Shown piece after piece: positions 1-64,000 of a stretch of DNA of 64,000 nucleotides. Under the pieces are notes generated by a model. It did not search any database, had not been told where the DNA came from, and worked only from the letters and a program-made list of their open reading frames with translations. The translations under genes and the position numbers were made by a program. Numbering within the stretch: the first letter of the stretch is position 1; every line of letters begins with the position of its first letter. Source of the stretch: an uncultured Clostridia bacterium (lineage in GTDB: Bacteria > Bacillota > Clostridia > UBA1381); the NCBI GenBank assembly GCA_947591315.1, contig CANQDD010000013.1, positions 1 through 64,000 of the forward strand, given 5' to 3'.

Positions 1-158
1 TGCGTCGGCTCGTCTGCGGCTTCGTCGTAAGTCTCCTGCGGCGGCGTGTAAGCGTCGTCCTCCTCCGCATAGGTAAATGACGGAAGCATGGAAAACAGCA
101 TTGCCGCGCTTAAAACAAGAGACAGGAATTTTTTATGTCCGAATAGTGATTGCTTCAT
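1..158 (-). CDS. Secreted protein, N-terminal fragment
   Basis: The gene runs off the left edge of the window, so only its first 52 codons are visible. It starts MKQSLFGHKKFLSL with a basic N-terminus, a hydrophobic stretch (about residues 10-30) and an Ala-rich end near TYAEEDD, a classic Sec signal peptide. An acidic and proline-containing linker follows. The ATG is preceded by GGGAGG at good spacing. What the mature protein does cannot be told from this fragment. It is divergent from the protease gene to its right, with which it shares the intergenic region. Confidence 0.8.
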   Translation of the reverse strand, partial: MKQSLFGHKKFLSLVLSAAMLFSMLPSFTYAEEDDAYTPPQETYDEAADEPT

Positions 159-203
159 TGAACTTTTCCTCCCTTGAATTTAGTCGTACAAATATATATA
201 ATA

Positions 204-232
204 ATTATATCATATATGTTCAATATTTGCAA
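204..232 (-). promoter_or_regulatory. Sigma-A promoter of the left-edge secreted protein
   Basis: On the minus strand a -35 box TTGCAA (227-232) is separated by 17 bp from TATAAT (204-209). It lies about 45 bp upstream of the start codon of the partial gene. Confidence 0.75.
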
Positions 233-315
233 TAATTTCATCAATCGGTTATAAAATTTTAGTGAATTGCGACAAAAATCCGACTGAAAATTTTACGCAT
301 ATGCGTTCGGCGGCG

Positions 316-344
316 TTGACAAATCCGTTTCCGGAGTATATAAT
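316..344 (+). promoter_or_regulatory. Consensus sigma-A promoter of the S8 protease gene
   Basis: TTGACA (316-321), a 17-bp spacer and TATAAT (339-344) match the consensus perfectly. The start codon of the protease gene lies about 60 bp downstream. Confidence 0.85.
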
Positions 345-408
345 CATTTATAGGAAGATGTTTGCGGGCGGGTGAAACGTCCGCGTGATGATAGTTTTGA
401 GGTACGCC

Positions 409-2457
409 ATGAAGAAATTTGTTTCGTTGATTATCGCGCTATTTGTTTTTGTCGCGGACGGCGCTTTTTTTGTATGCTCCGCCGACAATGGCGCGGAATT
501 TGACGAAACGTCCGTGATTGTCGTGACAAAGCCGCAAAATACGCTGATACGTATGTTCCCGTCATCGCTGCGCTTTGCGGGAGTGAGCATCGTCAAGGCG
601 GAAAGTCTGGACGCTCCCGCGTCGGGCAACGTATCGTTATTCGGCTTTTTTAAGGGCGGCGAAGCGTATAAGCTCACGCTGTCCGAGCCGGGCAGGGAAA
701 ACGTTCTAAAAGCGGTCGAGAAGCTGTCCGCGCTGCCGCAGGTTGAGTTTGCCGAGCCGAATTACCTTTACAAGACGTCTGCTTACCCGAATGATTTGCA
801 GTACGAAAAACAGTACTCGCTGCAGAAGGTGAACGCGCCCGATGTGTGGGACTTGGATATAGACTGCTCGGACGTAAGCGTTGCCGTCATAGACACGGGA
901 GTTATGACGGAGCATCCCGACCTTGCCGATAATATATGGACAAACACGGGAGAGATAGCCGGAGACGGCGTTGACAACGATAAAAACGGCTACATTGACG
1001 ATGTGCACGGCTGGGATTTCGTTGATAACGACAATGATCCGACCGACGAATACGGACACGGAACGCACGTCGCGGGTATTGTCAGCGCCGTGACGAATAA
1101 CAGTCAGGGCATCGCGTCCGTCGCGCGTAACGCGAAAATCGTGCCGCTGAGAGCGGGAGATTCAAACGGGTACGTTTCTGCCGCGGCCGCGTATCGGGCA
1201 ATTCAATATGTGGCGAAAATGGGCTTTCAAATTGTAAATAACAGCTATGGCGACAAAACCGCACAGCTTTTGAAAAGGGCGATAGACGCGTGTCCGGACG
1301 CTCTTTTTGTGGCGTCCGCCTGCAATTACGGCAGCGATAACGACGAGGAACCGTACTATCCCGCGTCGCTGGACTGCGAGAATATAATAACGGTTGCCGC
1401 CACGGGCGAGGTCGATAATTTGTGGGGGGACTCGAATTACGGCGCGCAGAGTGTGGATATTGCCGCGCCGGGACAGCGCATATACAGCACATACGGCGCG
1501 AAGTCCAAAATATTGGGCTACGATACGCTGAGCGGCACGTCAATGGCTGCGCCTTTGGTTTCAAGCGCGGCGGCGGTCGTGAAGGCAAAGCATCCGTATA
1601 TGACGCCGCAGGATATTATTGCGAAGCTGATTTCGTCGTCGGACAAGTCGGAAGGTCTTACGGGAAAGGTTTTGTCGGGCGGTAGGCTTAACGCGTATGA
1701 GGCTGTGCGCCTTGACGCGCAGAATGTGACGGTTGAACCGTCCGCGTCGGTTCGCGCGGGTGAAACGGTTACGCTCCATGCGGCTGTTACGCCGTCCGAT
1801 ACGACCGATAAGGCGCAGTGGCAGTCGAGCGACGGCGGTACGGCTGAGGTTGAGGACGGTGTTGTGACGGGCGTTAAAGCGGGCAGCGCGACGGTAACGG
1901 TAACTTATGGAAGCGTCAGCGCGTCATGTGATGTGACGGTTCTTGAACCCACGCCTACCCCGACACCGACACCAACCCCAACGCCAACACCTACGCCTAC
2001 ACCGACACCCACACCGACACCAACCCCAACGCCCACACCGACACCCACGCCAACACCTACGCCAACACCCACGCCCACACCTACACCCACACCCACACCA
2101 ACCCCCACACCAACCCCAACTCCAACACCTACTCCAACGGCGGAACCGACACCGACAGCCGCAGCGTTCCCGATGTCGGTAAGGTACGACAAATCAATCG
2201 GCAGACTGCTTATCAGCAGAAGCGCACTCACAGATGCGAGAGAAGCGTCGGTTATAAAAGCCGCGTATACGGAGAACGGAAAATTGAGCGGGGTAGAGAT
2301 ATATCATATCGGTTTTGACGGCAATTCGCGCGAGACGGCGCTTGAAATAAGCTTGAGCCGCACCGACAGAGTGTTTGTGTGGGGCGATTCCCCGACCGAC
2401 GGCGGAATACCGATGCTGCCGCTGTCAGGTGTGTTTACGCTCGGTGATTTTCAGTAA
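409..2457 (+). CDS. Secreted subtilisin-like serine protease (S8) with Pro-Thr linker
   Basis: Extracellular endopeptidase of family S8. I start it at the ATG at 409 because TTTTGAGG lies 6 bp upstream; an in-frame GTG/ATG at 385/388 has no ribosome site. A signal peptide (about residues 1-25) is followed by an I9-like propeptide region and the catalytic domain (about 140-430). Catalytic residues, numbered from 409, are Asp162 (VIDTGV), His217 (YGHGTHVAG) and Ser378 (LSGTSMAAP), with Asn306 as likely oxyanion residue. A Ca-binding-type GDGVDNDKNGYIDD stretch sits between Asp and His. A Big_2-like Ig domain (about 430-510), 32 Pro-Thr dipeptides and a C-terminal domain follow. That C-terminal domain (motif AAYTENGKL, then FVWGD) resembles segments in the neighbouring GH115 protein. 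Confidence 0.92.
   Translation: MKKFVSLIIALFVFVADGAFFVCSADNGAEFDETSVIVVTKPQNTLIRMFPSSLRFAGVSIVKAESLDAPASGNVSLFGFFKGGEAYKLTLSEPGRENVLKAVEKLSALPQVEFAEPNYLYKTSAYPNDLQYEKQYSLQKVNAPDVWDLDIDCSDVSVAVIDTGVMTEHPDLADNIWTNTGEIAGDGVDNDKNGYIDDVHGWDFVDNDNDPTDEYGHGTHVAGIVSAVTNNSQGIASVARNAKIVPLRAGDSNGYVSAAAAYRAIQYVAKMGFQIVNNSYGDKTAQLLKRAIDACPDALFVASACNYGSDNDEEPYYPASLDCENIITVAATGEVDNLWGDSNYGAQSVDIAAPGQRIYSTYGAKSKILGYDTLSGTSMAAPLVSSAAAVVKAKHPYMTPQDIIAKLISSSDKSEGLTGKVLSGGRLNAYEAVRLDAQNVTVEPSASVRAGETVTLHAAVTPSDTTDKAQWQSSDGGTAEVEDGVVTGVKAGSATVTVTYGSVSASCDVTVLEPTPTPTPTPTPTPTPTPTPTPTPTPTPTPTPTPTPTPTPTPTPTPTPTPTPTPTPTPTPTPTPTAEPTPTAAAFPMSVRYDKSIGRLLISRSALTDAREASVIKAAYTENGKLSGVEIYHIGFDGNSRETALEISLSRTDRVFVWGDSPTDGGIPMLPLSGVFTLGDFQ
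1948..2139 (+). repeat. Pro-Thr dipeptide repeat tract (32 units)
   Basis: A CCN-ACN hexanucleotide repeat of about 192 bp encodes 32 Pro-Thr dipeptides between the Ig-like domain and the C-terminal domain of the protease. Third positions vary, so the tract is not a perfect DNA repeat, but it could still change length by recombination. Pro-Thr linkers are typical of extracellular or wall-spanning enzymes. Confidence 0.95.
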
Positions 2458-2593
2458 ATACTATGTGAAAAGGTGCTTGACGCGGTAATGGTTACAGTTC
2501 TTCCGGGTATTTGATATTCGTGGTTTTGCCCTCTGGGACAGAAAAGGGACTGATGATATTTTTAAGAATGTTATATACAAATTCAAGAATTTA

Positions 2594-2622
2594 TTGTATA
2601 TAAGTGCTTATTATCGTATGAT
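2594..2622 (+). promoter_or_regulatory. Sigma-A promoter of the GH115 gene
   Basis: TTGTAT (2594-2599), 17 bp, TATGAT (2617-2622), about 60 bp upstream of the start codon. The rest of the 2458-2671 gap shows no gene. Confidence 0.6.
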
Positions 2623-2680
2623 ATACTTATATAAAATGCAGTATTGTAATAAGGACTGAGCAAAAGAAAGGATGAACAAT

Positions 2681-5600
2681 ATGAAAGGCAGAATTAAAAA
2701 AATTGCGGGTCTGGCGTTGTCGGCTGTAATGCTGACCGCGGCGTTACCGGCGGCTGTAATGGCGGATGAGAGTTCACCCGCGGCGGTGTCGGGCTATGTC
2801 TCGACCGAAGCGGCGGTGGGGAGCGTTGCGCTTGTGAACGCAGACAAAACGCCGGTGATACATATTGACGAGAGCGACTACGCCGGAGTTATCCGCGCGG
2901 CGGGCGACCTTGTAAACGATATTGAAACTGTCACGGACAAAAAGCCGACTGTGAAAACAGACGATATTACCGTCCCCGCATCGCCGGGAGGCTCGGGAAT
3001 AGGCGAAACCGAGGACGGCATGACGGTCACATTCGACTCTCCCGTTGACGCGGATGCGGACTGCTATATCGCGGCGTACAACGCGGATAAATCGCTTGCG
3101 GGAGTAATAAAGGCGGTCGGCGGAATTACTTCCGATAACGTGAATACCGGCTACCGATTTGATAAAAAGCTCACAAAACCGGCGGGCGGAGAGCTTAAGG
3201 CGTTTGTATGGAAGGATATGGAGCCGCTTACCGGCGTTTTGGGACCGGTCGTTACAAGAACGGCTGATCTGAGCGGCGCGGACGTTGTGATAGGCACTCT
3301 CGGCAAGAGCGATACTATAGACGCTCTCGCGGCAAGCGGCAAGCTCGACGTTTCCGAAATAGAGGGAAAATGGGAAGCGTTCACTGTTCAGAACGTCGAT
3401 GATACCGTGGTTATCGCCGGCTCGGACAAGCGCGGCACCATTTACGGAATTTACGACTTATCCGAAAAAATAGGCGTGTCGCCGTGGTATTTCTGGGCTG
3501 ACACGGTTATCGGTCACGCAGACTCGCTTTATGTAAACCTCGCTGACGGCGGCTACACCGAGGGTGAACCGTCGGTCAAGTACAGAGGTATATTCTTAAA
3601 CGACGAGTTCAATATGTCGGAGTGGTCGAAGTCGATGGGCGACACGGGCGCTAATATGAACAACGCGACGTATGAGAAGATTTTCGAGCTTTTGTTAAGA
3701 CTTAAAGCAAACTATCTCTGGCCCGCGATGCACACGTATTCGACGGCGTTCAACAACACCGAGCACAACGCGGAGCTTGCGGATGAATACGGCATAGTTA
3801 TGGGTTCGTCGCACGCCGAGCCGATACTGAGAAACAATCTCGGCGAGCTGTATAATTTCCAGCAGGCATGGACAGCGGTGCACCCCGATAAAACTCTCTA
3901 CATAAACGAAAAGGACGACGCGGGCAGAAGTGTTGCTTGGATGTGGACGGACAAGGACGGCAGCGGAAACGCGGTCGATAACAAAGAATTTATTTCCGAC
4001 TACTGGAGAGAGCGCGCAAAGGAGAACAAAGACTACGAGAACACCTACACTCTCGGTATGCGCGGCGTTCACGACGGAAGATTCAATACGAATATGAACC
4101 AGGCGACCGCGATGAACGAGATAATCGAGGCGCAGACCAAGATACTCACGGAAGAAGTCGCGGTGGACGGCAAGGATATTTCCGACGTTCCGCAGGTATT
4201 CATTCCGTATAAGGAAATACTTGATTTGTACAACCAGGGCATTAAAAACTCAATTCCCGATTACGTCACGCTTATGTGGACGGATGATAACTTCGGATAT
4301 ATCCGTCAGCTCCCGACAGAGGACGAGGCGAAGCGCAGCGGCGGCGCGGGTATTTACTACCACCTGTCATATCACGGCAGACCGACGAGCTATCTGTGGC
4401 TCGGCACGACGCAGCCGGGTCTTATCCGCGAGGAAATGACAAAGGCGTACGATATGGACGCGAGGGAAATTTGGGTAGCGAACGTTGGCGACTTGAAGCC
4501 GGCTGAAACGGAAATCGAATACTTCCTCGATTTGGCGCGCGATATTGACACGGTGAGAAACGACGATATAGCTGACAGACTCGCCGAAAACACGAAGCGC
4601 GACTTCGGCTTCGATGACGCGAAGGCGGCTGAGTACGCAGATATAAAGCTCGGCTATTACGAGCTTGCGAACTCCAGACGACCCGAGCATATGGTACAGG
4701 GCGTATGGTCGCTGACGGAATACGGCGACGAGGGACAGACCGTGCTTGACAAGTACGCGGCGCTTGAAAAACGCGCGCAGGCGCTATATGACGGACTAAG
4801 CGAAGATAAAAAGCCGTCGCTTTACGAGCTTTTGCTATATCCCATAAAAGGCGCGCACAGCATGGCTGAGAAATACGTATACGCGGACAAGGCGAAGTAT
4901 TACGCCGACAACGGCTACGGTGCGGCGGCGAACAAGTACGCGGCTCTCTCCGACGCAGCGGACGACAGCATTGACACGGCTACGGTTGTGTATACGTCAA
5001 TGCTCGGCGGCAAATGGGATAAGATGATGAATCCGCGTCAGACGAAATTGGCAGGCTCGTTCGGCGGCCCTATCTCGGGCAAGCTCTCAAATCCCACGGT
5101 TTCAACAGTTCCGTATACGACTATGACGATCGTTCCCGAAGGCGGCGCGGACGCGCTGACGTTTAGCGGAGTTGATCTGAGTGCGAAGTTTATCGACATA
5201 ATAAACAGCGGCTCCGGCTCGTTTGAATGGCAGGCATCGTCAGACGTTGAGTGGATAAAATTCAACAAAACAAGCGGCACGGTTGCCGACAATGACAGGA
5301 TCTATGTCGGTATCGACAAAACGAAGGTTTCCGGTACAGATCAGGGCAATATAATTATCGAGCGCATGATAAACGGCATGGCTGCCGATACGTATACAAT
5401 CCCTGTGACTGTAAATCTCACCGAGGCGGAGCAGACCGACAAGGCTGTTTACTATGAGGGCGACGGCGTTGTTTCGATAGAAGCCGAGCATTTTACGAAC
5501 AGCGTGAAGAACGGCGATTACGAATGGAAGGTTGAAAACGACTTCGGCAGAAGCGGCTCGAGCGTTAAGGCGTACCCGAACCGCGCGGCGAAGGTGGCAA

Positions 5601-7522
5601 CACCGAATAAGGAAAACAGCGCGTATCTCGAATATGAAGTATACTTCACGTCGTCCGGCACGTTCCCGATAGACGTATATAGAATGCCGACGATAAACGA
5701 GCTGTCGGGCGCGACGCTCAGATGCAGGATAGGCGTTGACGACGGTACTCCCGTACAGTTTAACGGCAATACGAAAACGACCGACAATTCCACCGGCGCG
5801 GACGCGTGGGGTAAGGGCGTGCTGATGAACGCGAACGTGATTTCGGGCAGCATTACAGTTTCGGAGCCGGGTATGCACACAATAAGACTGTATAACGAGG
5901 ATCCCGGTGTGGTTGTGGATAAGTTTGTAATTTACACGGGTGAAAAGAAAGCGTCATACTACGGCGCGCCGGAGAGCTACAACACGGAATACAACAATGC
6001 CGAAGCAGCTATGCCGGAAGCAACAGCTCCGGCGGAGGAACAGACGGGCAATATTACTGCTCTGTTCAGTCCCGAATTTCTGATATTGGGTACGGCTCCG
6101 TATAACGAAAATACATTGGGCGTACAGGTCATAAAAGCGGCGGAACTGACGGGAGATACCTACACGTTTGTACTCGCGTCCTATGACGAAAACGGCAATA
6201 TGATTGACGCAACATATGTACCGCATATTATGGGAAACGATGAAACGGACGTTATTACGGCAGAATGCCCGATGCCGTCGACGGAGGGCGCGTCGGATAT
6301 GCAGATAATGCTGCTTAAGGGAGACGTTTCCGTTAGCCACGAAAACAACAGCTATGAAGCGGTCGCTCCGGCGTTGAATATCAGTCTTACCGATATATCT
6401 CCCGCGGCTTCGTACGATAACGGATACATATATCCCGCGACAAGAATGAACGACTATATCGGCAAGGAATCGGTATGTGCGGTCGAGGACACGGACGGCG
6501 CGATAAAATATATCCGTCAGAACACGGTCGGAGAGGACACGTATAAACAGATACCGTTTAACGGCGAGGGCAGGCACACTCTGAAAATCAAGGTTTCGGG
6601 TGAGGATGGAATGATTACCGAAACATTCAATACAGTGGTGAATATTCAGCCCGATATCGACCCGACAACAGCGGAGCTGTATAACTGGGACTTCTCAGAC
6701 GACCAAACCGGCACGGGCGCGAATGTTCCCGTACTCGGCGGCAACGCGGTTTATGACGCGGCTAATAAAGCGGTAAAACTGACGCCGACGGCTGAGGCGG
6801 GTGGAAATCTCGCGGTTGATTTCGACGAGCCGGTAACGATGTGTCAGGGAGAGAAGATAACTGTCGTTACAGAAATAGCATACGGCAAGCTAAACGGAAA
6901 ATATACCGACTACACAATAAGCGATTCAAACGGGAATAAGCTGTTATACTCGCACATAACCGCGTACAACTCCGGCTCGCAGCTTATTCAGCTCGGCGGC
7001 AGTACCGTATTTGAAGCCACTTCATCGCTGCCCCCCGCAATCGCAAGAGAAAATAACGCTTTAACGGCGGGATATACCACCTACATCACGACGATAGATT
7101 GTTCAAGCGGCGAGATAACGCTCGTGCTGAGCAGCGCAAAGGGTACGGCAACCTACACGGCAAAGCTGCCAGAGGAAACATCATACGACATTAAAAACGT
7201 GACCGTTTCAACCAATTATGACAACGCGGGAAGAACGTGCTATGTTGACGACATTTCGGTTACAAAGTCAAAAGCGGCGGCATACACGATAACGTTCATA
7301 CCTGTTGACGCTGACGGAAGCGCGGTCGAAAACGCGGAGGTTACCGTTACAGACGGTTTATCGGGCGCGGTAATTTCCCCCGAATCCGACGGAACGTATA
7401 AGCTCTGCGACGGTGTATACGCTTATACCGTGGCGAGCGGAGATAAAACGGTCAACGGAGTATTTGAGCTTTCACCGGCGACTGAGTCAACGACTGTTAA
7501 AATAAACATAGACGGCGAATAA
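2681..7522 (+). CDS. Secreted GH115 glycoside hydrolase (xylan alpha-1,2-glucuronidase family), multidomain
   Basis: GH115 enzymes remove (4-O-methyl)glucuronic acid from xylan. The ATG at 2681 has GAAAGG about 9 bp upstream; the ATG at 2672 overlaps that site, so I prefer 2681 (1,613 residues). Signal peptide about 1-28. The N-terminal GH115 domain (from about 55) is interrupted at about residues 97-195 by an extra segment. The catalytic barrel is at about 300-650, with YRGIFLNDEFN, NYLWPAMH and TLMWTDDNFGY. A beta-sandwich follows (about 800-925), then the GH115 C-terminal domain (about 930-1105, starting SIEAEHF). Four more accessory regions occupy about 1125-1613, including a lamin-G-like carbohydrate-binding region (about 1330-1525) and a terminal transthyretin-like fold. 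The family assignment is firm; the substrate is inferred. Confidence 0.9.
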   Translation: MKGRIKKIAGLALSAVMLTAALPAAVMADESSPAAVSGYVSTEAAVGSVALVNADKTPVIHIDESDYAGVIRAAGDLVNDIETVTDKKPTVKTDDITVPASPGGSGIGETEDGMTVTFDSPVDADADCYIAAYNADKSLAGVIKAVGGITSDNVNTGYRFDKKLTKPAGGELKAFVWKDMEPLTGVLGPVVTRTADLSGADVVIGTLGKSDTIDALAASGKLDVSEIEGKWEAFTVQNVDDTVVIAGSDKRGTIYGIYDLSEKIGVSPWYFWADTVIGHADSLYVNLADGGYTEGEPSVKYRGIFLNDEFNMSEWSKSMGDTGANMNNATYEKIFELLLRLKANYLWPAMHTYSTAFNNTEHNAELADEYGIVMGSSHAEPILRNNLGELYNFQQAWTAVHPDKTLYINEKDDAGRSVAWMWTDKDGSGNAVDNKEFISDYWRERAKENKDYENTYTLGMRGVHDGRFNTNMNQATAMNEIIEAQTKILTEEVAVDGKDISDVPQVFIPYKEILDLYNQGIKNSIPDYVTLMWTDDNFGYIRQLPTEDEAKRSGGAGIYYHLSYHGRPTSYLWLGTTQPGLIREEMTKAYDMDAREIWVANVGDLKPAETEIEYFLDLARDIDTVRNDDIADRLAENTKRDFGFDDAKAAEYADIKLGYYELANSRRPEHMVQGVWSLTEYGDEGQTVLDKYAALEKRAQALYDGLSEDKKPSLYELLLYPIKGAHSMAEKYVYADKAKYYADNGYGAAANKYAALSDAADDSIDTATVVYTSMLGGKWDKMMNPRQTKLAGSFGGPISGKLSNPTVSTVPYTTMTIVPEGGADALTFSGVDLSAKFIDIINSGSGSFEWQASSDVEWIKFNKTSGTVADNDRIYVGIDKTKVSGTDQGNIIIERMINGMAADTYTIPVTVNLTEAEQTDKAVYYEGDGVVSIEAEHFTNSVKNGDYEWKVENDFGRSGSSVKAYPNRAAKVATPNKENSAYLEYEVYFTSSGTFPIDVYRMPTINELSGATLRCRIGVDDGTPVQFNGNTKTTDNSTGADAWGKGVLMNANVISGSITVSEPGMHTIRLYNEDPGVVVDKFVIYTGEKKASYYGAPESYNTEYNNAEAAMPEATAPAEEQTGNITALFSPEFLILGTAPYNENTLGVQVIKAAELTGDTYTFVLASYDENGNMIDATYVPHIMGNDETDVITAECPMPSTEGASDMQIMLLKGDVSVSHENNSYEAVAPALNISLTDISPAASYDNGYIYPATRMNDYIGKESVCAVEDTDGAIKYIRQNTVGEDTYKQIPFNGEGRHTLKIKVSGEDGMITETFNTVVNIQPDIDPTTAELYNWDFSDDQTGTGANVPVLGGNAVYDAANKAVKLTPTAEAGGNLAVDFDEPVTMCQGEKITVVTEIAYGKLNGKYTDYTISDSNGNKLLYSHITAYNSGSQLIQLGGSTVFEATSSLPPAIARENNALTAGYTTYITTIDCSSGEITLVLSSAKGTATYTAKLPEETSYDIKNVTVSTNYDNAGRTCYVDDISVTKSKAAAYTITFIPVDADGSAVENAEVTVTDGLSGAVISPESDGTYKLCDGVYAYTVASGDKTVNGVFELSPATESTTVKINIDGE

Positions 7523-7564
7523 GAGCCGATCGATATTCCATTAGGAATCTTGAATAAGCATATA

Positions 7565-7598
7565 AGCAAAAAATCCCCGAAACCGGGGATTTTTGCTT
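7565..7598. terminator. Bidirectional terminator between GH115 gene and AraC remnant
   Basis: A stem made of AAAAATCCCCG and its complement around an AAA loop, with A and T runs on both sides, lies between the two convergent genes and overlaps the AraC remnant's stop codon. Confidence 0.85.
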
Positions 7599-7869
7599 AT
7601 TCATCGGAAGAAGCCGAAGAGTTCGCGCGTCTTACGGCAGATGGTGATATACCGTGTATTTTTTTGAATACAAGACAAAAATTTGATTTGCTCATATGCA
7701 CATAATCGCTTATAAAATCAAGAGATATGTTTTCTGCGGAATTGAGATTTATATATCGCAGCGCGTTCATAACGGGCATTTCATTTTTCTTTATTTCGGC
7801 TTCAAGCTTGCTTACAGAGTGCTCGCGTATTTCGCGGGTGATGAGATATATAAGCTCCGCAAGGTGCAT
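7597..7869 (-). pseudogene. AraC-type HTH remnant
   Basis: A 90-residue reading frame matches only part of the AraC/XylS DNA-binding domain. NISLDFISDYVHMS and FKKIHGISPSAVRR are the recognisable helix-turn-helix pieces. A full domain has two helix-turn-helix motifs; here the start of the first appears joined to the end of the second, and no effector-binding domain precedes it. Upstream the frame runs open into a terminator hairpin without a good ribosome binding site. I read it as the decayed end of a regulator, perhaps once linked to the adjacent glycan genes. A short functional protein cannot be excluded. Confidence 0.5.
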
Positions 7870-7908
7870 ACGTATGAGCGGTATTTGAATATGACAAGGT
7901 GAAAAACT

Positions 7909-7945
7909 GAAAAGGCGCTGTCCCCTTTATGAGGATAGCGCCTTT
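7909..7945 (-). terminator. Terminator downstream of the EFR1-tfoX pair
   Basis: AAAAGGCGCT pairs with AGCGCCTTTT across a loop of about 16 nt. It lies downstream of the minus-strand TfoX-domain gene. The remaining gap, 7946-8112, shows no gene, RNA or repeat that I can recognise. Confidence 0.65.
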
Positions 7946-8112
7946 TATGTCTTTCCCATGTGCATAAATGCGGGAACAGTATGATAGATATGATCAACGC
8001 CGAAATGGTATGCTGATTACGTTCGTATAAGAATGAAAGCCGTGAGGGTGTGACAAGCATTTGAAGCTTTATTTTATGTTCTTTTGAAAGAGAAAATGCC
8101 GTATTTCGATAG

Positions 8113-8433
8113 TCATGCCCGCCTTTTCCGCTTCGGTGCGGGAAGCTCCGGCTCCATAGCCTCAAACAATCCGGTCAAATACTCCCTGCTGTCAACATTG
8201 TGCACAAGGAGCATTTCCTTTGCTCCTTCGTAGGGCAGCGTGTATTCCGCTTCCGGCATATAGCGCGCCGCCGCTTTTACAGGCTTGACAAGCAGACGGT
8301 CGTCATATATGCCGCCGACGATTTTGCACTTGTAATACAAAACGTACTCGCCCATCATTGTCCGATAAGTAATATCCTCCAAGTCTGATAGCTGCTCCAA
8401 AATATACTCCAAATATTCTTTGCTCGACGCCAT
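8113..8433 (-). CDS. TfoX/Sxy N-terminal domain protein
   Basis: A 106-residue protein of the TfoX_N family. The N-terminal part (MASSKEYLEYILEQL, then TYRTMMGEYVLYY and GIYDDRLLVKP) is the conserved core of the family, whose members are linked in proteobacteria to competence regulation; in Firmicutes the single-domain form has no settled role. The ATG at 8433 is preceded by GGAGGTGA, which decides against the longer in-frame start at 8481. It begins 41 bp after the end of the flavodoxin/ferredoxin gene and is probably co-transcribed with it. Confidence 0.85.
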   Translation of the reverse strand: MASSKEYLEYILEQLSDLEDITYRTMMGEYVLYYKCKIVGGIYDDRLLVKPVKAAARYMPEAEYTLPYEGAKEMLLVHNVDSREYLTGLFEAMEPELPAPKRKRRA

Positions 8434-8474
8434 AAAATCACCTCCAAACGTAACTGTTCCCCGTTTACTTTTGC

Positions 8475-9233
8475 CTAACAATATTTTTCATACCGACACT
8501 GCTCCACAACCTCGTCACCCAAAAGCGTGATCGCTTTTTGCGGGCAGAGGCTTATACAGCGGTAACACATAGTACACCTGCCGCCCGCGGCCGCGCGATT
8601 GTTTTTGACGGAAATATTTTTCATCGGGCAGAGCGACACGCAAAGTTCGCAGCCTGTGCAGCCGTCGCTTATTTTCAGCTTATCGGTGTAGCCTGCCGTC
8701 TTTTTGTAAAACCAAAGCCTCTGCCCGAAAAGACCTGCCATGTGAGCAATCTGCGTTATACCTTCCTTGGGATATTTCCCACGCTTGATTTGCTCCGCTA
8801 TACACTCAATTTTTTTATCGGCTTGCCTGATTATTTCCCGATTTTGCTCACTACTCTTTTTCAGCAACTTGCTGTCGCAGACGGAATCCGGCATTTTAAT
8901 ATGCACGCCGCCCAGAATTTTTGCGCCGTACTTTTTGAAAAGCCGCGCCGCACAGCCCGCGCCGTCGCCACTGAAGGCGCCCATTGTGGCAACGCACAGT
9001 ATTTTCTTGTTTTTCCAAAGAGAGCAGTTCTCCCTGATAAAGTCCCTGACCATGTACGGCGCGTTTGAAAATTGCGTCGGATAACCGAATATGATGGTGT
9101 CGTTGTTTTTTATTTGCTCTATAACGTCCGCGCTTTCCAGTGGTACGATTGCCGCGGTCTTGTCCAGCAGCCCGACTATTTTTTCAACGCAATGCTTTGT
9201 GTTCCCCGTTCCGCTTAGATATATTCCAATCAT
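8475..9233 (-). CDS. EFR1-type flavodoxin/ferredoxin fusion protein
   Basis: A 252-residue electron-transfer protein. Residues about 1-150 form a flavodoxin-like domain (GIYLSGTGNTKHCVEKI, the FMN phosphate loop). About 190-245 carry two [4Fe-4S] motifs, CTGCELCVSLCP and CTMCYRCISLCP. This is the EFR1 architecture common in anaerobic Firmicutes. The partner and the reaction are not known from sequence. It is the first gene of a two-gene minus-strand unit with the TfoX-domain gene. Confidence 0.9.
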   Translation of the reverse strand: MIGIYLSGTGNTKHCVEKIVGLLDKTAAIVPLESADVIEQIKNNDTIIFGYPTQFSNAPYMVRDFIRENCSLWKNKKILCVATMGAFSGDGAGCAARLFKKYGAKILGGVHIKMPDSVCDSKLLKKSSEQNREIIRQADKKIECIAEQIKRGKYPKEGITQIAHMAGLFGQRLWFYKKTAGYTDKLKISDGCTGCELCVSLCPMKNISVKNNRAAAGGRCTMCYRCISLCPQKAITLLGDEVVEQCRYEKYC

Positions 9234-9279
9234 TTTTCTCCCCGATAAAGACTGATTTTCTCTGCTTGATTATAAAATA

Positions 9280-9308
9280 ATTATATCATAAACCGCCGGC
9301 TTTTTCAA
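9280..9308 (-). promoter_or_regulatory. Sigma-A promoter of the EFR1 gene
   Basis: On the minus strand TTGAAA (9303-9308), 17 bp, TATAAT (9280-9285), about 45 bp upstream of the start codon. Confidence 0.75.
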
Positions 9309-9338
9309 TCCGTTTTTCGTAAAGTAAAAATCGAAAAC

Positions 9339-9376
9339 TCAAAAGAGCCGACCGTTCTATAAAACCGGTCGGTTCT
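9339..9376 (-). terminator. Terminator of the restriction-modification operon
   Basis: A GC-rich stem (GAGCCGACCG and its near complement) ends in a T-run on the minus strand. It follows the stop of the restriction endonuclease gene by about 30 bp. Confidence 0.8.
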
Positions 9377-9403
9377 TGTATAAATGCACATCAATTTTGC
9401 TGT

Positions 9404-10567
9404 TTATCGTGCAATAAGATCTTCAAGAAATTCCCGTGCGAGTTCATCCGAGATAACAGGACAGTCTTTTTCCGTTAGGATTTGGGACAGCCCTGCTCCG
9501 ATAAACTGCGCAACACCACGGGAGTTCCTTCCCGCCCAATGGTGAATAATATTGGTGTTATCTATCAAACGAGCATCAAACACGGAACACAGACGTGCAG
9601 TTAATTCAACGTTTTCTCCGATTCCGAGCAGATAAATCATATACACGGATTTATCGTCTGCAAGGAATTCAAGCAATTTATCTATATTGTAAGCCTTTGG
9701 ATTGCTGTTGTGGAGCAGAACTTTTGTTTTAATATCGGTTTCGATCCTGAACTCCGGATAATCTTTTGAGTAATCGCCTAAATTGTCCTTAGTTTTGAAC
9801 TCGGGCAACCGTTCATGGCACCGCACAGCCTCTATAATTTTCTGTTTTGATGACGATTCGTTTTCCGTTATTAAATACTCAATAACGCGTCCTCTTTCAT
9901 TAACGTTATCAATGCGAGCGGCGATGGCAATTTCCTTCTGTGCTTTTGCCACACGAGCATCCAAATCGTTACGCAAATCTCTATAACGACTCGACGACAT
10001 AAAGGTGGAAGCCCTCGAAATCGAGTTGAGAATATTCTTTTTTGCATTGGGTGTAACATTAAATTTCTGCCTTCTGCCGACAATGCCGTTTGTACTTTCA
10101 ATCAAACGCTCAAGGTTGTCTTGAAACGAGAAACCTTCATGATATGCAAACAAATCCTTAAAATTACGCGGTTCATTTTCAATGCCCTGAAACTCAGTCA
10201 TAATATCGCTGCCGTTAAAGCTGCCTTTAATGTTGTCTACCCGCAGTGTTTGGGAGGAATGGCTAATCTTCTTTAGAAATGTTGTGTTTGCAAGCAGCAG
10301 ATAATTGACCGAGGGTGCAACGATGCACACGAAAAACGGCTTTGTGTCGTATTTTTTGAGAGCCGATAAAGCCAAAACAGTATTACTCATTCTTTTATTC
10401 TTCGACCTGCTGAACCTGATTGCGAAATTTTCGTTTGAAAATACCTTGCGGTCTTGTACAAGATCAAATTCTTTTTGAATCAAGGCTGCAAGCTGCTCTT
10501 TGTTGCCTATTCCGTTATTGCTTTCTATAAAGCTTATCAGTCTGTTAACGATAGCTTCATTATACAT
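9404..10567 (-). CDS. Probable type II restriction endonuclease
   Basis: A 387-residue protein I cannot place in a named restriction family by sequence alone. It begins 22 bp after the stop of a DNA methyltransferase gene, in the same operon, the usual setting of a cognate nuclease. The stretch FRIETDIKTK (about residues 273-282), followed by a hydrophobic strand VYMIYLLGI, fits the D-x-K part of a PD-(D/E)XK nuclease core. The start at 10567 has GGAGAAG 5 bp upstream and is preferred to a start at 10621 lying inside the methylase gene. Function is inferred mainly from context. Confidence 0.7.
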   Translation of the reverse strand: MYNEAIVNRLISFIESNNGIGNKEQLAALIQKEFDLVQDRKVFSNENFAIRFSRSKNKRMSNTVLALSALKKYDTKPFFVCIVAPSVNYLLLANTTFLKKISHSSQTLRVDNIKGSFNGSDIMTEFQGIENEPRNFKDLFAYHEGFSFQDNLERLIESTNGIVGRRQKFNVTPNAKKNILNSISRASTFMSSSRYRDLRNDLDARVAKAQKEIAIAARIDNVNERGRVIEYLITENESSSKQKIIEAVRCHERLPEFKTKDNLGDYSKDYPEFRIETDIKTKVLLHNSNPKAYNIDKLLEFLADDKSVYMIYLLGIGENVELTARLCSVFDARLIDNTNIIHHWAGRNSRGVAQFIGAGLSQILTEKDCPVISDELAREFLEDLIAR

Positions 10568-10589
10568 TTTTACTTCTCCGTTTGGTACA

Positions 10590-11531
10590 TTAAGAATTCC
10601 CGTTTTTCTTTTGCAAAGCACCCGTATTTCTTTCCCAGAAAACGCCGTCGGTGTAGCCTTGAATGGATTTATCGTGCTCAGCCGTTTCGAGGCGCTTCTC
10701 CGCCCAGACGCAATACTGCTCGTTCTGCTCTATTCCCACGTAATGACGCCGCAGTTTTTTTGCCGTAACGGACGTTGAACCGGAGCCGAGGAACGGATCC
10801 AAAACAACGTCGCCGGGGTTGGAGCTTGCGAGAATAAGCTTAGCCAGCAGTTTTTCCGGCTTCTGCGTCGGGTGGGCGGTGTTCTCCGGCATAGACCAGT
10901 AAGGGATTGAAATATCGTCCCAGAAATTGGACGGGTATGTGTTGCGGAAATTACCGCTTGCGGTTTCCTCCCAATCCTTCGGCTTACCGTCTACCTTGTA
11001 CGGCGCTATTACCCTGCGGCGGATTTTTACGTCCTCGACATTGAATGTGTACTGCTTTGACTTGGTCGCGAACCATATATCCTCCATGCCGTTTTTCCAG
11101 TTTGTCAGCGCGCCGCGTCCCTTTTCGCGCTGCCACGTAATGCGGTTGCGGACAATAAAATATTTCTTCAGCACCCTCGCGACAGCCGGACTTGATTGCC
11201 AATCACAGCAAACATATACGGTGGCGTTGTCCTTCAGTACGGGCAGAACCTGCTTCACCCACGACTCCGTGTATTCTTCATACAAATCATCTGTTGTCCT
11301 TTTGAATTTTTTCCCGTTGAAATCCTTGTCGAGGTTGTACGGCGGATCCGCAATCAAAAGGTCAACAAACTTTTCCGGCAGCAGCGGGAGCACGGCGAAT
11401 GTGTCTCCTATTACAGTCTTGTCAAACACGGAAGACGTCTCAGTCTTTTGCGTGACCGTGATGCACCTTTCCAGATATTTTTGCCCTTCCTCAACGGTAA
11501 TGTCTATCGTTTTGTTTCTGTCTGCTTTCAT
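10590..11531 (-). CDS. Site-specific DNA methyltransferase (beta-class, N6-adenine or N4-cytosine)
   Basis: It transfers a methyl group from S-adenosylmethionine to an exocyclic base amine. The catalytic motif IADPPYNLDKDF (about residue 62) precedes the SAM-binding motif LDPFLGSGST (about 245), the order of beta-class amino-methyltransferases. The region between them holds the target recognition part and the HPTQKPEKLLAKLI motif. AAGGA lies 8 bp before the ATG at 11531. In-frame ATGs at 11540 and 11549 are possible but have weaker sites. It is followed by its presumed endonuclease gene. The recognition sequence cannot be read from the protein. Confidence 0.9.
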   Translation of the reverse strand: MKADRNKTIDITVEEGQKYLERCITVTQKTETSSVFDKTVIGDTFAVLPLLPEKFVDLLIADPPYNLDKDFNGKKFKRTTDDLYEEYTESWVKQVLPVLKDNATVYVCCDWQSSPAVARVLKKYFIVRNRITWQREKGRGALTNWKNGMEDIWFATKSKQYTFNVEDVKIRRRVIAPYKVDGKPKDWEETASGNFRNTYPSNFWDDISIPYWSMPENTAHPTQKPEKLLAKLILASSNPGDVVLDPFLGSGSTSVTAKKLRRHYVGIEQNEQYCVWAEKRLETAEHDKSIQGYTDGVFWERNTGALQKKNGNS

Positions 11532-11655
11532 CTTTTTCATCCTTGCCATGTAATATATTGTTCCGAATTGCATTGAATATTGCACTGTTATTCGGGAAAG
11601 ATTTGTCCGCTTCCAAACGCTCTGCCGCATTCGGATAGGGCTTTGCATATCGGTT

Positions 11656-14995
<3,340 letters not shown>

Positions 14996-14996
14996 A

Positions 14997-15033
14997 AAAA
15001 TTGCAAAAAACACAAATTTCCTATTGCAATTTT
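14997..15033. terminator. Weak AT-rich hairpin after the DUF1292 gene
   Basis: AAAATTGCAA (14997-15006) pairs with TTGCAATTTT (15024-15033). Its right arm also contains the -35 box of the 6S RNA promoter, so its role as a terminator is uncertain. Confidence 0.35.
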
Positions 15034-15052
15034 AACAGTAATATGCTAAAAT
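15024..15052 (+). promoter_or_regulatory. Promoter of the 6S RNA gene
   Basis: TTGCAA (15024-15029), 17 bp, TAAAAT (15047-15052) with an upstream TGC (extended -10 type). A transcript would begin near 15059. Confidence 0.7.
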
Positions 15053-15078
15053 TAAATCAGAAAAAATAAATAGCCAAT

Positions 15079-15277
15079 TACCCTGAGATTTCGCGTTTAA
15101 AAGTCTTTTTTTTACCAACACTTCTTTAAAGGGACTCATTCTCCGGATGCGGCGTATACGCCTCCTTTCCTTCGGGACTGCCAGTGGACATATAAAGTAT
15201 TCGGGATGTAACCCACCTGCATGGGCAGGTAGAAACTTGACTTGTTCGGACGGTTATTTCGGGGTTTTTATTTTTTT
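15079..15277 (+). ncRNA. ssrS: 6S RNA
   Basis: 6S RNA binds sigma-A RNA polymerase by mimicking an open promoter. The 5' part CCCTGAGAT (15081-15089) pairs with ATTTCGGGG (15256-15264) to close a long hairpin. The 5' CTGAGATTTCGC closely resembles the start of E. coli 6S RNA (CTGAGATGTTCGC). Inner pairing such as AAGTC with GACTT and the CACCTG/CAGGTA arm near the 3' end also fits the long bulged rod. A T-rich tail follows, and a promoter precedes it. No protein-coding frame fits the region. Assignment by eye; a covariance search would settle it. Confidence 0.72.
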
Positions 15278-15281
15278 GTTC

Positions 15282-15310
15282 TTGTATTTAACGGGCGAAT
15301 GTGGTAAAAT
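15282..15310 (+). promoter_or_regulatory. Promoter of the hydrolase-rhodanese pair
   Basis: TTGTAT (15282-15287), 17 bp, TAAAAT (15305-15310), 30 bp before the hydrolase start codon and directly after the 6S RNA. Confidence 0.65.
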
Positions 15311-15339
15311 AGCTTTAATATTCATAGGAGGAATGTAAA

Positions 15340-16101
15340 ATGGAGATAAGCGTGAAAAGAGACGGTCTGACGCTTAAAGGCACGCTCGAAAGACCGGAGG
15401 GAACAGACAAATGCCCGATAACGATAATATTCCACGGACTTATGTCGAGCCGCGGTGTGGGCAAGGGCGGTATGCACGATATACTTACGGAAAAGCTGTT
15501 AAAGCGCGGCATAGCCGTAATACGCTTCGATTTTAACGGTCACGGTGAGAGCGGCGGCGAGTTTGAGGATATGACGGTTTACGGCGAGATACTCGACGCT
15601 ATGGCGATAATGGAATATGTGAGACAGCTTGACTGGGTAAGCGAGATATACATAGCCGGACACTCGCAGGGCGCGCTTGTAGGCGGTATGACGGCGGGCT
15701 ATTACAGAGAGCTTGTGAAAAAGCTCGTTTTAATGGCGCCGGCGGCGACGATACCCGACGACGCTCAGCGCGGCTCGTGCTTCGGCAAAATATACGACAC
15801 CTACAATCCGCCCGAGTATATCGATATGAAGGACGTGGAGCAGAACGATTACAGGCTCGGTCAGAAATATATGCGCCTCGCGCGCACGATACCCGTGTAC
15901 GAAACGACTTCGATGTTCCTCGGCAAGACGCTTATCATTCACGGCACGAAGGACGAGGCGGTCGGACTTATCGGCTCGCTCCGCTATAAGAAATGTATGG
16001 ATAACGTGACGCTCCATATAATAGAAGGCGAAACGCACGGTCTTGACACGATTTCGCTTGACAGCGTGCTTGAGGAAGCGGCGGAGTTTTTGAAAAACTG
16101 A
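15340..16101 (+). CDS. Alpha/beta hydrolase (S33-like esterase/aminopeptidase family)
   Basis: A 253-residue cytoplasmic alpha/beta-hydrolase. The nucleophile elbow is GHSQG (IAGHSQGALVGG, Ser about residue 110). The oxyanion region is IIFHGLMSSRG, and the likely catalytic Asp and His are in HGTKDEAV and GETHGLD. It resembles the feruloyl-esterase/serine-aminopeptidase-like hydrolases of gut Clostridia. Substrate unknown. AGGAGG precedes the ATG. The rhodanese gene follows after 1 bp, so the two are co-translated. Confidence 0.85.
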   Translation: MEISVKRDGLTLKGTLERPEGTDKCPITIIFHGLMSSRGVGKGGMHDILTEKLLKRGIAVIRFDFNGHGESGGEFEDMTVYGEILDAMAIMEYVRQLDWVSEIYIAGHSQGALVGGMTAGYYRELVKKLVLMAPAATIPDDAQRGSCFGKIYDTYNPPEYIDMKDVEQNDYRLGQKYMRLARTIPVYETTSMFLGKTLIIHGTKDEAVGLIGSLRYKKCMDNVTLHIIEGETHGLDTISLDSVLEEAAEFLKN

Positions 16102-16102
16102 T

Positions 16103-16417
16103 ATGGAATACAGCGAAATAACATTTGAGGAAGCGAAAAAAATACTGGACGGCGGCGGAGTGCTGCTCGACGTGCGCGAGGAGAGCGAGTTCGCGCAGGG
16201 ACACGCCGACGGCGCGGAGCTGCTCGCCGTTGACGATATATCGGACGAAACAGCCGCGCGCGTAATACCCGAAAAGGAAACGCCCGTAGTGACGTACTGC
16301 CGCAGCGGTAACCGCGCCCGTCTCGCGGCGGAGCGGCTTACAAAAATGGGGTACGAAAACGTATACACCATCGGCAGCATAGTCGGCTGGCAGTACGGCA
16401 TAGTACACGGGCTGTAA
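16103..16417 (+). CDS. Rhodanese-like domain protein
   Basis: A 104-residue single-domain rhodanese that carries sulfur as a persulfide on its active-site Cys (CRSGNR, about residue 73). LLDVREESEFAQGHADGA is the other family hallmark. Stand-alone rhodaneses take part in sulfur transfer or cyanide/thiosulfate chemistry, but the donor and acceptor are not evident. It directly follows the hydrolase gene. Confidence 0.9.
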   Translation: MEYSEITFEEAKKILDGGGVLLDVREESEFAQGHADGAELLAVDDISDETAARVIPEKETPVVTYCRSGNRARLAAERLTKMGYENVYTIGSIVGWQYGIVHGL

Positions 16418-16425
16418 AATCACGC

Positions 16426-16454
16426 TTGTAATTTTGTAATTTATGTGCTAATAT
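16426..16454 (+). promoter_or_regulatory. Promoter of the CobW-type gene
   Basis: TTGTAA (16426-16431), 17 bp, TAATAT (16449-16454), about 40 bp before the TTG start. Confidence 0.65.
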
Positions 16455-16492
16455 ATACCACAAAGGCATAACAAGGAAAGAGGTAATAAAAA

Positions 16493-17755
16493 TTGGATAA
16501 GAGAATACCCATAACGCTTCTGACGGGCTATCTCGGAGCGGGAAAAACGACGCTTATGAACCACATTCTGTCAAATCAGGAGGGCTACAAGTGCGCCGTG
16601 ATAGTGAATGACATAGGCGAGGTCAACATCGACTCTACGCTCATACAGAAGGGCGGCATGGTTCAGGAGGAGGACGCGAGCCTCGTACCGCTCACGAACG
16701 GCTGTATCTGCTGCACGCTGAAGGTCGATTTGATGAAACAGATTGCGGAGCTTGCGACGTCGGAAAAGTTCGACTATATACTGATCGAGGCGAGCGGAAT
16801 ATGCGAGCCGCTGCCTATCGTGCAGACAATTTCTATGATGGACGGCTCGGTCGAGGGCAGCGAGGTGCCGCCTATCGTAAAGCTTGACTGCGTTGTGACG
16901 GTCGTTGACGCGCTGCGTCTCGTTGACGAGTTCGCGGGCGGCGACAGACTTATGGGACAGGTGGACGAGGAGGATATAGAGAACCTTCTGATACAGCAGA
17001 TAGAGTTCTGCTCGACGATTATAATAAACAAGGTCGACGAGGTAAGCGAGAGCGACCTCGGCAAGGTGCGCGCCGTAATAAAGGCGCTGCAGCCGAAGGC
17101 GAAGATCATCGAGACGAATTATTGCAAGGTCGATATGAAGGACGTGCTCGACACAAAGCAGTTCGATATTGACGAGACCTTCTCGTCGGCGGGCTGGATA
17201 GCGGAGTTCGAGAACAAGGAAAACGAGCATGAGGACGATGATGACGACCACGACGAGCACGAGCATCACCACCATGACCATGACGACGATGACGACGAGC
17301 ATGAACATCATCACGACCATGACCATGACGAGCATGAGCATCACGGTCACCACCATCACCACCATGACCACGACCACGGCGAGGCAGAGGAATACGGCAT
17401 AGGCTCGTTCGTGTATTACCGCCGTCAGCCGATGAAGCTCGGCAGATTAAAGCGCTGGGCGCGCAACGACTTCCCGAAGAACGTTATACGCTGCAAGGGC
17501 ATACTGTGGCTTGACGCGGACAACGATATGTCCTACGTATTCGAGCAGGCGGGCAAGCAGATACAGATGTACGAAAACGGCAAGTGGCTCGCGAGCGCGC
17601 CGAAGAAAATGCTCGACCAATTTATTGCCGACGATCCGTCGATACTCGACAACTGGGACGAGAAATGCGGCGACAGAATGATAAAGCTTGTGTTCATAGG
17701 CAGAGACCTTGACAAAAAAGCGATATCGGCAGAGCTTGACGCGCTGCTCTTATAA
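16493..17755 (+). CDS. CobW/YciC-type GTP-dependent metallochaperone (COG0523)
   Basis: A 420-residue G3E-family GTPase. The P-loop GYLGAGKTT is at about residues 12-20, the metal-binding CxCC motif in NGCICCTLK at about 70, and the NKVD guanine motif at about 180. Residues about 245-296 are an almost pure His/Asp/Glu tract, as in zinc-handling members, followed by the CobW C-terminal domain. The family delivers zinc or other metals to client proteins. The start is TTG, with AGAGGT upstream; no ATG fits. No Zur-type box is evident to me upstream. The metal is inferred, not shown. Confidence 0.88.
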
Positions 17756-17764
17756 TGTGAATTT

Positions 17765-17796
17765 AAGCGTTCTCCGCTTCCGCGCGGGGAACGCTT
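17765..17796 (+). terminator. Hairpin after the CobW-type gene
   Basis: A 13-bp stem (AAGCGTTCTCCGC with its near complement) and a short loop. The T-run behind it is weak. Confidence 0.55.
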
Positions 17797-17848
17797 TACT
17801 GCTTTATGAAAAATAACCGATATTTTTATGTAAAAATCGGTTTTTGTA

Positions 17849-17877
17849 TTGTTTACGAAAAAGCGTTGTGATAAAAT
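17849..17877 (+). promoter_or_regulatory. Promoter of the galacturonate locus
   Basis: TTGTTT (17849-17854), 17 bp, TAAAAT (17872-17877), 27 bp before the GH4 start codon. I see no clear operator palindrome beside it. Confidence 0.7.
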
Positions 17878-17903
17878 ATAAAAAAATCATACGGAGGCTG
17901 AAT

Positions 17904-19292
17904 ATGAAATACGCAAACAAGAAAGTAACAGATTTGAAAATAGCGTACATAGGCGGAGGCTCGCGCGGCTGGGCGTGGGGACTTATGAGCGACCTTGCCG
18001 CGACTGAGGACATGTGCGGCACGGTGTACCTCTACGACATCGACTATGACGCGGCAAAGAAAAACGAGACGATAGGCAACAGGATCAAGGACGTAAAGGG
18101 CTGCAAGTCGCCGTGGAAATACAGAGCGGTAAAAAGCGCGCGCGCCGCGTACAAGGACGCGGACTTTGTCGTAATATCCATTCTGCCCGCCACGTTTGAT
18201 GAAATGGAGAGCGACGTGCATGCGCCAGAAAAGTACGGCATATACCAGTCGGTCGGCGACACCGCCGGCGCGGGCGGCATAATAAGAGCGCTGCGCACAA
18301 TACCGATGTTTGAGGAAATTGCGGAGTGCATCAAAAAATACTGCCCGAACGCGTGGGTAATAAACTACACAAACCCCATGACGATATGCACAAAGACGCT
18401 TTACCGCGTATTCCCCGAGATAAAGGCGTTCGGCTGCTGCCACGAGGTATTCGGCACACAGAAGCTGCTTGCGGCGGCGCTTGACGATATGTGCGGCATA
18501 AAGAACGTAAAGCGTGAGGAAATAAAGGTAAACGTAGTAGGCGTGAACCACTTTACATGGCTCACGAGCGCGCAGTACGAGGACATTGACATATTCCCGA
18601 TATACCGCGAGTTTGCGGAGAAGTACAAGGATACGGGCTACGGCGACGCGGCGGACAAAAACTGGATGAACAAGTCGTTTTTCAGCCGCGAGAAGGTAAA
18701 GCTCGACCTGTTCCTGCGCTACGGCTACATCGCCGCAGCCGGCGACAGACATCTCGCGGAATTCTGCCCCGGCAAGTGGTACCTCAAGGATCCCGAAACG
18801 GTCGAAAAGTGGGGCTTCGGTCTTACGACCGTAAAATGGCGCAAGGAGGACTTAAAGCGCCGACTGGAGCGCAGCGAGCGACTGTATAAGAACGAGGAAA
18901 AATTCGAGATACGCGAAACGGGCGAGGAAGGCGTACAGCAGATGCGCGCGCTTCTTGGACTGTGCGACCTCGTTACGAACGTCAACATACCGAACCGCGG
19001 ACAGATACCGAATTTACCCATGGGCGCGGTAGTTGAAACGAACGCGGTGTTCCGCGCGAACTCCTTAACGCCGGTGTTCGCGGGCAACATACCCGAGGAA
19101 ATCTATCCGCTTATAAGCCGCGTGTCGGGCGAGCAGGACAGAGTGCTTGACGCGGCTCTCGCGCGCGACCTCGACGGAGTTTTCGCGTGCTTCGCGAACG
19201 ACGCGAACGTGGAGCTTCCGCTTGACGACGCGCGTAAGCTGTTTGACGAGATGATTAACAACACGAAAAAATATTTGAAGATGTATTTCTGA
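17904..19292 (+). CDS. GH4 alpha-galacturonidase (CHEV-motif type)
   Basis: A 462-residue NAD- and metal-dependent family 4 glycoside hydrolase. The dinucleotide loop GGGSRGW is at about residues 17-23, NYTNP at 154-158 and CHEV at 179-182. The CHEV motif is the published signature of alpha-galacturonidases, distinct from the CHS- or CHG-type motifs of alpha-glucosidases and alpha-glucuronidases. It would release galacturonate from short pectin fragments in the cytoplasm, and the next genes (uxaC, uxaB, uxaA) degrade galacturonate. CGGAGG precedes the ATG at 17904, which decides the start. Confidence 0.88.
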   Translation: MKYANKKVTDLKIAYIGGGSRGWAWGLMSDLAATEDMCGTVYLYDIDYDAAKKNETIGNRIKDVKGCKSPWKYRAVKSARAAYKDADFVVISILPATFDEMESDVHAPEKYGIYQSVGDTAGAGGIIRALRTIPMFEEIAECIKKYCPNAWVINYTNPMTICTKTLYRVFPEIKAFGCCHEVFGTQKLLAAALDDMCGIKNVKREEIKVNVVGVNHFTWLTSAQYEDIDIFPIYREFAEKYKDTGYGDAADKNWMNKSFFSREKVKLDLFLRYGYIAAAGDRHLAEFCPGKWYLKDPETVEKWGFGLTTVKWRKEDLKRRLERSERLYKNEEKFEIRETGEEGVQQMRALLGLCDLVTNVNIPNRGQIPNLPMGAVVETNAVFRANSLTPVFAGNIPEEIYPLISRVSGEQDRVLDAALARDLDGVFACFANDANVELPLDDARKLFDEMINNTKKYLKMYF

Positions 19293-19306
19293 TTGGGAGG
19301 ATAAAT

Positions 19307-20701
19307 ATGAAACCGTTTATGGACAAGGACTTCATGCTTTCAAACGACACCGCGAAAAAGCTCTACCACGATTACGCGGCGGATATGCCGATATTCGACT
19401 ACCACTGCCACCTTTCCCCGCAGATGATGTACGAAGATAAGCCGTTTAATAACATCACCGAGATTTTTCTCGGCGGCGACCATTACAAGTGGCGGTACAT
19501 GCGCTCGAACGGCATTGACGAGGAATACATAACGGGCGGCGCAAGCGATTACGATAAATTCAAATCGTTCTGCTCATGCCTGCAGTACGCCGTCGGCAAT
19601 CCGCTCTACCACTGGACGCACCTCGAATTAAAGCGTTACTTCGGCGTTGAGGAAATCGTGACGGAAAAGACGTGCGACGCGATATGGGAAAAGTGCAACG
19701 CCGTTATCGGGGACACTAAAATGAGCCCGTCAACGCTCATAAATTCCTCGAATGTCGCGGTGATATGCACGACCGACGACCCTGCCGACAGCCTCGAATG
19801 GCACAAAAAGATAGCGGAAAAGGGACACATAAATGCAAAGGTTTACCCTGCGTACCGCCCCGACTTCCTCATAAATATTGACAAGGACACGTTCCTGCCG
19901 TATGTGGAAAGACTTGCGAAGGTGTGCGGTAAGGAGATAAAAACGTACGACGATTTAATTAGCGCGGCGTGCGAGCGCGCCGACTTTTTCCACGCCGCCG
20001 GCTGCCGCATAAGCGACCACGCGCTTGACGGCGTGCCGTACAACACGTCGCACAGTCCCTCGGACGTTTTCGATAAGGCAATGCGCGGAGAAACGGTAAC
20101 AAAGGACGAAGCCGAGGCGTACAAGACAGGCGTGCTTACTGCTCTGGGCAAAAAGTACAAGGAGCTGGGCTGGGCGATGCAGCTTCATATCGGCGCGCTT
20201 CGCAACAACAATTCGCGTATGTTCAAAAAGCTCGGCGCGGACACGGGTTTTGACTCTATCGCCGATTACGGGATAGCGGCTGATTTAAGCGCGCTGCTGA
20301 ACTCTATGGAGGAAAACGGCAACCTCCCAAAAACGATACTTTACACGCTGAACCCGAAGGACAACTACGTCCTCGCGACAATGCTCGGCAACTTCCAGTC
20401 GAGCGAAACGGCGGGCAAGATACAGTTCGGCTCCGGCTGGTGGTTCAACGACCAGCGCGACGGCATGACGGAGCAGATGAAGGCGCTCGCGAACCTCGGC
20501 GCGCTGAGCCGCTTTGTCGGTATGCTCACCGATTCGCGCAGCTTCCTGTCGTACACGCGCCACGAGTATTTCAGACGCATAATGTGTAATCTGCTTGGCA
20601 CGTGGGTCGAGAACGGCGAATTTCCGCAGGATTACGACACACTCGGTAAGATCGTGCGGGATATTTGCTATAATAACGCGGTAAGGTATTTTGATATGTA
20701 A
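19307..20701 (+). CDS. uxaC: Uronate isomerase UxaC
   Basis: Converts D-galacturonate to D-tagaturonate and D-glucuronate to D-fructuronate. The 464-residue length and the motifs FDYHCHLSP, HWTHLELKRYF, CTTDDP and GWWFNDQ are those of the UxaC family of metal-dependent amidohydrolase-fold enzymes. GGGAGG precedes the ATG; the gene follows the GH4 gene by 14 bp. One copy of the 14-bp dispersed repeat (19709-19722) lies in frame and encodes GDTKM in a variable loop before STLINSSNVAVICTTDDP. Confidence 0.95.
   Translation: MKPFMDKDFMLSNDTAKKLYHDYAADMPIFDYHCHLSPQMMYEDKPFNNITEIFLGGDHYKWRYMRSNGIDEEYITGGASDYDKFKSFCSCLQYAVGNPLYHWTHLELKRYFGVEEIVTEKTCDAIWEKCNAVIGDTKMSPSTLINSSNVAVICTTDDPADSLEWHKKIAEKGHINAKVYPAYRPDFLINIDKDTFLPYVERLAKVCGKEIKTYDDLISAACERADFFHAAGCRISDHALDGVPYNTSHSPSDVFDKAMRGETVTKDEAEAYKTGVLTALGKKYKELGWAMQLHIGALRNNNSRMFKKLGADTGFDSIADYGIAADLSALLNSMEENGNLPKTILYTLNPKDNYVLATMLGNFQSSETAGKIQFGSGWWFNDQRDGMTEQMKALANLGALSRFVGMLTDSRSFLSYTRHEYFRRIMCNLLGTWVENGEFPQDYDTLGKIVRDICYNNAVRYFDM
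19709..19722 (+). repeat. Dispersed repeat GGGGACACTAAAAT inside uxaC
   Basis: A perfect 14-bp copy lies within coding sequence and is read as Gly-Asp-Thr-Lys-Met. It is one of 18 copies counted in the window. Confidence 0.85.
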
Positions 20702-20740
20702 ATGAGGCGCAACGGCGGCAACGACACCGTAGGGGCGACC

Positions 20741-21013
20741 CTCGCGGTCGCCCGTGCGTGAGGCCCCCTTGTCAAAGGGGGCTGTCACGCGTAGCGTGAC
20801 TGGGGGATTCCTTTTTAATTTTTACAATGAATCCCTCCACCGCCTTCGGCGGTCCCTTTTGTTACGGCATACGAGCAAAACTCTATGCCTACAACGCTAA
20901 AGCGTTGTTCACCTCCCTTTAACAAGGGAGGCTAACGGGCTGTCGAGGGCGCCAGCCCCTACGGCACACAATTTTACAATTACGGGTGTAGGGGACGGCG
21001 CCCCGACGTCCCG
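20741..21013. repeat. Palindromic-unit repeat cluster, copy A
   Basis: The 20702-21061 gap holds a chain of short hairpins and no gene. Units include GGGCGACC...GGTCGCCC, CCCCCTTGTCAAAGGGGG, GTCACGC...GCGTGAC, ACCGCCTTCGGCGGT, AACGCTAAAGCGTT and CCTCCCTT...AAGGGAGG. Much of it (20762-20853 and 20912-20938) recurs at 34588-34715, and the right end (20987-21012) occurs there in inverted orientation. This suggests a REP- or MITE-like mosaic element. It splits uxaC from uxaB but contains no obvious terminator T-run. Confidence 0.8.
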
Positions 21014-21061
21014 CATTTGCTTAACAATAATCCACCCCACCCAAAAAAGGAGAAAATAACC

Positions 21062-22429
21062 ATGGAACTACTAAAACGCACCCCATCACTCCCGAAGCAC
21101 ACGGAGCGTGTGCTGCAATTCGGCGAAGGCAACTTCCTTCGCGGCTTTGTCGACTGGATGATCGACCGTCTCAACAAGGAAAACGGCGGCGACTACGGCG
21201 TTGTTGTGGCGCAGCCGCTCCCGCAGGGACTAAGCGATATGATAAACGCGCAGGACGGACTTTACACGCTCTACCTGCGCGGACTGCTCGATGGAAAAGC
21301 AACGGAGGAAACTCGCGTCGTTGACTGCGTGACGCGCTGCATTAACCCGTACGAGCAGACGGACGTATTTTTAGAGTGCGCTCTAAATCCCGACCTCCGA
21401 TTTATCGTGTCGAATACCACCGAGGCGGGTATCGAGTACAGACAGGGCGACAGCGCGGACGACTTTAACGGCACAACGTTCCCCGGACGGCTCGCGATGT
21501 TTATGAAAAAGCGTTTCGATGCGGGACTTAGCGGCTTTGTGCTGCTGCCGTGCGAGCTTATAGACAAAAACGGCGACAACCTCAAGGAGTGCGTTTTAAA
21601 ATACGCGTCCGACTGGGGCTACGGCGATGCGTTCGTAAAATGGGTGAACGAGGAAAACCACTTCACGAACACGCTCGTTGACAGAATTGTGACCGGCTAT
21701 CCGCGCGACACGGCGGCGGAAATGGAAAAGAGCTACGGCTACCGCGACAACGTTATAGACACCGCCGAAATATTCCACCTGTGGGTAATAGAGGGCGACA
21801 AAAAGTACGCGGAGGAAATCCCGTTTCACAAGATAGGTCTCAACGTGCTGTGGACGGACGACGTTACGCCGTACAAAAAGCGCAAGGTTCGCATTTTAAA
21901 CGGCGCGCACACTATGTCGGTGCTCGCGGCGCGGCTCATGGGGCTTGAAACGGTCGGCGAAATGATGAACGACGAGGACACGTACAAATTCGTTCACGAC
22001 GGCATATTCGAGGAAATCATACCGACGCTCGACCTCCCGAAAGAGGAGCTTTGCGCGTTCGCAAACGACGTGATCGAGCGCTTCAAAAACCCGTTCATAA
22101 AGCACTACCTTTTGAGTATTGCCTTAAATTCCGTATCGAAATTCAAGGTGCGCGTGCTGCCGAGCATACAGGAGTATATCAAGCGGTTCGGCAAAGAACC
22201 GAAGCGGCTCGTGTTCGCGCTTGCCGCGCTCATAATGTTCTACCGCACCGACGAGGCGAACGACGACGCGGAAATCACATCGTTTATGAAGTCGGCGACG
22301 GCGGCGGAAATATTAAAGCGCGCCGATTACTGGGGCGAGGATCTGACGTGCCTTCTGCCGAGCGTGGAAAAGTACATCGCCGAAATGGAAGCAAAGGGCG
22401 TCCGTGAAGCGTTAAAGGAAATATTGTAA
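21062..22429 (+). CDS. uxaB: Tagaturonate reductase (altronate oxidoreductase) UxaB
   Basis: NADH-dependent reduction of D-tagaturonate to D-altronate. It belongs to the mannitol/uronate dehydrogenase family: the N-terminal Rossmann motif RVLQFGEGNFLRGF, TTEAGIEY, and the C-terminal catalytic region KRKVRILNGAHTMSV. About 455 residues. AGGAG lies about 8 bp before the ATG at 21062. Its stop overlaps the start of uxaA by one base (TAATG), which implies translational coupling. Confidence 0.93.
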   Translation: MELLKRTPSLPKHTERVLQFGEGNFLRGFVDWMIDRLNKENGGDYGVVVAQPLPQGLSDMINAQDGLYTLYLRGLLDGKATEETRVVDCVTRCINPYEQTDVFLECALNPDLRFIVSNTTEAGIEYRQGDSADDFNGTTFPGRLAMFMKKRFDAGLSGFVLLPCELIDKNGDNLKECVLKYASDWGYGDAFVKWVNEENHFTNTLVDRIVTGYPRDTAAEMEKSYGYRDNVIDTAEIFHLWVIEGDKKYAEEIPFHKIGLNVLWTDDVTPYKKRKVRILNGAHTMSVLAARLMGLETVGEMMNDEDTYKFVHDGIFEEIIPTLDLPKEELCAFANDVIERFKNPFIKHYLLSIALNSVSKFKVRVLPSIQEYIKRFGKEPKRLVFALAALIMFYRTDEANDDAEITSFMKSATAAEILKRADYWGEDLTCLLPSVEKYIAEMEAKGVREALKEIL

Positions 22430-23841
22430 TGAGAACTCTGAAAATAAACAAAAACGACAACGTAGCCGTAATGCTCGACGGCGAATTGCAGGGACACAAA
22501 ACCGCGCTTCGCGACATAAAAAAGGGCGGGGATATTATAAAATACGGCTACAGTATAGGTCACGCCGCGTGCGATATAAAAAAGGGCGAGCACGTCCACA
22601 CGCACAACGTGAAAACCAACCTTGAGGGGACACTAAAATATACGTACGCGCCGAAGCTGGGGACACTAAAACCGAGGGACACTAAAACCTTCTTCGGCTA
22701 CCGCAGAAAAAACGGCAGCGTCGGCATACGCAACGAAATCTGGATCGTAAACACCGTCGGCTGCGTTAACAAAACCTCGGAAATACTCGCGCGCGAGGCG
22801 AATAAAAAATACGCGGGCGAGTGCGACGGCATATTTAATTTCGTTCACCCGTTCGGCTGCTCGCAGCTCGGCGACGACCAGAAAACGACGCAGGCGGTCT
22901 TGAAGGGTCTTGTGAACCACCCCAACGCCGCCGGAGTGCTTGTGCTCGGCTTGGGCTGCGAAAACAACAACATACCCGTGTTCCGAGAAGTGCTCGGCGA
23001 GACGGACGATGAGCGCGTAAAATTCATGTCGGCGCAGGATTACGACGATGAGATTGAAAAAGGACTTGAGCTTATCGGCGAGCTTGTGGAGTATTCAAAA
23101 AAATTCAAACGCGAGGAATGTGGCGCGGACGAGCTTGTGATAGGCTTAAAATGCGGCGGCAGCGACGGTTTTTCGGGTCTTACCGCGAACCCCCTTATAG
23201 GACGCGCGTCCGACGCGCTTATCGCTATGGGCGCGAGCACGGTTCTGACGGAGGTGCCCGAGATGTTCGGCGCGGAAACGATTCTTATGAACCGCTGCGT
23301 CAACGAGAAGGTTTTCGACAAAACAGTACACCTCATAAACGACTTCAAGGACTACTTCACGCGTCACGGACAGGTCGTGTACGAGAATCCGTCGCCCGGC
23401 AACAAAAAGGGCGGCATAACGACGCTTGAGGACAAGTCGCTCGGCTGCGTGCAAAAGTCGGGCAGCGCGAACGTGGCTGACGTTATAGGTATAGGCGAGC
23501 ACGTCAAAAACAAGGGACTTAACCTTCTGACGGGACCCGGCAACGACATTGTAGCCGTCACGAACCTCACCGCGTCGGGCTGTCACATGATTTTGTTCTC
23601 GACGGGACGCGGCACACCTGTGGGCGCGCCCGTGCCGACGGTGAAGGTCGCGACCAACACTCCGCTCGCGGAGAAAAAGCCGCACTGGATAGATTTTAAC
23701 GCCGGCCCGATTATCGACGGTGCGGATCTCACGGAGGAATTTGTGAATTACATACTCTCCGTTGCAAGCGGCGAAAAGACGAATAACGAGAAAAACGGTT
23801 ACCGCGAAATTTCGATTTTCAAGGACGGGGTAACTTTATAA
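22429..23841 (+). CDS. uxaA: Altronate dehydratase UxaA
   Basis: Dehydrates D-altronate to 2-keto-3-deoxygluconate. An N-terminal SAF domain (about residues 1-75) is joined by a linker to the catalytic UxaA domain, starting FFGYRRKNGSVGIRNEIW and containing FVHPFGCSQLGDD and GLKCGGSDGFSG. The linker (about 66-87) holds three copies of the GGGGACACTAAAA repeat, read as GTLK, GTLK and RDTK. The first coincides with a position where other UxaA proteins have a similar GTLEYTY, so it may be ancestral. No kduD/kdgK/kdgA genes follow. Confidence 0.94.
   Translation: MRTLKINKNDNVAVMLDGELQGHKTALRDIKKGGDIIKYGYSIGHAACDIKKGEHVHTHNVKTNLEGTLKYTYAPKLGTLKPRDTKTFFGYRRKNGSVGIRNEIWIVNTVGCVNKTSEILAREANKKYAGECDGIFNFVHPFGCSQLGDDQKTTQAVLKGLVNHPNAAGVLVLGLGCENNNIPVFREVLGETDDERVKFMSAQDYDDEIEKGLELIGELVEYSKKFKREECGADELVIGLKCGGSDGFSGLTANPLIGRASDALIAMGASTVLTEVPEMFGAETILMNRCVNEKVFDKTVHLINDFKDYFTRHGQVVYENPSPGNKKGGITTLEDKSLGCVQKSGSANVADVIGIGEHVKNKGLNLLTGPGNDIVAVTNLTASGCHMILFSTGRGTPVGAPVPTVKVATNTPLAEKKPHWIDFNAGPIIDGADLTEEFVNYILSVASGEKTNNEKNGYREISIFKDGVTL
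22626..22687 (+). repeat. Three GGGGACACTAAAA-type repeats inside uxaA
   Basis: Copies at 22626-22639, 22659-22671 and 22675-22687 (the last begins AGGG). They occupy the linker between the two domains of altronate dehydratase and are read in two frames. Confidence 0.85.
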
Positions 23842-23874
23842 TAAATGCTCCGAGCGGCAGTGAACCACACGCCG

Positions 23875-23939
23875 AGGGACACTAAAATACGGGGACACTA
23901 AAGCTTGGGGGACACTAAAATAAAGGGGGACACTAAAAT
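23875..23939 (+). repeat. Four GGGGACACTAAAA-type repeats ahead of the zinc-ribbon gene
   Basis: Direct copies at 23875-23888, 23891-23903 (ending AAAG), 23908-23921 and 23926-23939, with spacers of 2 to 4 bp. The last copy runs into the ATG at 23938, and its G-run is the only candidate Shine-Dalgarno sequence. Confidence 0.85.
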
Positions 23940-24780
23940 GATATGCAAGCACTGCGGCGCGCAGATACCCGATGATTCGGCGTTCTGCTCAAATTGCGGG
24001 AACATGGTTGAAAACGAGGACGTGCAGCCACGCGTACAGTCGGGCTACTGCACGAATTGCGGCGCGCCGATTTACGAGGGCAGCACGGTGTGCGAAACGT
24101 GCGGACAGAGGCTCGACCTGTCATACAATAACGCAAATAACGGCTACAATGCTTACAATGACACAAATCCGCAGTACGAAACGCGGACGGGAATGAATTA
24201 CGCCGCTCCGAACGGCGGGAACGGCAGCTCAAGGACGACGGTAATTGTGATAATCGCGGTAATCGTTGTGGCGCTTGCAGCCGGAACTGCGGCTTTCTTC
24301 CTGTTCAGGGATAATTTCATTCCACCGAAGGAGGACAATTCCCAAACCACTCTGGTCAAGGAGCAGAAAAAGAATGAAAAAACTCCCGAACCCGCTGCGA
24401 CGCCCGCGCCCGAAAAGACGCGCGAACCCGCTCCTACTGTGCCGCCCGTTCCAACCACGCCTCCGGCACAATCGGCGCGGAGTGAAGTAAACACAAATCC
24501 CGGAAATAATGAATACATGTACGCGAGCAATATAAAGGTATTGTCGCAGAGCGACCTTTCAAGTCTCACGCAGGCGGAGACGCGTCTGCTCCTGAACGAG
24601 ATTTACGCCCGCCACGGCTACATATTCCAAACGAGGGAGTACAGCGATTACTTCTCAAGGAAAGCGTGGTACACGCCGAGATACACGTCCCAAAGCGACG
24701 CGGAATCGCAGTTTAACGATATAGAGCTTCAAAACAAAAATATAATATCAAATTACGAAAAATCAAAAGGCTGGAGATAA
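23938..24780 (+). CDS. Zinc-ribbon membrane protein with C-terminal YARHG domain
   Basis: A 280-residue membrane-anchored protein. Two zinc ribbons come first (CKHCGAQIPDDSAFCSNCG and CTNCGAPIYEGSTVCETCG). A Gly/Asn-rich linker follows, then one transmembrane helix (about residues 100-122), a Pro/Thr-rich external linker, and a C-terminal YARHG domain (LLNEIYARHGYIF) outside the membrane. Such proteins are common in Clostridia; the YARHG domain is thought to bind cell-surface components, but the function is not known. The ATG at 23938 has only the repeat-derived GGGGGA 8 bp upstream. A longer TTG start at 23905 would translate the repeats as GDTK units. Confidence 0.82.
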   Translation: MICKHCGAQIPDDSAFCSNCGNMVENEDVQPRVQSGYCTNCGAPIYEGSTVCETCGQRLDLSYNNANNGYNAYNDTNPQYETRTGMNYAAPNGGNGSSRTTVIVIIAVIVVALAAGTAAFFLFRDNFIPPKEDNSQTTLVKEQKKNEKTPEPAATPAPEKTREPAPTVPPVPTTPPAQSARSEVNTNPGNNEYMYASNIKVLSQSDLSSLTQAETRLLLNEIYARHGYIFQTREYSDYFSRKAWYTPRYTSQSDAESQFNDIELQNKNIISNYEKSKGWR

Positions 24781-24818
24781 AAAAATACCGACCGCTTACG
24801 CGGACGGTATTTTTTTTA
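24781..24818. terminator. Bidirectional terminator between YARHG gene and flippase gene
   Basis: CCGC-TTAC-GCGG core, extended by ATACCG/CGGTAT with one mismatch, and flanked by an A5 run on the left and T8 on the right. The flippase stop codon lies in its loop. Confidence 0.85.
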
Positions 24819-26280
24819 TGTCTTTTCTTACGCCGAGGAACCATACCGACGGAGCGTAAACCGCGGTAAGGATAAGCGCGGACGCGGCGATGTGCAAAAT
24901 ATCCGATTCGGTAAACGCGTGCAGAAAGATTGCGCACGCTGACGGCAGAATAAACGCCGGAACGAGCTTTAAAAGCTCCGTCCAAAAACGCTTCATATTA
25001 AGTCCGACGCGCGTGTGGTTATATACATTCATTATCACGATATTTCCCGTAACAAGGCACGCGCACGTTCCGACGGCGCAGCCGACCGCGCCGAGCCGCA
25101 TCGAAAGCGGAATACTTACGGCAATGTTGACCGCCGCGATAAGTATGTATAAAACGCTCCTGAAACGGTGCATATCCTTCGCCCGCTGAATCTCAATCGC
25201 GATAGACTGCGTTGACGTTATTAGGAGCGGCGTTATGAGTACCATCGCGGTGTAGTAGGGGACGTCGCTGTCAAGTCCCGACCATACGCGCATAAACGGC
25301 TTGCCGACCGCGACGAGCATGAGGAAAATGTAACCCATGACTGCAAGCTGCAGCCTGCCGAACCGCGCGAACAGCTTATCAAGAAGCGGCGCGGCGCGTT
25401 TGTTTACGGCTATCCTGTACGCCTTCGGCGCGAACAGCGACGAAAGCGCGTAGGAAAACGTCAGGAAATACGTGTTAAACTGCATACCGAGCGAGTAAAG
25501 CGTCACCTCGTCCGAGCCGCTCACTATGCCGAGAATGGTGTTTCCGGCGTTCCAGTTTACCTGGTCGGAAACGATATTCAAAAAAACGAAAAACGAAAAG
25601 CCGCACAGCTTCTTAAAAAGCGCGGTGTCAAAGCTGAGGCTGAACTCCATGCGCAGCTTTTTAATGCAGTAAAAGCCGCTTACCGTAAGCTTTATAAACG
25701 TGATAAGCGTCATGCACACGGCGACCGCCGCGCTGCCCTTGCCGATTAAAAGCAGCGGAAACGTCAGCATCGGGTTTAGGAACGCCGTCAGTATCACGAG
25801 CGCTTTCTGGAACGTGAACCGCTCGTGCGCCGTGATGTACGCGTCGAACACGCTGCACGGGAACGAAAGCGCGAGATTTACCGTCATAATTCCGAGCAGC
25901 AGCCTTAAACGCTCCGTTTCAGCCGCGCTCATCGACGCGGAGAATATAAGGTCGGAGCACGCAGTCACGGTAAAGCCCGCCAAAAGCGCGATAAGCGACA
26001 CGGCGGTGAATATTGCCGCGTACATTCCGTTCAGGGACGCTATTGCTTTTTTGTCGCCGCGCGCGCGGTAAGACGAGTAAAATCTTAAATACGAGCCGGA
26101 AAAGCCGAAGCTCAAAATGCCGAGATGCGCTATCGCGCTCATCGCGATCTGTAAAAGCCCGTAATCGCTCTGACCGAGAAGCCGCAGCATTACGGGCGTG
26201 TAAACGATGCTTATAACGCTTTGCACGCCGATTGACACGTATGAAAGAACAAAGCCGGATTTAACGTGGGAATTTTTCAT
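24796..26280 (-). CDS. Polysaccharide/lipid-linked oligosaccharide flippase (Wzx/MATE-like)
   Basis: A 494-residue integral membrane protein with about 12-14 hydrophobic helices. The N-terminus SGFVLSYVSIGVQSVISIVYTPVMLRLLG and the DYGLLQIA motif are typical of oligosaccharide flippases (polysaccharide biosynthesis protein family), which move undecaprenyl-linked glycans across the membrane. GGAGGAG precedes the ATG at 26280. The ATGA overlap with the upstream glycosyltransferase gene shows they form one operon. Substrate unknown. Confidence 0.88.
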   Translation of the reverse strand: MKNSHVKSGFVLSYVSIGVQSVISIVYTPVMLRLLGQSDYGLLQIAMSAIAHLGILSFGFSGSYLRFYSSYRARGDKKAIASLNGMYAAIFTAVSLIALLAGFTVTACSDLIFSASMSAAETERLRLLLGIMTVNLALSFPCSVFDAYITAHERFTFQKALVILTAFLNPMLTFPLLLIGKGSAAVAVCMTLITFIKLTVSGFYCIKKLRMEFSLSFDTALFKKLCGFSFFVFLNIVSDQVNWNAGNTILGIVSGSDEVTLYSLGMQFNTYFLTFSYALSSLFAPKAYRIAVNKRAAPLLDKLFARFGRLQLAVMGYIFLMLVAVGKPFMRVWSGLDSDVPYYTAMVLITPLLITSTQSIAIEIQRAKDMHRFRSVLYILIAAVNIAVSIPLSMRLGAVGCAVGTCACLVTGNIVIMNVYNHTRVGLNMKRFWTELLKLVPAFILPSACAIFLHAFTESDILHIAASALILTAVYAPSVWFLGVRKDIKKIPSA

Positions 26281-27323
26281 TTTCTCCTCCCGCAAAGCCT
26301 TTGCACAAACTTTGTTATATATACGCAGACAACGAGCGACAGCGGCTTTGAACGCTTCAGAAGATTGAAGTAAAGCCTGTGGTGAAACTCGGAAATATCG
26401 AGGTCGTCCGCGAAGCCCTCGCGCCGCGTAAATTCGCAAATCTTACGTATATTGCCGAGCTTTTCGCGGAACGTAAGACCGCTCCGAGGTTTAAGCTCGT
26501 TGCTCACACTCGTCTTTACAAGGTACGCGTAGTAGTAGTCGAGCTGCTTCGCGTAAGGCGACGACGCGATATCCGACGCGGAAAAGAAACTGTAAAGCGT
26601 CTTGAACCGCTCAAAGTACATGCTGTCATACGCCGTCGTCATGGAGTTTTCGGAGCGGCGGTAGTGGTAGAGCGACATATCCTTTATAAAGTAAACGCTT
26701 TCGCAGCTTAAAAGATACGGGTACACGCACGCCGCGTCCTCACCCGTTTTAATACGCGCGTCAACAGCCGACTGGTGCTTTATGAGTTTTTCGCGCTTGT
26801 AGAGCTTGTTCCAAATGACGGGGTACACGCCGAACTCGTAAAACTGTCCCGCGTAAATCATATTCGGGAAAATTTTCTCCTTAAGCTTTTCGTGGTCGTA
26901 ATAGCCGCCGTCAAGGTCGGCACGCGTACCGCCTGACGAGAGCGGCAGAGCCTTGCTTTCATGCACTATATCGCACATTACGAGGTCGCAGCCGTACTCT
27001 CTCATGTAATGCACCATTTTCTCGTACATATCCTTTTCTATCCAGTCGTCGCCGTCAACGTAACCGGCGTACAATCCCTTAGCCGCCGCGACGCCCGCCT
27101 TGCGCGCACTGACAACGCCGCCGTTTTCCTTGTGTATGACCTTTATGCGGCTGTCACGCTTCACGTATTCGTCGCATATTTCGCCGCTGCCGTCGTCCGA
27201 TCCGTCGTCAACAAGTATAAGCTCAAAATCGGTAAAGGACTGCGCGAGAATGCTTTCGATGCAGTCTTTGAGATAGCCGCACACGTTGTATACGGGTACG
27301 ATGATGCTGAGCGTGACTTCCAT
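26277..27323 (-). CDS. GT2 family glycosyltransferase
   Basis: A 348-residue cytoplasmic GT-A glycosyltransferase. SIIVPVYNV opens the nucleotide-sugar fold, ILVDDGSDDGSG and the DGDDW (DxD-type) metal motif follow at about residues 35-95. The C-terminal part has no membrane helices. AAAGGAGG lies 8 bp before the ATG at 27323. It is the first gene of the minus-strand pair with the flippase. It probably adds a sugar to a surface glycan; donor and acceptor are unknown. Confidence 0.9.
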   Translation of the reverse strand: MEVTLSIIVPVYNVCGYLKDCIESILAQSFTDFELILVDDGSDDGSGEICDEYVKRDSRIKVIHKENGGVVSARKAGVAAAKGLYAGYVDGDDWIEKDMYEKMVHYMREYGCDLVMCDIVHESKALPLSSGGTRADLDGGYYDHEKLKEKIFPNMIYAGQFYEFGVYPVIWNKLYKREKLIKHQSAVDARIKTGEDAACVYPYLLSCESVYFIKDMSLYHYRRSENSMTTAYDSMYFERFKTLYSFFSASDIASSPYAKQLDYYYAYLVKTSVSNELKPRSGLTFREKLGNIRKICEFTRREGFADDLDISEFHHRLYFNLLKRSKPLSLVVCVYITKFVQRLCGRRK

Positions 27324-27359
27324 TCGCGCGTCCTCCTTTAACATAATTATACATAATAA

Positions 27360-27388
27360 AGTATATCATAAAGTTTGATACCAGTCAA
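27360..27388 (-). promoter_or_regulatory. Promoter of the glycosyltransferase-flippase operon
   Basis: On the minus strand TTGACT (27383-27388), 17 bp, TATACT (27360-27365). The -35 box ends one base before the hairpin array. Confidence 0.8.
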
Positions 27389-27389
27389 T

Positions 27390-27477
27390 AAGACCGTGAT
27401 TATTTCACGGTAAGACCGCGAAAAGTTCGCGGTAAGACCGTGATTATTTCGCGGTAAGACCGCGAATTTTTCGCGGC
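27390..27477. repeat. Four tandem 22-bp hairpin units between divergent promoters
   Basis: Units at 27390-27411, 27412-27433, 27434-27455 and 27456-27477 each begin AAGACCG and contain an inverted repeat: CCGTGA...TCACGG, CCGCGAA...TTCGCGG, and so on. Arms change together, for example CCGTGA with TCACGG and CCGCGAA with TTCGCGG, so the palindrome is kept; unit 3 has one mismatch. The array fills the space between the -35 boxes of two divergent promoters. Tandem operator sites are the simplest reading. Confidence 0.92.
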
Positions 27478-27483
27478 TGTGTA

Positions 27484-27512
27484 TTGAATTTCACGCCGCA
27501 AAATGGTAAAAT
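27484..27512 (+). promoter_or_regulatory. Promoter of the GT2-pyruvyl transferase operon
   Basis: TTGAAT (27484-27489), 17 bp, TAAAAT (27507-27512), 7 bp from the end of the hairpin array. Confidence 0.75.
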
Positions 27513-27543
27513 AAAATAAGATGATGTGAAGGAGGCGGAAGGC

Positions 27544-28500
27544 ATGGCAAGGGTGAGCGTTATAATACCGGTTTATAACGGCGAAAAAACGATAAAACGT
27601 TGCATTGACAGCGTGACGGCGCAGACGCTCGCGGATATTGAGATAATCGTCGTAAACGACGGCTCGACCGACGGTACGGCTGACATTGTAAAATCGCTTG
27701 ATGATAACCGTATTCGCCTTTTTACCGTGCCGAACGGCGGTCAGGGCTATGCCCGAAATACGGGGATGGAAGCGTCGGCGGGGGAGTATTACGCGTTTGT
27801 TGACGCGGACGATGAGATTGAAAAGGATATGCTAGAAAAAATGTACGCGGCGGCAAAGAGCAGCGGCGCGGACGTTGTGCAATGCAACATATTCGACATC
27901 TATCCCGGAGGCGGCAGGGTGCAGCTTCCGCTGCTCGACGAAACGGTCGAAATAACCGACCGCGGCGCGTACACGGATAAATATTTTTCGACGTGCCGCC
28001 ACAGCTACGAGGTGTGCAATAAGCTGATAAAAAAAGAAGCGGTCGGCACGCTTCGGTTTGGGGACACTAAAAAATATTTTTCCGAGGATTTGCTGTTTAA
28101 TCTGGAGCTTATAAGCCGCGTAAAGCGTGTGACGTTTATCGCCGATCCGCTCTATGTCTATTATCAGAGCGAGACGAGCCACCTTCACAAAAACGCGGAC
28201 GAGCGTCTCGCGGGACTTCGGCTGCTGTTCCGCGATTACATAGCGAATGCGCCTGACGATATGAAAAGCGCGGCTGCGTACACGGCTGCTATGGTGCTTT
28301 CGTACAGCGCGGCTGACTGCGCCGGAAGTAAAGCCGCAAGGGATATGCTCACGGGCGGTGAGTTTAAGGAGTACGTAAGGGAAGCGTTAAAGCGTGGGTG
28401 CGGCGTGAAGCGTCGGCTGTTCCTTACCGCGATGCTTTACGCGCCGCTTGGCGTGAAGTTAACACTGATTAAAATGTACGGCGGGAGGGGGCAAAAATGA
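27544..28500 (+). CDS. GT2 family glycosyltransferase
   Basis: A 318-residue GT-A glycosyltransferase: VSVIIPVYNGEKTI, IIVVNDGSTDGT, GGQGYARNTGM and the VDADDEI metal site (about residues 80-90). GGAGG lies about 8 bp before the ATG at 27544. It is followed with an ATGA overlap by the pyruvyl transferase gene. A copy of the dispersed repeat (28060-28072) lies in frame in LRFGDTKKYFSEDLLF, just before the conserved ED(L)LF acidic motif of these enzymes. Probably acts on surface or cell-wall glycan; substrates unknown. Confidence 0.88.
   Translation: MARVSVIIPVYNGEKTIKRCIDSVTAQTLADIEIIVVNDGSTDGTADIVKSLDDNRIRLFTVPNGGQGYARNTGMEASAGEYYAFVDADDEIEKDMLEKMYAAAKSSGADVVQCNIFDIYPGGGRVQLPLLDETVEITDRGAYTDKYFSTCRHSYEVCNKLIKKEAVGTLRFGDTKKYFSEDLLFNLELISRVKRVTFIADPLYVYYQSETSHLHKNADERLAGLRLLFRDYIANAPDDMKSAAAYTAAMVLSYSAADCAGSKAARDMLTGGEFKEYVREALKRGCGVKRRLFLTAMLYAPLGVKLTLIKMYGGRGQK
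28060..28072 (+). repeat. Dispersed repeat GGGGACACTAAAA inside a glycosyltransferase gene
   Basis: A single perfect 13-bp copy is read as Gly-Asp-Thr-Lys next to the conserved SEDLLF motif. Confidence 0.8.
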
Positions 28501-29474
28501 AAATACTTCTCGACGGCTACTTTGACCGCAATTTCGGCGACGATTTAATGCTCACTCTTTCCGCGCGCGGACTTAAGGAACACGAGCTTTACGTTCCGTC
28601 GCGTGAGATAAATATTGAAAACATGCGGTACACACAGGCGAAAAGCGGCTTTGACGTGTATCTGAAGGTTACCGGCTCGGGATTTGTGATATATAATACG
28701 CTCGGCGCGGCGTACCGTCTGCGTGACGCGCGGCGCGAACTAAAGTACGCGCTGCGGCGCGCGGTGATAAGCTGCAACATCGGACCGTTTGCGAACGCGA
28801 TAGGGGAGGCGGCTGTGAAAAAGCACCTGTCGCGGTTTGACTTTGTGACGGTGCGCGACGCGCGGTCGCTCGAATACATGAACCGTCATTTTCCCGAAAA
28901 GAACGCGGTATGCCTGCCTGATATTGTGTTTTCGCTGCCGGACGATATGATACCCGACGTAAAAAGTGAAAACCTGCTCGGCATATCGGTGCGTGGTGCC
29001 TCTGACTGTGACGCGCTTGCACAAATCGCCGACCGATATATAGCGGAAACGGGCGGTAAAGCGCTTATATTGTGCTTTGACGGCGGCATGGAAAACGACC
29101 TTCTTGCCGCAAAACGAGTAAAGGAAACAATGCGCGCGGCTGACAAAGCTGAAATCATACGATACGAAACGGTAAGCGGTATGCTCTGCGCAATGAAACG
29201 CTGCGCCGCTATACTCGGTGTGCGTCTGCACGCGTCGGTTCTTGCCGCGCGTATGGGTATACCATTCGCGGCTGTATCGTATTCGCAGAAAACCGAGGAC
29301 ACGCTGCGTGAGGCGGGTATAAAAAGTAAAATATACAAATCGGGCAGTTTGCCGGTTCAAGAGGTAACGGACGATCTGCTTAACCCGACGGATTTTAAGG
29401 TGAGCAACGATGTGGTAAAAGCCGCGTCGGAGCATATCGCTAAATTTAAGAAATATCTTGAAGAAAAGAATTGA
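28497..29474 (+). CDS. Polysaccharide pyruvyl transferase family protein (CsaB-like)
   Basis: A 325-residue protein of the pyruvyl transferase family, which adds ketal-linked pyruvate from phosphoenolpyruvate to surface glycans. In Bacillus CsaB this modification anchors SLH-domain proteins. Family features are GYFDRNFGDDLML at the start, VTVRDARSLEYM, DIVFSLP and GVRLHASVLAARMGIPF near the end. It overlaps the upstream GT2 gene by 4 bp (ATGA). The glycan modified here is not known. Confidence 0.85.
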   Translation: MKILLDGYFDRNFGDDLMLTLSARGLKEHELYVPSREINIENMRYTQAKSGFDVYLKVTGSGFVIYNTLGAAYRLRDARRELKYALRRAVISCNIGPFANAIGEAAVKKHLSRFDFVTVRDARSLEYMNRHFPEKNAVCLPDIVFSLPDDMIPDVKSENLLGISVRGASDCDALAQIADRYIAETGGKALILCFDGGMENDLLAAKRVKETMRAADKAEIIRYETVSGMLCAMKRCAAILGVRLHASVLAARMGIPFAAVSYSQKTEDTLREAGIKSKIYKSGSLPVQEVTDDLLNPTDFKVSNDVVKAASEHIAKFKKYLEEKN

Positions 29475-29500
29475 CAAAATGAGTAGGATATGATATATTA
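29472..29500 (+). promoter_or_regulatory. Strong promoter of the candidate antitoxin RNA
   Basis: TTGACA (29472-29477), 17 bp, TATATT (29495-29500). It begins over the stop codon of the pyruvyl transferase gene and points at a 12-bp terminator hairpin only 50 bp downstream, with no protein gene between them. Confidence 0.8.
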
Positions 29501-29506
29501 AAGATA

Positions 29507-29586
29507 ACAAAGAGCGGTTTTGACCGTTCCGCGATGGTAAAACTAAATGAATAGTCGCTCCATGGCAGGCGGGGCGACTATTTTCT
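29507..29586 (+). ncRNA. Candidate antisense antitoxin RNA of a type I module
   Basis: The transcript predicted from the promoter at 29472-29500 would be about 80 nt. It holds a small hairpin near its 5' end and stops at the hairpin 29550-29582. Its 3' end is complementary to the 3' end of the small-peptide mRNA on the opposite strand. This is the convergent, shared-terminator layout known from Fst/par-type toxin-antitoxin loci. Function is inferred. Confidence 0.5.
29550..29582. terminator. Shared terminator of antitoxin RNA and small toxin mRNA
   Basis: AATAGTCGCTCC and GGGGCGACTATT form a 12-bp stem with one wobble pair and a 9-nt loop, followed on the plus strand by TTCTT. The peptide's stop codon lies in the right arm. 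Confidence 0.8.
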
Positions 29587-29652
29587 TATGCTTTTAATAA
29601 TTTCATATATTATAAGTAATTCAATCAGGTTAAGTAAAATATTAAAATCCAT
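29578..29652 (-). CDS. Small hydrophobic peptide, candidate type I toxin
   Basis: A 24-residue peptide, MDFNILLNLIELL followed by IIYEIIKSIRK: one hydrophobic helix with a basic tail. An excellent ribosome site (AAGGAGGTG, 8 bp before the ATG) argues that it is translated. The length, charge pattern and position, convergent with a strongly promoted short RNA that overlaps its 3' end, match Fst/holin-like type I toxins, which act on the membrane. I do not see the PxxVG motif of Fst itself, so it would be a separate or divergent family. Confidence 0.6.
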   Translation of the reverse strand: MDFNILLNLIELLIIYEIIKSIRK

Positions 29653-29724
29653 AAAAAGCACCTCCTTACTATAGAGGTGTCGGAACAGTCGCCGCCGTTG
29701 AGCGTGTCCAAAAATGCACAGACC

Positions 29725-29851
29725 GTTCAATCGTTACGATTGAACTATGAACGTAACTCACCTCTCGACGTACCAATGTACGCCTTCGGGCAAGGTCTCA
29801 TGCGAAAATTCGCACGAGACTGAGTTACGTCCATTCTGCACTATTTTTTTT
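29725..29851 (+). ncRNA. Structured intergenic RNA candidate
   Basis: The gap between the toxin candidate and spo0A folds into a strong hairpin (29725-29745, GTTCAATCG with its complement). A multibranch structure follows, closed by ACGTAACTCA (29751-29760) with TGAGTTACGT (29821-29830). Inside are three hairpins: CGTAC/GTACG, GCC-TTCG-GGC with a UUCG tetraloop, and GTCTCATGCGAA with its near complement. Eight T residues (29844-29851) follow on the plus strand. No coding frame fits and no clear promoter was found. I do not recognise the family. A mobile palindromic element is the alternative. Confidence 0.5.
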
Positions 29852-29923
29852 ACAGCTCAACAATTCCCCTAACTATGTTAAATTTCAATAAACCGTTCTT
29901 TACGGAATTTTAAAACAACCGCG

Positions 29924-30715
29924 TCATTTAAGGGTGAGGCGTATTCTGTCGGCGACCATGGCAATGAACTCCGAATTTGTCGGCTTACCCTTGCCTGTGT
30001 GAATGGTGTAGCCGAAAATTTCGTTCATGACCTCCGGCTTGCCGCGGCTCCACGCCACCTCGATCGAGTGTCTTATCGCTCTTTCGACGCGGCTCGCGGT
30101 CGTGCCGTAAGCCTTCGCGATTTCGGGATAGAGCTGCTTCGTGATAAAATTCAGCAAATCCATATTTTCCACAACCATCATAATCGCGCTGCGGATGTAC
30201 TGATAGCCTTTAATATGCGCCGGAACGCCGAGCTCGTGTATAAAATCGGTAACGACCGTTTCAAGGTCGGCAGGCTCGTTTCTTGCCTCGGCAGCGGCGG
30301 TAAGCTTCGCCGATACGGGTATTTTCGACACTCTGACGGACGCGGTAAGGTCGCGCGCCGCCTCGCATACGCGCTCCGGACTCTGCGGCTTTAACAGGCA
30401 GTAGTCGGCTGACGGCGTGACGGTCGCAGCCATATTTATAGCCACCGACGACGCGGAGTAGATTATTATTTTCGGACGCTTCGGCAGCGGTGACGCGCCG
30501 AGCTTTTTGAGAACGCCGACGCCGTCGAGCTTTGGCATGATAAGGTCAAGGATAACCACGTCGGGACGCGTTTCGAGTATCATCTCGTACGCTTCCTCAC
30601 CGTCAGCCGCTTCCGCGGCGAGACGCATATCCTGCTGAGCCGTTATGTACTCGCAAAGCTCTTCCCTGACGTCCTTATTGTCATCTGCTACCAGCACAGA
30701 TATTTTGTTATTCAT
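29924..30715 (-). CDS. spo0A: Sporulation master regulator Spo0A
   Basis: A 263-residue response regulator that starts sporulation and other stationary-phase programmes once phosphorylated. The receiver domain has the acidic pair Asp11-Asp12 and the phospho-acceptor Asp57 (VVILDLIMP). The Spo0A C-terminal DNA-binding domain (about 150-263) carries the recognition helix [16 protein letters not shown] and [18 protein letters not shown] precedes the ATG at 30715. Its presence predicts an endospore former. spoIVB, the common neighbour, is not in the adjacent position. Confidence 0.97.
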
Positions 30716-30768
30716 AATTTTTCCTCCTATTAGTATACAAATCTGGAAATATTTTCCATTTCGGGATA

Positions 30769-30797
30769 ATATTACCATATATTGGAAATAAAATCAA
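30769..30797 (-). promoter_or_regulatory. Promoter of spo0A, with adjacent palindrome
   Basis: On the minus strand TTGATT (30792-30797), 17 bp, TAATAT (30769-30774). Between it and the start codon lies the palindrome TGGAAATATTTTCCA (30744-30758), a possible operator. I see no clear 0A box. Confidence 0.65.
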
Positions 30798-30848
30798 GCC
30801 TTTTTCGCAAAATTTGGGAAAAAAGTTAAAATTGTAAAAAAGCTGACA

Positions 30849-30877
30849 TAAAAAAGACCGCCCCTTTAAGGGCGGTC
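30849..30877 (-). terminator. Terminator after the Cys-rich peptide gene
   Basis: GACCGCCC/GGGCGGTC stem with a 6-nt loop and a run of T on the minus strand. Confidence 0.85.
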
Positions 30878-30886
30878 CGGGCGCTG

Positions 30887-31009
30887 TCAGTTGCAGCCGT
30901 TGCATCCGCCGCAGCCGTTGCAGCCGCATGTAAAGCTTACGATAATGATGATGATAAGAACCCACAAAATCATATCAAAATCAAATCCGCAATGATTGTT
31001 ACAATTCAT
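30887..31009 (-). CDS. Small Cys/Gly-rich membrane peptide (40 residues)
   Basis: A 40-residue peptide beginning MNCNNHCGFDFDMILW, with one short very hydrophobic helix of Ile and Val and a C-terminal tail of CGCNGCGGCNGCN. AAAGGAGG lies 8 bp before the ATG, and a strong terminator follows, so it is very likely a real gene although it is tiny. Similar Cys-rich small proteins occur across Clostridia, sometimes labelled chorion-like high-cysteine proteins. Their role is unknown; metal binding or a spore-coat role are guesses. It lies directly upstream of spo0A but behind its own terminator. Confidence 0.75.
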   Translation of the reverse strand: MNCNNHCGFDFDMILWVLIIIIIVSFTCGCNGCGGCNGCN

Positions 31010-31087
31010 TTCAAGGTCCTCCTTTCAAGGTTTTGTAGTATATACTATGCAAATTTCCGAAAAACGCAGATTGTCCGCAGATTTTAC

Positions 31088-31116
31088 TTGAAAAATTCGT
31101 CAGGGTGATGTATAAT
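31088..31116 (+). promoter_or_regulatory. Promoter of the ynzC-asnA-asnS operon
   Basis: TTGAAA (31088-31093), 17 bp, TATAAT (31111-31116). The start codon follows within 32 bp, so there is no room for a T-box leader. Confidence 0.85.
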
Positions 31117-31147
31117 ACACTTATCTATGCACGGGAGATGCTAAAAT

Positions 31148-31324
31148 ATGGAAAAAGCGAAAATAGACAGGATAAACGCCCTCGCGAAAAAGGCGAGGGA
31201 GGAAGGTCTCACCGACGACGAGATCGTTGAGAGAGACGCGTTAAGGAAAGAATATCTTGCTGCCGTGCGCGCCAATCTTAAAAGCACGCTTGACAGCATC
31301 GAAATAAAAAATAAAGGAGAATGA
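31148..31324 (+). CDS. DUF896 family protein (YnzC-like)
   Basis: A 58-residue helical protein starting MEKAKIDRINALAKKAREEG, with the family sequence LTDDEIVERDALRKEYL. DUF896 proteins (B. subtilis YnzC) are small, SOS-linked in Bacillus, and of unknown biochemical role. GGGAG precedes the ATG. The end of the gene contains the AAAGGAG used by asnA, whose ATG begins 3 bp after this stop codon. Confidence 0.85.
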   Translation: MEKAKIDRINALAKKAREEGLTDDEIVERDALRKEYLAAVRANLKSTLDSIEIKNKGE

Positions 31325-31327
31325 ACC

Positions 31328-32335
31328 ATGTCATTACAAATTCCCGAAAATTACAGTCCGAAGCTCAGCGGCAGAGAGACGGAAAGAGCCGTAAAATTCA
31401 TAAAGGACACCTTCCAGAAGGAAATAATGGAGGCGTTAAATCTTCAGAGAATATCCGCGCCGCTGTTCGTGCGTCCCGAAACAGGTCTTAACGACAACTT
31501 AAACGGCGTGGAGCGTCCCGTTGACTTTGACGCGCCGTGCATAGGCGGCAAGGTGCTTGAAATAGTACACTCGCTCGCAAAGTGGAAGCGCATGACGCTC
31601 GGACGCTACGGTTTCGACGTCGGCGAGGGACTTTACACCGATATGAACGCGATTCGCCGTGACGAGGAGGTAGACAATCTCCACTCGATGTACGTTGACC
31701 AGTGGGACTGGGAAGCCGTTATAACGCATGACCAGAGAACGGTCGATACGCTTAAAAAGTACGTAAAGAACATATACGGCGCGATGAAGCGCACACAGGA
31801 AAAGGTGTGCGAAAAGTACCCCGAGCTTGCGAACAACTTTCCCGACGACATTGTTTTCATAACGACGCAGGAGCTTGAGGACATGTACCCCGACCTTGAG
31901 CCGAAGGAGAGAGAGAACAAGCTGCTCCGCGACAAGAAGGCGGTATTCCTGATGCAGATAGGCAAGGAGCTTAAGTCGGGAAAGAAGCACGACGGCAGAG
32001 CGCCCGACTACGACGACTGGGAGCTTAACGGCGACATAATCCTTTACAGCCCTGTGCTCGACTGCGCATTCGAGCTTTCGAGCATGGGTATAAGAGTTGA
32101 CGAGGAGTCGCTCAAAAAGCAGATTGAAATTGCAAACTGCCCCGAAAGACTGGAGCTTGAATTCCATAAGAAGCTTTTGAACAAGGAGCTGCCGTACACG
32201 ATAGGCGGCGGTATTGGACAGTCGAGACTTTGCATGTTCATGCTTGGCAAGGCGCATATAGGCGAGGTACAGTCGTCCGTATGGCCCGAGGAAATGCGCA
32301 GGGCGTGCACGGAGAGCAACATAAAGTTAATGTAA
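31328..32335 (+). CDS. asnA: Aspartate-ammonia ligase AsnA
   Basis: Makes asparagine from aspartate, ammonia and ATP. The 335-residue length and the motifs [34 protein letters not shown] and [14 protein letters not shown] are those of AsnA, a relative of class II tRNA synthetases. It is placed directly before the asparaginyl-tRNA synthetase gene, so synthesis and charging of asparagine are coupled in one transcript. AAAGGAG precedes the ATG. Confidence 0.96.
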
Positions 32336-32348
32336 GAGAGGAAACAAT

Positions 32349-33746
32349 ATGAACACACTCATAAAAGCATTGTACCGTGAGACGGAAAATTACGGCGGTA
32401 AGGAAATAACCGTGTCGGGCTGGATAAGAAACAGCAGAATGTCAAAGAATTTCGGCTTTATAGAGCTTAACGACGGATCGTTTTTCAAAAACCTTCAAAT
32501 CGTTCTCGAAGCGGAGCTGCCGAATTACGCTGAGCTTTCAAAGCTCAACATCGGCGCGGCGATTACCGTGACGGGTACGCTTGTGCTTACGCCCGAGGCG
32601 AAGCAGCCGTTTGAGCTTAAAGCGGCAAATGTAGTAACGGAAGGCGAGTCAACGCCCGACTACCCGCTCCAGCCGAAGCGTCACAGCTTTGAGTACCTGC
32701 GCACGATAGCGCATTTAAGACCGCGCACAAACACGTTTTCGGCTGTGTTCCGCGTTCGCTCGATGATCGCTTACGCGATACACAAATTTTTTCAGGAGAG
32801 AAACTTTGTCTACGTCCACACCCCGATCATAACGGCGTCCGACGCGGAGGGCGCGGGCGAGATGTTCCAGGTTACGACGATGGATCTCGACAATGTTCCC
32901 AAGACGGACGGAAAGACAGACTACTCGAACGACTTTTTCGGCAAGAAAACGAACCTCACCGTCAGCGGACAGCTTAACGTCGAGACGTACTGCATGGCGT
33001 TCCGCAACGTTTACACGTTCGGACCGACGTTCCGCGCCGAAAATTCAAACACTGCGCGTCACGCGGCTGAATTCTGGATGATAGAGCCGGAAATCGCGTT
33101 CGCGGATTTGAAGGACGACATGGAGCTTGCCGAGGACATGCTCAAATATATCATAAACTACTGCCTTGAAAACGCGCCGGAGGAAATGGAATTTTTCAAC
33201 AAGTTTGTAGATAAAGGACTTCTGGAGCGTCTCAACCACGTTGTAAACAGCGAGTTCGCGCACGTCACGTACACAGAGGCGGTGGAAATTCTCGAAAAAG
33301 ACCGCGACGCGGGCAAGGTGAAATTCGATTACCCCGTTTCGTGGGGTTCGGATTTGCAGACGGAGCACGAGAGATATTTGACCGAGCAGGTGTTCAAGCG
33401 CCCGCTGTTCGTGACCGATTACCCGAAGGAGATAAAGGCGTTCTACATGAAGCTGAACGACGACAACAAAACGGTCGCGGCTATGGATTTGCTCGTGCCG
33501 GGCGTCGGCGAGATCATAGGCGGCAGCCAGAGAGAGGAAAATCTCGACACGCTGCTGCGCCGTATGAACGAGCTTGGACTTAAGGAAAAAGATTACGAGT
33601 TTTACACCGACCTGCGCCGTTACGGCACGAACAAGCACGCGGGCTTCGGTCTCGGCTTCGAGAGAGCCGTAATGTACATCACGGGCATGCAGAATATACG
33701 CGACGTACTGCCGTTCCCGAGAACGGTCGGCACGGCTGAATTTTAA
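32349..33746 (+). CDS. asnS: Asparagine-tRNA ligase AsnS
   Basis: Charges tRNA-Asn. The N-terminal OB-fold anticodon-binding domain ([22 protein letters not shown], about residues 20-110) is followed by the class IIb catalytic core, with motif 2 ([25 protein letters not shown]) and motif 3 ([15 protein letters not shown]) near the C-terminus. Length 465. It follows asnA by 13 bp. With both enzymes present, asparagine is charged directly rather than through the amidotransferase route. Confidence 0.96.
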
Positions 33747-33767
33747 GCGGATTGAGAGGTTATTGCC

Positions 33768-34577
33768 ATGACGTTACTTTATATAGCTGCCGCATGCGCG
33801 GCTGTGTTCTTCGCGTTTCAGATTAACGTGTGGGTGGGCGCCGCGCTTGTCGCCGTTATAATCGGCGCGGGAATTTACTATTATATACCGCGCTACTACG
33901 CGGCGAAGGGCAACCAGTCGTACTACGCAGGTGACGACGAGGCGGCGTACCAATGGTACAGGAAGTCGTACGAAACGGGCAGGTCGACGGTGAATATAAA
34001 AGCGTCTTACGCGTACGTGCTTATGCGCACGGGTCGTGAGGACGAGGCGGAAAAGGTGCTTGATCCGATAATACGCGTAAAGAGCCTTGATCCGAAGAAA
34101 AGAAATATGGCGAAGCAGCAGCGGTGCATGGTGTACTACCGTCAGGGCAGGCTTGACGAGGCGATCGAGGAGGTGCAGGCGCTGTTCGACGAGGGCTATA
34201 TAAACTCGAACGTCTATGGTATGCTCGGATTTTTCAAGCTGCTGCGCGGCGACGACCTGAACGAAACGCTCAAAATCTGTGAAGCGGCTTACGAGTACAA
34301 CAAGGACAACCGCGACATACTCGACAACCTCGCGATGTGCTACTACCGCCTTAAGCGGTACGAGGACGCGGAGAGAATATCGAACGAGCTGCTTGAAAAG
34401 AGCGACAGCTTTGTCGAGGGCTGCTACCACGGCGCGCAGATAGCCGTCGCGCTCGGCAAGTACGACCGCGCGGAGGAAATTCTCGAAAAGCTCCCCGAAT
34501 GTAAACGCTCCGCAATGACGACGGTAAGCGAGGAACAGATAGAGGAACTGAAAAGGGAAATAGAGAGTAAGAAATAA
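33768..34577 (+). CDS. Membrane-anchored tetratricopeptide repeat protein
   Basis: A 269-residue protein with two adjacent N-terminal hydrophobic helices (about residues 2-42). Tetratricopeptide repeats follow to about 250, for example YAYVLMRTGREDEAEKVL, YYRQGRLDEAIEEV, and LAMCYYRLKRYEDAERI. TPR arrays act as protein-docking scaffolds; no partner is evident. It follows asnS by 21 bp with a GAGAGG site and may be in the same operon. Confidence 0.8.
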   Translation: MTLLYIAAACAAVFFAFQINVWVGAALVAVIIGAGIYYYIPRYYAAKGNQSYYAGDDEAAYQWYRKSYETGRSTVNIKASYAYVLMRTGREDEAEKVLDPIIRVKSLDPKKRNMAKQQRCMVYYRQGRLDEAIEEVQALFDEGYINSNVYGMLGFFKLLRGDDLNETLKICEAAYEYNKDNRDILDNLAMCYYRLKRYEDAERISNELLEKSDSFVEGCYHGAQIAVALGKYDRAEEILEKLPECKRSAMTTVSEEQIEELKREIESKK

Positions 34578-34587
34578 ATTACATGGA

Positions 34588-34735
34588 AGGCCCCCTTGTC
34601 AAAGGGGGCTGTCACGCACAGCGTGACTGGGGGATTCCTTTTCAAATTGAATAATGAATCCCTCCACCGCCTTCGGCGGTCCCCCTCCCTTTAACAAGGG
34701 AGGCTTACGGGACGTCGGGGCGCCGTCCCCTACGA
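34588..34735. repeat. Palindromic-unit repeat cluster, copy B
   Basis: Nearly the same sequence as copy A at 20762-20853: CCCCCTTGTCAAAGGGGG, a GTCACGC hairpin, TGGGGGATTCC and ACCGCCTTCGGCGGT. Then come CTCCCTTTAACAAGGGAGG and an inverted version of copy A's right end. It fills most of the gap between the TPR gene and the transporter gene. Confidence 0.85.
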
Positions 34736-34827
34736 TAGCCAACTTAACAACATCGGCTCACACGAGCCTTTTTTATTTTGCATACAAATCACCGAACGTG
34801 ACAAAATAAGTCGGGGAGGTGAGAGTA

Positions 34828-35679
34828 ATGAAAGGAAAAATATGTCTTATACTGTCGGCGTTCATATACGGCGTTGCGCCGCTGCTCGCGAAAATCGCGT
34901 ACGGCGGCGGCGCAAACGTGATGACGCTGACATTTCTGCGCACATTTCTGACGCTGCCGCTTCTGTATATAATAATGAAAATACGCGGACAGTCGTTCCG
35001 CATAAGCGTGAAGGATTTTTACCGAATAACGGCTCTCGGACTTATCGGCGGCACGCTCACTAACCTTGCGCTATACACGGCGTACGACTACATTTCCACA
35101 GGTCTCGCGACAACTCTCCACTTTATCTATCCCCTTATCATAATATCCGCGTCGGCGTTTGTGTACCACGAGCATATAAAACGCGTGCAGCTTATCGCAG
35201 CCGCGCTCGTGACGGCGGGGATCGCGATGTTCGCGTCGTTCGGCGGCGCGGACAAAACAGGCGTGACGCTCGCGCTGCTGTCGGGCGTGTTTTACAGCTT
35301 CTACGTCGTGTACATGGATTACTCCGGCATAGACGGAATGGACTACATCAAGCTCACTTTCTACCTAATGATAATGATGAGCGCGGGCACACTCGTGTTC
35401 GGCGCGGCGACGCACACAATATCGTTTTCCGGTATGAACGTCACGGGCTGGGCATTTTCGGCGTTTATATCGCTGCTCGTAACGGCGTTCGCGCTGCCGT
35501 TGTTTCAGATTGGCGTGCGGCGCGAGGGTGCGTCGACCGCAGGGATAGTGTCGGCGTTCGAGCCGATAACGACGCTTATTATGGGCGCGGCGTTCCTCGG
35601 CGAAAGCATGAGCGCCGCGCAGTACGCCGGCGCCGCAGCGATAATCATAGGCATCACCCTCGCCGAAAAATTTGCTTAG
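34828..35679 (+). CDS. DMT superfamily transporter (EamA family)
   Basis: A 283-residue membrane protein with ten predicted helices in two EamA repeats. KGKICLILSAFIYGVAPLLAK opens the first half and the second half begins near GVTLALLSGVFYSFYVVYMDY. Such transporters move amino acids, nucleotides or other metabolites; the substrate is not predictable. GGAGGTGA precedes the ATG at 34828, which is preferred to an in-frame start three codons upstream. Confidence 0.85.
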   Translation: MKGKICLILSAFIYGVAPLLAKIAYGGGANVMTLTFLRTFLTLPLLYIIMKIRGQSFRISVKDFYRITALGLIGGTLTNLALYTAYDYISTGLATTLHFIYPLIIISASAFVYHEHIKRVQLIAAALVTAGIAMFASFGGADKTGVTLALLSGVFYSFYVVYMDYSGIDGMDYIKLTFYLMIMMSAGTLVFGAATHTISFSGMNVTGWAFSAFISLLVTAFALPLFQIGVRREGASTAGIVSAFEPITTLIMGAAFLGESMSAAQYAGAAAIIIGITLAEKFA

Positions 35680-35717
35680 GACGCATGCCCCTTTGCTTAG
35701 AAAGATATTATTTCAGA

Positions 35718-35746
35718 TTGACGAAATGTGAGAAATATGCTAAAAT
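35718..35746 (+). promoter_or_regulatory. Promoter of nth
   Basis: TTGACG (35718-35723), 17 bp, TAAAAT (35741-35746), about 32 bp before the start codon. Confidence 0.75.
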
Positions 35747-35778
35747 AATATCGAAAATACAAAGGGGAGGCGGCAAAT

Positions 35779-36411
35779 ATGACAAAAAAAGAGCGCGCGG
35801 AAAGAGCGCGTATTCTTCTCGAGGAGGCGTACCCGAACGTGAAATGCACGCTCGAATACGAAACGCCGCTCCAAATGCTTATCGCGACGCAGCTTTCAGC
35901 GCAGTGTACCGACGCGCGCGTAAACATTGTTACAAAGGACTTGTTCAGGAAATACAAAACGGCGGAGGACTTCGCGAACGCCGATTACGACGAGCTTTGC
36001 GGCGACATTAAATCGTGCGGCTTTTACCGCAACAAGGCGCGCAATATTATAGAGTGCTGCCGCCGCATTTTGGCGGTGTACGGCGGCGAGGTGCCGGACA
36101 CTATGGAGGATCTCACAAGCCTTGCCGGAACGGGCAGAAAGACCGCGAACCTTGTGCTCGGCGACATTTTCGGCAAGCCGGCGGTCGTTGTGGACACGCA
36201 CTGCAAGCGTATAGCGAAGCGCATAGGTCTCACGTCGAACGACGATCCGACAAAGGTCGAGTACGACCTTCAAAAGCTGATCCCCGGCGAATATCAGCTT
36301 GCGACATGTCACCGTTTTGTGGCGCACGGCAGAGCATGTTGCACCGCGCGCAGCCCCAAATGCGATATCTGCCCCGTCGGTGAGGTCTGCAAAAGTAAAG
36401 GAAAATGCTGA
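35779..36411 (+). CDS. nth: Endonuclease III
   Basis: A 210-residue DNA glycosylase/AP lyase for oxidised pyrimidines. The helix-hairpin-helix with catalytic Lys is LAGTGRKTANLVLG, the catalytic Asp is in VVDTHCKRIA, and the [4Fe-4S] ligands are in the C-terminal C-x6-C-x2-C-x5-C pattern (CTARSPKCDICPVGEVC). Length is typical. GGGGAGG precedes the ATG. It is transcribed from its own promoter. Confidence 0.95.
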   Translation: MTKKERAERARILLEEAYPNVKCTLEYETPLQMLIATQLSAQCTDARVNIVTKDLFRKYKTAEDFANADYDELCGDIKSCGFYRNKARNIIECCRRILAVYGGEVPDTMEDLTSLAGTGRKTANLVLGDIFGKPAVVVDTHCKRIAKRIGLTSNDDPTKVEYDLQKLIPGEYQLATCHRFVAHGRACCTARSPKCDICPVGEVCKSKGKC

Positions 36412-36523
36412 TTGTAATGCGCGTGAAACAAAAAAGTAACAATAAAGTAAACGCCTTGATACCACACCGCAGGAATTATATGTTACAATACATATATCCA
36501 ATTTTTAAGGAGGTAAAATAACA

Positions 36524-37015
36524 ATGGAAAATCTTACATCTGATGAGTTTGGCGCAGTTGCTCTTTTTGCCATGATAGGAGTTACGGGGGTATTACTGAT
36601 AGCTCTGGCATGGTATGTGGTTCAGGTAATCGCCAACTGGAAGATATTCAAGAAGATGGGCGAGCAGGGCTGGAAGTCGATAATTCCGTTCTATAACTCG
36701 TATATCCTCTACAAGAGAACATGGAAAACAATGTTCTTCTGGATTGCGCTTGTTATAGGAGTTATTGCCGGCGTGTTTGAGTCGCTGGCGCAAAACGCGG
36801 GAGTTGCCAATACGGCTGCGGTTTTTGCGGCGATTGAACTGATATTTCTCATTGCGGCGCTCGTAATCGAAATCATTGAGGACAACAAGCTTTCAAAGTC
36901 GTTCGGACACGGCGCGGGCTTTACCGTGGGTCTTGTGTTCTTAAACCCGATATTTAAGCTTATTCTCGGTTTCGGTTCGTCGCAGTACATAGGCAACACG
37001 ACGGAACAGCAGTAA
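36524..37015 (+). CDS. DUF5684 family membrane protein
   Basis: A 163-residue protein with four hydrophobic segments (about residues 12-38, 65-85, 95-115 and 130-155). The soluble stretch NWKIFKKMGEQGWKSIIPFYNSYI is the hallmark of the DUF5684 family of small membrane proteins. Function unknown. AAGGAGG precedes the ATG, and a strong terminator follows. It is flanked by nth and hprK, each with its own promoter. Confidence 0.8.
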   Translation: MENLTSDEFGAVALFAMIGVTGVLLIALAWYVVQVIANWKIFKKMGEQGWKSIIPFYNSYILYKRTWKTMFFWIALVIGVIAGVFESLAQNAGVANTAAVFAAIELIFLIAALVIEIIEDNKLSKSFGHGAGFTVGLVFLNPIFKLILGFGSSQYIGNTTEQQ

Positions 37016-37022
37016 GAAACAC

Positions 37023-37051
37023 AAAAAAGAGGGTATACACCCTCTTTTTTT
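37023..37051 (+). terminator. Terminator after the DUF5684 gene
   Basis: GAGGGT-ATAC-ACCCTC stem within A-run and T-run flanks; efficient in both directions by appearance. Confidence 0.9.
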
Positions 37052-37094
37052 GTACCCTTTTTGCAAAAGTTACAAAAACTTACTTAATTTAATA

Positions 37095-37123
37095 TTGAAA
37101 AATCAGGAATAATAAGGTATAAT
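37095..37123 (+). promoter_or_regulatory. Promoter of hprK
   Basis: TTGAAA (37095-37100), 17 bp, TATAAT (37118-37123). Transcription would start at about 37130, inside the first in-frame ATG (37128), which therefore cannot be the real start codon. Confidence 0.85.
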
Positions 37124-37187
37124 ATAAATGGAGATATATGCGGACAGCAAAGCTGCCGTAAAAATGACACGAAAGGCGGAAGCGCAC

Positions 37188-38132
37188 ATGCCAAACGACG
37201 AGTACAAAATCCCTCTTATAAAAATCATAGAGGAGTTCGACCTTGAGAAAATTTACGAGCCGGCGAATATCGAGGAAATATTTATATCACGTTCCGACAT
37301 AACAAGACCCGGACTGCAGATAGCGGGATTTTTCGATTATTTTGATTCAAACCGTATTCAGATAATGGGAAAGGTGGAGTTTACATATCTTGAAAACTTT
37401 GCGGTTGACGAGCGTTCGCAGAAGATAGAAAAGCTGTTCGCGCAGCACATTCCCGCGCTTATAATCGCGCGCGGAATGCAGATATTCCCTGAGATGATGG
37501 AGCTTGCGGAAAAGCACGGCGTACCGCTTTTGAGAACGGAGAGTGGCACGAGCGCGTTCATGAGCGCGCTTATCGAGTACCTTAACCGTCAGCTTGCGCC
37601 GAGACTTACGCGCCACGGCGTACTCGTCGAGGTTTACGGCGAGGGTATACTTATCATGGGCGAGAGCGGCGTCGGAAAAAGCGAGACGGCTATTGAGCTT
37701 GTAAAGCGCGGACACCGCCTTGTCGCGGACGACGCGGTTGAGGTAAAGCGCGTCAGCGACAACACGCTCATAGGCAGCGCACCCGAAATTATAAGGCATT
37801 TCGTCGAGCTTCGCGGAATAGGTATTATAGATGTAAAGGAAATATTCGGTATAGGCTCGGTAAAGGGCGAGGAAAACATCGACATGATTATCCACCTCGA
37901 GCCGTGGGAGGACGGCAAGCAGTACGACCGTCTCGGCATGGTTGACGAGTTTACGAACATTATGGGCATAAACGTGCCGTCTCTTACGATACCCGTAAAG
38001 CTCGGACGTAACCTCGCGGTTATAGTCGAGGTCGCGGCGATGAACAACAGGCAGAAGCGCATGGGCTACAACGCAGCGGTGGAGCTTAACAAGCGGCTCA
38101 TGGAGCATATGGAGAGCCAGTTGAGTTTGTAA
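37188..38132 (+). CDS. hprK: HPr kinase/phosphorylase
   Basis: Phosphorylates and dephosphorylates HPr at its regulatory Ser, the signal for CcpA-type carbon catabolite control. An N-terminal domain (about residues 1-130) precedes the kinase core with Walker A GESGVGKSETAIEL and the signature VELRGIGIIDVKEIFGIG. About 314 residues from the ATG at 37188, matching family length. Earlier in-frame ATGs at 37128 and 37164 lie at or close to the predicted transcription start and lack good ribosome sites. It heads a long cell-wall and carbon-metabolism gene run. Confidence 0.94.
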   Translation: MPNDEYKIPLIKIIEEFDLEKIYEPANIEEIFISRSDITRPGLQIAGFFDYFDSNRIQIMGKVEFTYLENFAVDERSQKIEKLFAQHIPALIIARGMQIFPEMMELAEKHGVPLLRTESGTSAFMSALIEYLNRQLAPRLTRHGVLVEVYGEGILIMGESGVGKSETAIELVKRGHRLVADDAVEVKRVSDNTLIGSAPEIIRHFVELRGIGIIDVKEIFGIGSVKGEENIDMIIHLEPWEDGKQYDRLGMVDEFTNIMGINVPSLTIPVKLGRNLAVIVEVAAMNNRQKRMGYNAAVELNKRLMEHMESQLSL

Positions 38133-38146
38133 TCATACATGACCCG

Positions 38147-38281
38147 CCTCGCTTTTAGCGAGGGGGTCTAAACTTGCTTGCAAGTTTAGGGGGGTGTGCG
38201 GGAAAGCATATCAATTACACCCCCCCCAAAAAAAAAGCCGTAAACGGCTTTTGACCCCCTCGGAGAGGGGGTCTTGCATGG
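38147..38281. repeat. Cluster of four hairpins between hprK and the PHP gene
   Basis: CCTCGCT/AGCGAGG, CTAAACTTGC/GCAAGTTTAG, AAAAGCCG-TAAA-CGGCTTTT and GACCCCCTC/GAGGGGGTC lie one after another with a C8/A9 run between them. The third resembles a terminator. The style matches the palindromic clusters at 20741 and 34588, but the units are different. Confidence 0.75.
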
Positions 38282-38316
38282 GCTGCAACATCACAGTAAA
38301 AAGGAAACAAGAGACA

Positions 38317-39048
38317 ATGAGGATATTAGTAGACACACACACGCACACGTTAAAGAGCGCGCACGCGTATTCGACAATTCAGGAAAACGCGCGCCGTGCC
38401 GCCGAGGTCGGCATGGAGGCGATTGCGGTAACCGATCACGCGCCGTCGATACCCGACAGCCCGCACGTGTGGAATTTCGTTAATCTTAAAGCGATACCGC
38501 GCGACATGTATGGCGTAAAAATACTGTACGGTGCGGAGGTAAACATTCTCGACCTCGAAGGCAACATAGACCTTGACGAAGATATTTTAAGGAAGCTCGA
38601 TGTTGTGAACGCGAGCATACACAAGGAGTGCTACAAGGATTACGGCGCAAAGGACAACACAAGCGCGTACCTCGCAGCCGTGAACAATCCGCTCATAGAC
38701 GTTATATGTCACAGCGGCTACGCGGATATACCGTACGACTATGACCTTATCACCGACCTTGCGAAGAAAAATCACAAGCTTATGGAGATAAACAACCACT
38801 CCTTTTACGTGCGCAGGCCGAGCATAGAAAACTGCAAAACGATCGCACGTCTTTGCAAGGAAAAGGGTGTCGGCATAGTCGTGTCGTCGGACGCGCATAT
38901 ATCGTTCGATATAGGCGAGTACGGGCCGTCACTGGAACTTTTGCGCGAGATCGACTTCCCCGAAAAGCTCGTGATAAACAGAGACTTAAAATCCTTTGAG
39001 GAATTTATGGAAAACAAGGGCAAGAAATTATATTCGTGGAGCTACTGA
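38317..39048 (+). CDS. PHP-domain phosphoesterase (YcdX-type)
   Basis: A 243-residue PHP-fold metal-dependent phosphatase. The metal-binding motifs are VDTHTHT (residues 6-12), AVTDHAP, GAEVNIL, CHSGY and SSDAHISFDIG. The closest characterised type is E. coli YcdX, but the substrate is unknown. The chosen ATG at 38317 begins MRILVDTHTHT, as usual for the family; upstream in-frame codons lie within the hairpin cluster. It ends 26 bp before the murB start. Confidence 0.85.
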   Translation: MRILVDTHTHTLKSAHAYSTIQENARRAAEVGMEAIAVTDHAPSIPDSPHVWNFVNLKAIPRDMYGVKILYGAEVNILDLEGNIDLDEDILRKLDVVNASIHKECYKDYGAKDNTSAYLAAVNNPLIDVICHSGYADIPYDYDLITDLAKKNHKLMEINNHSFYVRRPSIENCKTIARLCKEKGVGIVVSSDAHISFDIGEYGPSLELLREIDFPEKLVINRDLKSFEEFMENKGKKLYSWSY

Positions 39049-39074
39049 CCGCGAAAATGTGTACGGAGGCTGAT

Positions 39075-39974
39075 ATGTTAGACAAGGTAAGACTTTCGTC
39101 CGCCGCGGACGATGTTCGTTACGACGAGCCTATGAGCGAGCATACGACGTTCCGCATAGGCGGAACGGCTGACGCGTTCGTGAGCGCGTCAAACGCTTTG
39201 GAAATAGGCAAGGTAATACATTTCTGCAAGGATACCGATACGCCGTACGTGATAGTCGGAAACGGCTCTAATCTGCTTGTCGGAGACGGCGGCATACGCG
39301 GCGTTGTCATACACATAGGCAAGGCTATGTCGAAGTGCCGCATAGACGGTACGGAGGTCACGGCGGACGCGGGTATACTGATGTCCGCGCTCGCGCATAA
39401 TATTTTAGAGGCGCGTCTTACGGGCTTTGAGTTCGCGGCGGGTATACCGGGAACGCTCGGCGGCGGAATATTCATGAACGCCGGAGCTTACGGCGGCGAA
39501 TTAAAGGATATAATAGAGACGGTGACGTTTATCGCTCCCGACGGACTTATAAAGACGGAAACGGCAGATAAGCTCGGCTTCGGGTACAGGACAAGCGTTT
39601 TCACCGAGGGCGGCTACACGATTCTGTCGTGTAAAATGCGCCTTGAAGAAGGGAATTACGACGAGATAAAGGAGCGTATGGCGGATTTAAGCCGCCGACG
39701 CGCGGAAAAACAGCCGCTCACGCAGCCGTCGGCAGGCAGCACATTTAAGCGCCCCGAGGGGTATTTCGCCGGCAAGCTGATACAGGACGCGGGACTTATG
39801 GGCTGCAAGATAGGCGGCGCAATGGTGAGCGACAAGCACGCCGGTTTTGTTGTGAACGACGGAACGGCGACAGCCAAAGATGTTATGGCGCTGATTAAAT
39901 ATATTCAAAAGGCGGTAAACGATAAATTCGGCGTAATGCTTGAGCCGGAGGTAAGATTTATAGGAGAGGCGTAA
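39075..39974 (+). CDS. murB: UDP-N-acetylenolpyruvoylglucosamine reductase
   Basis: FAD-dependent reduction giving UDP-N-acetylmuramate for peptidoglycan. Motifs TTFRIGGTAD, VIVGNGSNLLV, FAAGIPGTLGGGIFMNAGAYGGE and the active Ser in PSAGSTFKRPEG identify a type II MurB of about 300 residues. ACGGAGG lies 5 bp before the ATG at 39075. An upstream in-frame start at 39036 overlaps the PHP gene. Followed by rapZ after 1 bp. Confidence 0.96.
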   Translation: MLDKVRLSSAADDVRYDEPMSEHTTFRIGGTADAFVSASNALEIGKVIHFCKDTDTPYVIVGNGSNLLVGDGGIRGVVIHIGKAMSKCRIDGTEVTADAGILMSALAHNILEARLTGFEFAAGIPGTLGGGIFMNAGAYGGELKDIIETVTFIAPDGLIKTETADKLGFGYRTSVFTEGGYTILSCKMRLEEGNYDEIKERMADLSRRRAEKQPLTQPSAGSTFKRPEGYFAGKLIQDAGLMGCKIGGAMVSDKHAGFVVNDGTATAKDVMALIKYIQKAVNDKFGVMLEPEVRFIGEA

Positions 39975-39975
39975 T

Positions 39976-40833
39976 ATGCAGTACACAATCGTAACCGGAA
40001 TGTCGGGCAGCGGAAAAACAAAGGTAATACGTTATCTGGAGGACATGGGATACTTTTGTATCGACAACATGCCCCCCGTTCTCATACCCAAATTTTCCGA
40101 AATGCTCTCGGCGGTGAACGGTAATTTCAACAACGTCGCGCTCGTAATAGACATACGCGTCGGAAATATGATAAACGAGCTTTTAAAGCAAATAGACGAG
40201 CTTAAAAAGAAGGGCTACGACTGCACGCTTCTGTACCTTGACGCGAGCGATGAAACGCTTGTGAAGCGGTACAAGGAGACGCGCCGCTCGCACCCGCTGC
40301 AGGGCGAGGGCGGACTGCTCGAAGCGATACGCACCGAGCGTGGTATGCTGTCCGCGCTGTTTGACGATGCGGACTACGTAATTGACACGTCGGACTTGAC
40401 GGCGGCGCAGCTTTTGTCGAAACTAAAGGAAATATACGCGCCCGCGTCAACGGGGCAGAGCCTTAAAATAAACGTCATGGCGTTCGGCTACAAGTACGGT
40501 ATGCCGCTTGACGCAGACCTTGTTTTTGACGTGCGCTGCTTCCCGAACCCTTTTTACATTGACGAGCTTAAACGCCTTACGGGTAACGACAAAGCCGTTC
40601 AGGACTACGTTATGTCGTTCCCGACGGCTGTCGAATTTATGAAAAAACTCGAGGATTTAATGTCGTTTATGATACCCCTCTACATCGAGGAGGGCAAAAT
40701 ATCGCTTACGATAGCCATCGGCTGCACGGGCGGCAAGCACAGAAGCGTTACAATGACGAACAAACTGGCGGACTATTTGAAGTCGGAAAATTACGACGTA
40801 AACGTTTCATACAGGGATTTGGGCAAGGAGTAA
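39976..40833 (+). CDS. rapZ: RapZ-family P-loop nucleotide-binding protein (YvcJ)
   Basis: A 285-residue nucleotide-binding protein with Walker A GMSGSGKTK at residues 8-16 and the family C-terminal region FGYKYGMPLDADLVFDVRCFPNP and IGCTGGKHRSVT. E. coli RapZ is an RNase adaptor controlling glmS; in Firmicutes YvcJ binds and hydrolyses GTP and its target is not settled. It sits in the conserved murB-rapZ-yvcK-whiA run. Confidence 0.94.
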   Translation: MQYTIVTGMSGSGKTKVIRYLEDMGYFCIDNMPPVLIPKFSEMLSAVNGNFNNVALVIDIRVGNMINELLKQIDELKKKGYDCTLLYLDASDETLVKRYKETRRSHPLQGEGGLLEAIRTERGMLSALFDDADYVIDTSDLTAAQLLSKLKEIYAPASTGQSLKINVMAFGYKYGMPLDADLVFDVRCFPNPFYIDELKRLTGNDKAVQDYVMSFPTAVEFMKKLEDLMSFMIPLYIEEGKISLTIAIGCTGGKHRSVTMTNKLADYLKSENYDVNVSYRDLGKE

Positions 40834-40846
40834 GGAGCGGAGCGGA

Positions 40847-41809
40847 ATGTTATCTGATACGCGCGTTGCGGCGATCGGCGGCGGCACTGGGCTGTCGACG
40901 ATGCTCAAGGGCTTAAAATTACATACTCACAACATAACGGCGGTCGTGACCGTCGCGGACGACGGCGGCTCGTCGGGAGTGCTTCGGAGCGACCTCGGCA
41001 TGGCTGCGCCCGGCGATATAAGAAACTGCGTGAACGCCCTCGCGGAGGTCGATCCCGTAATGGGTGAGCTTCTGAACTTCCGCTTTAAGGACGGGAGCCT
41101 CAAAGGTCACAGTCTCGGTAATCTCTTTCTCGCCGCGCTTAACGAAACGTCGTCGAGCTTTGACGAGGCGGTAAAGAAATTCAGCCGTCTCGCGGGCGTT
41201 GTCGGAACGGTGTACCCCGTGACGAACGAGGCGGTGACGCTGAGCGCGCTTTTGAAGGACGGTACGGTCATAGAGGGCGAGAGTAACATTGGGCACCGCC
41301 GCGGCGGACAGTCCTCGCCGATAGACAGAGTGACGCTTACGCCCGAACTCCCGAAACCGGTCGGTGGCGTGATACGAGCGATAGAGAAAGCCGATATAAT
41401 AGTAATGGGGCCCGGCAGCCTTTACACAAGCATAATACCGAATTTGCTCGTGGACGGCGTCGTTGACGCGATAAAGGCGAGCAAAGCCGTTAAAATATAC
41501 GTGTGCAACATAATGACGCAGGGCGGTGAAACGGAGGGCTACACCGCGTCGGAGCATTTGAAGGCGATTGAAAAGCACTCGTATGAGGGCATAGCGGACG
41601 CGGTTATAGTGAACAACGCGCCCGTGCCCGAAGGTCTTTTGGAGCTGTACGCCGAGGAACACGCGGCGGCGGTGACGGTGGACGAGGACGAGCTTGTGAA
41701 TCGCGCGGCGCTTGTTCAGGGCAATATGCTGCTCGTAAAGGACGGCAAGGTGCGCCACAATTTCAGCCGCCTTGCGCGAACGATCATGAGGATAGGCTCG
41801 GAACTGTAA
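40847..41809 (+). CDS. yvcK: YvcK/GlmR family gluconeogenesis factor
   Basis: A 320-residue UDP-GlcNAc-binding regulatory protein needed for cell-wall synthesis on gluconeogenic carbon in Bacillus. IGGGTGLSTMLKGLK, VADDGGSSGVLR, GDIRNCVNALA and VMGPGSLYTSIIPNLL are the family motifs of this CofD-like fold. The start codon follows GGAGCGGAG; the gene lies between rapZ and whiA as in most Firmicutes. Confidence 0.95.
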   Translation: MLSDTRVAAIGGGTGLSTMLKGLKLHTHNITAVVTVADDGGSSGVLRSDLGMAAPGDIRNCVNALAEVDPVMGELLNFRFKDGSLKGHSLGNLFLAALNETSSSFDEAVKKFSRLAGVVGTVYPVTNEAVTLSALLKDGTVIEGESNIGHRRGGQSSPIDRVTLTPELPKPVGGVIRAIEKADIIVMGPGSLYTSIIPNLLVDGVVDAIKASKAVKIYVCNIMTQGGETEGYTASEHLKAIEKHSYEGIADAVIVNNAPVPEGLLELYAEEHAAAVTVDEDELVNRAALVQGNMLLVKDGKVRHNFSRLARTIMRIGSEL

Positions 41810-41832
41810 AATATACCGAAAGGGATGTGGAT

Positions 41833-42690
41833 ATGTCTTTTTCATCGGACGTAAAGGAAAGGCTGTGCCGCGCGGAATTTGTATGCCCGAAGTGCCGCCT
41901 GTACGAAACGGCGGGCGCGCTCGCGTTCGGCGGAAGGATAAGCGACACGGAAATCAAATTCACGACGGAGAGCGGCGCGGCAATGGAGCGCGTAAAAAGG
42001 GATATAGCGGACGAGTTCGGCATAAACGCGCGCGTTGAATACGGCACGCGTTCGTACCGCATAGTAATAGACGATATTTACAGCGTTGAAAACATAAAAG
42101 GCGGTATATCGCCGGCGGGCGGTGTACCGTTTTCGTGTTGCAGGGCGGCGTACGCGCGCGGCGCGTTTCTCGGCGGCGGCTCGGTAACAGACCCGAATAA
42201 GAGCTACCATATAGAGTTCGACACGCGTGACAAAAACGGCGCGCTGCTCCTGCAAAGGCTTATAGCCGAGGACGGGTTTGACGTTAAAATAACGGAGCGT
42301 AAGGGCGTCTATGTGCTTTACATGAAGGGCGGCGAAAAAATCGCGGACCTGTTGGGCTATATGGGCGCGGCAACGGGCGCGTTTGAGATGTACTCGGTGC
42401 AGATAGAGCGCGACATGCGCAACAGCGTCAACCGCCGCGTCAACTGTGAAACGGCGAATACCGATAAGTCGGCGCAGGCGTCGTCAAAGCACCTCACGGC
42501 AATCAAGAAGATACGCCGCGCGGGTAAGTGGGACAAGCTGCCCGACGTTTTGAAGGAAATAGGACGGCTGCGCGAGGAGTACCCGGAGGACAGTTTGAAG
42601 GAACTCGGAGAGAAAACAAACCCGCCGATTGGAAAGTCGGGGGTAAATCATAGATTAAATCGGATTTTGGATTTCGCGGAGAATTTGTAG
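41833..42690 (+). CDS. whiA: DNA-binding protein WhiA
   Basis: A 285-residue regulator with an N-terminal LAGLIDADG-like degenerate homing endonuclease fold (about residues 1-200) and a C-terminal helix-turn-helix (LKELGEKTNPPIGKSGVNHRLNRI). WhiA controls sporulation septation in actinobacteria and affects division and chromosome segregation in Firmicutes. AAAGGG lies about 9 bp before the ATG at 41833, which I prefer to a GTG two codons upstream. Confidence 0.95.
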   Translation: MSFSSDVKERLCRAEFVCPKCRLYETAGALAFGGRISDTEIKFTTESGAAMERVKRDIADEFGINARVEYGTRSYRIVIDDIYSVENIKGGISPAGGVPFSCCRAAYARGAFLGGGSVTDPNKSYHIEFDTRDKNGALLLQRLIAEDGFDVKITERKGVYVLYMKGGEKIADLLGYMGAATGAFEMYSVQIERDMRNSVNRRVNCETANTDKSAQASSKHLTAIKKIRRAGKWDKLPDVLKEIGRLREEYPEDSLKELGEKTNPPIGKSGVNHRLNRILDFAENL

Positions 42691-42706
42691 GGAAGGAGGG
42701 AACACC

Positions 42707-45700
42707 ATGCAATTCTGTCATTTACACACGCACACCGAATACAGTCTGCTTGACGGCGAGGCAAGCATAAAAAAGCTTATCGCGCGCGTCAAGGAGCTTG
42801 GCATGACCTCCTGCGCGATAACCGACCACGGCTCGATGTACGGCGTAGTCGACTTTTACCGCGAGGCGAAGGCGCAGGGTATACACCCCGTGATAGGCTG
42901 CGAGGTGTACGTCGCGCCGAGAAAGCACACCGACAAGGTGTACGACATTGACAACAAAAACAGCCACCTCATACTTTTAGCGGAGAACCAAACGGGCTAC
43001 CAAAACCTCATAAAGCTTGTGTCAACGGCGTATATAGACGGCTTTTACTACAAGCCGAGAATTGACTTCGAGCTCCTTACGGCGCACCACGAGGGGCTTA
43101 TAGCGCTCAGCGCGTGCGTCGCGGGCGAGGTGCCGAAGGCTCTTTTACGCGGCGACTACGACGGCGCGAAGGAAACCGCGCTGCGCTACCGTGACGTAAT
43201 GGGCGAGGGCAACTATTTCCTCGAAATACAGGATCACGGTCTCGCGGAAGAAAAGCGTATAATCCCCGACATGATGAGGCTGTCGAAGGAAACGGGTATC
43301 GGTCTTGTTGCGACAAACGATATACACTATCTCACAAAAGACGACGCGAAGTACCAGGACATTCTGATGTGTATACAAATGGAAAAGAAGGTTCAGGATC
43401 CCGACCGCATGAAGTTTGAAACGGAGGAATTTTATATAAAGTCGCCGGAGCAGATGGCGGAGCTTTTCGATTACGCGCCGGAGGCGATAGAAAACACACA
43501 GAAAATCGCCGACAGGTGTCACGTTGAATTTGACTTTAACACGCGCCACCTTCCCGCGTACGACGTGCCGGACGGCAAGGACGCCTACGCGTATCTTCGC
43601 GAGCTTTGCGAGACGGGACTTGAAAAACGCTACAGCCCCGTCACGGACGAGCTTAAAGACCGTCTTAACTACGAGCTCGGCGTTATAAGCAGCATGGGTT
43701 TTGTGGACTACTTCCTCATAGTGTGGGATTTTATAAATTTCGCGAAAAACAACGGCGTAATGGTAGGACCCGGACGCGGAAGCGCGGTCGGCAGCCTCGT
43801 GTCGTACTGCCTCGGCATAACGAACGTCGATCCGATAAGATATTCGCTTATTTTCGAGCGTTTCTTAAACCCCGAACGCGTGAGTATGCCGGATATAGAT
43901 ATAGATTTCGCGCCTGACGGACGGCAGAAAATCATAGAGTACGTCGTGCAGAAGTACGGCGAAGGACAGGTCGCGCAGATAGTGACGTTCGGCACGATGA
44001 AGGCGAAGCTCGCGATACGCGACGTCGGACGAGCGCTCGACATTCCGTACGCCGAGGTTGACAAGGTGGCGAAGCTCGTGCCGTTCGACCTTAAAATGAC
44101 GATACGCAAGGCGCTCGACATATCAACGGAGCTTAACGCGCTCTACGAGAACGACCCGAAAATAAAAGAGCTGCTCGACTCGTCAATGGCTCTCGAAGGA
44201 CTGCCGCGCCACGCGTCAACACACGCGGCCGGCGTGGTTATAACGAGCGAGCCGCTTGTGAATTACGTGCCGCTCCAGCTTAACGCCGATAATTTTATGC
44301 AGACGCAGTTCCCGAAGGACACGGTTGAAAGCCTCGGACTTTTAAAAATGGACTTTCTGGGACTTCGCAATCTGACGGTAATAGAGAACGCCGTAAAAAT
44401 CATAAAGAAAACGCGCGGCGTGGACATTGATATAGAGAATATCGACTTCAACATAAAAGAGGTGTACGACCTCATATCGTCGGGCAACACCGACGGCGTG
44501 TTCCAGCTTGAAAGCGCGGGTATGCAGTCGTTCATGCAGGAAATGCGTCCGACGTGCTTCGAGGACGTCACTGCGGGTATATCGCTGTACCGCCCGGGCC
44601 CCATGGAGCAGATACCGCGCTATATGCACAACAGAGCACACCCCGAAAAAATCACGTACAAGCATCCGCTGCTTGAGGGCATATTAGACAGCACCTACGG
44701 CTGTATGATTTACCAGGAGCAGATAATTCAGATAGTGCGCACGCTCGCGGGTTACTCGCTCGGCAGAGCGGACATAATGCGGCGCGCTATAAGCAAGAAA
44801 AAAGGGGAACAGATGGAGATAGAGCGTAAAAACTTCATCTACGGCAGCGACGACGGCGAAATACCCGGCTGTATTAAAAACGGCATAGACGAGGCGACCG
44901 CGACGGCTATATTCGGCGAGATGAGCGATTTCGCGAATTACGGCTTCAATAAGTCCCACGCCGCAGCTTACGCAGTCGTGGCGTACCAGACGGCGTATCT
45001 CAAAAGGTTCTACCCCGTAGAGTTTATGGCGGCGCTTATTTCGAGCATAGACGACACCGACAAAATAAACCACTATATACAAAACTGCGCCGACATGGGC
45101 ATAGACCGTCTGCCGCCCGACGTGAACAAGTCCGAGGACACGTTTACGGTCGAGAACGGCTCGATACGGTTCGGACTGTCGGCGGTGAAGAACGTCGGAC
45201 GCGCGATGATTATAAGCCTCGTGAATGAGCGTAAGCGCGGCGGCGAGTTCAAGAGCTTTTCGGATTTTATAGAGCGTATGGCGGGCGGCGAGATGAACAA
45301 GCGCGCGCTCGAAGGGCTCATATATTGCGGAGCGTTCGATTCAATGGGTATTAAACGGTCGCAGCTTCTTGCCGTATACGAAAGCGCGCTCGAAGGCACG
45401 GCAAAGGCGGCGCGCGACAACATAGCCGGTCAGGTGTCGCTGTTCGACGACATCGACGACGCGGACGCGGAAATGGAGTTCCCCGACATAGAGGAGCTTG
45501 ACAAAAAGACGCTCCTTAAACTCGAAAAGCAGTCAACCGGCATGTATTTTTCGGGTCACCCGATGGAGGAATACGCCGACAGGATAAAGAAGCTTACGCG
45601 CTACAACATAGGCGACGTTTTAGCGAGCGTGCACCGTGACGAGGACGGCAACTACCGCGCCTCCGAGGGCGGAATAAAGGACGACGAAATGATAGTGATA

Positions 45701-46180
45701 TGCGCCGCCGTAGCGTCGAGGAAAAACAAGACTACGCGCAGCGCGAACGCGCAGATGGCGTTTCTGACGCTCGAGGACATATACGGCTCGGTCGAGTGCA
45801 TAGTGTTCCCGAAGGTGCTTGCCGAATATTCGCCCATTCTCACCGAGGACAACCTTATAGCGGTGACGGCAAGGCTCAGCATACGCGAGGACGAAGAACC
45901 GAAGCTTTTAATGCAGTCGGCTCTGCCGATAGAGGAGGCGCTCGCAAGTAAAATCGAACCGAAGCGGCTCTATATACAGCTCGACACGCGCAGCGAGGAA
46001 AATCTCGCGGCTGTGTCGGAGGCGCTTGCGCCGTACAGCGGCGATATGGAGGTGCGGCTTTTCTTCCGCGACACGAAGCAGATAACGCGCGCGCCGCGCA
46101 GACTGTACTTTAACGGCACGGCGGGAGCGGTCGAGGATTTGAAATCCGTTTTCGGCGAGGAAAACGTGAAAATAAAATAA
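42707..46180 (+). CDS. dnaE: DNA polymerase III subunit alpha (DnaE)
   Basis: A 1,157-residue replicative polymerase of the DnaE type. The N-terminal PHP domain opens with FCHLHTHTEYSLLDG; the catalytic palm has GPGRGSAVGSLVSY and the Asp triad motif PDIDIDF. Finger motifs include GVFQLESAGM and NYGFNKSHAAAYA. The helix-hairpin-helix and the C-terminal OB-fold (about residues 970-1060) follow. It lacks the Zn-exonuclease domain of PolC; Firmicutes normally have both. GAAGGAGGG precedes the ATG. Confidence 0.97.
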   Translation: MQFCHLHTHTEYSLLDGEASIKKLIARVKELGMTSCAITDHGSMYGVVDFYREAKAQGIHPVIGCEVYVAPRKHTDKVYDIDNKNSHLILLAENQTGYQNLIKLVSTAYIDGFYYKPRIDFELLTAHHEGLIALSACVAGEVPKALLRGDYDGAKETALRYRDVMGEGNYFLEIQDHGLAEEKRIIPDMMRLSKETGIGLVATNDIHYLTKDDAKYQDILMCIQMEKKVQDPDRMKFETEEFYIKSPEQMAELFDYAPEAIENTQKIADRCHVEFDFNTRHLPAYDVPDGKDAYAYLRELCETGLEKRYSPVTDELKDRLNYELGVISSMGFVDYFLIVWDFINFAKNNGVMVGPGRGSAVGSLVSYCLGITNVDPIRYSLIFERFLNPERVSMPDIDIDFAPDGRQKIIEYVVQKYGEGQVAQIVTFGTMKAKLAIRDVGRALDIPYAEVDKVAKLVPFDLKMTIRKALDISTELNALYENDPKIKELLDSSMALEGLPRHASTHAAGVVITSEPLVNYVPLQLNADNFMQTQFPKDTVESLGLLKMDFLGLRNLTVIENAVKIIKKTRGVDIDIENIDFNIKEVYDLISSGNTDGVFQLESAGMQSFMQEMRPTCFEDVTAGISLYRPGPMEQIPRYMHNRAHPEKITYKHPLLEGILDSTYGCMIYQEQIIQIVRTLAGYSLGRADIMRRAISKKKGEQMEIERKNFIYGSDDGEIPGCIKNGIDEATATAIFGEMSDFANYGFNKSHAAAYAVVAYQTAYLKRFYPVEFMAALISSIDDTDKINHYIQNCADMGIDRLPPDVNKSEDTFTVENGSIRFGLSAVKNVGRAMIISLVNERKRGGEFKSFSDFIERMAGGEMNKRALEGLIYCGAFDSMGIKRSQLLAVYESALEGTAKAARDNIAGQVSLFDDIDDADAEMEFPDIEELDKKTLLKLEKQSTGMYFSGHPMEEYADRIKKLTRYNIGDVLASVHRDEDGNYRASEGGIKDDEMIVICAAVASRKNKTTRSANAQMAFLTLEDIYGSVECIVFPKVLAEYSPILTEDNLIAVTARLSIREDEEPKLLMQSALPIEEALASKIEPKRLYIQLDTRSEENLAAVSEALAPYSGDMEVRLFFRDTKQITRAPRRLYFNGTAGAVEDLKSVFGEENVKIK

Positions 46181-46234
46181 ATCGGTAAAACTAACCAAAA
46201 ATATCTCTCTGCCAATAATTTAACGCTTTAGGAC

Positions 46235-46263
46235 TTGCAAAATACGAGAAAATATAGTATTAT
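46235..46263 (+). promoter_or_regulatory. Promoter of mtrB-pfkA
   Basis: TTGCAA (46235-46240), 17 bp, TATTAT (46258-46263), 39 bp before the mtrB start codon. Confidence 0.7.
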
Positions 46264-46302
46264 ATATAGAGTATATTCGAGATTGGACGGGGAGAGATGA
46301 GT

Positions 46303-46515
46303 ATGGACGACTATATTGTTATAAAGGCGCTTGAAAACGGCGTCAACATTATAGGGCTGACGAGAGGTAAGGATACGAAATTTCACCATACCGAAAAGCT
46401 TGACCGGGGCGAGGTCTACGTGGCGCAGTTCACGGAGGTAACGTCGGCAATCAAGATTAACGGCAAGGCGGAGATATACACCAAACACGGCAAGGTAATG
46501 TCGGACGAGAGGTAA
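46303..46515 (+). CDS. mtrB: trp RNA-binding attenuation protein (TRAP)
   Basis: A 70-residue protein forming, by family, an 11-subunit ring that binds tryptophan and then (G/U)AG repeats in trp leader [22 protein letters not shown] and [15 protein letters not shown] are nearly identical to Bacillus TRAP. Of the RNA-binding Lys37, Lys56 and Arg58 of B. subtilis, both lysines are kept (in HTEK and SAIK), but Arg58 is replaced by Asn (AIKING). GGGGAGAG gives good spacing only to the ATG at 46303. No anti-TRAP gene is in the window, and the trp operon target lies elsewhere. Confidence 0.92.
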
Positions 46516-46542
46516 ACTTTTCCTTCGCGGGAGGATTTTAAA

Positions 46543-46740
46543 ATGTGGACTGTAATTTATGTGTCACAGTCGCCGGAAACGGCGAAAAAGCTTGCGGACG
46601 CACTTGACAAGAACGGCATAGTCTCAAAGGTGAGACAGTCGGGCGGCGACGATGAAAGCAAGGGCTGCTGCGAGGTGCTTGTGCCTGATACCGAAATGGA
46701 AGCGGCGCAGGACTTGATTATTGAAAACGATTTATTTTAA
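46543..46740 (+). CDS. Small DUF2007-like protein
   Basis: A 65-residue protein (MWTVIYVSQSPETAKKLADAL, then CCEVLVPDTEMEAAQDLI) with the beta-alpha-beta pattern of DUF2007-type signal-transducing-like proteins, seen upstream of pfkA in many Clostridia. Function unknown. GGGAGG precedes the ATG; pfkA starts 19 bp after it. Confidence 0.75.
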   Translation: MWTVIYVSQSPETAKKLADALDKNGIVSKVRQSGGDDESKGCCEVLVPDTEMEAAQDLIIENDLF

Positions 46741-46759
46741 TACGGTGGGAGGACTCAGG

Positions 46760-47737
46760 ATGGAACACAGAAATATAAGAACAATAGGCGTGCTTACTTC
46801 GGGCGGCGACGCTCCGGGCATGAACGCGGCGATACGCGCCGTTGTCAGAGTGGGCTCGTATTACGGACTTAGGGTATTCGGCGTAAAGCGCGGATATAAT
46901 GGACTTATAAAGGGCGACCTCGTTGAGATGAACGCGAGAAGCGTTTCCGAAACGCTCCAGAGAGGCGGCACGATACTGCAAACGGCGCGCTGCCTTGAAT
47001 TTAAGGAGGAGGAGGGCGTCAAGAAGGCTGTCGAGATAGCGAGAGTATTCGGACTTGACGGACTTATCGTAATAGGCGGCGACGGCTCGTTCCGCGGCGC
47101 GCGCGACCTGTGCCGCCACGGTCTGCCGACAATAGCCATGCCCGGCACGATAGACAACGACATAAGCTGCAGCGAGTACACCGTCGGCTACGACACGTGC
47201 CTTAACACCGTTAAGGATGCGGTGGACAAGATAAGAGATACCGCGCAGAGCCACGAGCGCTGCTCGATTATCGAGGTAATGGGACGAGCAGCCGGTTACA
47301 TCGCGATTCAGGCGGGTATAGCGTGCGGCGCGGAGGTAATTCTCGTGCCCGAAAAGAAATGGAGCTTTGACGAGGACGTGCTGCGCCCGATTCTTGAAGG
47401 TAAGTCGAGAGGAAGAAAGCACTCCATTATCATCGTTGCCGAGGGTATAGGCGGCGTTATCGAAATGGCGAAGGAAATCGAGGAAAAGACCGGTATCGAG
47501 TCGAGAGCGACGATTTTAGGTCACGTACAGCGCGGCGGAAGCCCGACGGTGCGCGACAGAGTTGTCGCGAGTGAAATGGGCGGTATGGCGGTTGAGCTTC
47601 TTTTGCAGGGCAAGCAAAACAGAATTGTCTGCATGAGGGACCACATCATCACCGACGTTGACATCGAGGAAGGTCTCAACATGACGAAGGAGCTTCCGCA
47701 GCAGCTTGTGGATCTCGCGAAAAAGCTCAGCGTGTGA
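46760..47737 (+). CDS. pfkA: ATP-dependent 6-phosphofructokinase
   Basis: Phosphorylates fructose 6-phosphate, the committed step of glycolysis. ATP-binding LTSGGDAPGMNAAIR, the catalytic motif PGTIDNDI and the GGDGSFRGA motif match PfkA; Gly after GGDGS-type context is consistent with the ATP-dependent form. The 325-residue length is typical. GGGAGG precedes the ATG at 46760. Followed by pyk. Confidence 0.96.
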   Translation: MEHRNIRTIGVLTSGGDAPGMNAAIRAVVRVGSYYGLRVFGVKRGYNGLIKGDLVEMNARSVSETLQRGGTILQTARCLEFKEEEGVKKAVEIARVFGLDGLIVIGGDGSFRGARDLCRHGLPTIAMPGTIDNDISCSEYTVGYDTCLNTVKDAVDKIRDTAQSHERCSIIEVMGRAAGYIAIQAGIACGAEVILVPEKKWSFDEDVLRPILEGKSRGRKHSIIIVAEGIGGVIEMAKEIEEKTGIESRATILGHVQRGGSPTVRDRVVASEMGGMAVELLLQGKQNRIVCMRDHIITDVDIEEGLNMTKELPQQLVDLAKKLSV

Positions 47738-47745
47738 ATATATTT

Positions 47746-47773
47746 AAAGGTGTTGTTTTTGCGGCACCTTTTT
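47746..47773 (+). terminator. Hairpin between pfkA and pyk
   Basis: AAAGGTG and CACCTTT form a 7-bp stem with a 12-nt loop, followed by TTG-TATT. It may give partial termination, lowering pyk relative to pfkA. Confidence 0.55.
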
Positions 47774-47805
47774 GTATTATACAAGAAAGGGAGGGTATAT
47801 AAATT

Positions 47806-49560
47806 ATGAGAAAGACAAAAATAATCTGCACGATGGGACCCGCGACGGAGAGCGAGGACGTGCTCCGCGACCTTATGATAGCGGGTATGGACGTGGCGAG
47901 AATCAACTTTTCCCACGGCACGCACGAGGAAGCGCTCAAAAAGATGAACAGCATAAAAAAGGTGCGCGAGGAGCTTGATATGCCGGTCGCGATATTGCTC
48001 GACACAAAGGGACCGGAGGTTCGCATAAAGGACTTCAAGGACGGCAAGGTGGAGCTTAAGGAGGGTCAGAAGTTCACGCTCTGCACCGACGATGTGGAGG
48101 GCGACGAGACGCAGGTGTCGATTACATACGCGGACCTTCCCAAAGACGTTAAGGCAGGCAACAGAATACTTATAGACGACGGACTTATCGAAATGGAGGT
48201 TCTGAGCGTAAATTCCGACCGCATAATCTGTCAGGTCAAAAACGGCGGCGTAATATCGAACAAAAAGGGCGTGAATATCCCGAACGTGTCGCTCTCAATG
48301 CCGTACATGAGCCAGAAGGACATCGACGACATAATTTTCGGCATAGAGCAGGACGTTGACTTTATCGCCGCGTCGTTCGTGAGAACCGCCGACGACGTTA
48401 AGGAGATAAAGAACCTTCTCCAGCAGCGCGGCGGCAGCGACATAAAGGTAATCGCGAAAATCGAGAACGCCGAGGGTGTTGAAAACATCGACGCTATCCT
48501 CCACGAGGCGCACGGCATAATGGTAGCGCGCGGAGACATGGGCGTTGAGATAGATATGCAGGATCTGCCTGTAATTCAGAAGCAGCTTATAAAGAAAACG
48601 TACCGCGCGGGCAAGGTCGTTATAACGGCTACGCAGATGCTCGATTCGATGATAAGAAATCCGCGCCCGACGAGAGCGGAAACGACCGACGTCGCGAACG
48701 CTATCTACGACGGCACGAGCGCTATAATGCTGTCGGGTGAGACGGCTGTCGGCAAGTACCCCGTCGAAACGGTAAAGACGATGGCGTCGATTGCGGAGCG
48801 CACGGAGAACGACATAGACTATGTAAAGCGTCTTGAAAATATGAACTTCAACTCACGCATGGACATCACGAACGCGATAAGCCACGCGACCTGCACGACG
48901 GCGCACGACCTCCACGCGGCTGCGATCATAGTGCTTACATACGCGGGCGGTACGGCGCGCCAAATCTCGCGTTTCCGTCCGGCGTGTCCGATCATCGCGC
49001 CGACCTTGAGCGTAAAGGGACGCAGACAGCTTAACCTTTCATGGGGCGTAACGCCGATAATGAGCGAGTCGAGAAGCAACACCGACGAGCTTTTCGACCA
49101 CGCCGTTGAGTGCGCGCAGAAAACGGGACTTATAAAGGACGGCGAGCTTGCCGTAATCACCGCCGGCGTTCCTATGGGCGTTGCCGGTACAACGAATATC
49201 ATGAAGGTACACCTTGTAGGTCATGTGCTTGTGAGCGGCAAAGGACTTTCAAGCATCAGCGCGACCGCGAACGTGTGCGTCGCGACGAGCAACGACGAGC
49301 TTGTGCGCGACTTTACGGACGGCGATATAGTCGTTACTAATATGGTTACGAACAACATGATTACGACGCTCCGCAAGGCGGCGGGTATCATAAGCGAGGA
49401 AACGGGAGAGGCGAACAACGCGCAGGTGCTTGCGGCGGCGCTCGACATACCCGTAATCGTTGCCGCGCCGGGCGCGACAAAGATACTTACCTCCGGCACG
49501 ACGGTAACGATGGACGCGAAGCGCGGACTTGTTTACTCCGGCACGGAAAAGGTTATATAA
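47806..49560 (+). CDS. pyk: Pyruvate kinase with C-terminal PEP-utiliser domain
   Basis: Converts phosphoenolpyruvate and ADP to pyruvate and ATP. TKIICTMGPATES, RINFSHGTHEE, the catalytic KIENAEG and MVARGDMGVEI, and TATQMLDSM identify Pyk. At 584 residues it is about 110 longer than the enterobacterial type. The extra C-terminal domain (about 480-584) is the PEP-utiliser mobile domain found in Bacillus and Clostridia. AAGGGAGG precedes the ATG. Confidence 0.96.
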   Translation: MRKTKIICTMGPATESEDVLRDLMIAGMDVARINFSHGTHEEALKKMNSIKKVREELDMPVAILLDTKGPEVRIKDFKDGKVELKEGQKFTLCTDDVEGDETQVSITYADLPKDVKAGNRILIDDGLIEMEVLSVNSDRIICQVKNGGVISNKKGVNIPNVSLSMPYMSQKDIDDIIFGIEQDVDFIAASFVRTADDVKEIKNLLQQRGGSDIKVIAKIENAEGVENIDAILHEAHGIMVARGDMGVEIDMQDLPVIQKQLIKKTYRAGKVVITATQMLDSMIRNPRPTRAETTDVANAIYDGTSAIMLSGETAVGKYPVETVKTMASIAERTENDIDYVKRLENMNFNSRMDITNAISHATCTTAHDLHAAAIIVLTYAGGTARQISRFRPACPIIAPTLSVKGRRQLNLSWGVTPIMSESRSNTDELFDHAVECAQKTGLIKDGELAVITAGVPMGVAGTTNIMKVHLVGHVLVSGKGLSSISATANVCVATSNDELVRDFTDGDIVVTNMVTNNMITTLRKAAGIISEETGEANNAQVLAAALDIPVIVAAPGATKILTSGTTVTMDAKRGLVYSGTEKVI

Positions 49561-49578
49561 AGACTAAGGGGAAACGAA

Positions 49579-49995
49579 ATGGCGTATACGAGTGAAACAT
49601 ATTTAACGGTGCGCTACGCGGAAACGGACATGATGGGAATAGTACATCACTCCCGTTACTATCCGTGGTTCGAGCTGGCGCGTACGGACTATATAAAAAA
49701 GACGGGCGAAACGTACAGCGGTATGGAGAAAAAAGGCGTGCAGATGCCGCTCACCGAGACGGGCGCAAAATACATTTTCGGGCTTAAATACGAGGACGAG
49801 GTTTTGGTAAAGTGCCGCATGACGAAGCTGACGGTCGCGCGGTGCGAGTTTGAATACGAGGTATACAAGCTGCCGGAGATGAAGCTCGCGACAACGGGCA
49901 GAACGGCGCACGGCTTTGTGAACGAAAATTTCGCGCCGATAAATCTTAAAAAGGCGCAGCCGGAGCTGTGGGAAAAGCTGCAGGCTCTTATGTGA
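49579..49995 (+). CDS. Acyl-CoA thioesterase, 4HBT/YbgC-like
   Basis: A 138-residue hotdog-fold thioesterase. VRYAETDMMGIVHHSRYYPWFELART carries the catalytic Asp of the 4-hydroxybenzoyl-CoA thioesterase family. It would hydrolyse an acyl-CoA; the acyl group is not predictable. It lies 18 bp after pyk and 9 bp before a dehydrogenase gene, so the three may share transcripts. Confidence 0.88.
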   Translation: MAYTSETYLTVRYAETDMMGIVHHSRYYPWFELARTDYIKKTGETYSGMEKKGVQMPLTETGAKYIFGLKYEDEVLVKCRMTKLTVARCEFEYEVYKLPEMKLATTGRTAHGFVNENFAPINLKKAQPELWEKLQALM

Positions 49996-50004
49996 GGTGA
50001 TTGT

Positions 50005-50961
50005 ATGAAGATAGTGATACTCGACGCGAAAACGCTCGGCGACGACATTGAATTTTCCGCGATAGAGCGGCTCGGCGACCTCACGGTCTACAAAACGACG
50101 TCCGAGCTGCAGCTTGCCGACCGCATAAGGGACGCGGAGGTAATAATCGTAAACAAGGTAAAGCTCACAAAGGAAAATCTGCCGCTCGCGCCGGAATTAA
50201 AGCTTATATGCGTGACGGCGACAGGCTTTGACAACATAGACGTGAACTACTGCTGGCGCAAGCAGATAGGCGTGTGCAACATAAAGGGCTACTCCACCGA
50301 CTCCGTCGCGCAGCTTACGGTCGCAATGGCGCTGTCGCTCGTGACGCGGCTCGGAGCGTTTGACAAATACGTAAAGGACGGACGGTACACCGAGAGCGGC
50401 GTCCAGAACCGCTTAAAGCCGTATTTCCACGAGATAAAGGGCATGACGTGGGGAATAATAGGCTTCGGCAACATCGGCGGCGAGGTGGCGCGTATAGCGC
50501 GCGGACTTGGGTGCAGCGTGCTTGTAACGCCGCATAAGCCGCAGAGCAGGTACGACTTTTTCGTAAGCCTTGACGAGCTTCTGGAGAAGTCGGACATAAT
50601 CTCACTGCATGTTCCGCTCACGAGCGAAACAATGAATATGATAAACCGTGAGCGTATCGCGAAAATGAAGGACGGAGCGGTGCTTATAAACGTGTCGCGC
50701 GGCGCGGTGTGCGACGAGGAAGCTCTCACGGACGCGGTAAAGGACGGCAAAATAGGCGGTCTCGGCATAGATGTGTACTCAAAGGAGCCGCTCGACACCG
50801 ACAGTCCCTACAACCGCATCCTAAACGAAAAAAATGTGATATTCACGCCGCACATGGCATGGGGCGCGTACGAATCGCGCGTCAGGTGCATAGACGAGGT
50901 CGCGAAGAACATAGAGACGTTCATAATGGGAGGCACAAGAAACAGAGTGGACTTAAAATAG
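50005..50961 (+). CDS. D-2-hydroxyacid dehydrogenase
   Basis: A 318-residue NAD-dependent D-isomer-specific dehydrogenase. The Rossmann loop IIGFGNIGGEVARIA is at about residues 150-164; the catalytic Arg, Glu and His lie in NVSRGAVCDEEAL, GIDVYSKEPL and FTPHMAWGA. By sequence it is near hydroxypyruvate reductase/glycerate dehydrogenase, but the substrate is not certain. AGGTGA precedes the ATG. Its stop codon abuts the first repeat of the terminator cluster. Confidence 0.9.
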   Translation: MKIVILDAKTLGDDIEFSAIERLGDLTVYKTTSELQLADRIRDAEVIIVNKVKLTKENLPLAPELKLICVTATGFDNIDVNYCWRKQIGVCNIKGYSTDSVAQLTVAMALSLVTRLGAFDKYVKDGRYTESGVQNRLKPYFHEIKGMTWGIIGFGNIGGEVARIARGLGCSVLVTPHKPQSRYDFFVSLDELLEKSDIISLHVPLTSETMNMINRERIAKMKDGAVLINVSRGAVCDEEALTDAVKDGKIGGLGIDVYSKEPLDTDSPYNRILNEKNVIFTPHMAWGAYESRVRCIDEVAKNIETFIMGGTRNRVDLK

Positions 50962-51023
50962 GGGACACTAAAATAAAAAGAACGGGGACACTAAAACTTT
51001 AGTGTCCCCATTTTAGTGTCCCC
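50961..51023. repeat. Terminator built from GGGGACACTAAAA repeats (two direct, two inverted)
   Basis: Direct copies at 50961-50974 and 50984-50996; inverted copies at 50998-51009 and 51011-51023. The inner pair forms an almost loopless 12-bp hairpin, and the outer pair can nest around it. The cluster fills the 67-bp gap between two convergent genes, with T-rich sequence after it, so it probably serves as a bidirectional terminator. Confidence 0.88.
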
Positions 51024-51028
51024 GTATT

Positions 51029-51640
51029 TTATTTAAGCTCCGTAAGAGTTATATCCTCCGAGACCTGCACCTTTTCACCGTCGAACAGGTCGAAGGTATA
51101 CGTGTGGTCGTACGCCACGGTGAGGTTCTGCGATATGCGCGCCCTGCCGGACGAATTAAGGACGGTAAGCTGACCGCTTCCCTCCGCGACGTATCTCCCC
51201 GCCGGTATTTTGTCGGGGCAGGAGTAGCTCTCGTTCCCTTTAAGCGCGTACTTTTTACCTTTTTCGGTTTTAGCCGCGTCACCGGATACGCCCGATTCAC
51301 TTTTCTTAGCCTCAATATCGCGGTCGAGCTGCTCTATTTTACTTTGAAGCTCGCTGATTTCCTCGGTCAGACTGTCGTGCGTTTTCTTATATTCCATGTA
51401 ATAGCCGTTTACCGTGCCGCGCGTGCCAAGCTCCGCGTCAGCCGCGCTTATCTGCTCCTTTATCGCTTCGGAATCTGCTGTGACAGAATCGGTATCGGCG
51501 GTAATTTCGCTTATCTCCGCGTCAAGCAGCGCTTTGGCGTCCTTTTTTGCGTCCGCTCTGAACGCGGCAGTCCCGACCGCTGCGGAAGCTGCGGCTGTAA
51601 ACACGGAGAGCAGTATAATAAACAGTTTTTTTCTTGTCAT
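51029..51640 (-). CDS. Membrane-anchored coiled-coil protein, paralog of its upstream neighbour
   Basis: A 203-residue protein with an N-terminal signal-anchor (about residues 5-25), a long helical coiled coil (about 30-115, heptads of Leu/Ile/Ala) and a C-terminal beta-rich domain of about 70 residues (DKIPAGRYVAEGSGQLTV, then FDLFDGEKVQVSEDI). The C-terminal domain resembles that of the next gene upstream. It looks like the 'IpaGxYxv' sheet domain of many Firmicutes surface proteins. Function unknown. AAGGTGG precedes the ATG at 51640; it is the last gene of the OLE/dxs operon. Confidence 0.7.
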   Translation of the reverse strand: MTRKKLFIILLSVFTAAASAAVGTAAFRADAKKDAKALLDAEISEITADTDSVTADSEAIKEQISAADAELGTRGTVNGYYMEYKKTHDSLTEEISELQSKIEQLDRDIEAKKSESGVSGDAAKTEKGKKYALKGNESYSCPDKIPAGRYVAEGSGQLTVLNSSGRARISQNLTVAYDHTYTFDLFDGEKVQVSEDITLTELK

Positions 51641-51653
51641 TCGTACCACCTTG

Positions 51654-52472
51654 TCACCTCGGAATAAACTTCGCGCTGCCGTCGATTTGCACGCGGTCGT
51701 CGTCTTTAAGCTCAAACGCTTCACCGTCCGATGTAAGCAGCTTGTTAGCCGTGGATTTGCCGCCGCGCGCCACCGCTATCGAGCCGGAGCCGGTCACGGT
51801 GTAGCTTCCGGCGGTAATATCCTTGCCGACGGTGTAGTAACCGGAGGGCAGCGTCACGATCCTGCCGGACGTTTCGCCCGACGCGTCGGAAAGAGAATCG
51901 TATTCGTTTTGCTTTTGCTCTGCTTGTTTTGCGAGTTCGTCCCTCTTTTTTTCAAGCTCCGCGTTGCTCTCGCTTATTTTGTCAAGACCGCCCTGCGCGC
52001 CGCGAAATTCCTCAAGCTCTTCATTTTTTGCGCGAAGCTCCTCACCAAGCTGCCTGTTTTCCGCGAGAGCGTTGTCGTGAGCGGTTTTTGCTTCATTATA
52101 CGCGCCGCTGCTTGCACGGAGCAAATTCAGCGACCTCTCCGCCGCGCCGTCGCTTTTCGGAATGAAGAACGCCGTCATAGCCGCCGCGATTATCACCGCC
52201 GCGCTCACGGCGCAGGCTATTTTAATAAATTTCGGCGTAAGATCCGACGGCAGCGATTTTACGCGCTCCGCCGCTTTAAGCGCCGCGCCGCGTATTCTCT
52301 CCGCAGCCGAACGAAAAAAATCGGGCGCGGTACGTTTTTTGACCTCCGCGCCGCTCTCGTTTTCCGTAATTGCCGTATCGGATTTATCACTGCTGTCGGG
52401 CGTTTCGACCGCTTCGGGAGCGGTACCGTCACCGTCGGTGATTATTATGATATTGTCCTTCTCTCTCTCCAA
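51654..52472 (-). CDS. Membrane-anchored coiled-coil protein with IpaGxY-type domain
   Basis: A protein of about 272 residues: an acidic, disordered cytoplasmic part (about 1-80), one transmembrane helix (about 83-107), a coiled coil (about 115-190) and a C-terminal beta domain (YYTVGKDITAGSYTVTGSG). A TTG at 52472 has AGAGGTG at good spacing; a GTG at 52479-52481 overlaps that site, so I prefer the TTG. It begins 16 bp after ispE. The reason for its place in an isoprenoid operon is not known. Confidence 0.7.
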   Translation of the reverse strand: MEREKDNIIIITDGDGTAPEAVETPDSSDKSDTAITENESGAEVKKRTAPDFFRSAAERIRGAALKAAERVKSLPSDLTPKFIKIACAVSAAVIIAAAMTAFFIPKSDGAAERSLNLLRASSGAYNEAKTAHDNALAENRQLGEELRAKNEELEEFRGAQGGLDKISESNAELEKKRDELAKQAEQKQNEYDSLSDASGETSGRIVTLPSGYYTVGKDITAGSYTVTGSGSIAVARGGKSTANKLLTSDGEAFELKDDDRVQIDGSAKFIPR

Positions 52473-52488
52473 AAGGAACACCTCTTAT

Positions 52489-53370
52489 TCAGTTCATTAT
52501 ACTCGTTAGGTACACGTCGCGGAACTGCCTTGAAAAGCTGTCCGCGCTTCTTTTCGCCTTTGCGTAGTCGTCGAATATTCCCAGCACCGTCGGGCCGCTG
52601 CCGCTCATTACCGCGCCGAGCGCGCCGTTCATAATCATTTTTGTCTTTATGCCGCCCACAACGGGGTGGAGCTTCACCGTGACGCTTTCCATAACGTTGC
52701 ACAGCTTTGACGCGACGTCCCTGACGCTGCCCGATCTTATCGCGCATATCATGCCGTCGGTGTCGGGGCGCGTCATATTTTCCGCGCCGTCGATCTGCTC
52801 ATATATCGCCGCCGTCGAAACGCTTATCGGCGGCTTTACGAGAAGAATGTGCGTTTTTGGGGCAGGGGGGAGCGGCGTTAAAATTTCGCCTATACCCTCC
52901 GCAAGCTGTGTGCCGCCCGTGAAGCAGTACGCCACGTCCGCGCCGAGCGACGCTCCGGCGCGAATAAGCTCCTCATCGCTTAACGGACAGCCGTAGAGCA
53001 TATTGAGCGCGCAAAGCACGGCGGCGCAGTTGCCGCTGCCGCCCGCAAGTCCGGCAGCCACGGGAATATTCTTATGTATTATGATTTTCACGCCGCCGCG
53101 TATCGAGGTGAGCGAATAAAAAAGCTCCGCCGCCTTATACGCGATATTTTTGTTGTTCGTCGGCAGGTACTTAAGATTGGTTGAAACGGATATTTCACCG
53201 TCGGTTTTGTCGATTATGAGTAAATCGAACAGCGATACCGTCTGCATAATCATCTTTATATCGTGGTAGCCGTCCGCGCGCCTTGACAGAACGTCAAGCG
53301 TAAGGTTGACCTTCGCATACGACCTTGCTATGGCGCGTCTGCCTGTTATTACTATGTCGTCCGAAAGCAT
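52489..53370 (-). CDS. ispE: 4-diphosphocytidyl-2-C-methyl-D-erythritol kinase
   Basis: GHMP-family kinase of the MEP isoprenoid pathway; it phosphorylates CDP-methylerythritol. SYAKVNLTLDVLSRRADGYH and the ATP loop PVAAGLAGGSGNCAAVL are the IspE hallmarks, and GAVMSGSGPTVLGIF is the third GHMP motif. Length 293. AAAGGAGG lies 7 bp before the ATG at 53370. It shares an operon with dxs, so the first and a middle step of the pathway are made together. Confidence 0.94.
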   Translation of the reverse strand: MLSDDIVITGRRAIARSYAKVNLTLDVLSRRADGYHDIKMIMQTVSLFDLLIIDKTDGEISVSTNLKYLPTNNKNIAYKAAELFYSLTSIRGGVKIIIHKNIPVAAGLAGGSGNCAAVLCALNMLYGCPLSDEELIRAGASLGADVAYCFTGGTQLAEGIGEILTPLPPAPKTHILLVKPPISVSTAAIYEQIDGAENMTRPDTDGMICAIRSGSVRDVASKLCNVMESVTVKLHPVVGGIKTKMIMNGALGAVMSGSGPTVLGIFDDYAKAKRSADSFSRQFRDVYLTSIMN

Positions 53371-53383
53371 ATTTTAGCCTCCT

Positions 53384-54184
53384 TTACAATGCGCTGTGCG
53401 ACTCGTCCGCGACGCGGCGTATCACCTCGTCCGTTATACTATCCTCACATTCGCTTTTTTTGAGATACGCGAGGTACTCTATATTTCCCTCGGGCCCCTT
53501 GACGGGCGAAAACGACAGTCCGGCGGCGTGAAGGTCGATGCTCCGCGCGAAGTCAAGCACGTTTTTTATGACCTCGTAATGCACCTTAATGTCCCTCACA
53601 ACGCCCTTTTTGCCGACCTGTTCGCGCCCTGCCTCAAACTGCGGCTTTATCAGCGCGACAATCTCACCGTCGTCCGCAAGCAGATTTTTTGCCACCGGCA
53701 GCACAAGACGGAGCGATATAAACGAAACGTCGATCGACGCGAAATCTATCTTCTCGCCGATGTCCTCGGGCGTGACGTAGCGTATGTTTGTGCGCTCCAT
53801 GTTCACGACGCGCTCGTCTGAACGCAACTTCCACGCGAACTGACCGTACCCCACGTCGACCGCGAACACCTTTCTTGCGCCGTTTTGCAGCATACAGTCG
53901 GTAAAACCGCCCGTTGACGCGCCTATGTCCATCGTCACCCTGCCTTCGAGCGATATTGGGAACACTTTAAGAGCCTTTTCGAGCTTCAGCCCGCCTCGGC
54001 TCACGTATTTGAGTGTTTCGCCGCGAACCTCGGGCGTGACACTTTCGTCCACCTGCTGCCCTGCCTTGTCGCACTTCTGGTTGTCTATATAAACCTGTCC
54101 AGCCATTATGAGCGCCTTCGCGCGCTCGCGGCTCTGCGCCAGACCCTTGTCCACAAGGAGCGCGTCAAGCCTTACCTTAGCCAT
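53384..54184 (-). CDS. tlyA: TlyA-family rRNA 2'-O-methyltransferase (S4 + FtsJ-like)
   Basis: A 266-residue protein with an N-terminal S4 RNA-binding domain (about residues 1-60, RLDALLVDKGLAQSRERAKALI) and a FtsJ-type SAM methyltransferase domain (DIGASTGGFTDCMLQ, then IKPQFEAG). TlyA methylates 2'-hydroxyls of rRNA; some members were first described as hemolysins. Its start overlaps the dxs end by 8 bp. A tlyA gene next to dxs is a common Firmicutes arrangement. Confidence 0.93.
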   Translation of the reverse strand: MAKVRLDALLVDKGLAQSRERAKALIMAGQVYIDNQKCDKAGQQVDESVTPEVRGETLKYVSRGGLKLEKALKVFPISLEGRVTMDIGASTGGFTDCMLQNGARKVFAVDVGYGQFAWKLRSDERVVNMERTNIRYVTPEDIGEKIDFASIDVSFISLRLVLPVAKNLLADDGEIVALIKPQFEAGREQVGKKGVVRDIKVHYEVIKNVLDFARSIDLHAAGLSFSPVKGPEGNIEYLAYLKKSECEDSITDEVIRRVADESHSAL

Positions 54185-56042
54185 TATTATTTTCCTCTCG
54201 CATTGAATTATTCATGTATTCGGCTATCGAAGCCGCGTCGCAGCCGCAGTGCGCGTCAAGCTCGTCAACCGTGCCGTGCGGTATCGGACTGTCGGGAAAC
54301 GCGAATATCTTTAATTTACACTTTACGCCGCGCTCGGCGATAAGCGACGCGATCATACTGCCCATACCGCCGATTTTTACGTTGTCCTCGACCGTTATCA
54401 CATTACCCGTCTTGACAGCCGACGCGATAACAGCCTCACTGTCTAGCGGCTTTATCGTCGGCATCGCAAGTATTTCAACCGACAACTCCGCAAGCGCGGC
54501 GGCTTCCTCCGCGCGTTTTACCATTCTGCCCGTCGCTATAATCGTAACGTCCGTACCCTCTTGTATAAGCTGCGACTTGCCGAGCGTGAACGTGCACGGT
54601 ACGTTTTCAGCCTCGCATCCGCCGCGCGGATAGCGTATCGCTATCGGAGCGTTGAAGCGGTTAACCGCAAAATCGAGCATTTCCTCAAGCTGGCCGAGCG
54701 TCGCGGGCGACAGGAGCGTCATGTTAGGAACATGCGTCAGGTATGAAATATCGTAAACACCCTGATGCGTCTCGCCGTCCGCGCCGACAATGCCCGCGCG
54801 GTCAATCGGGAACACGACGTGAAGATTTTGCAGACAAACGTCGTGCAGCGTCTGATCGTACGCGCGCTGCAAAAACGACGAGTACAGCGGTATTACGGGA
54901 ATATACCCTGCCGACGCGAGACCTGCCGACAGCGTTACGCCGTGCTGCTCGGCTATGCCCACGTCGAAAAAGCGGTTTTTGTTTTTCTTCACAAATTCGT
55001 CAAGACCCGTGCCGTTCGGCATCGCGCCCGTAATTGCGACCACCTTCGGATTTTTCTCTGCTATGCGTACCATAGCCGCGCCGAAACGGTCGCTGTACGT
55101 TTCGCCCGACTTTGCCGTTTCGCCCGTGTCCTTGTCGAACGGCGATATGCCGTGGAACTTCTGCGGATTGCTTTCCGCCGGAGCGTAGCCTTTGCCCTTT
55201 TTCGTCTGAACGTGTATAAACACGGGCTTTTTCTCGCTTTTTACGTAGTCGAAACAGCTTATGAGCGCCTCTATATCGTGACCGTCAATGGGCCCCATGT
55301 ACGTGAAACCCAAATCGTCGAACATCGTTGTCGGTATTACAAGGCGGCGGAAAAACCGCTTTACCTTTTTTATGACCGTCGCTATGCCCTTGCCGACGAG
55401 CGGTATTTTGTTCAGTATCCTTTCAACGACAACCTTTGAATGAAAGTACGCCGGCGACATACGCAGCTTTCTAAGGTGCGTCGATACCGCGCCGACGTTT
55501 CGGGCTATGGACATGGCGTTGTCGTTTAATATGAGAATCAACGGCGTGCGTGAGTGACCGGCGTCGTTCATCGCCTCGTACATCATTCCGCCCGTGAGAG
55601 CGCCGTCGCCGAACACGGCGATTACGTTGTAATCGTCGCCGTCAAGGTCGCGCGCCCGCGCTATGCCGAGCGCCGCGCTTATCGAGGTGGAGCTGTGACC
55701 GGTATTAAACGCGTCGCAGCCGCTTTCCGCGCGCTTCGGGAAACCCGACAGACCGCCGAATTGACGGAGCGTGTCGAACCTGTCTTTCCTGCCCGTTAAA
55801 ATTTTGTGGACGTACGACTGATGCCCCACGTCGAACACTATTTTATCCTTCGGAACGTCAAAAACAGTGTGAAGCGCGACGGTAAGCTCCACAACGCCGA
55901 GGTTCGACGCGAGGTGGCCGCCCGTTTTTGACACACTGTCAACAAGAAACTCCCGAATTTCGGCGCACAGCGCGTTAAGCTCGGGAATTGTAAGCTCTTT
56001 TAAGTTTTCCAGCGATTGAATTTTGTCTAATAACTTGTCCAT
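54177..56042 (-). CDS. dxs: 1-deoxy-D-xylulose-5-phosphate synthase
   Basis: Thiamine-diphosphate enzyme making DXP from pyruvate and glyceraldehyde 3-phosphate, the entry to the MEP isoprenoid pathway. HLASNLGVVELTVALH, the TPP motif GDGALTGGMMYEAMND, VHVQTKKGKGYAPAE and IDRAGIVGADGETHQG identify Dxs. Length 621. It lies directly after the OapA-like gene, with 3 bp between them, so it is expressed from the OLE promoter or a promoter inside that region. Confidence 0.97.
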   Translation of the reverse strand: MDKLLDKIQSLENLKELTIPELNALCAEIREFLVDSVSKTGGHLASNLGVVELTVALHTVFDVPKDKIVFDVGHQSYVHKILTGRKDRFDTLRQFGGLSGFPKRAESGCDAFNTGHSSTSISAALGIARARDLDGDDYNVIAVFGDGALTGGMMYEAMNDAGHSRTPLILILNDNAMSIARNVGAVSTHLRKLRMSPAYFHSKVVVERILNKIPLVGKGIATVIKKVKRFFRRLVIPTTMFDDLGFTYMGPIDGHDIEALISCFDYVKSEKKPVFIHVQTKKGKGYAPAESNPQKFHGISPFDKDTGETAKSGETYSDRFGAAMVRIAEKNPKVVAITGAMPNGTGLDEFVKKNKNRFFDVGIAEQHGVTLSAGLASAGYIPVIPLYSSFLQRAYDQTLHDVCLQNLHVVFPIDRAGIVGADGETHQGVYDISYLTHVPNMTLLSPATLGQLEEMLDFAVNRFNAPIAIRYPRGGCEAENVPCTFTLGKSQLIQEGTDVTIIATGRMVKRAEEAAALAELSVEILAMPTIKPLDSEAVIASAVKTGNVITVEDNVKIGGMGSMIASLIAERGVKCKLKIFAFPDSPIPHGTVDELDAHCGCDAASIAEYMNNSMREENNNG

Positions 56043-56045
56043 AGC

Positions 56046-56636
56046 TTATTTTCTGAGGAAATGCCTGCAAAAGTACATTATTTTCCCGACGGCGAACACT
56101 ATCGAGTTGCCGTTTTGCATGGAAATGCCCTTTGACATGGCTTTTCCGCCTATCGTGAGAGCGCCGACTATACCGGTAAGGATAAGGCTCGGAAGTATTC
56201 CCGTGAGCTTAAACACGCTTATAAGCTCGCTTACTATAAGCGTTGTCGTCGCGCCGGAGATAATACCCGCGATGTCGCCTATTACGTCGCAGCACATATT
56301 CGCGAGCTGCGGCGCGTGGCGTATTACCGAAATGCTTTCCTTCGCGCCCTTGACCTTCCTTGCCGCGAGCGAGTGAAACGGGTGTTCCTCGGCGTTTTGC
56401 ACCGCCGTGCCTATCATGTCGAAGAAAATGTTTACCGCGATTATTACAAACAGCAGCACAAAAGCGAAAAACAGCGTCAGCGACTGCATGAGCACGGACG
56501 TTATGAAGCTGAAGAACACCGAAAGCACGAATGACAGTATGAGAACCGTCACCGTCCATTTATGCGACACAGCCACGTTTATTTTCGGCTGCGGCACGGT
56601 GTATTTTTTCCGTTTCGGTATGTCGGACTTGTCCAA
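56046..56636 (-). CDS. oapA: OapA-like OLE RNA-associated membrane protein
   Basis: A 196-residue membrane protein with a basic N-terminus and four hydrophobic segments (about residues 28-50, 52-75, 125-150 and 150-172). The middle part FFDMIGTAVQNAEEHPFH, RKVKGAKESISVI and NMCCDVIGDIAGIISGA resembles the DUF21/CNNM magnesium-transporter fold reported for OapA. It lies between the putative OLE RNA and dxs, exactly the place of oapA in known OLE loci. The start is TTG at 56636, with GGAGAG upstream. I assign the name from family resemblance plus context. Confidence 0.8.
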   Translation of the reverse strand: MDKSDIPKRKKYTVPQPKINVAVSHKWTVTVLILSFVLSVFFSFITSVLMQSLTLFFAFVLLFVIIAVNIFFDMIGTAVQNAEEHPFHSLAARKVKGAKESISVIRHAPQLANMCCDVIGDIAGIISGATTTLIVSELISVFKLTGILPSLILTGIVGALTIGGKAMSKGISMQNGNSIVFAVGKIMYFCRHFLRK

Positions 56637-56661
56637 TTTGTTTTCTCTCCTTTATATTAAA

Positions 56662-56676
56662 GCCGCACCCTGCGGC
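56662..56676 (-). promoter_or_regulatory. Hairpin between OLE RNA and oapA
   Basis: GCCGCA-CCC-TGCGGC, followed on the minus strand by TTTAATAT. It could mark the OLE RNA 3' end by processing or partial termination before the oapA ribosome binding site. Confidence 0.45.
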
Positions 56677-56699
56677 ATCGGTAACATAATAAAAATAGG

Positions 56700-57338
56700 G
56701 TAGTGAACGGAGTAAAGTTTGCGGCTTAGGTCCGGCAGGTTTTCCCGTCGGTCAACTCCCTCGTCGCCGAGGGAGCGGTTTCCCATTAAAGACCGGCACC
56801 TATACGCCTTTCGGCGTACCGAGTAGCCGGATCGCCACTGAGTCCGCACTGCAATCCTCCGCTCACCCTTTTACGACAGCCTAGAGGTTTTCCCATACAG
56901 CCGAAGCCTTCCGTATCCTCTTTTGCAGAGCATGGTTTCAGCGCGCGATTCCCCTTGTGCCCGATGGCGCCAAAGTAGGCGAAAGGTTCTGTTCGCGCAT
57001 CCGCCACATCCACTCAAGGCTGGCTACGCTGCCCACAGCCCTCGCGCGGTCTCCTTATGGGAGATACGCGCTACTGACCGCAAAACAGGTTTTCCCCTGA
57101 GCCGTAACAGCTTACTCCCTTAGGGGGAATGGGCTGCCACAGTCACAGGCCTCCACGGAAAAGGGGGAAGGGCTGCTATGCCGTTAGCAACCGCCCCTAA
57201 ACCTTAACTCCCAGCATCAGCCCCGAACTGGGCGTTCAAAGCAAAACACCAGAAACTTCATCGATGTGCCATTTGGCGGATTTTTAGGCCCGCTTTCCGA
57301 AAAGCCGTACTGACTAGGATACTGCACCGCTATTACAA
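56700..57338 (-). ncRNA. OLE RNA (ornate large extremophilic RNA)
   Basis: A transcript of about 640 nt on the minus strand, with no plausible protein frame, full of short complementary segments, runs from a good promoter to just before oapA. Examples (minus-strand sequence) are GGCTTTTCGGAAAGC near the 5' end, GGTACGCCGAAAGGCGTATAG and CCCTCGGCGACGAGGG. Its size, the following OapA-like gene and the dxs/tlyA/ispE genes fit OLE RNA, which forms a membrane ribonucleoprotein with OapA and affects tolerance to alcohols, cold and magnesium in alkaliphilic bacilli. RNase P RNA and tmRNA signatures are absent. The family call is by context and size, not by alignment. Confidence 0.78.
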
Positions 57339-57344
57339 TTTATT

Positions 57345-57373
57345 ATCTTATCATACTTAAAGCAAAAAGTCAA
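57345..57373 (-). promoter_or_regulatory. Promoter of the OLE RNA-oapA-dxs operon
   Basis: On the minus strand TTGACT (57368-57373), 17 bp, TAAGAT (57345-57350), with the transcript predicted to begin near 57338. Confidence 0.8.
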
Positions 57374-57420
57374 ATATGCGCGCAAAAATAAAGAAGCGCG
57401 CGCCGTAATTTTCATTGACA

Positions 57421-57448
57421 TTGACCGCCAAATATGATTTAATATTAT
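57421..57448 (+). promoter_or_regulatory. Possible promoter of prfA
   Basis: TTGACC (57421-57426), 16 bp, TATTAT (57443-57448). A second box TTGACA overlaps just upstream (57415-57420) and TATAAT lies at 57451-57456, but those spacings are poor. Confidence 0.45.
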
Positions 57449-57484
57449 TATATAATGCAACAAGGTTCATAAAGGAGAGGAAAT

Positions 57485-58552
<1,068 letters not shown>

Positions 58553-58586
58553 ACATAACGTGTAAATAAGGGAAAGGGGAATGAAG

Positions 58587-59432
58587 ATGCAGAAGTTTGA
58601 CAACCTCAAAGGTAAAACCGTGGTTATAACGGGCGGCAGCGGTGTGCTGTGCAGCGCGTTCGCGTACGCTTACGCAGAGCAGGGCATGAACGTCGCCGTT
58701 CTGGGACGCACCATGTCAAAGCTCGAACCCGTGGCGGAGAAGATAACGGCGCTCGGCGGCAAGGGTCTCGCCGTGGCGTGCGACGTCGTTGACGAAGAAA
58801 GCGTCAAAAAGGCGAAAAAGGCGGTAAACGACGCGTTCGGCAAGGTCGATATTCTCGTGAACGGCGCGGGCGGCAATCACCCGCGCGGCAACACCGACAA
58901 GGAACATTACGAGGACGGCGATATGGAAAATCCGAACGTTGTGTCGTTCTTCGATATTCCGAAGGAAAACTTTAATTTTGTGTTCGACTTAAACCTCGTT
59001 GGCACGATCATACCGTCGCAGGTGTTCATTCCCGATATGCTCGGCAGGGAAGGGACGTGCGTAATAAACATCGCGTCCATGGGTTCGTACCACCCGCTTA
59101 CGAAGGTGAGCGCGTACAGCGCGGCAAAGGCGGCTGTCGTAAATCTTACGGAGTGGCTCGCGGTGCATTTCGCGCCGCAGAAGGTGCGCGTAAACGCCAT
59201 TGCACCGGGCTGGTTTTTGACTACGCAGAATAAGACCTTGCTCACAAACGAGGACGGCTCGCTCACGGAGCGCAGTAAGAAGGTAATCGCGCACACGCCG
59301 ATGGATCGCTTCGGCGTGCCGGAGGATTTGCTCGGCACGATGCTGTTCCTCGCGGACAGCAGCCTGTCGGGATTTGTGACGGGTACGGTCATACCCGTTG
59401 ACGGCGGACTTCACGCATACCTCGGAGTGTAA
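58587..59432 (+). CDS. SDR oxidoreductase of the UxuB/YjmF type (fructuronate reductase)
   Basis: A 281-residue short-chain dehydrogenase with the cofactor loop VITGGSGVLCSAFA, NGAGGNHP and catalytic Ser/Tyr/Lys (ASMGSYHPL, YSAAK). NHP after NGAGG, PGWFLTTQN and the C-terminal GFVTGTVIPVDGG(L)HAYLGV closely follow Bacillus YjmF/UxuB, the SDR-type D-mannonate oxidoreductase, reducing fructuronate in glucuronate breakdown. UxaC in the pectin locus would supply the substrate. AAAGGGGA fits the ATG at 58587 better than the ATG at 58581. Confidence 0.82.
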   Translation: MQKFDNLKGKTVVITGGSGVLCSAFAYAYAEQGMNVAVLGRTMSKLEPVAEKITALGGKGLAVACDVVDEESVKKAKKAVNDAFGKVDILVNGAGGNHPRGNTDKEHYEDGDMENPNVVSFFDIPKENFNFVFDLNLVGTIIPSQVFIPDMLGREGTCVINIASMGSYHPLTKVSAYSAAKAAVVNLTEWLAVHFAPQKVRVNAIAPGWFLTTQNKTLLTNEDGSLTERSKKVIAHTPMDRFGVPEDLLGTMLFLADSSLSGFVTGTVIPVDGGLHAYLGV

Positions 59433-59434
59433 AC

Positions 59435-59512
59435 GGGGACACTAAAATGTGGGGACACTAAAGTGACAGGGACACTAAAAAGGGGGACACTAAAATTTTA
59501 GTGTCCCCTTTT
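59435..59512. repeat. Five GGGGACACTAAAA-type repeats forming a palindromic terminator
   Basis: Direct copies at 59435-59448, 59451-59463 (ending AAAG), 59468-59481 (beginning AGGG) and 59483-59496, and an inverted copy at 59495-59508. The last two overlap to form a perfect 26-bp palindrome followed by TTTT. The cluster fills the gap between the convergent SDR and transpeptidase genes. Confidence 0.9.
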
Positions 59513-59523
59513 GAATTGCCTTA

Positions 59524-61089
59524 TCAGTATACGACCACCGGATCGCCGGGCGATATGTTGTTAAAGAGCGTCTGCGCGGCGCTGTAGGGAAGGTTTACGC
59601 AGCCGTGCGAGCCGCCTCCGCGGTATATGCTGCCGCCGAACGAGCCGCGCCACGTCGCGTCGTGCAGTCCTATGCCGCCGTTAAACGGCATCCAGAACGA
59701 CACGGGCGTTTCGTAGTCCTCACCCTTCAAGGTGACGTTTTTGTCGGTGTACGCTATGCGGTACACGCCCGCCGGAGTTGCGTTGTTCTTGTTCGGGTTT
59801 CCCGTCACAACGTCGCTTGACACGACGAGGGAGCCGTTCTTGTAGTACCACATGTGCTGCGCGCCAAGACTTATTTCAACGTATGTGCTTCCTATGTCGT
59901 TCGCGCCGTGTACGCGCGCCTGCTGCTTGTAAACAGGCTCGCGCTCAACCGTTTCGCCGCCGCGTATAATATCGAGCAGAGCGGCTGTTTCGCTTGCGTT
60001 ATTTACGCACCAGCCGTAATTTCCGCCGGAGACGGTGACGTCGCTGCCGCCGCTCGTACGGAACGTGCGCGCCTTGCCTATCGAGTCGTAGCCGCGCGCG
60101 AGTTCGTCGATATACGACCTTGCTTTTTCTTCGTCAATCCGTATTATATAGTCGTCCGATACGGTGAGCCAGCCGTTTATCGTCGAGCCGTCGAGAAGCG
60201 TCGAATTGTCGCCATTAAGATACGTAACCTTTGTGCCGGCGTACCTGTTGAGCATATTCAGCACGCCCTTTATCGTGTCCTCCTGCGCAAGTCCCTCATA
60301 GCAGCTTTCCTTTTCAAGCGACATTCCCTTGTAAAGACCGTAAATTTTCGGCTTCACCTTTTCGTACAGCGAGTTCAGGCTCACTATTTCGGTGTCGTCG
60401 TTGTCGCTTATGACATATTCGCCGTCCGCGTAGTAAATATTCTGCGCCTGTCCGACGATGCTCTCGCGTGTCTTTGCCATAAAATCCATTTCCGTAAGAC
60501 GGTTGTAGAGCGCGTCCTCATCGTACGTCACCTCGGTTTTGAGAGGAAGCGTGTTCGTCTTGAACGAAACAGGCCACGCGAACGGATTTTGCTGTGCGCG
60601 CACTTCTTCAAGTCCCTCGGCTGTTCCGTGCGTGAGGTGGATCTCGTCGCCCGTTATCGTTTCCTGCTTGTCGTCCTTCTCAAAAAAAGTGAACGTGTAA
60701 TTATCCAAATCGTTTCCGATCGTCTGTTCGGCTTTTGCGACCGTCATATTGGAAATATCCGTGCCGCCGACGTTCGTGCCGATAAAGAAGTGAGACGAGT
60801 AAAACGCCGCGCCGCCGAGGTACACGGCAGCCAGAAATCCCGCCGCGCACGATGAGATTATGATCGCTTTCTTTTTGCCGCTCTTTTTCTTTTCGGGCGC
60901 CGCACCGCCGTTTTCTGCGTTTTCTTCGTTTTCGTTATGAGCGTCGTCCGCGGGCGCGCTGTCGTTTTCGGTCGTGCCGCTCTCCGATGCCGCGTCGGTT
61001 TCGGCGCTTCCATCCGCGATGTTTTCTGTATTTATATCCGGAATTTCTTTCGGAATTTCTTCCACGTTTTCTGTTTCGTTGCCTTCCAT
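59524..61089 (-). CDS. L,D-transpeptidase (YkuD) with peptidoglycan-binding domains
   Basis: A 521-residue single-pass membrane enzyme that makes 3-3 cross-links or attaches proteins in peptidoglycan. A long acidic, disordered cytoplasmic N-terminus (about 1-70) precedes a transmembrane helix (about 78-100). Two PG-binding-4-like domains lie at about 110-380, and the C-terminal YkuD domain has the catalytic HDATW and SHGCVNLP (His and Cys). GGGGGA lies about 7 bp before the ATG at 61089; a TTG at 61104 is the alternative. It follows proA by 17 bp. Confidence 0.92.
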   Translation of the reverse strand: MEGNETENVEEIPKEIPDINTENIADGSAETDAASESGTTENDSAPADDAHNENEENAENGGAAPEKKKSGKKKAIIISSCAAGFLAAVYLGGAAFYSSHFFIGTNVGGTDISNMTVAKAEQTIGNDLDNYTFTFFEKDDKQETITGDEIHLTHGTAEGLEEVRAQQNPFAWPVSFKTNTLPLKTEVTYDEDALYNRLTEMDFMAKTRESIVGQAQNIYYADGEYVISDNDDTEIVSLNSLYEKVKPKIYGLYKGMSLEKESCYEGLAQEDTIKGVLNMLNRYAGTKVTYLNGDNSTLLDGSTINGWLTVSDDYIIRIDEEKARSYIDELARGYDSIGKARTFRTSGGSDVTVSGGNYGWCVNNASETAALLDIIRGGETVEREPVYKQQARVHGANDIGSTYVEISLGAQHMWYYKNGSLVVSSDVVTGNPNKNNATPAGVYRIAYTDKNVTLKGEDYETPVSFWMPFNGGIGLHDATWRGSFGGSIYRGGGSHGCVNLPYSAAQTLFNNISPGDPVVVY

Positions 61090-61106
61090 CACATATTCCC
61101 CCAAAA

Positions 61107-62354
61107 TTATTCTCTGATTTGTCCGCTGCCGTAAATTATATATTTTATACTCGTCAGAGCCTCAAGTCCCATAGGGCCTCTCGCGTGCATTTTCTGCGTG
61201 CTTATACCTATCTCCGCGCCGAAGCCGAACTCGAACCCATCGGTAAAGCGCGTCGAAGCATTCACGTACACAGCAGCCGCGTCAACCTCGTTTAAGAATT
61301 TCTGCGCCGCCGAGTAGTCGCTTGTCACGATCGCTTCGGAATGTTTAGTGTTGTACTTATTTATATGCGCTATCGCCTCGTCAACGCCGTCCACGACCTT
61401 CACCGCGATTATATAATCGTTGTACTCGGTATAATAATCCTCGTCGGTTGCGTCAAGAACGTCCGCGTAAATATTCTTTGCATTTTTGTCGGCTCTTATT
61501 TCGACATTTTTTTCTTTCAGCGCGTCAAAGATTACCGGAATGAATTTGTCGGCAATTTTTTTGTCAACGAGCAGCGTTTCGGCTGCGTTGCAGACCGACG
61601 GACGCTGAACCTTCGCGTTCATGACGATTTTTTTCGCCATATCGAGATCAGCCGAGCCGTCAACGTACACGTGGCAGTTACCCGCAGCCGTCTCGACGAC
61701 CGGCACAGTCGCGTTATCGACGACCGATTTGATCAATCCCTTGCCGCCGCGCGGTATGAGCATATCGACGTAGCCGTTCATTTTCATAAGCTCGGCAGCC
61801 GTTTCGCGCGACGTGTCCTCGATTATGTTGAGGCTGCCTTCGGGAAGCCCCGCGCCGTACGCCGCGTCCTGCATTACGTGCATGAGCGCCTTGTTTGAGT
61901 TTATCGCTTCGCTGCCGCCACGGAGTATGCAGGCGTTGGACGTTTTGAGACACAACGCCGCCGCGTCGACCGTGACGTTCGGACGCGCCTCGTATATTAT
62001 CGCGATAACGCCCATCGGGACGCGCTTTTGACCTATTTCCAGACCGTTCGGGCGCTTCCACATCTTAACGACCTCGCCTATAGGGTCGGCGAGAGCTTTT
62101 ACCTGCCTTACGCCCTCCGCGATACCGTCTATACGTTCCTTTGTGAGCGTGAGACGGTCAATCATCGCCTCGCGCGTACCCTTTGCGCGCGCGTTTTTAA
62201 TATCCTCCGCGTTTGCCGCGATAATTTCGTCTGCGCGGTTTACGAGCGCGGACGCTATCGCTTCGAGCGCGCTGTCCTTCGTGACGGTCGAAACGCCCGC
62301 CATTTTGAACGACGCGTCCTTTGCCAGAGTGCATTTTTCAAGAAGCTCCGTCAT
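61107..62354 (-). CDS. proA: Gamma-glutamyl phosphate reductase
   Basis: Second step of proline synthesis, reducing glutamyl phosphate to glutamate semialdehyde. A 415-residue aldehyde-dehydrogenase-fold enzyme with the catalytic Cys in RPSVCNAAETLL and GVIAIIYEARPNVTVDAAALCLK. Its ATG overlaps the stop of proB (ATGA). Confidence 0.96.
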   Translation of the reverse strand: MTELLEKCTLAKDASFKMAGVSTVTKDSALEAIASALVNRADEIIAANAEDIKNARAKGTREAMIDRLTLTKERIDGIAEGVRQVKALADPIGEVVKMWKRPNGLEIGQKRVPMGVIAIIYEARPNVTVDAAALCLKTSNACILRGGSEAINSNKALMHVMQDAAYGAGLPEGSLNIIEDTSRETAAELMKMNGYVDMLIPRGGKGLIKSVVDNATVPVVETAAGNCHVYVDGSADLDMAKKIVMNAKVQRPSVCNAAETLLVDKKIADKFIPVIFDALKEKNVEIRADKNAKNIYADVLDATDEDYYTEYNDYIIAVKVVDGVDEAIAHINKYNTKHSEAIVTSDYSAAQKFLNEVDAAAVYVNASTRFTDGFEFGFGAEIGISTQKMHARGPMGLEALTSIKYIIYGSGQIRE

Positions 62355-63169
62355 TCCTCATACCTCTTTTCAAAATTTTTGGACACGAAAAGCGTTCCGA
62401 CGTTTTTACCGTCCAATATGTCATATATTCCGTCAATGTTGCTGCTGTTCGCTATAATCATGTGTATACCGGCGTTCGTCGCTTTTTCGGCGGCTTCGAG
62501 CTTCGTAACCATGCCGCCCGTGCCGCGGCTCGTACCGGCTCCGCCAGCCATGCCCTTTACCGATTCAATGTCGTACACCACGGATAAAAGGTTCGCGTTT
62601 TTATTTGTATGCGGATCGTCGTCGTAAAGACCGTCAATATCGGAAAAGAGTATCAGCAAATCCGCGTCGACCATATCGGCAACGACGGCTGAAAGCGTGT
62701 CGTTGTCGCCTATCTCGATCTCGTCGTAGCTTACCGTGTCGTTTTCGTTTATTACCGGTATTATGCCCATTTCGAGCAGCGTGTTGATCGTGTTCTGAAT
62801 ATTTCTCTTACGCTTCGGCACGGCTATATCCTCGCGCGTCAAAAGCACCTGCGCGACGGTGTTGTTGTAGTCGCCGAACATCTTGTCGTACAGAAACATC
62901 AGCTCGCACTGACCGACCGCCGCGACAGCCTGCTTGCCCTTTGTGTCGTGCGGACGCTCGGTGAGACGGAGCTTACCCATCGCCACGCCAATCGCGCCCG
63001 ACGATACGAGTATAATCTCCCTGCCCTGATTTTTAAGGTCGGACAGAACCATCGCGAGACGGTCGGCGAACTTGAGATTTACCGCGCCCTGACTGTATGT
63101 GAGCGACGATGTGCCGACCTTTACCACAATTCTGTGCGCCGACGCGACGTCCTTTAAAATATCTTCCAT
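62351..63169 (-). CDS. proB: Glutamate 5-kinase (short form without PUA domain)
   Basis: First step of proline synthesis. The amino-acid-kinase domain has VVKVGTSSLT, VSSGAIGVAMG, NENDTVSYDE and DNDTLSAVVA, and ends with the GTGGMVTKLEAA motif. The 272-residue protein lacks the C-terminal PUA domain present in E. coli ProB (367 residues), as in many Firmicutes. GGAGGG lies 6 bp before the ATG at 63169, which decides against an upstream in-frame start. First gene of proB-proA-transpeptidase. Confidence 0.95.
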   Translation of the reverse strand: MEDILKDVASAHRIVVKVGTSSLTYSQGAVNLKFADRLAMVLSDLKNQGREIILVSSGAIGVAMGKLRLTERPHDTKGKQAVAAVGQCELMFLYDKMFGDYNNTVAQVLLTREDIAVPKRKRNIQNTINTLLEMGIIPVINENDTVSYDEIEIGDNDTLSAVVADMVDADLLILFSDIDGLYDDDPHTNKNANLLSVVYDIESVKGMAGGAGTSRGTGGMVTKLEAAEKATNAGIHMIIANSSNIDGIYDILDGKNVGTLFVSKNFEKRYEE

Positions 63170-63197
63170 AATTATCCCTCCGGGTATAGATATTAAA

Positions 63198-63226
63198 ATT
63201 ATACAACCGCGGAAATGATTTGTAAA
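63198..63226 (-). promoter_or_regulatory. Promoter of the proBA operon
   Basis: On the minus strand TTTACA (63221-63226), 17 bp, TATAAT (63198-63203), about 28 bp before the start codon. Confidence 0.75.
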
Positions 63227-63327
63227 GTACAAAAAGTGACAATTTTATAATTTTTCCGAAAACCGCACAAATACACCGTTTTTTGCGGTGCGCGTCGGAG
63301 CAAATTTAAAAATAATCGCTTTTGGTA

Positions 63328-63356
63328 TTGCAAATCGGTGAAAAGCGTTGTATAAT
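63328..63356 (+). promoter_or_regulatory. Promoter of the folT transcript
   Basis: TTGCAA (63328-63333), 17 bp, TATAAT (63351-63356), directly upstream of the riboswitch. Confidence 0.8.
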
Positions 63357-63373
63357 ATACCCACAATCGAACA

Positions 63374-63482
63374 TCAGAGTAGGCGTATGCGCGTAAAGTG
63401 CGGAACGAACGGGGAGTTGTCGTTCCGACGAAAAGCCCGTCCGCGTGAGCGGCGGCTTGCGGTGCGTATGCCGCATCCCGCT
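63374..63482 (+). promoter_or_regulatory. Tetrahydrofolate riboswitch
   Basis: A leader of about 109 nt with the THF-I aptamer landmarks: AGAGTAG at the start, GCGTAAAGTG, a GGAACGA...TCGTTCC hairpin, GACGAAAAGC, and GCGGTGC with GCATCCCGCT at the end. It pairs GCGTATGC near its start with GCGTATGC-like sequence near its end. A folate transporter gene follows, the usual target. The 3' end runs into a terminator hairpin, suggesting control of transcription by folate level. Confidence 0.82.
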
Positions 63483-63504
63483 GAAAAAACAGGACATCTC
63501 TTTT

Positions 63505-63533
63505 TTTGGCAATGTTTGGTTGCCGAAATTTTT
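63505..63533 (+). terminator. Riboswitch-controlled terminator before folT
   Basis: TTTGGCAA (63505-63512) and TTGCCGAA (63520-63527) form an 8-bp stem, followed by a T5 run, 20 bp before the folT start codon. Confidence 0.65.
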
Positions 63534-63552
63534 ATAAAGAGGTGTTTTTATT

Positions 63553-64000
63553 ATGCGTAAAACGCTTGAAAACTTCAGACAATCGGCGCGCAATCTCACA
63601 AATACGCGCCAACTCGCGCTCGCGGGTATGCTGCTCGCGATGCACGCGGTACTCGGTATTATCAAAATCCCGCTGCTCACGCCAGACAACCGCATAACCT
63701 TTACGTTCGCGGCTACGGCTGCGGCGGGTATAACGCTGGGACCCGTTCCCGCGATGCTCGTCGGGGGACTGGGCGACATACTCGGCTACTTCTTAAATCC
63801 GGGCGGCGGCGCGTACTTTTTCGGCTTCACAGTATCGGCGGCGCTCGGCGGACTTGTGCACGGCGTGCTGCTGTACAAAGCCGAGCCGAAATACGCGTTT
63901 TTACGCGTCATAATTGCGGAGCTTATTATAACTTTATTCATAAATATAATGCTCAATACGTATTGGCTGTCGGTTTTGTACGCGAAGGCGTTCGCGGTTT
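63553..64000 (+). CDS. folT: Folate ECF transporter S component FolT, N-terminal part
   Basis: Substrate-binding membrane subunit of an energy-coupling-factor transporter for folate; it works with a shared EcfT-EcfA module encoded elsewhere. The gene runs off the right edge after 149 codons. Hydrophobic helices begin LALAGMLLAMHAVLGII, then FTFAATAAAGITLGPVPAMLVGGLGDILGYF, typical of FolT-type ECF S components. Assignment to folate is supported by the THF riboswitch upstream. AGAGGTG precedes the ATG. Confidence 0.88.
   Translation, partial: MRKTLENFRQSARNLTNTRQLALAGMLLAMHAVLGIIKIPLLTPDNRITFTFAATAAAGITLGPVPAMLVGGLGDILGYFLNPGGGAYFFGFTVSAALGGLVHGVLLYKAEPKYAFLRVIIAELIITLFINIMLNTYWLSVLYAKAFAV

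Follow-up and report, generated by a model that had tools for sequence, protein, structure and literature searches.

A full-length OLE RNA gene and its partner oapA in an uncultured Clostridia bacterium, probably from the gut

The 64,000-nucleotide stretch of DNA analyzed here (the window; contig CANQDD010000013.1 of assembly GCA_947591315.1) carries a full-length OLE RNA gene together with its partner gene oapA. OLE ranks among the largest structured RNAs of bacteria for which no biochemical function is known. The locus is a true, well-preserved and ordinary OLE-OapA locus of an uncultured Clostridia bacterium that is probably gut-dwelling. We consider it very probable that the RNA heads an OLE-oapA-dxs-tlyA-ispE transcript, is processed at its 3' end, forms dimers and is anchored at the membrane by OapA, with OapB and OapC also bound, in a role connected with stress and Mg2+. 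The features of the locus are as follows.

52489..53370, minus strand: ispE (TIGR00154, 229.1 bits)
53384..54184, minus strand: tlyA family rRNA 2'-O-methyltransferase (TIGR00478, 285.8 bits)
54177..56042, minus strand: dxs, 1-deoxy-D-xylulose-5-phosphate synthase (TIGR00204, 755 bits)
56046..56636, minus strand: oapA, CNNM-like membrane protein of 196 amino acids, TTG start, no Pfam CBS or CorC domain
56662..56676, minus strand: small hairpin between OLE and oapA, kept only in close relatives and with no demonstrated role
56681..57346, minus strand: full-length OLE RNA (RF01071, 416.9 bits, E 4.8e-119)
56959..56981, minus strand: apical part of P9.3 with GGCGCC at 56971-56966, proposed homodimer kissing loop, assigned by homology with locus L010
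57345..57373, minus strand: sigma-A-type OLE promoter, TTGACT, 17 nt, TAAGAT, with TG before the -10 (extended -10)
57485..58552, plus strand: prfA, divergent upstream neighbor, outside the transcript (NF001859, 558.1 bits)

Identity and distribution of the OLE RNA

The covariance-model search proposed by the sequence-only reading of this DNA, which had called the transcript an OLE RNA of about 640 nt, returned a strong match to the Rfam OLE model RF01071 at 57346-56681 on the minus strand (416.9 bits; gathering score, 50 bits). An E value of 4.8e-119 is neither a missing OLE match nor a match to another large RNA family, and the identification stands. The match covers 666 bases, close to the predicted length, and runs from the first to the last model position (1-616). 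A reading as OLE variant 1 or 2 was rejected on this end-to-end match. According to PMC11332333, those variants (TANB77, RF39) have uncultured gut hosts, as is probable here, but OapB and OapC are largely missing from their clades, whereas the genome of the window has homologues of both.

The genome of the window, which is 85% complete, contains one OLE match in all. OLE was found in 29 of the 70 family genomes searched and in 15 of the 16 from the genus, and in 48 of 95 order genomes and 164 of 393 class genomes, sets that overlap those of the family and genus; the class set was drawn at a completeness limit of 90%. Many class members score higher than the window RNA, up to 560.2 bits. Partial matches in G005, G009 and G058 sit at or near contig ends, and further partial matches occur in G076, G082, G342, G397 and G401. 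A blastn search of phages gave no OLE match. The first half of the earlier description of the host, a gut-type Clostridium, fits the one Goat_Duodenum label and several Lapin labels (read as rabbit) among the nearest named relatives; the placement in the genus Clostridium is unsupported, and these relatives are labeled Clostridia, Oscillospiraceae, Lachnospiraceae or Bacillota.

The window also contains a THF riboswitch (63373-63485, plus strand, 86 bits) and a 6S RNA (15077-15269, plus strand, 66.8 bits). Elsewhere, an OLE RNA of 399.8 bits accompanied by oapA, dxs and tlyA lies on a 504-kb replicon (L100:7139-7803, NZ_AP023421.1) deposited as a Pusillibacter faecalis plasmid and typed conjugative. 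It was the sole match to the window OapA (tblastn) or OLE (blastn) in a plasmid collection of 72,556 records, and may be a second chromosome, since it also carries recN and tyrS.

The OLE promoter and the shared transcript

The OLE promoter in the window scores 9 of 12, which is unremarkable alone (shuffle p 0.145). All 26 testable family loci, namely those whose upstream sequence reaches 70 bases, show a promoter scoring at least 9 of 12 with a spacer of 17 and TG before the -10, compared with 0.12 expected from shuffles; after dereplication at 80% the extended -10 form is present in 21 of 21 loci versus 0.10 from shuffles. In these family promoters the -10 ends 12-19 bases ahead of a GGTGCAG motif. 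Outside the family the strong form occurs at 9 of 17 other order loci and 9 of 30 class loci. The longest upstream frame is a divergent prfA in L001, L010, L019, L021, L023 and L024; another divergent frame lies upstream in L006, L011, L013, L016 and L020, its start resembling the window frame 63232-62351 (presumably proB), and in L003, L008 and L014 a long frame on the same strand precedes OLE. Because the upstream frames vary in this way, the promoter travels with OLE and not with a neighbor.

The conserved extended -10 form thus bears out the claim that OLE has its own promoter. The contrast that had been drawn with Bacillus fails, since ole of B. (Halalkalibacterium) halodurans, which lies within an operon, is also reported with its own promoter in Lyon 2022 (PMC9723947). 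An own promoter for OLE is therefore already known, and what the comparison adds is the conservation of a dedicated OLE promoter in one bacterial family. The two systems further agree in having a full-length OLE, oapA directly downstream and a genome with homologues of OapB and OapC. The window locus differs in the absence of a same-strand operon gene immediately ahead of OLE, prfA being divergent, in the dedicated extended -10 promoter shown by conservation and in the GGCGCC of its L9.3 loop.

Downstream, the isoprenoid genes expected from the earlier reading are in place, with dxs, tlyA and ispE on the same strand as OLE. OLE-oapA-dxs is the usual gene order; an OapA homologue lies behind OLE at 71 of the 74 related loci examined, and dxs falls inside the fetched flank at 60 of the 74. 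At L051 (G086) OLE has no oapA behind it, and the only oapA match of that genome is on another contig. Beyond ispE, at 51029-52481 on the minus strand, are two adjacent ORFs of 231 and 275 amino acids with no Pfam match at E 0.001.

OLE and oapA are separated by 44 bases containing the predicted small hairpin at 56676-56662 (GCCGCA-GGG-TGCGGC, then TTTAAT), which has a 6-bp stem and a poor T-run; terminator-like sites in the region number 2, compared with 2.3 expected from shuffles. This gap was extracted from 26 loci, in some of which the start of oapA was an estimate, and nine were re-examined, including L004, L010 and L017, which have the start, and L022 and L025, which gave no usable gap. 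The hairpin is kept in the close relatives L019, L021 and L023, and in L024 with one pair broken (by eye). No stable hairpin is present in L004, L010 or L017 (-2.1, -0.4 and -0.2 kcal/mol), the structure in L026 is weak (-0.5) and L003, L016 and L018 have unrelated hairpins. An attenuator or terminator between OLE and oapA was rejected as a conserved device on the strength of its absence from L004, L010 and L017. The hairpin itself was thus correctly recognized; its proposed function of splitting the RNA from the gene did not hold up, and the suggestion that the OLE level can be set independently is unsupported because the hairpin is not conserved in relatives.

We regard it as unlikely that OLE and oapA are separately controlled, with the RNA ending at the hairpin. 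Such an arrangement would fit the promoter of OLE and the position of the hairpin between the two genes, but in a simple scan the minus strand between them showed no promoter-like site, the gap is short, and published descriptions of the H. halodurans gene place it in a polycistronic RNA and have its 3' end processed (PMC11332333 for the processing). A shared, processed OLE-oapA transcript is the likelier arrangement. It is very improbable that OLE is mainly a 5' leader controlling oapA and dxs in cis, with the hairpin as attenuator, and not a free-standing RNA. Its place at the head of the transcript, with oapA-dxs immediately behind and the hairpin ahead of oapA, would suit a leader; against this stand the loci without a stable hairpin, the broken pair in L024, the short T-run in the window (by eye), the separation of OLE from oapA at L051 and the description of OLE as a trans-acting RNP in the literature. 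That the locus is a degenerate or non-functional copy in a lineage losing OLE is scarcely credible: its score is below the class maximum and 41 of the 70 family genomes have no OLE, but the model is matched from first to last position, the oapA frame is intact, the promoter is conserved and nearly the whole genus (15 of 16 genomes) has OLE.

OapA, OapB, OapC and MpfA

The identification of the protein behind OLE as OapA-like is upheld by the homologues at the same place in related loci and by its CNNM-like predicted fold. The window OapA is 35-87% identical to the OapA of 33 other loci. Pfam CNNM matches the protein at E 4.2e-6, just short of the cut-off, and the oapA locus at 28.6 bits, above the cut-off, in the genome search. 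CNNM structures rank top in structural comparison, with weak Foldseek E-values, and the predicted fold likely resembles the CNNM/CorC membrane domain. A profile of 34 OapA sequences found no PDB relatives at E up to 1, a single-sequence PDB search gave one weak match (E 0.5), and NCBIfam has no match for OapA or for OapB. OapA shares this resemblance to the CNNM membrane domain with the MpfA/CorC CNNM magnesium transporters; unlike them, it has just 196 amino acids, in which Pfam reports neither a CBS nor a CorC domain.

The OapB homologue in the genome matches the solved OapB structure 7k9b (E 2.7e-14, residues 5-86 of 87), and its gene is flanked by frames that we take to be map and infA. 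The OapC (YbxF) homologue is L7Ae-like (4lck, E 7.6e-12) and scores below the NCBIfam equivalog cut-offs; its gene adjoins a frame that we likewise take to be rpsL.

No MpfA-size CNNM protein was found in the window genome (G000), where CNNM matches the oapA locus only, an absence that is not certain because the genome is 85% complete. PMC11332333 describes MpfA as rare where OLE is present. Calling MpfA from a CNNM match plus frame length, in a set with many incomplete genomes, we found it in 5 of 29 OLE-bearing family genomes (G016, G020, G056, G068 and G069) and in 38 of 41 OLE-free ones (the exceptions are G003, G021 and G038), with p 7e-11 in a Fisher test that ignores relatedness. Within genus g10, one OLE-bearing genome is without MpfA and two OLE-free genomes have it. 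The absence of MpfA alongside OLE is a tendency, not a rule, and these counts replicate the published OLE/MpfA exclusion within a single family.

The P9.3 loop and the proposed OLE particle

OLE RNA of Clostridium acetobutylicum was seen by cryo-EM as a dimer with a kissing loop at L9.3, and changes of the L9.3 tetranucleotide from GGCC to either GAUC or AGCU have been reported (PMC12286853). The window RNA belongs to the same family and shares the P9.3 hairpin; its core is GCGC by homology, a loop not found in the main text of that paper, which names the three others. GGCGCC is present in five of five members of the window clade, and L010 has TGGCCA at the same place. In this clade the open GGCGCC loop costs 1.7-3.1 kcal/mol above the predicted optimum, which pairs part of GGCGCC in another hairpin when the fold is unconstrained.

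Loops were compared across 158 loci, comprising 78 (L001-L030, L046-L092 and L100) and 80 from the class match list, other listed class matches, low-scoring ones among them, being left out. Each loop was picked, blind to palindromes, by folding the segment with six bases of its middle third left unpaired. A P9 segment was obtained for 154 loci (all except L030, L124, L166 and L170), six of them too short for P9.3 and two without a hairpin (L020 and L111), so that 146 were scored. A palindrome of at least four is present in 137 of the 146 loops versus 61.2 expected from shuffles, a total that includes L150 and L176, in which a palindrome other than the one at the expected position was counted. 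Nine loops lack one, namely those of the five window-clade members, of L132 and L133, where GGCGCC adjoins the loop that was picked, and of L055 and L173, where GGCC is nearby. The L9.3 cores are GGCC (126), GCGC (13), GTAC (5), GATC (2), AGCT (2) and none (6), the cores of 13 rows, including 8 of the 13 GCGC rows, having been set by inspection. Parsimony on a tree of the remaining RNA, with P9.3 losses counted, requires at least 17 core changes, compared with a mean of 27.6 for shuffled labels, and a close pair differing in core is formed by L012 (GGCC) and L011 and L013 (GCGC), at a distance of 0.07-0.08.

All 11 chosen representatives with a fold-chosen core other than GGCC retain a six-base palindrome (individual shuffle p values 0.076-0.277); they amount to nine to eleven lineages, as a single change may account for L016/L017 and another for L157/L181. 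Since representatives were defined by a palindromic core, four lineages without one were also counted as failures, and the recount gives 11 of 15 (binomial p 7e-7 at a chance of 0.15, 3e-4 at 0.28) or 9 of 13 (2e-5 and 2e-3, respectively). As judged from sequence comparison, the P9.3 loop also switches to GCGC and GUAC and remains palindromic, loops that are previously unreported as far as literature listings and the main text of PMC12286853 go. The loop data support a selected OLE homodimer in general and, for the window RNA, are no more than suggestive. We lean, with moderate confidence, toward L9.3 being a self-recognition code under compensatory selection, in which lineages would swap palindromes (GGCC, GCGC, GUAC, GAUC and AGCU), the homodimer would be the RNA's working form in living gut Clostridia, and the window clade would have gone from GGCC to GGCGCC. 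In L131, L146, L151, L164, L167 and L182 P9 has only 35-43 bases, and the L9.3 dimer contact is absent because there is no P9.3 hairpin; L131, L146 and L151 are all in one family, f37.

In the proposed mechanism, the housekeeping sigma factor would direct RNA polymerase to the extended -10 promoter, and OLE would be made as the first part of the OLE-oapA-dxs-tlyA-ispE transcript, from which an RNA of about 650 nt would be released or stabilized through 3' processing. It would fold and pair with a second OLE via conserved loops, including the palindromic P9.3 loop, and OapA would anchor it at the membrane, with OapB and OapC also attached. As in H. halodurans, by analogy, the particle may have a part in stress and Mg2+ homeostasis, in a lineage in which OapA would tend to replace MpfA. 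For the RNA identity, the promoter conservation, the partner genes, the likely OapA fold, the MpfA anticorrelation in the family and the palindromes in relatives this scheme draws on comparison of sequences; for transcription, processing, membrane location, the dimer, protein binding and the stress role it follows the literature or inference.

The window locus alone changes little, and the additions are comparative, namely the promoter, the OLE/MpfA exclusion and the palindromes. With two further dimer-loop palindromes, the relevance of the dimer in vivo becomes testable by loop-swap mutants. If the self-recognition code is true, OLE RNAs with unlike L9.3 codes would pair via this contact only with their own kind.
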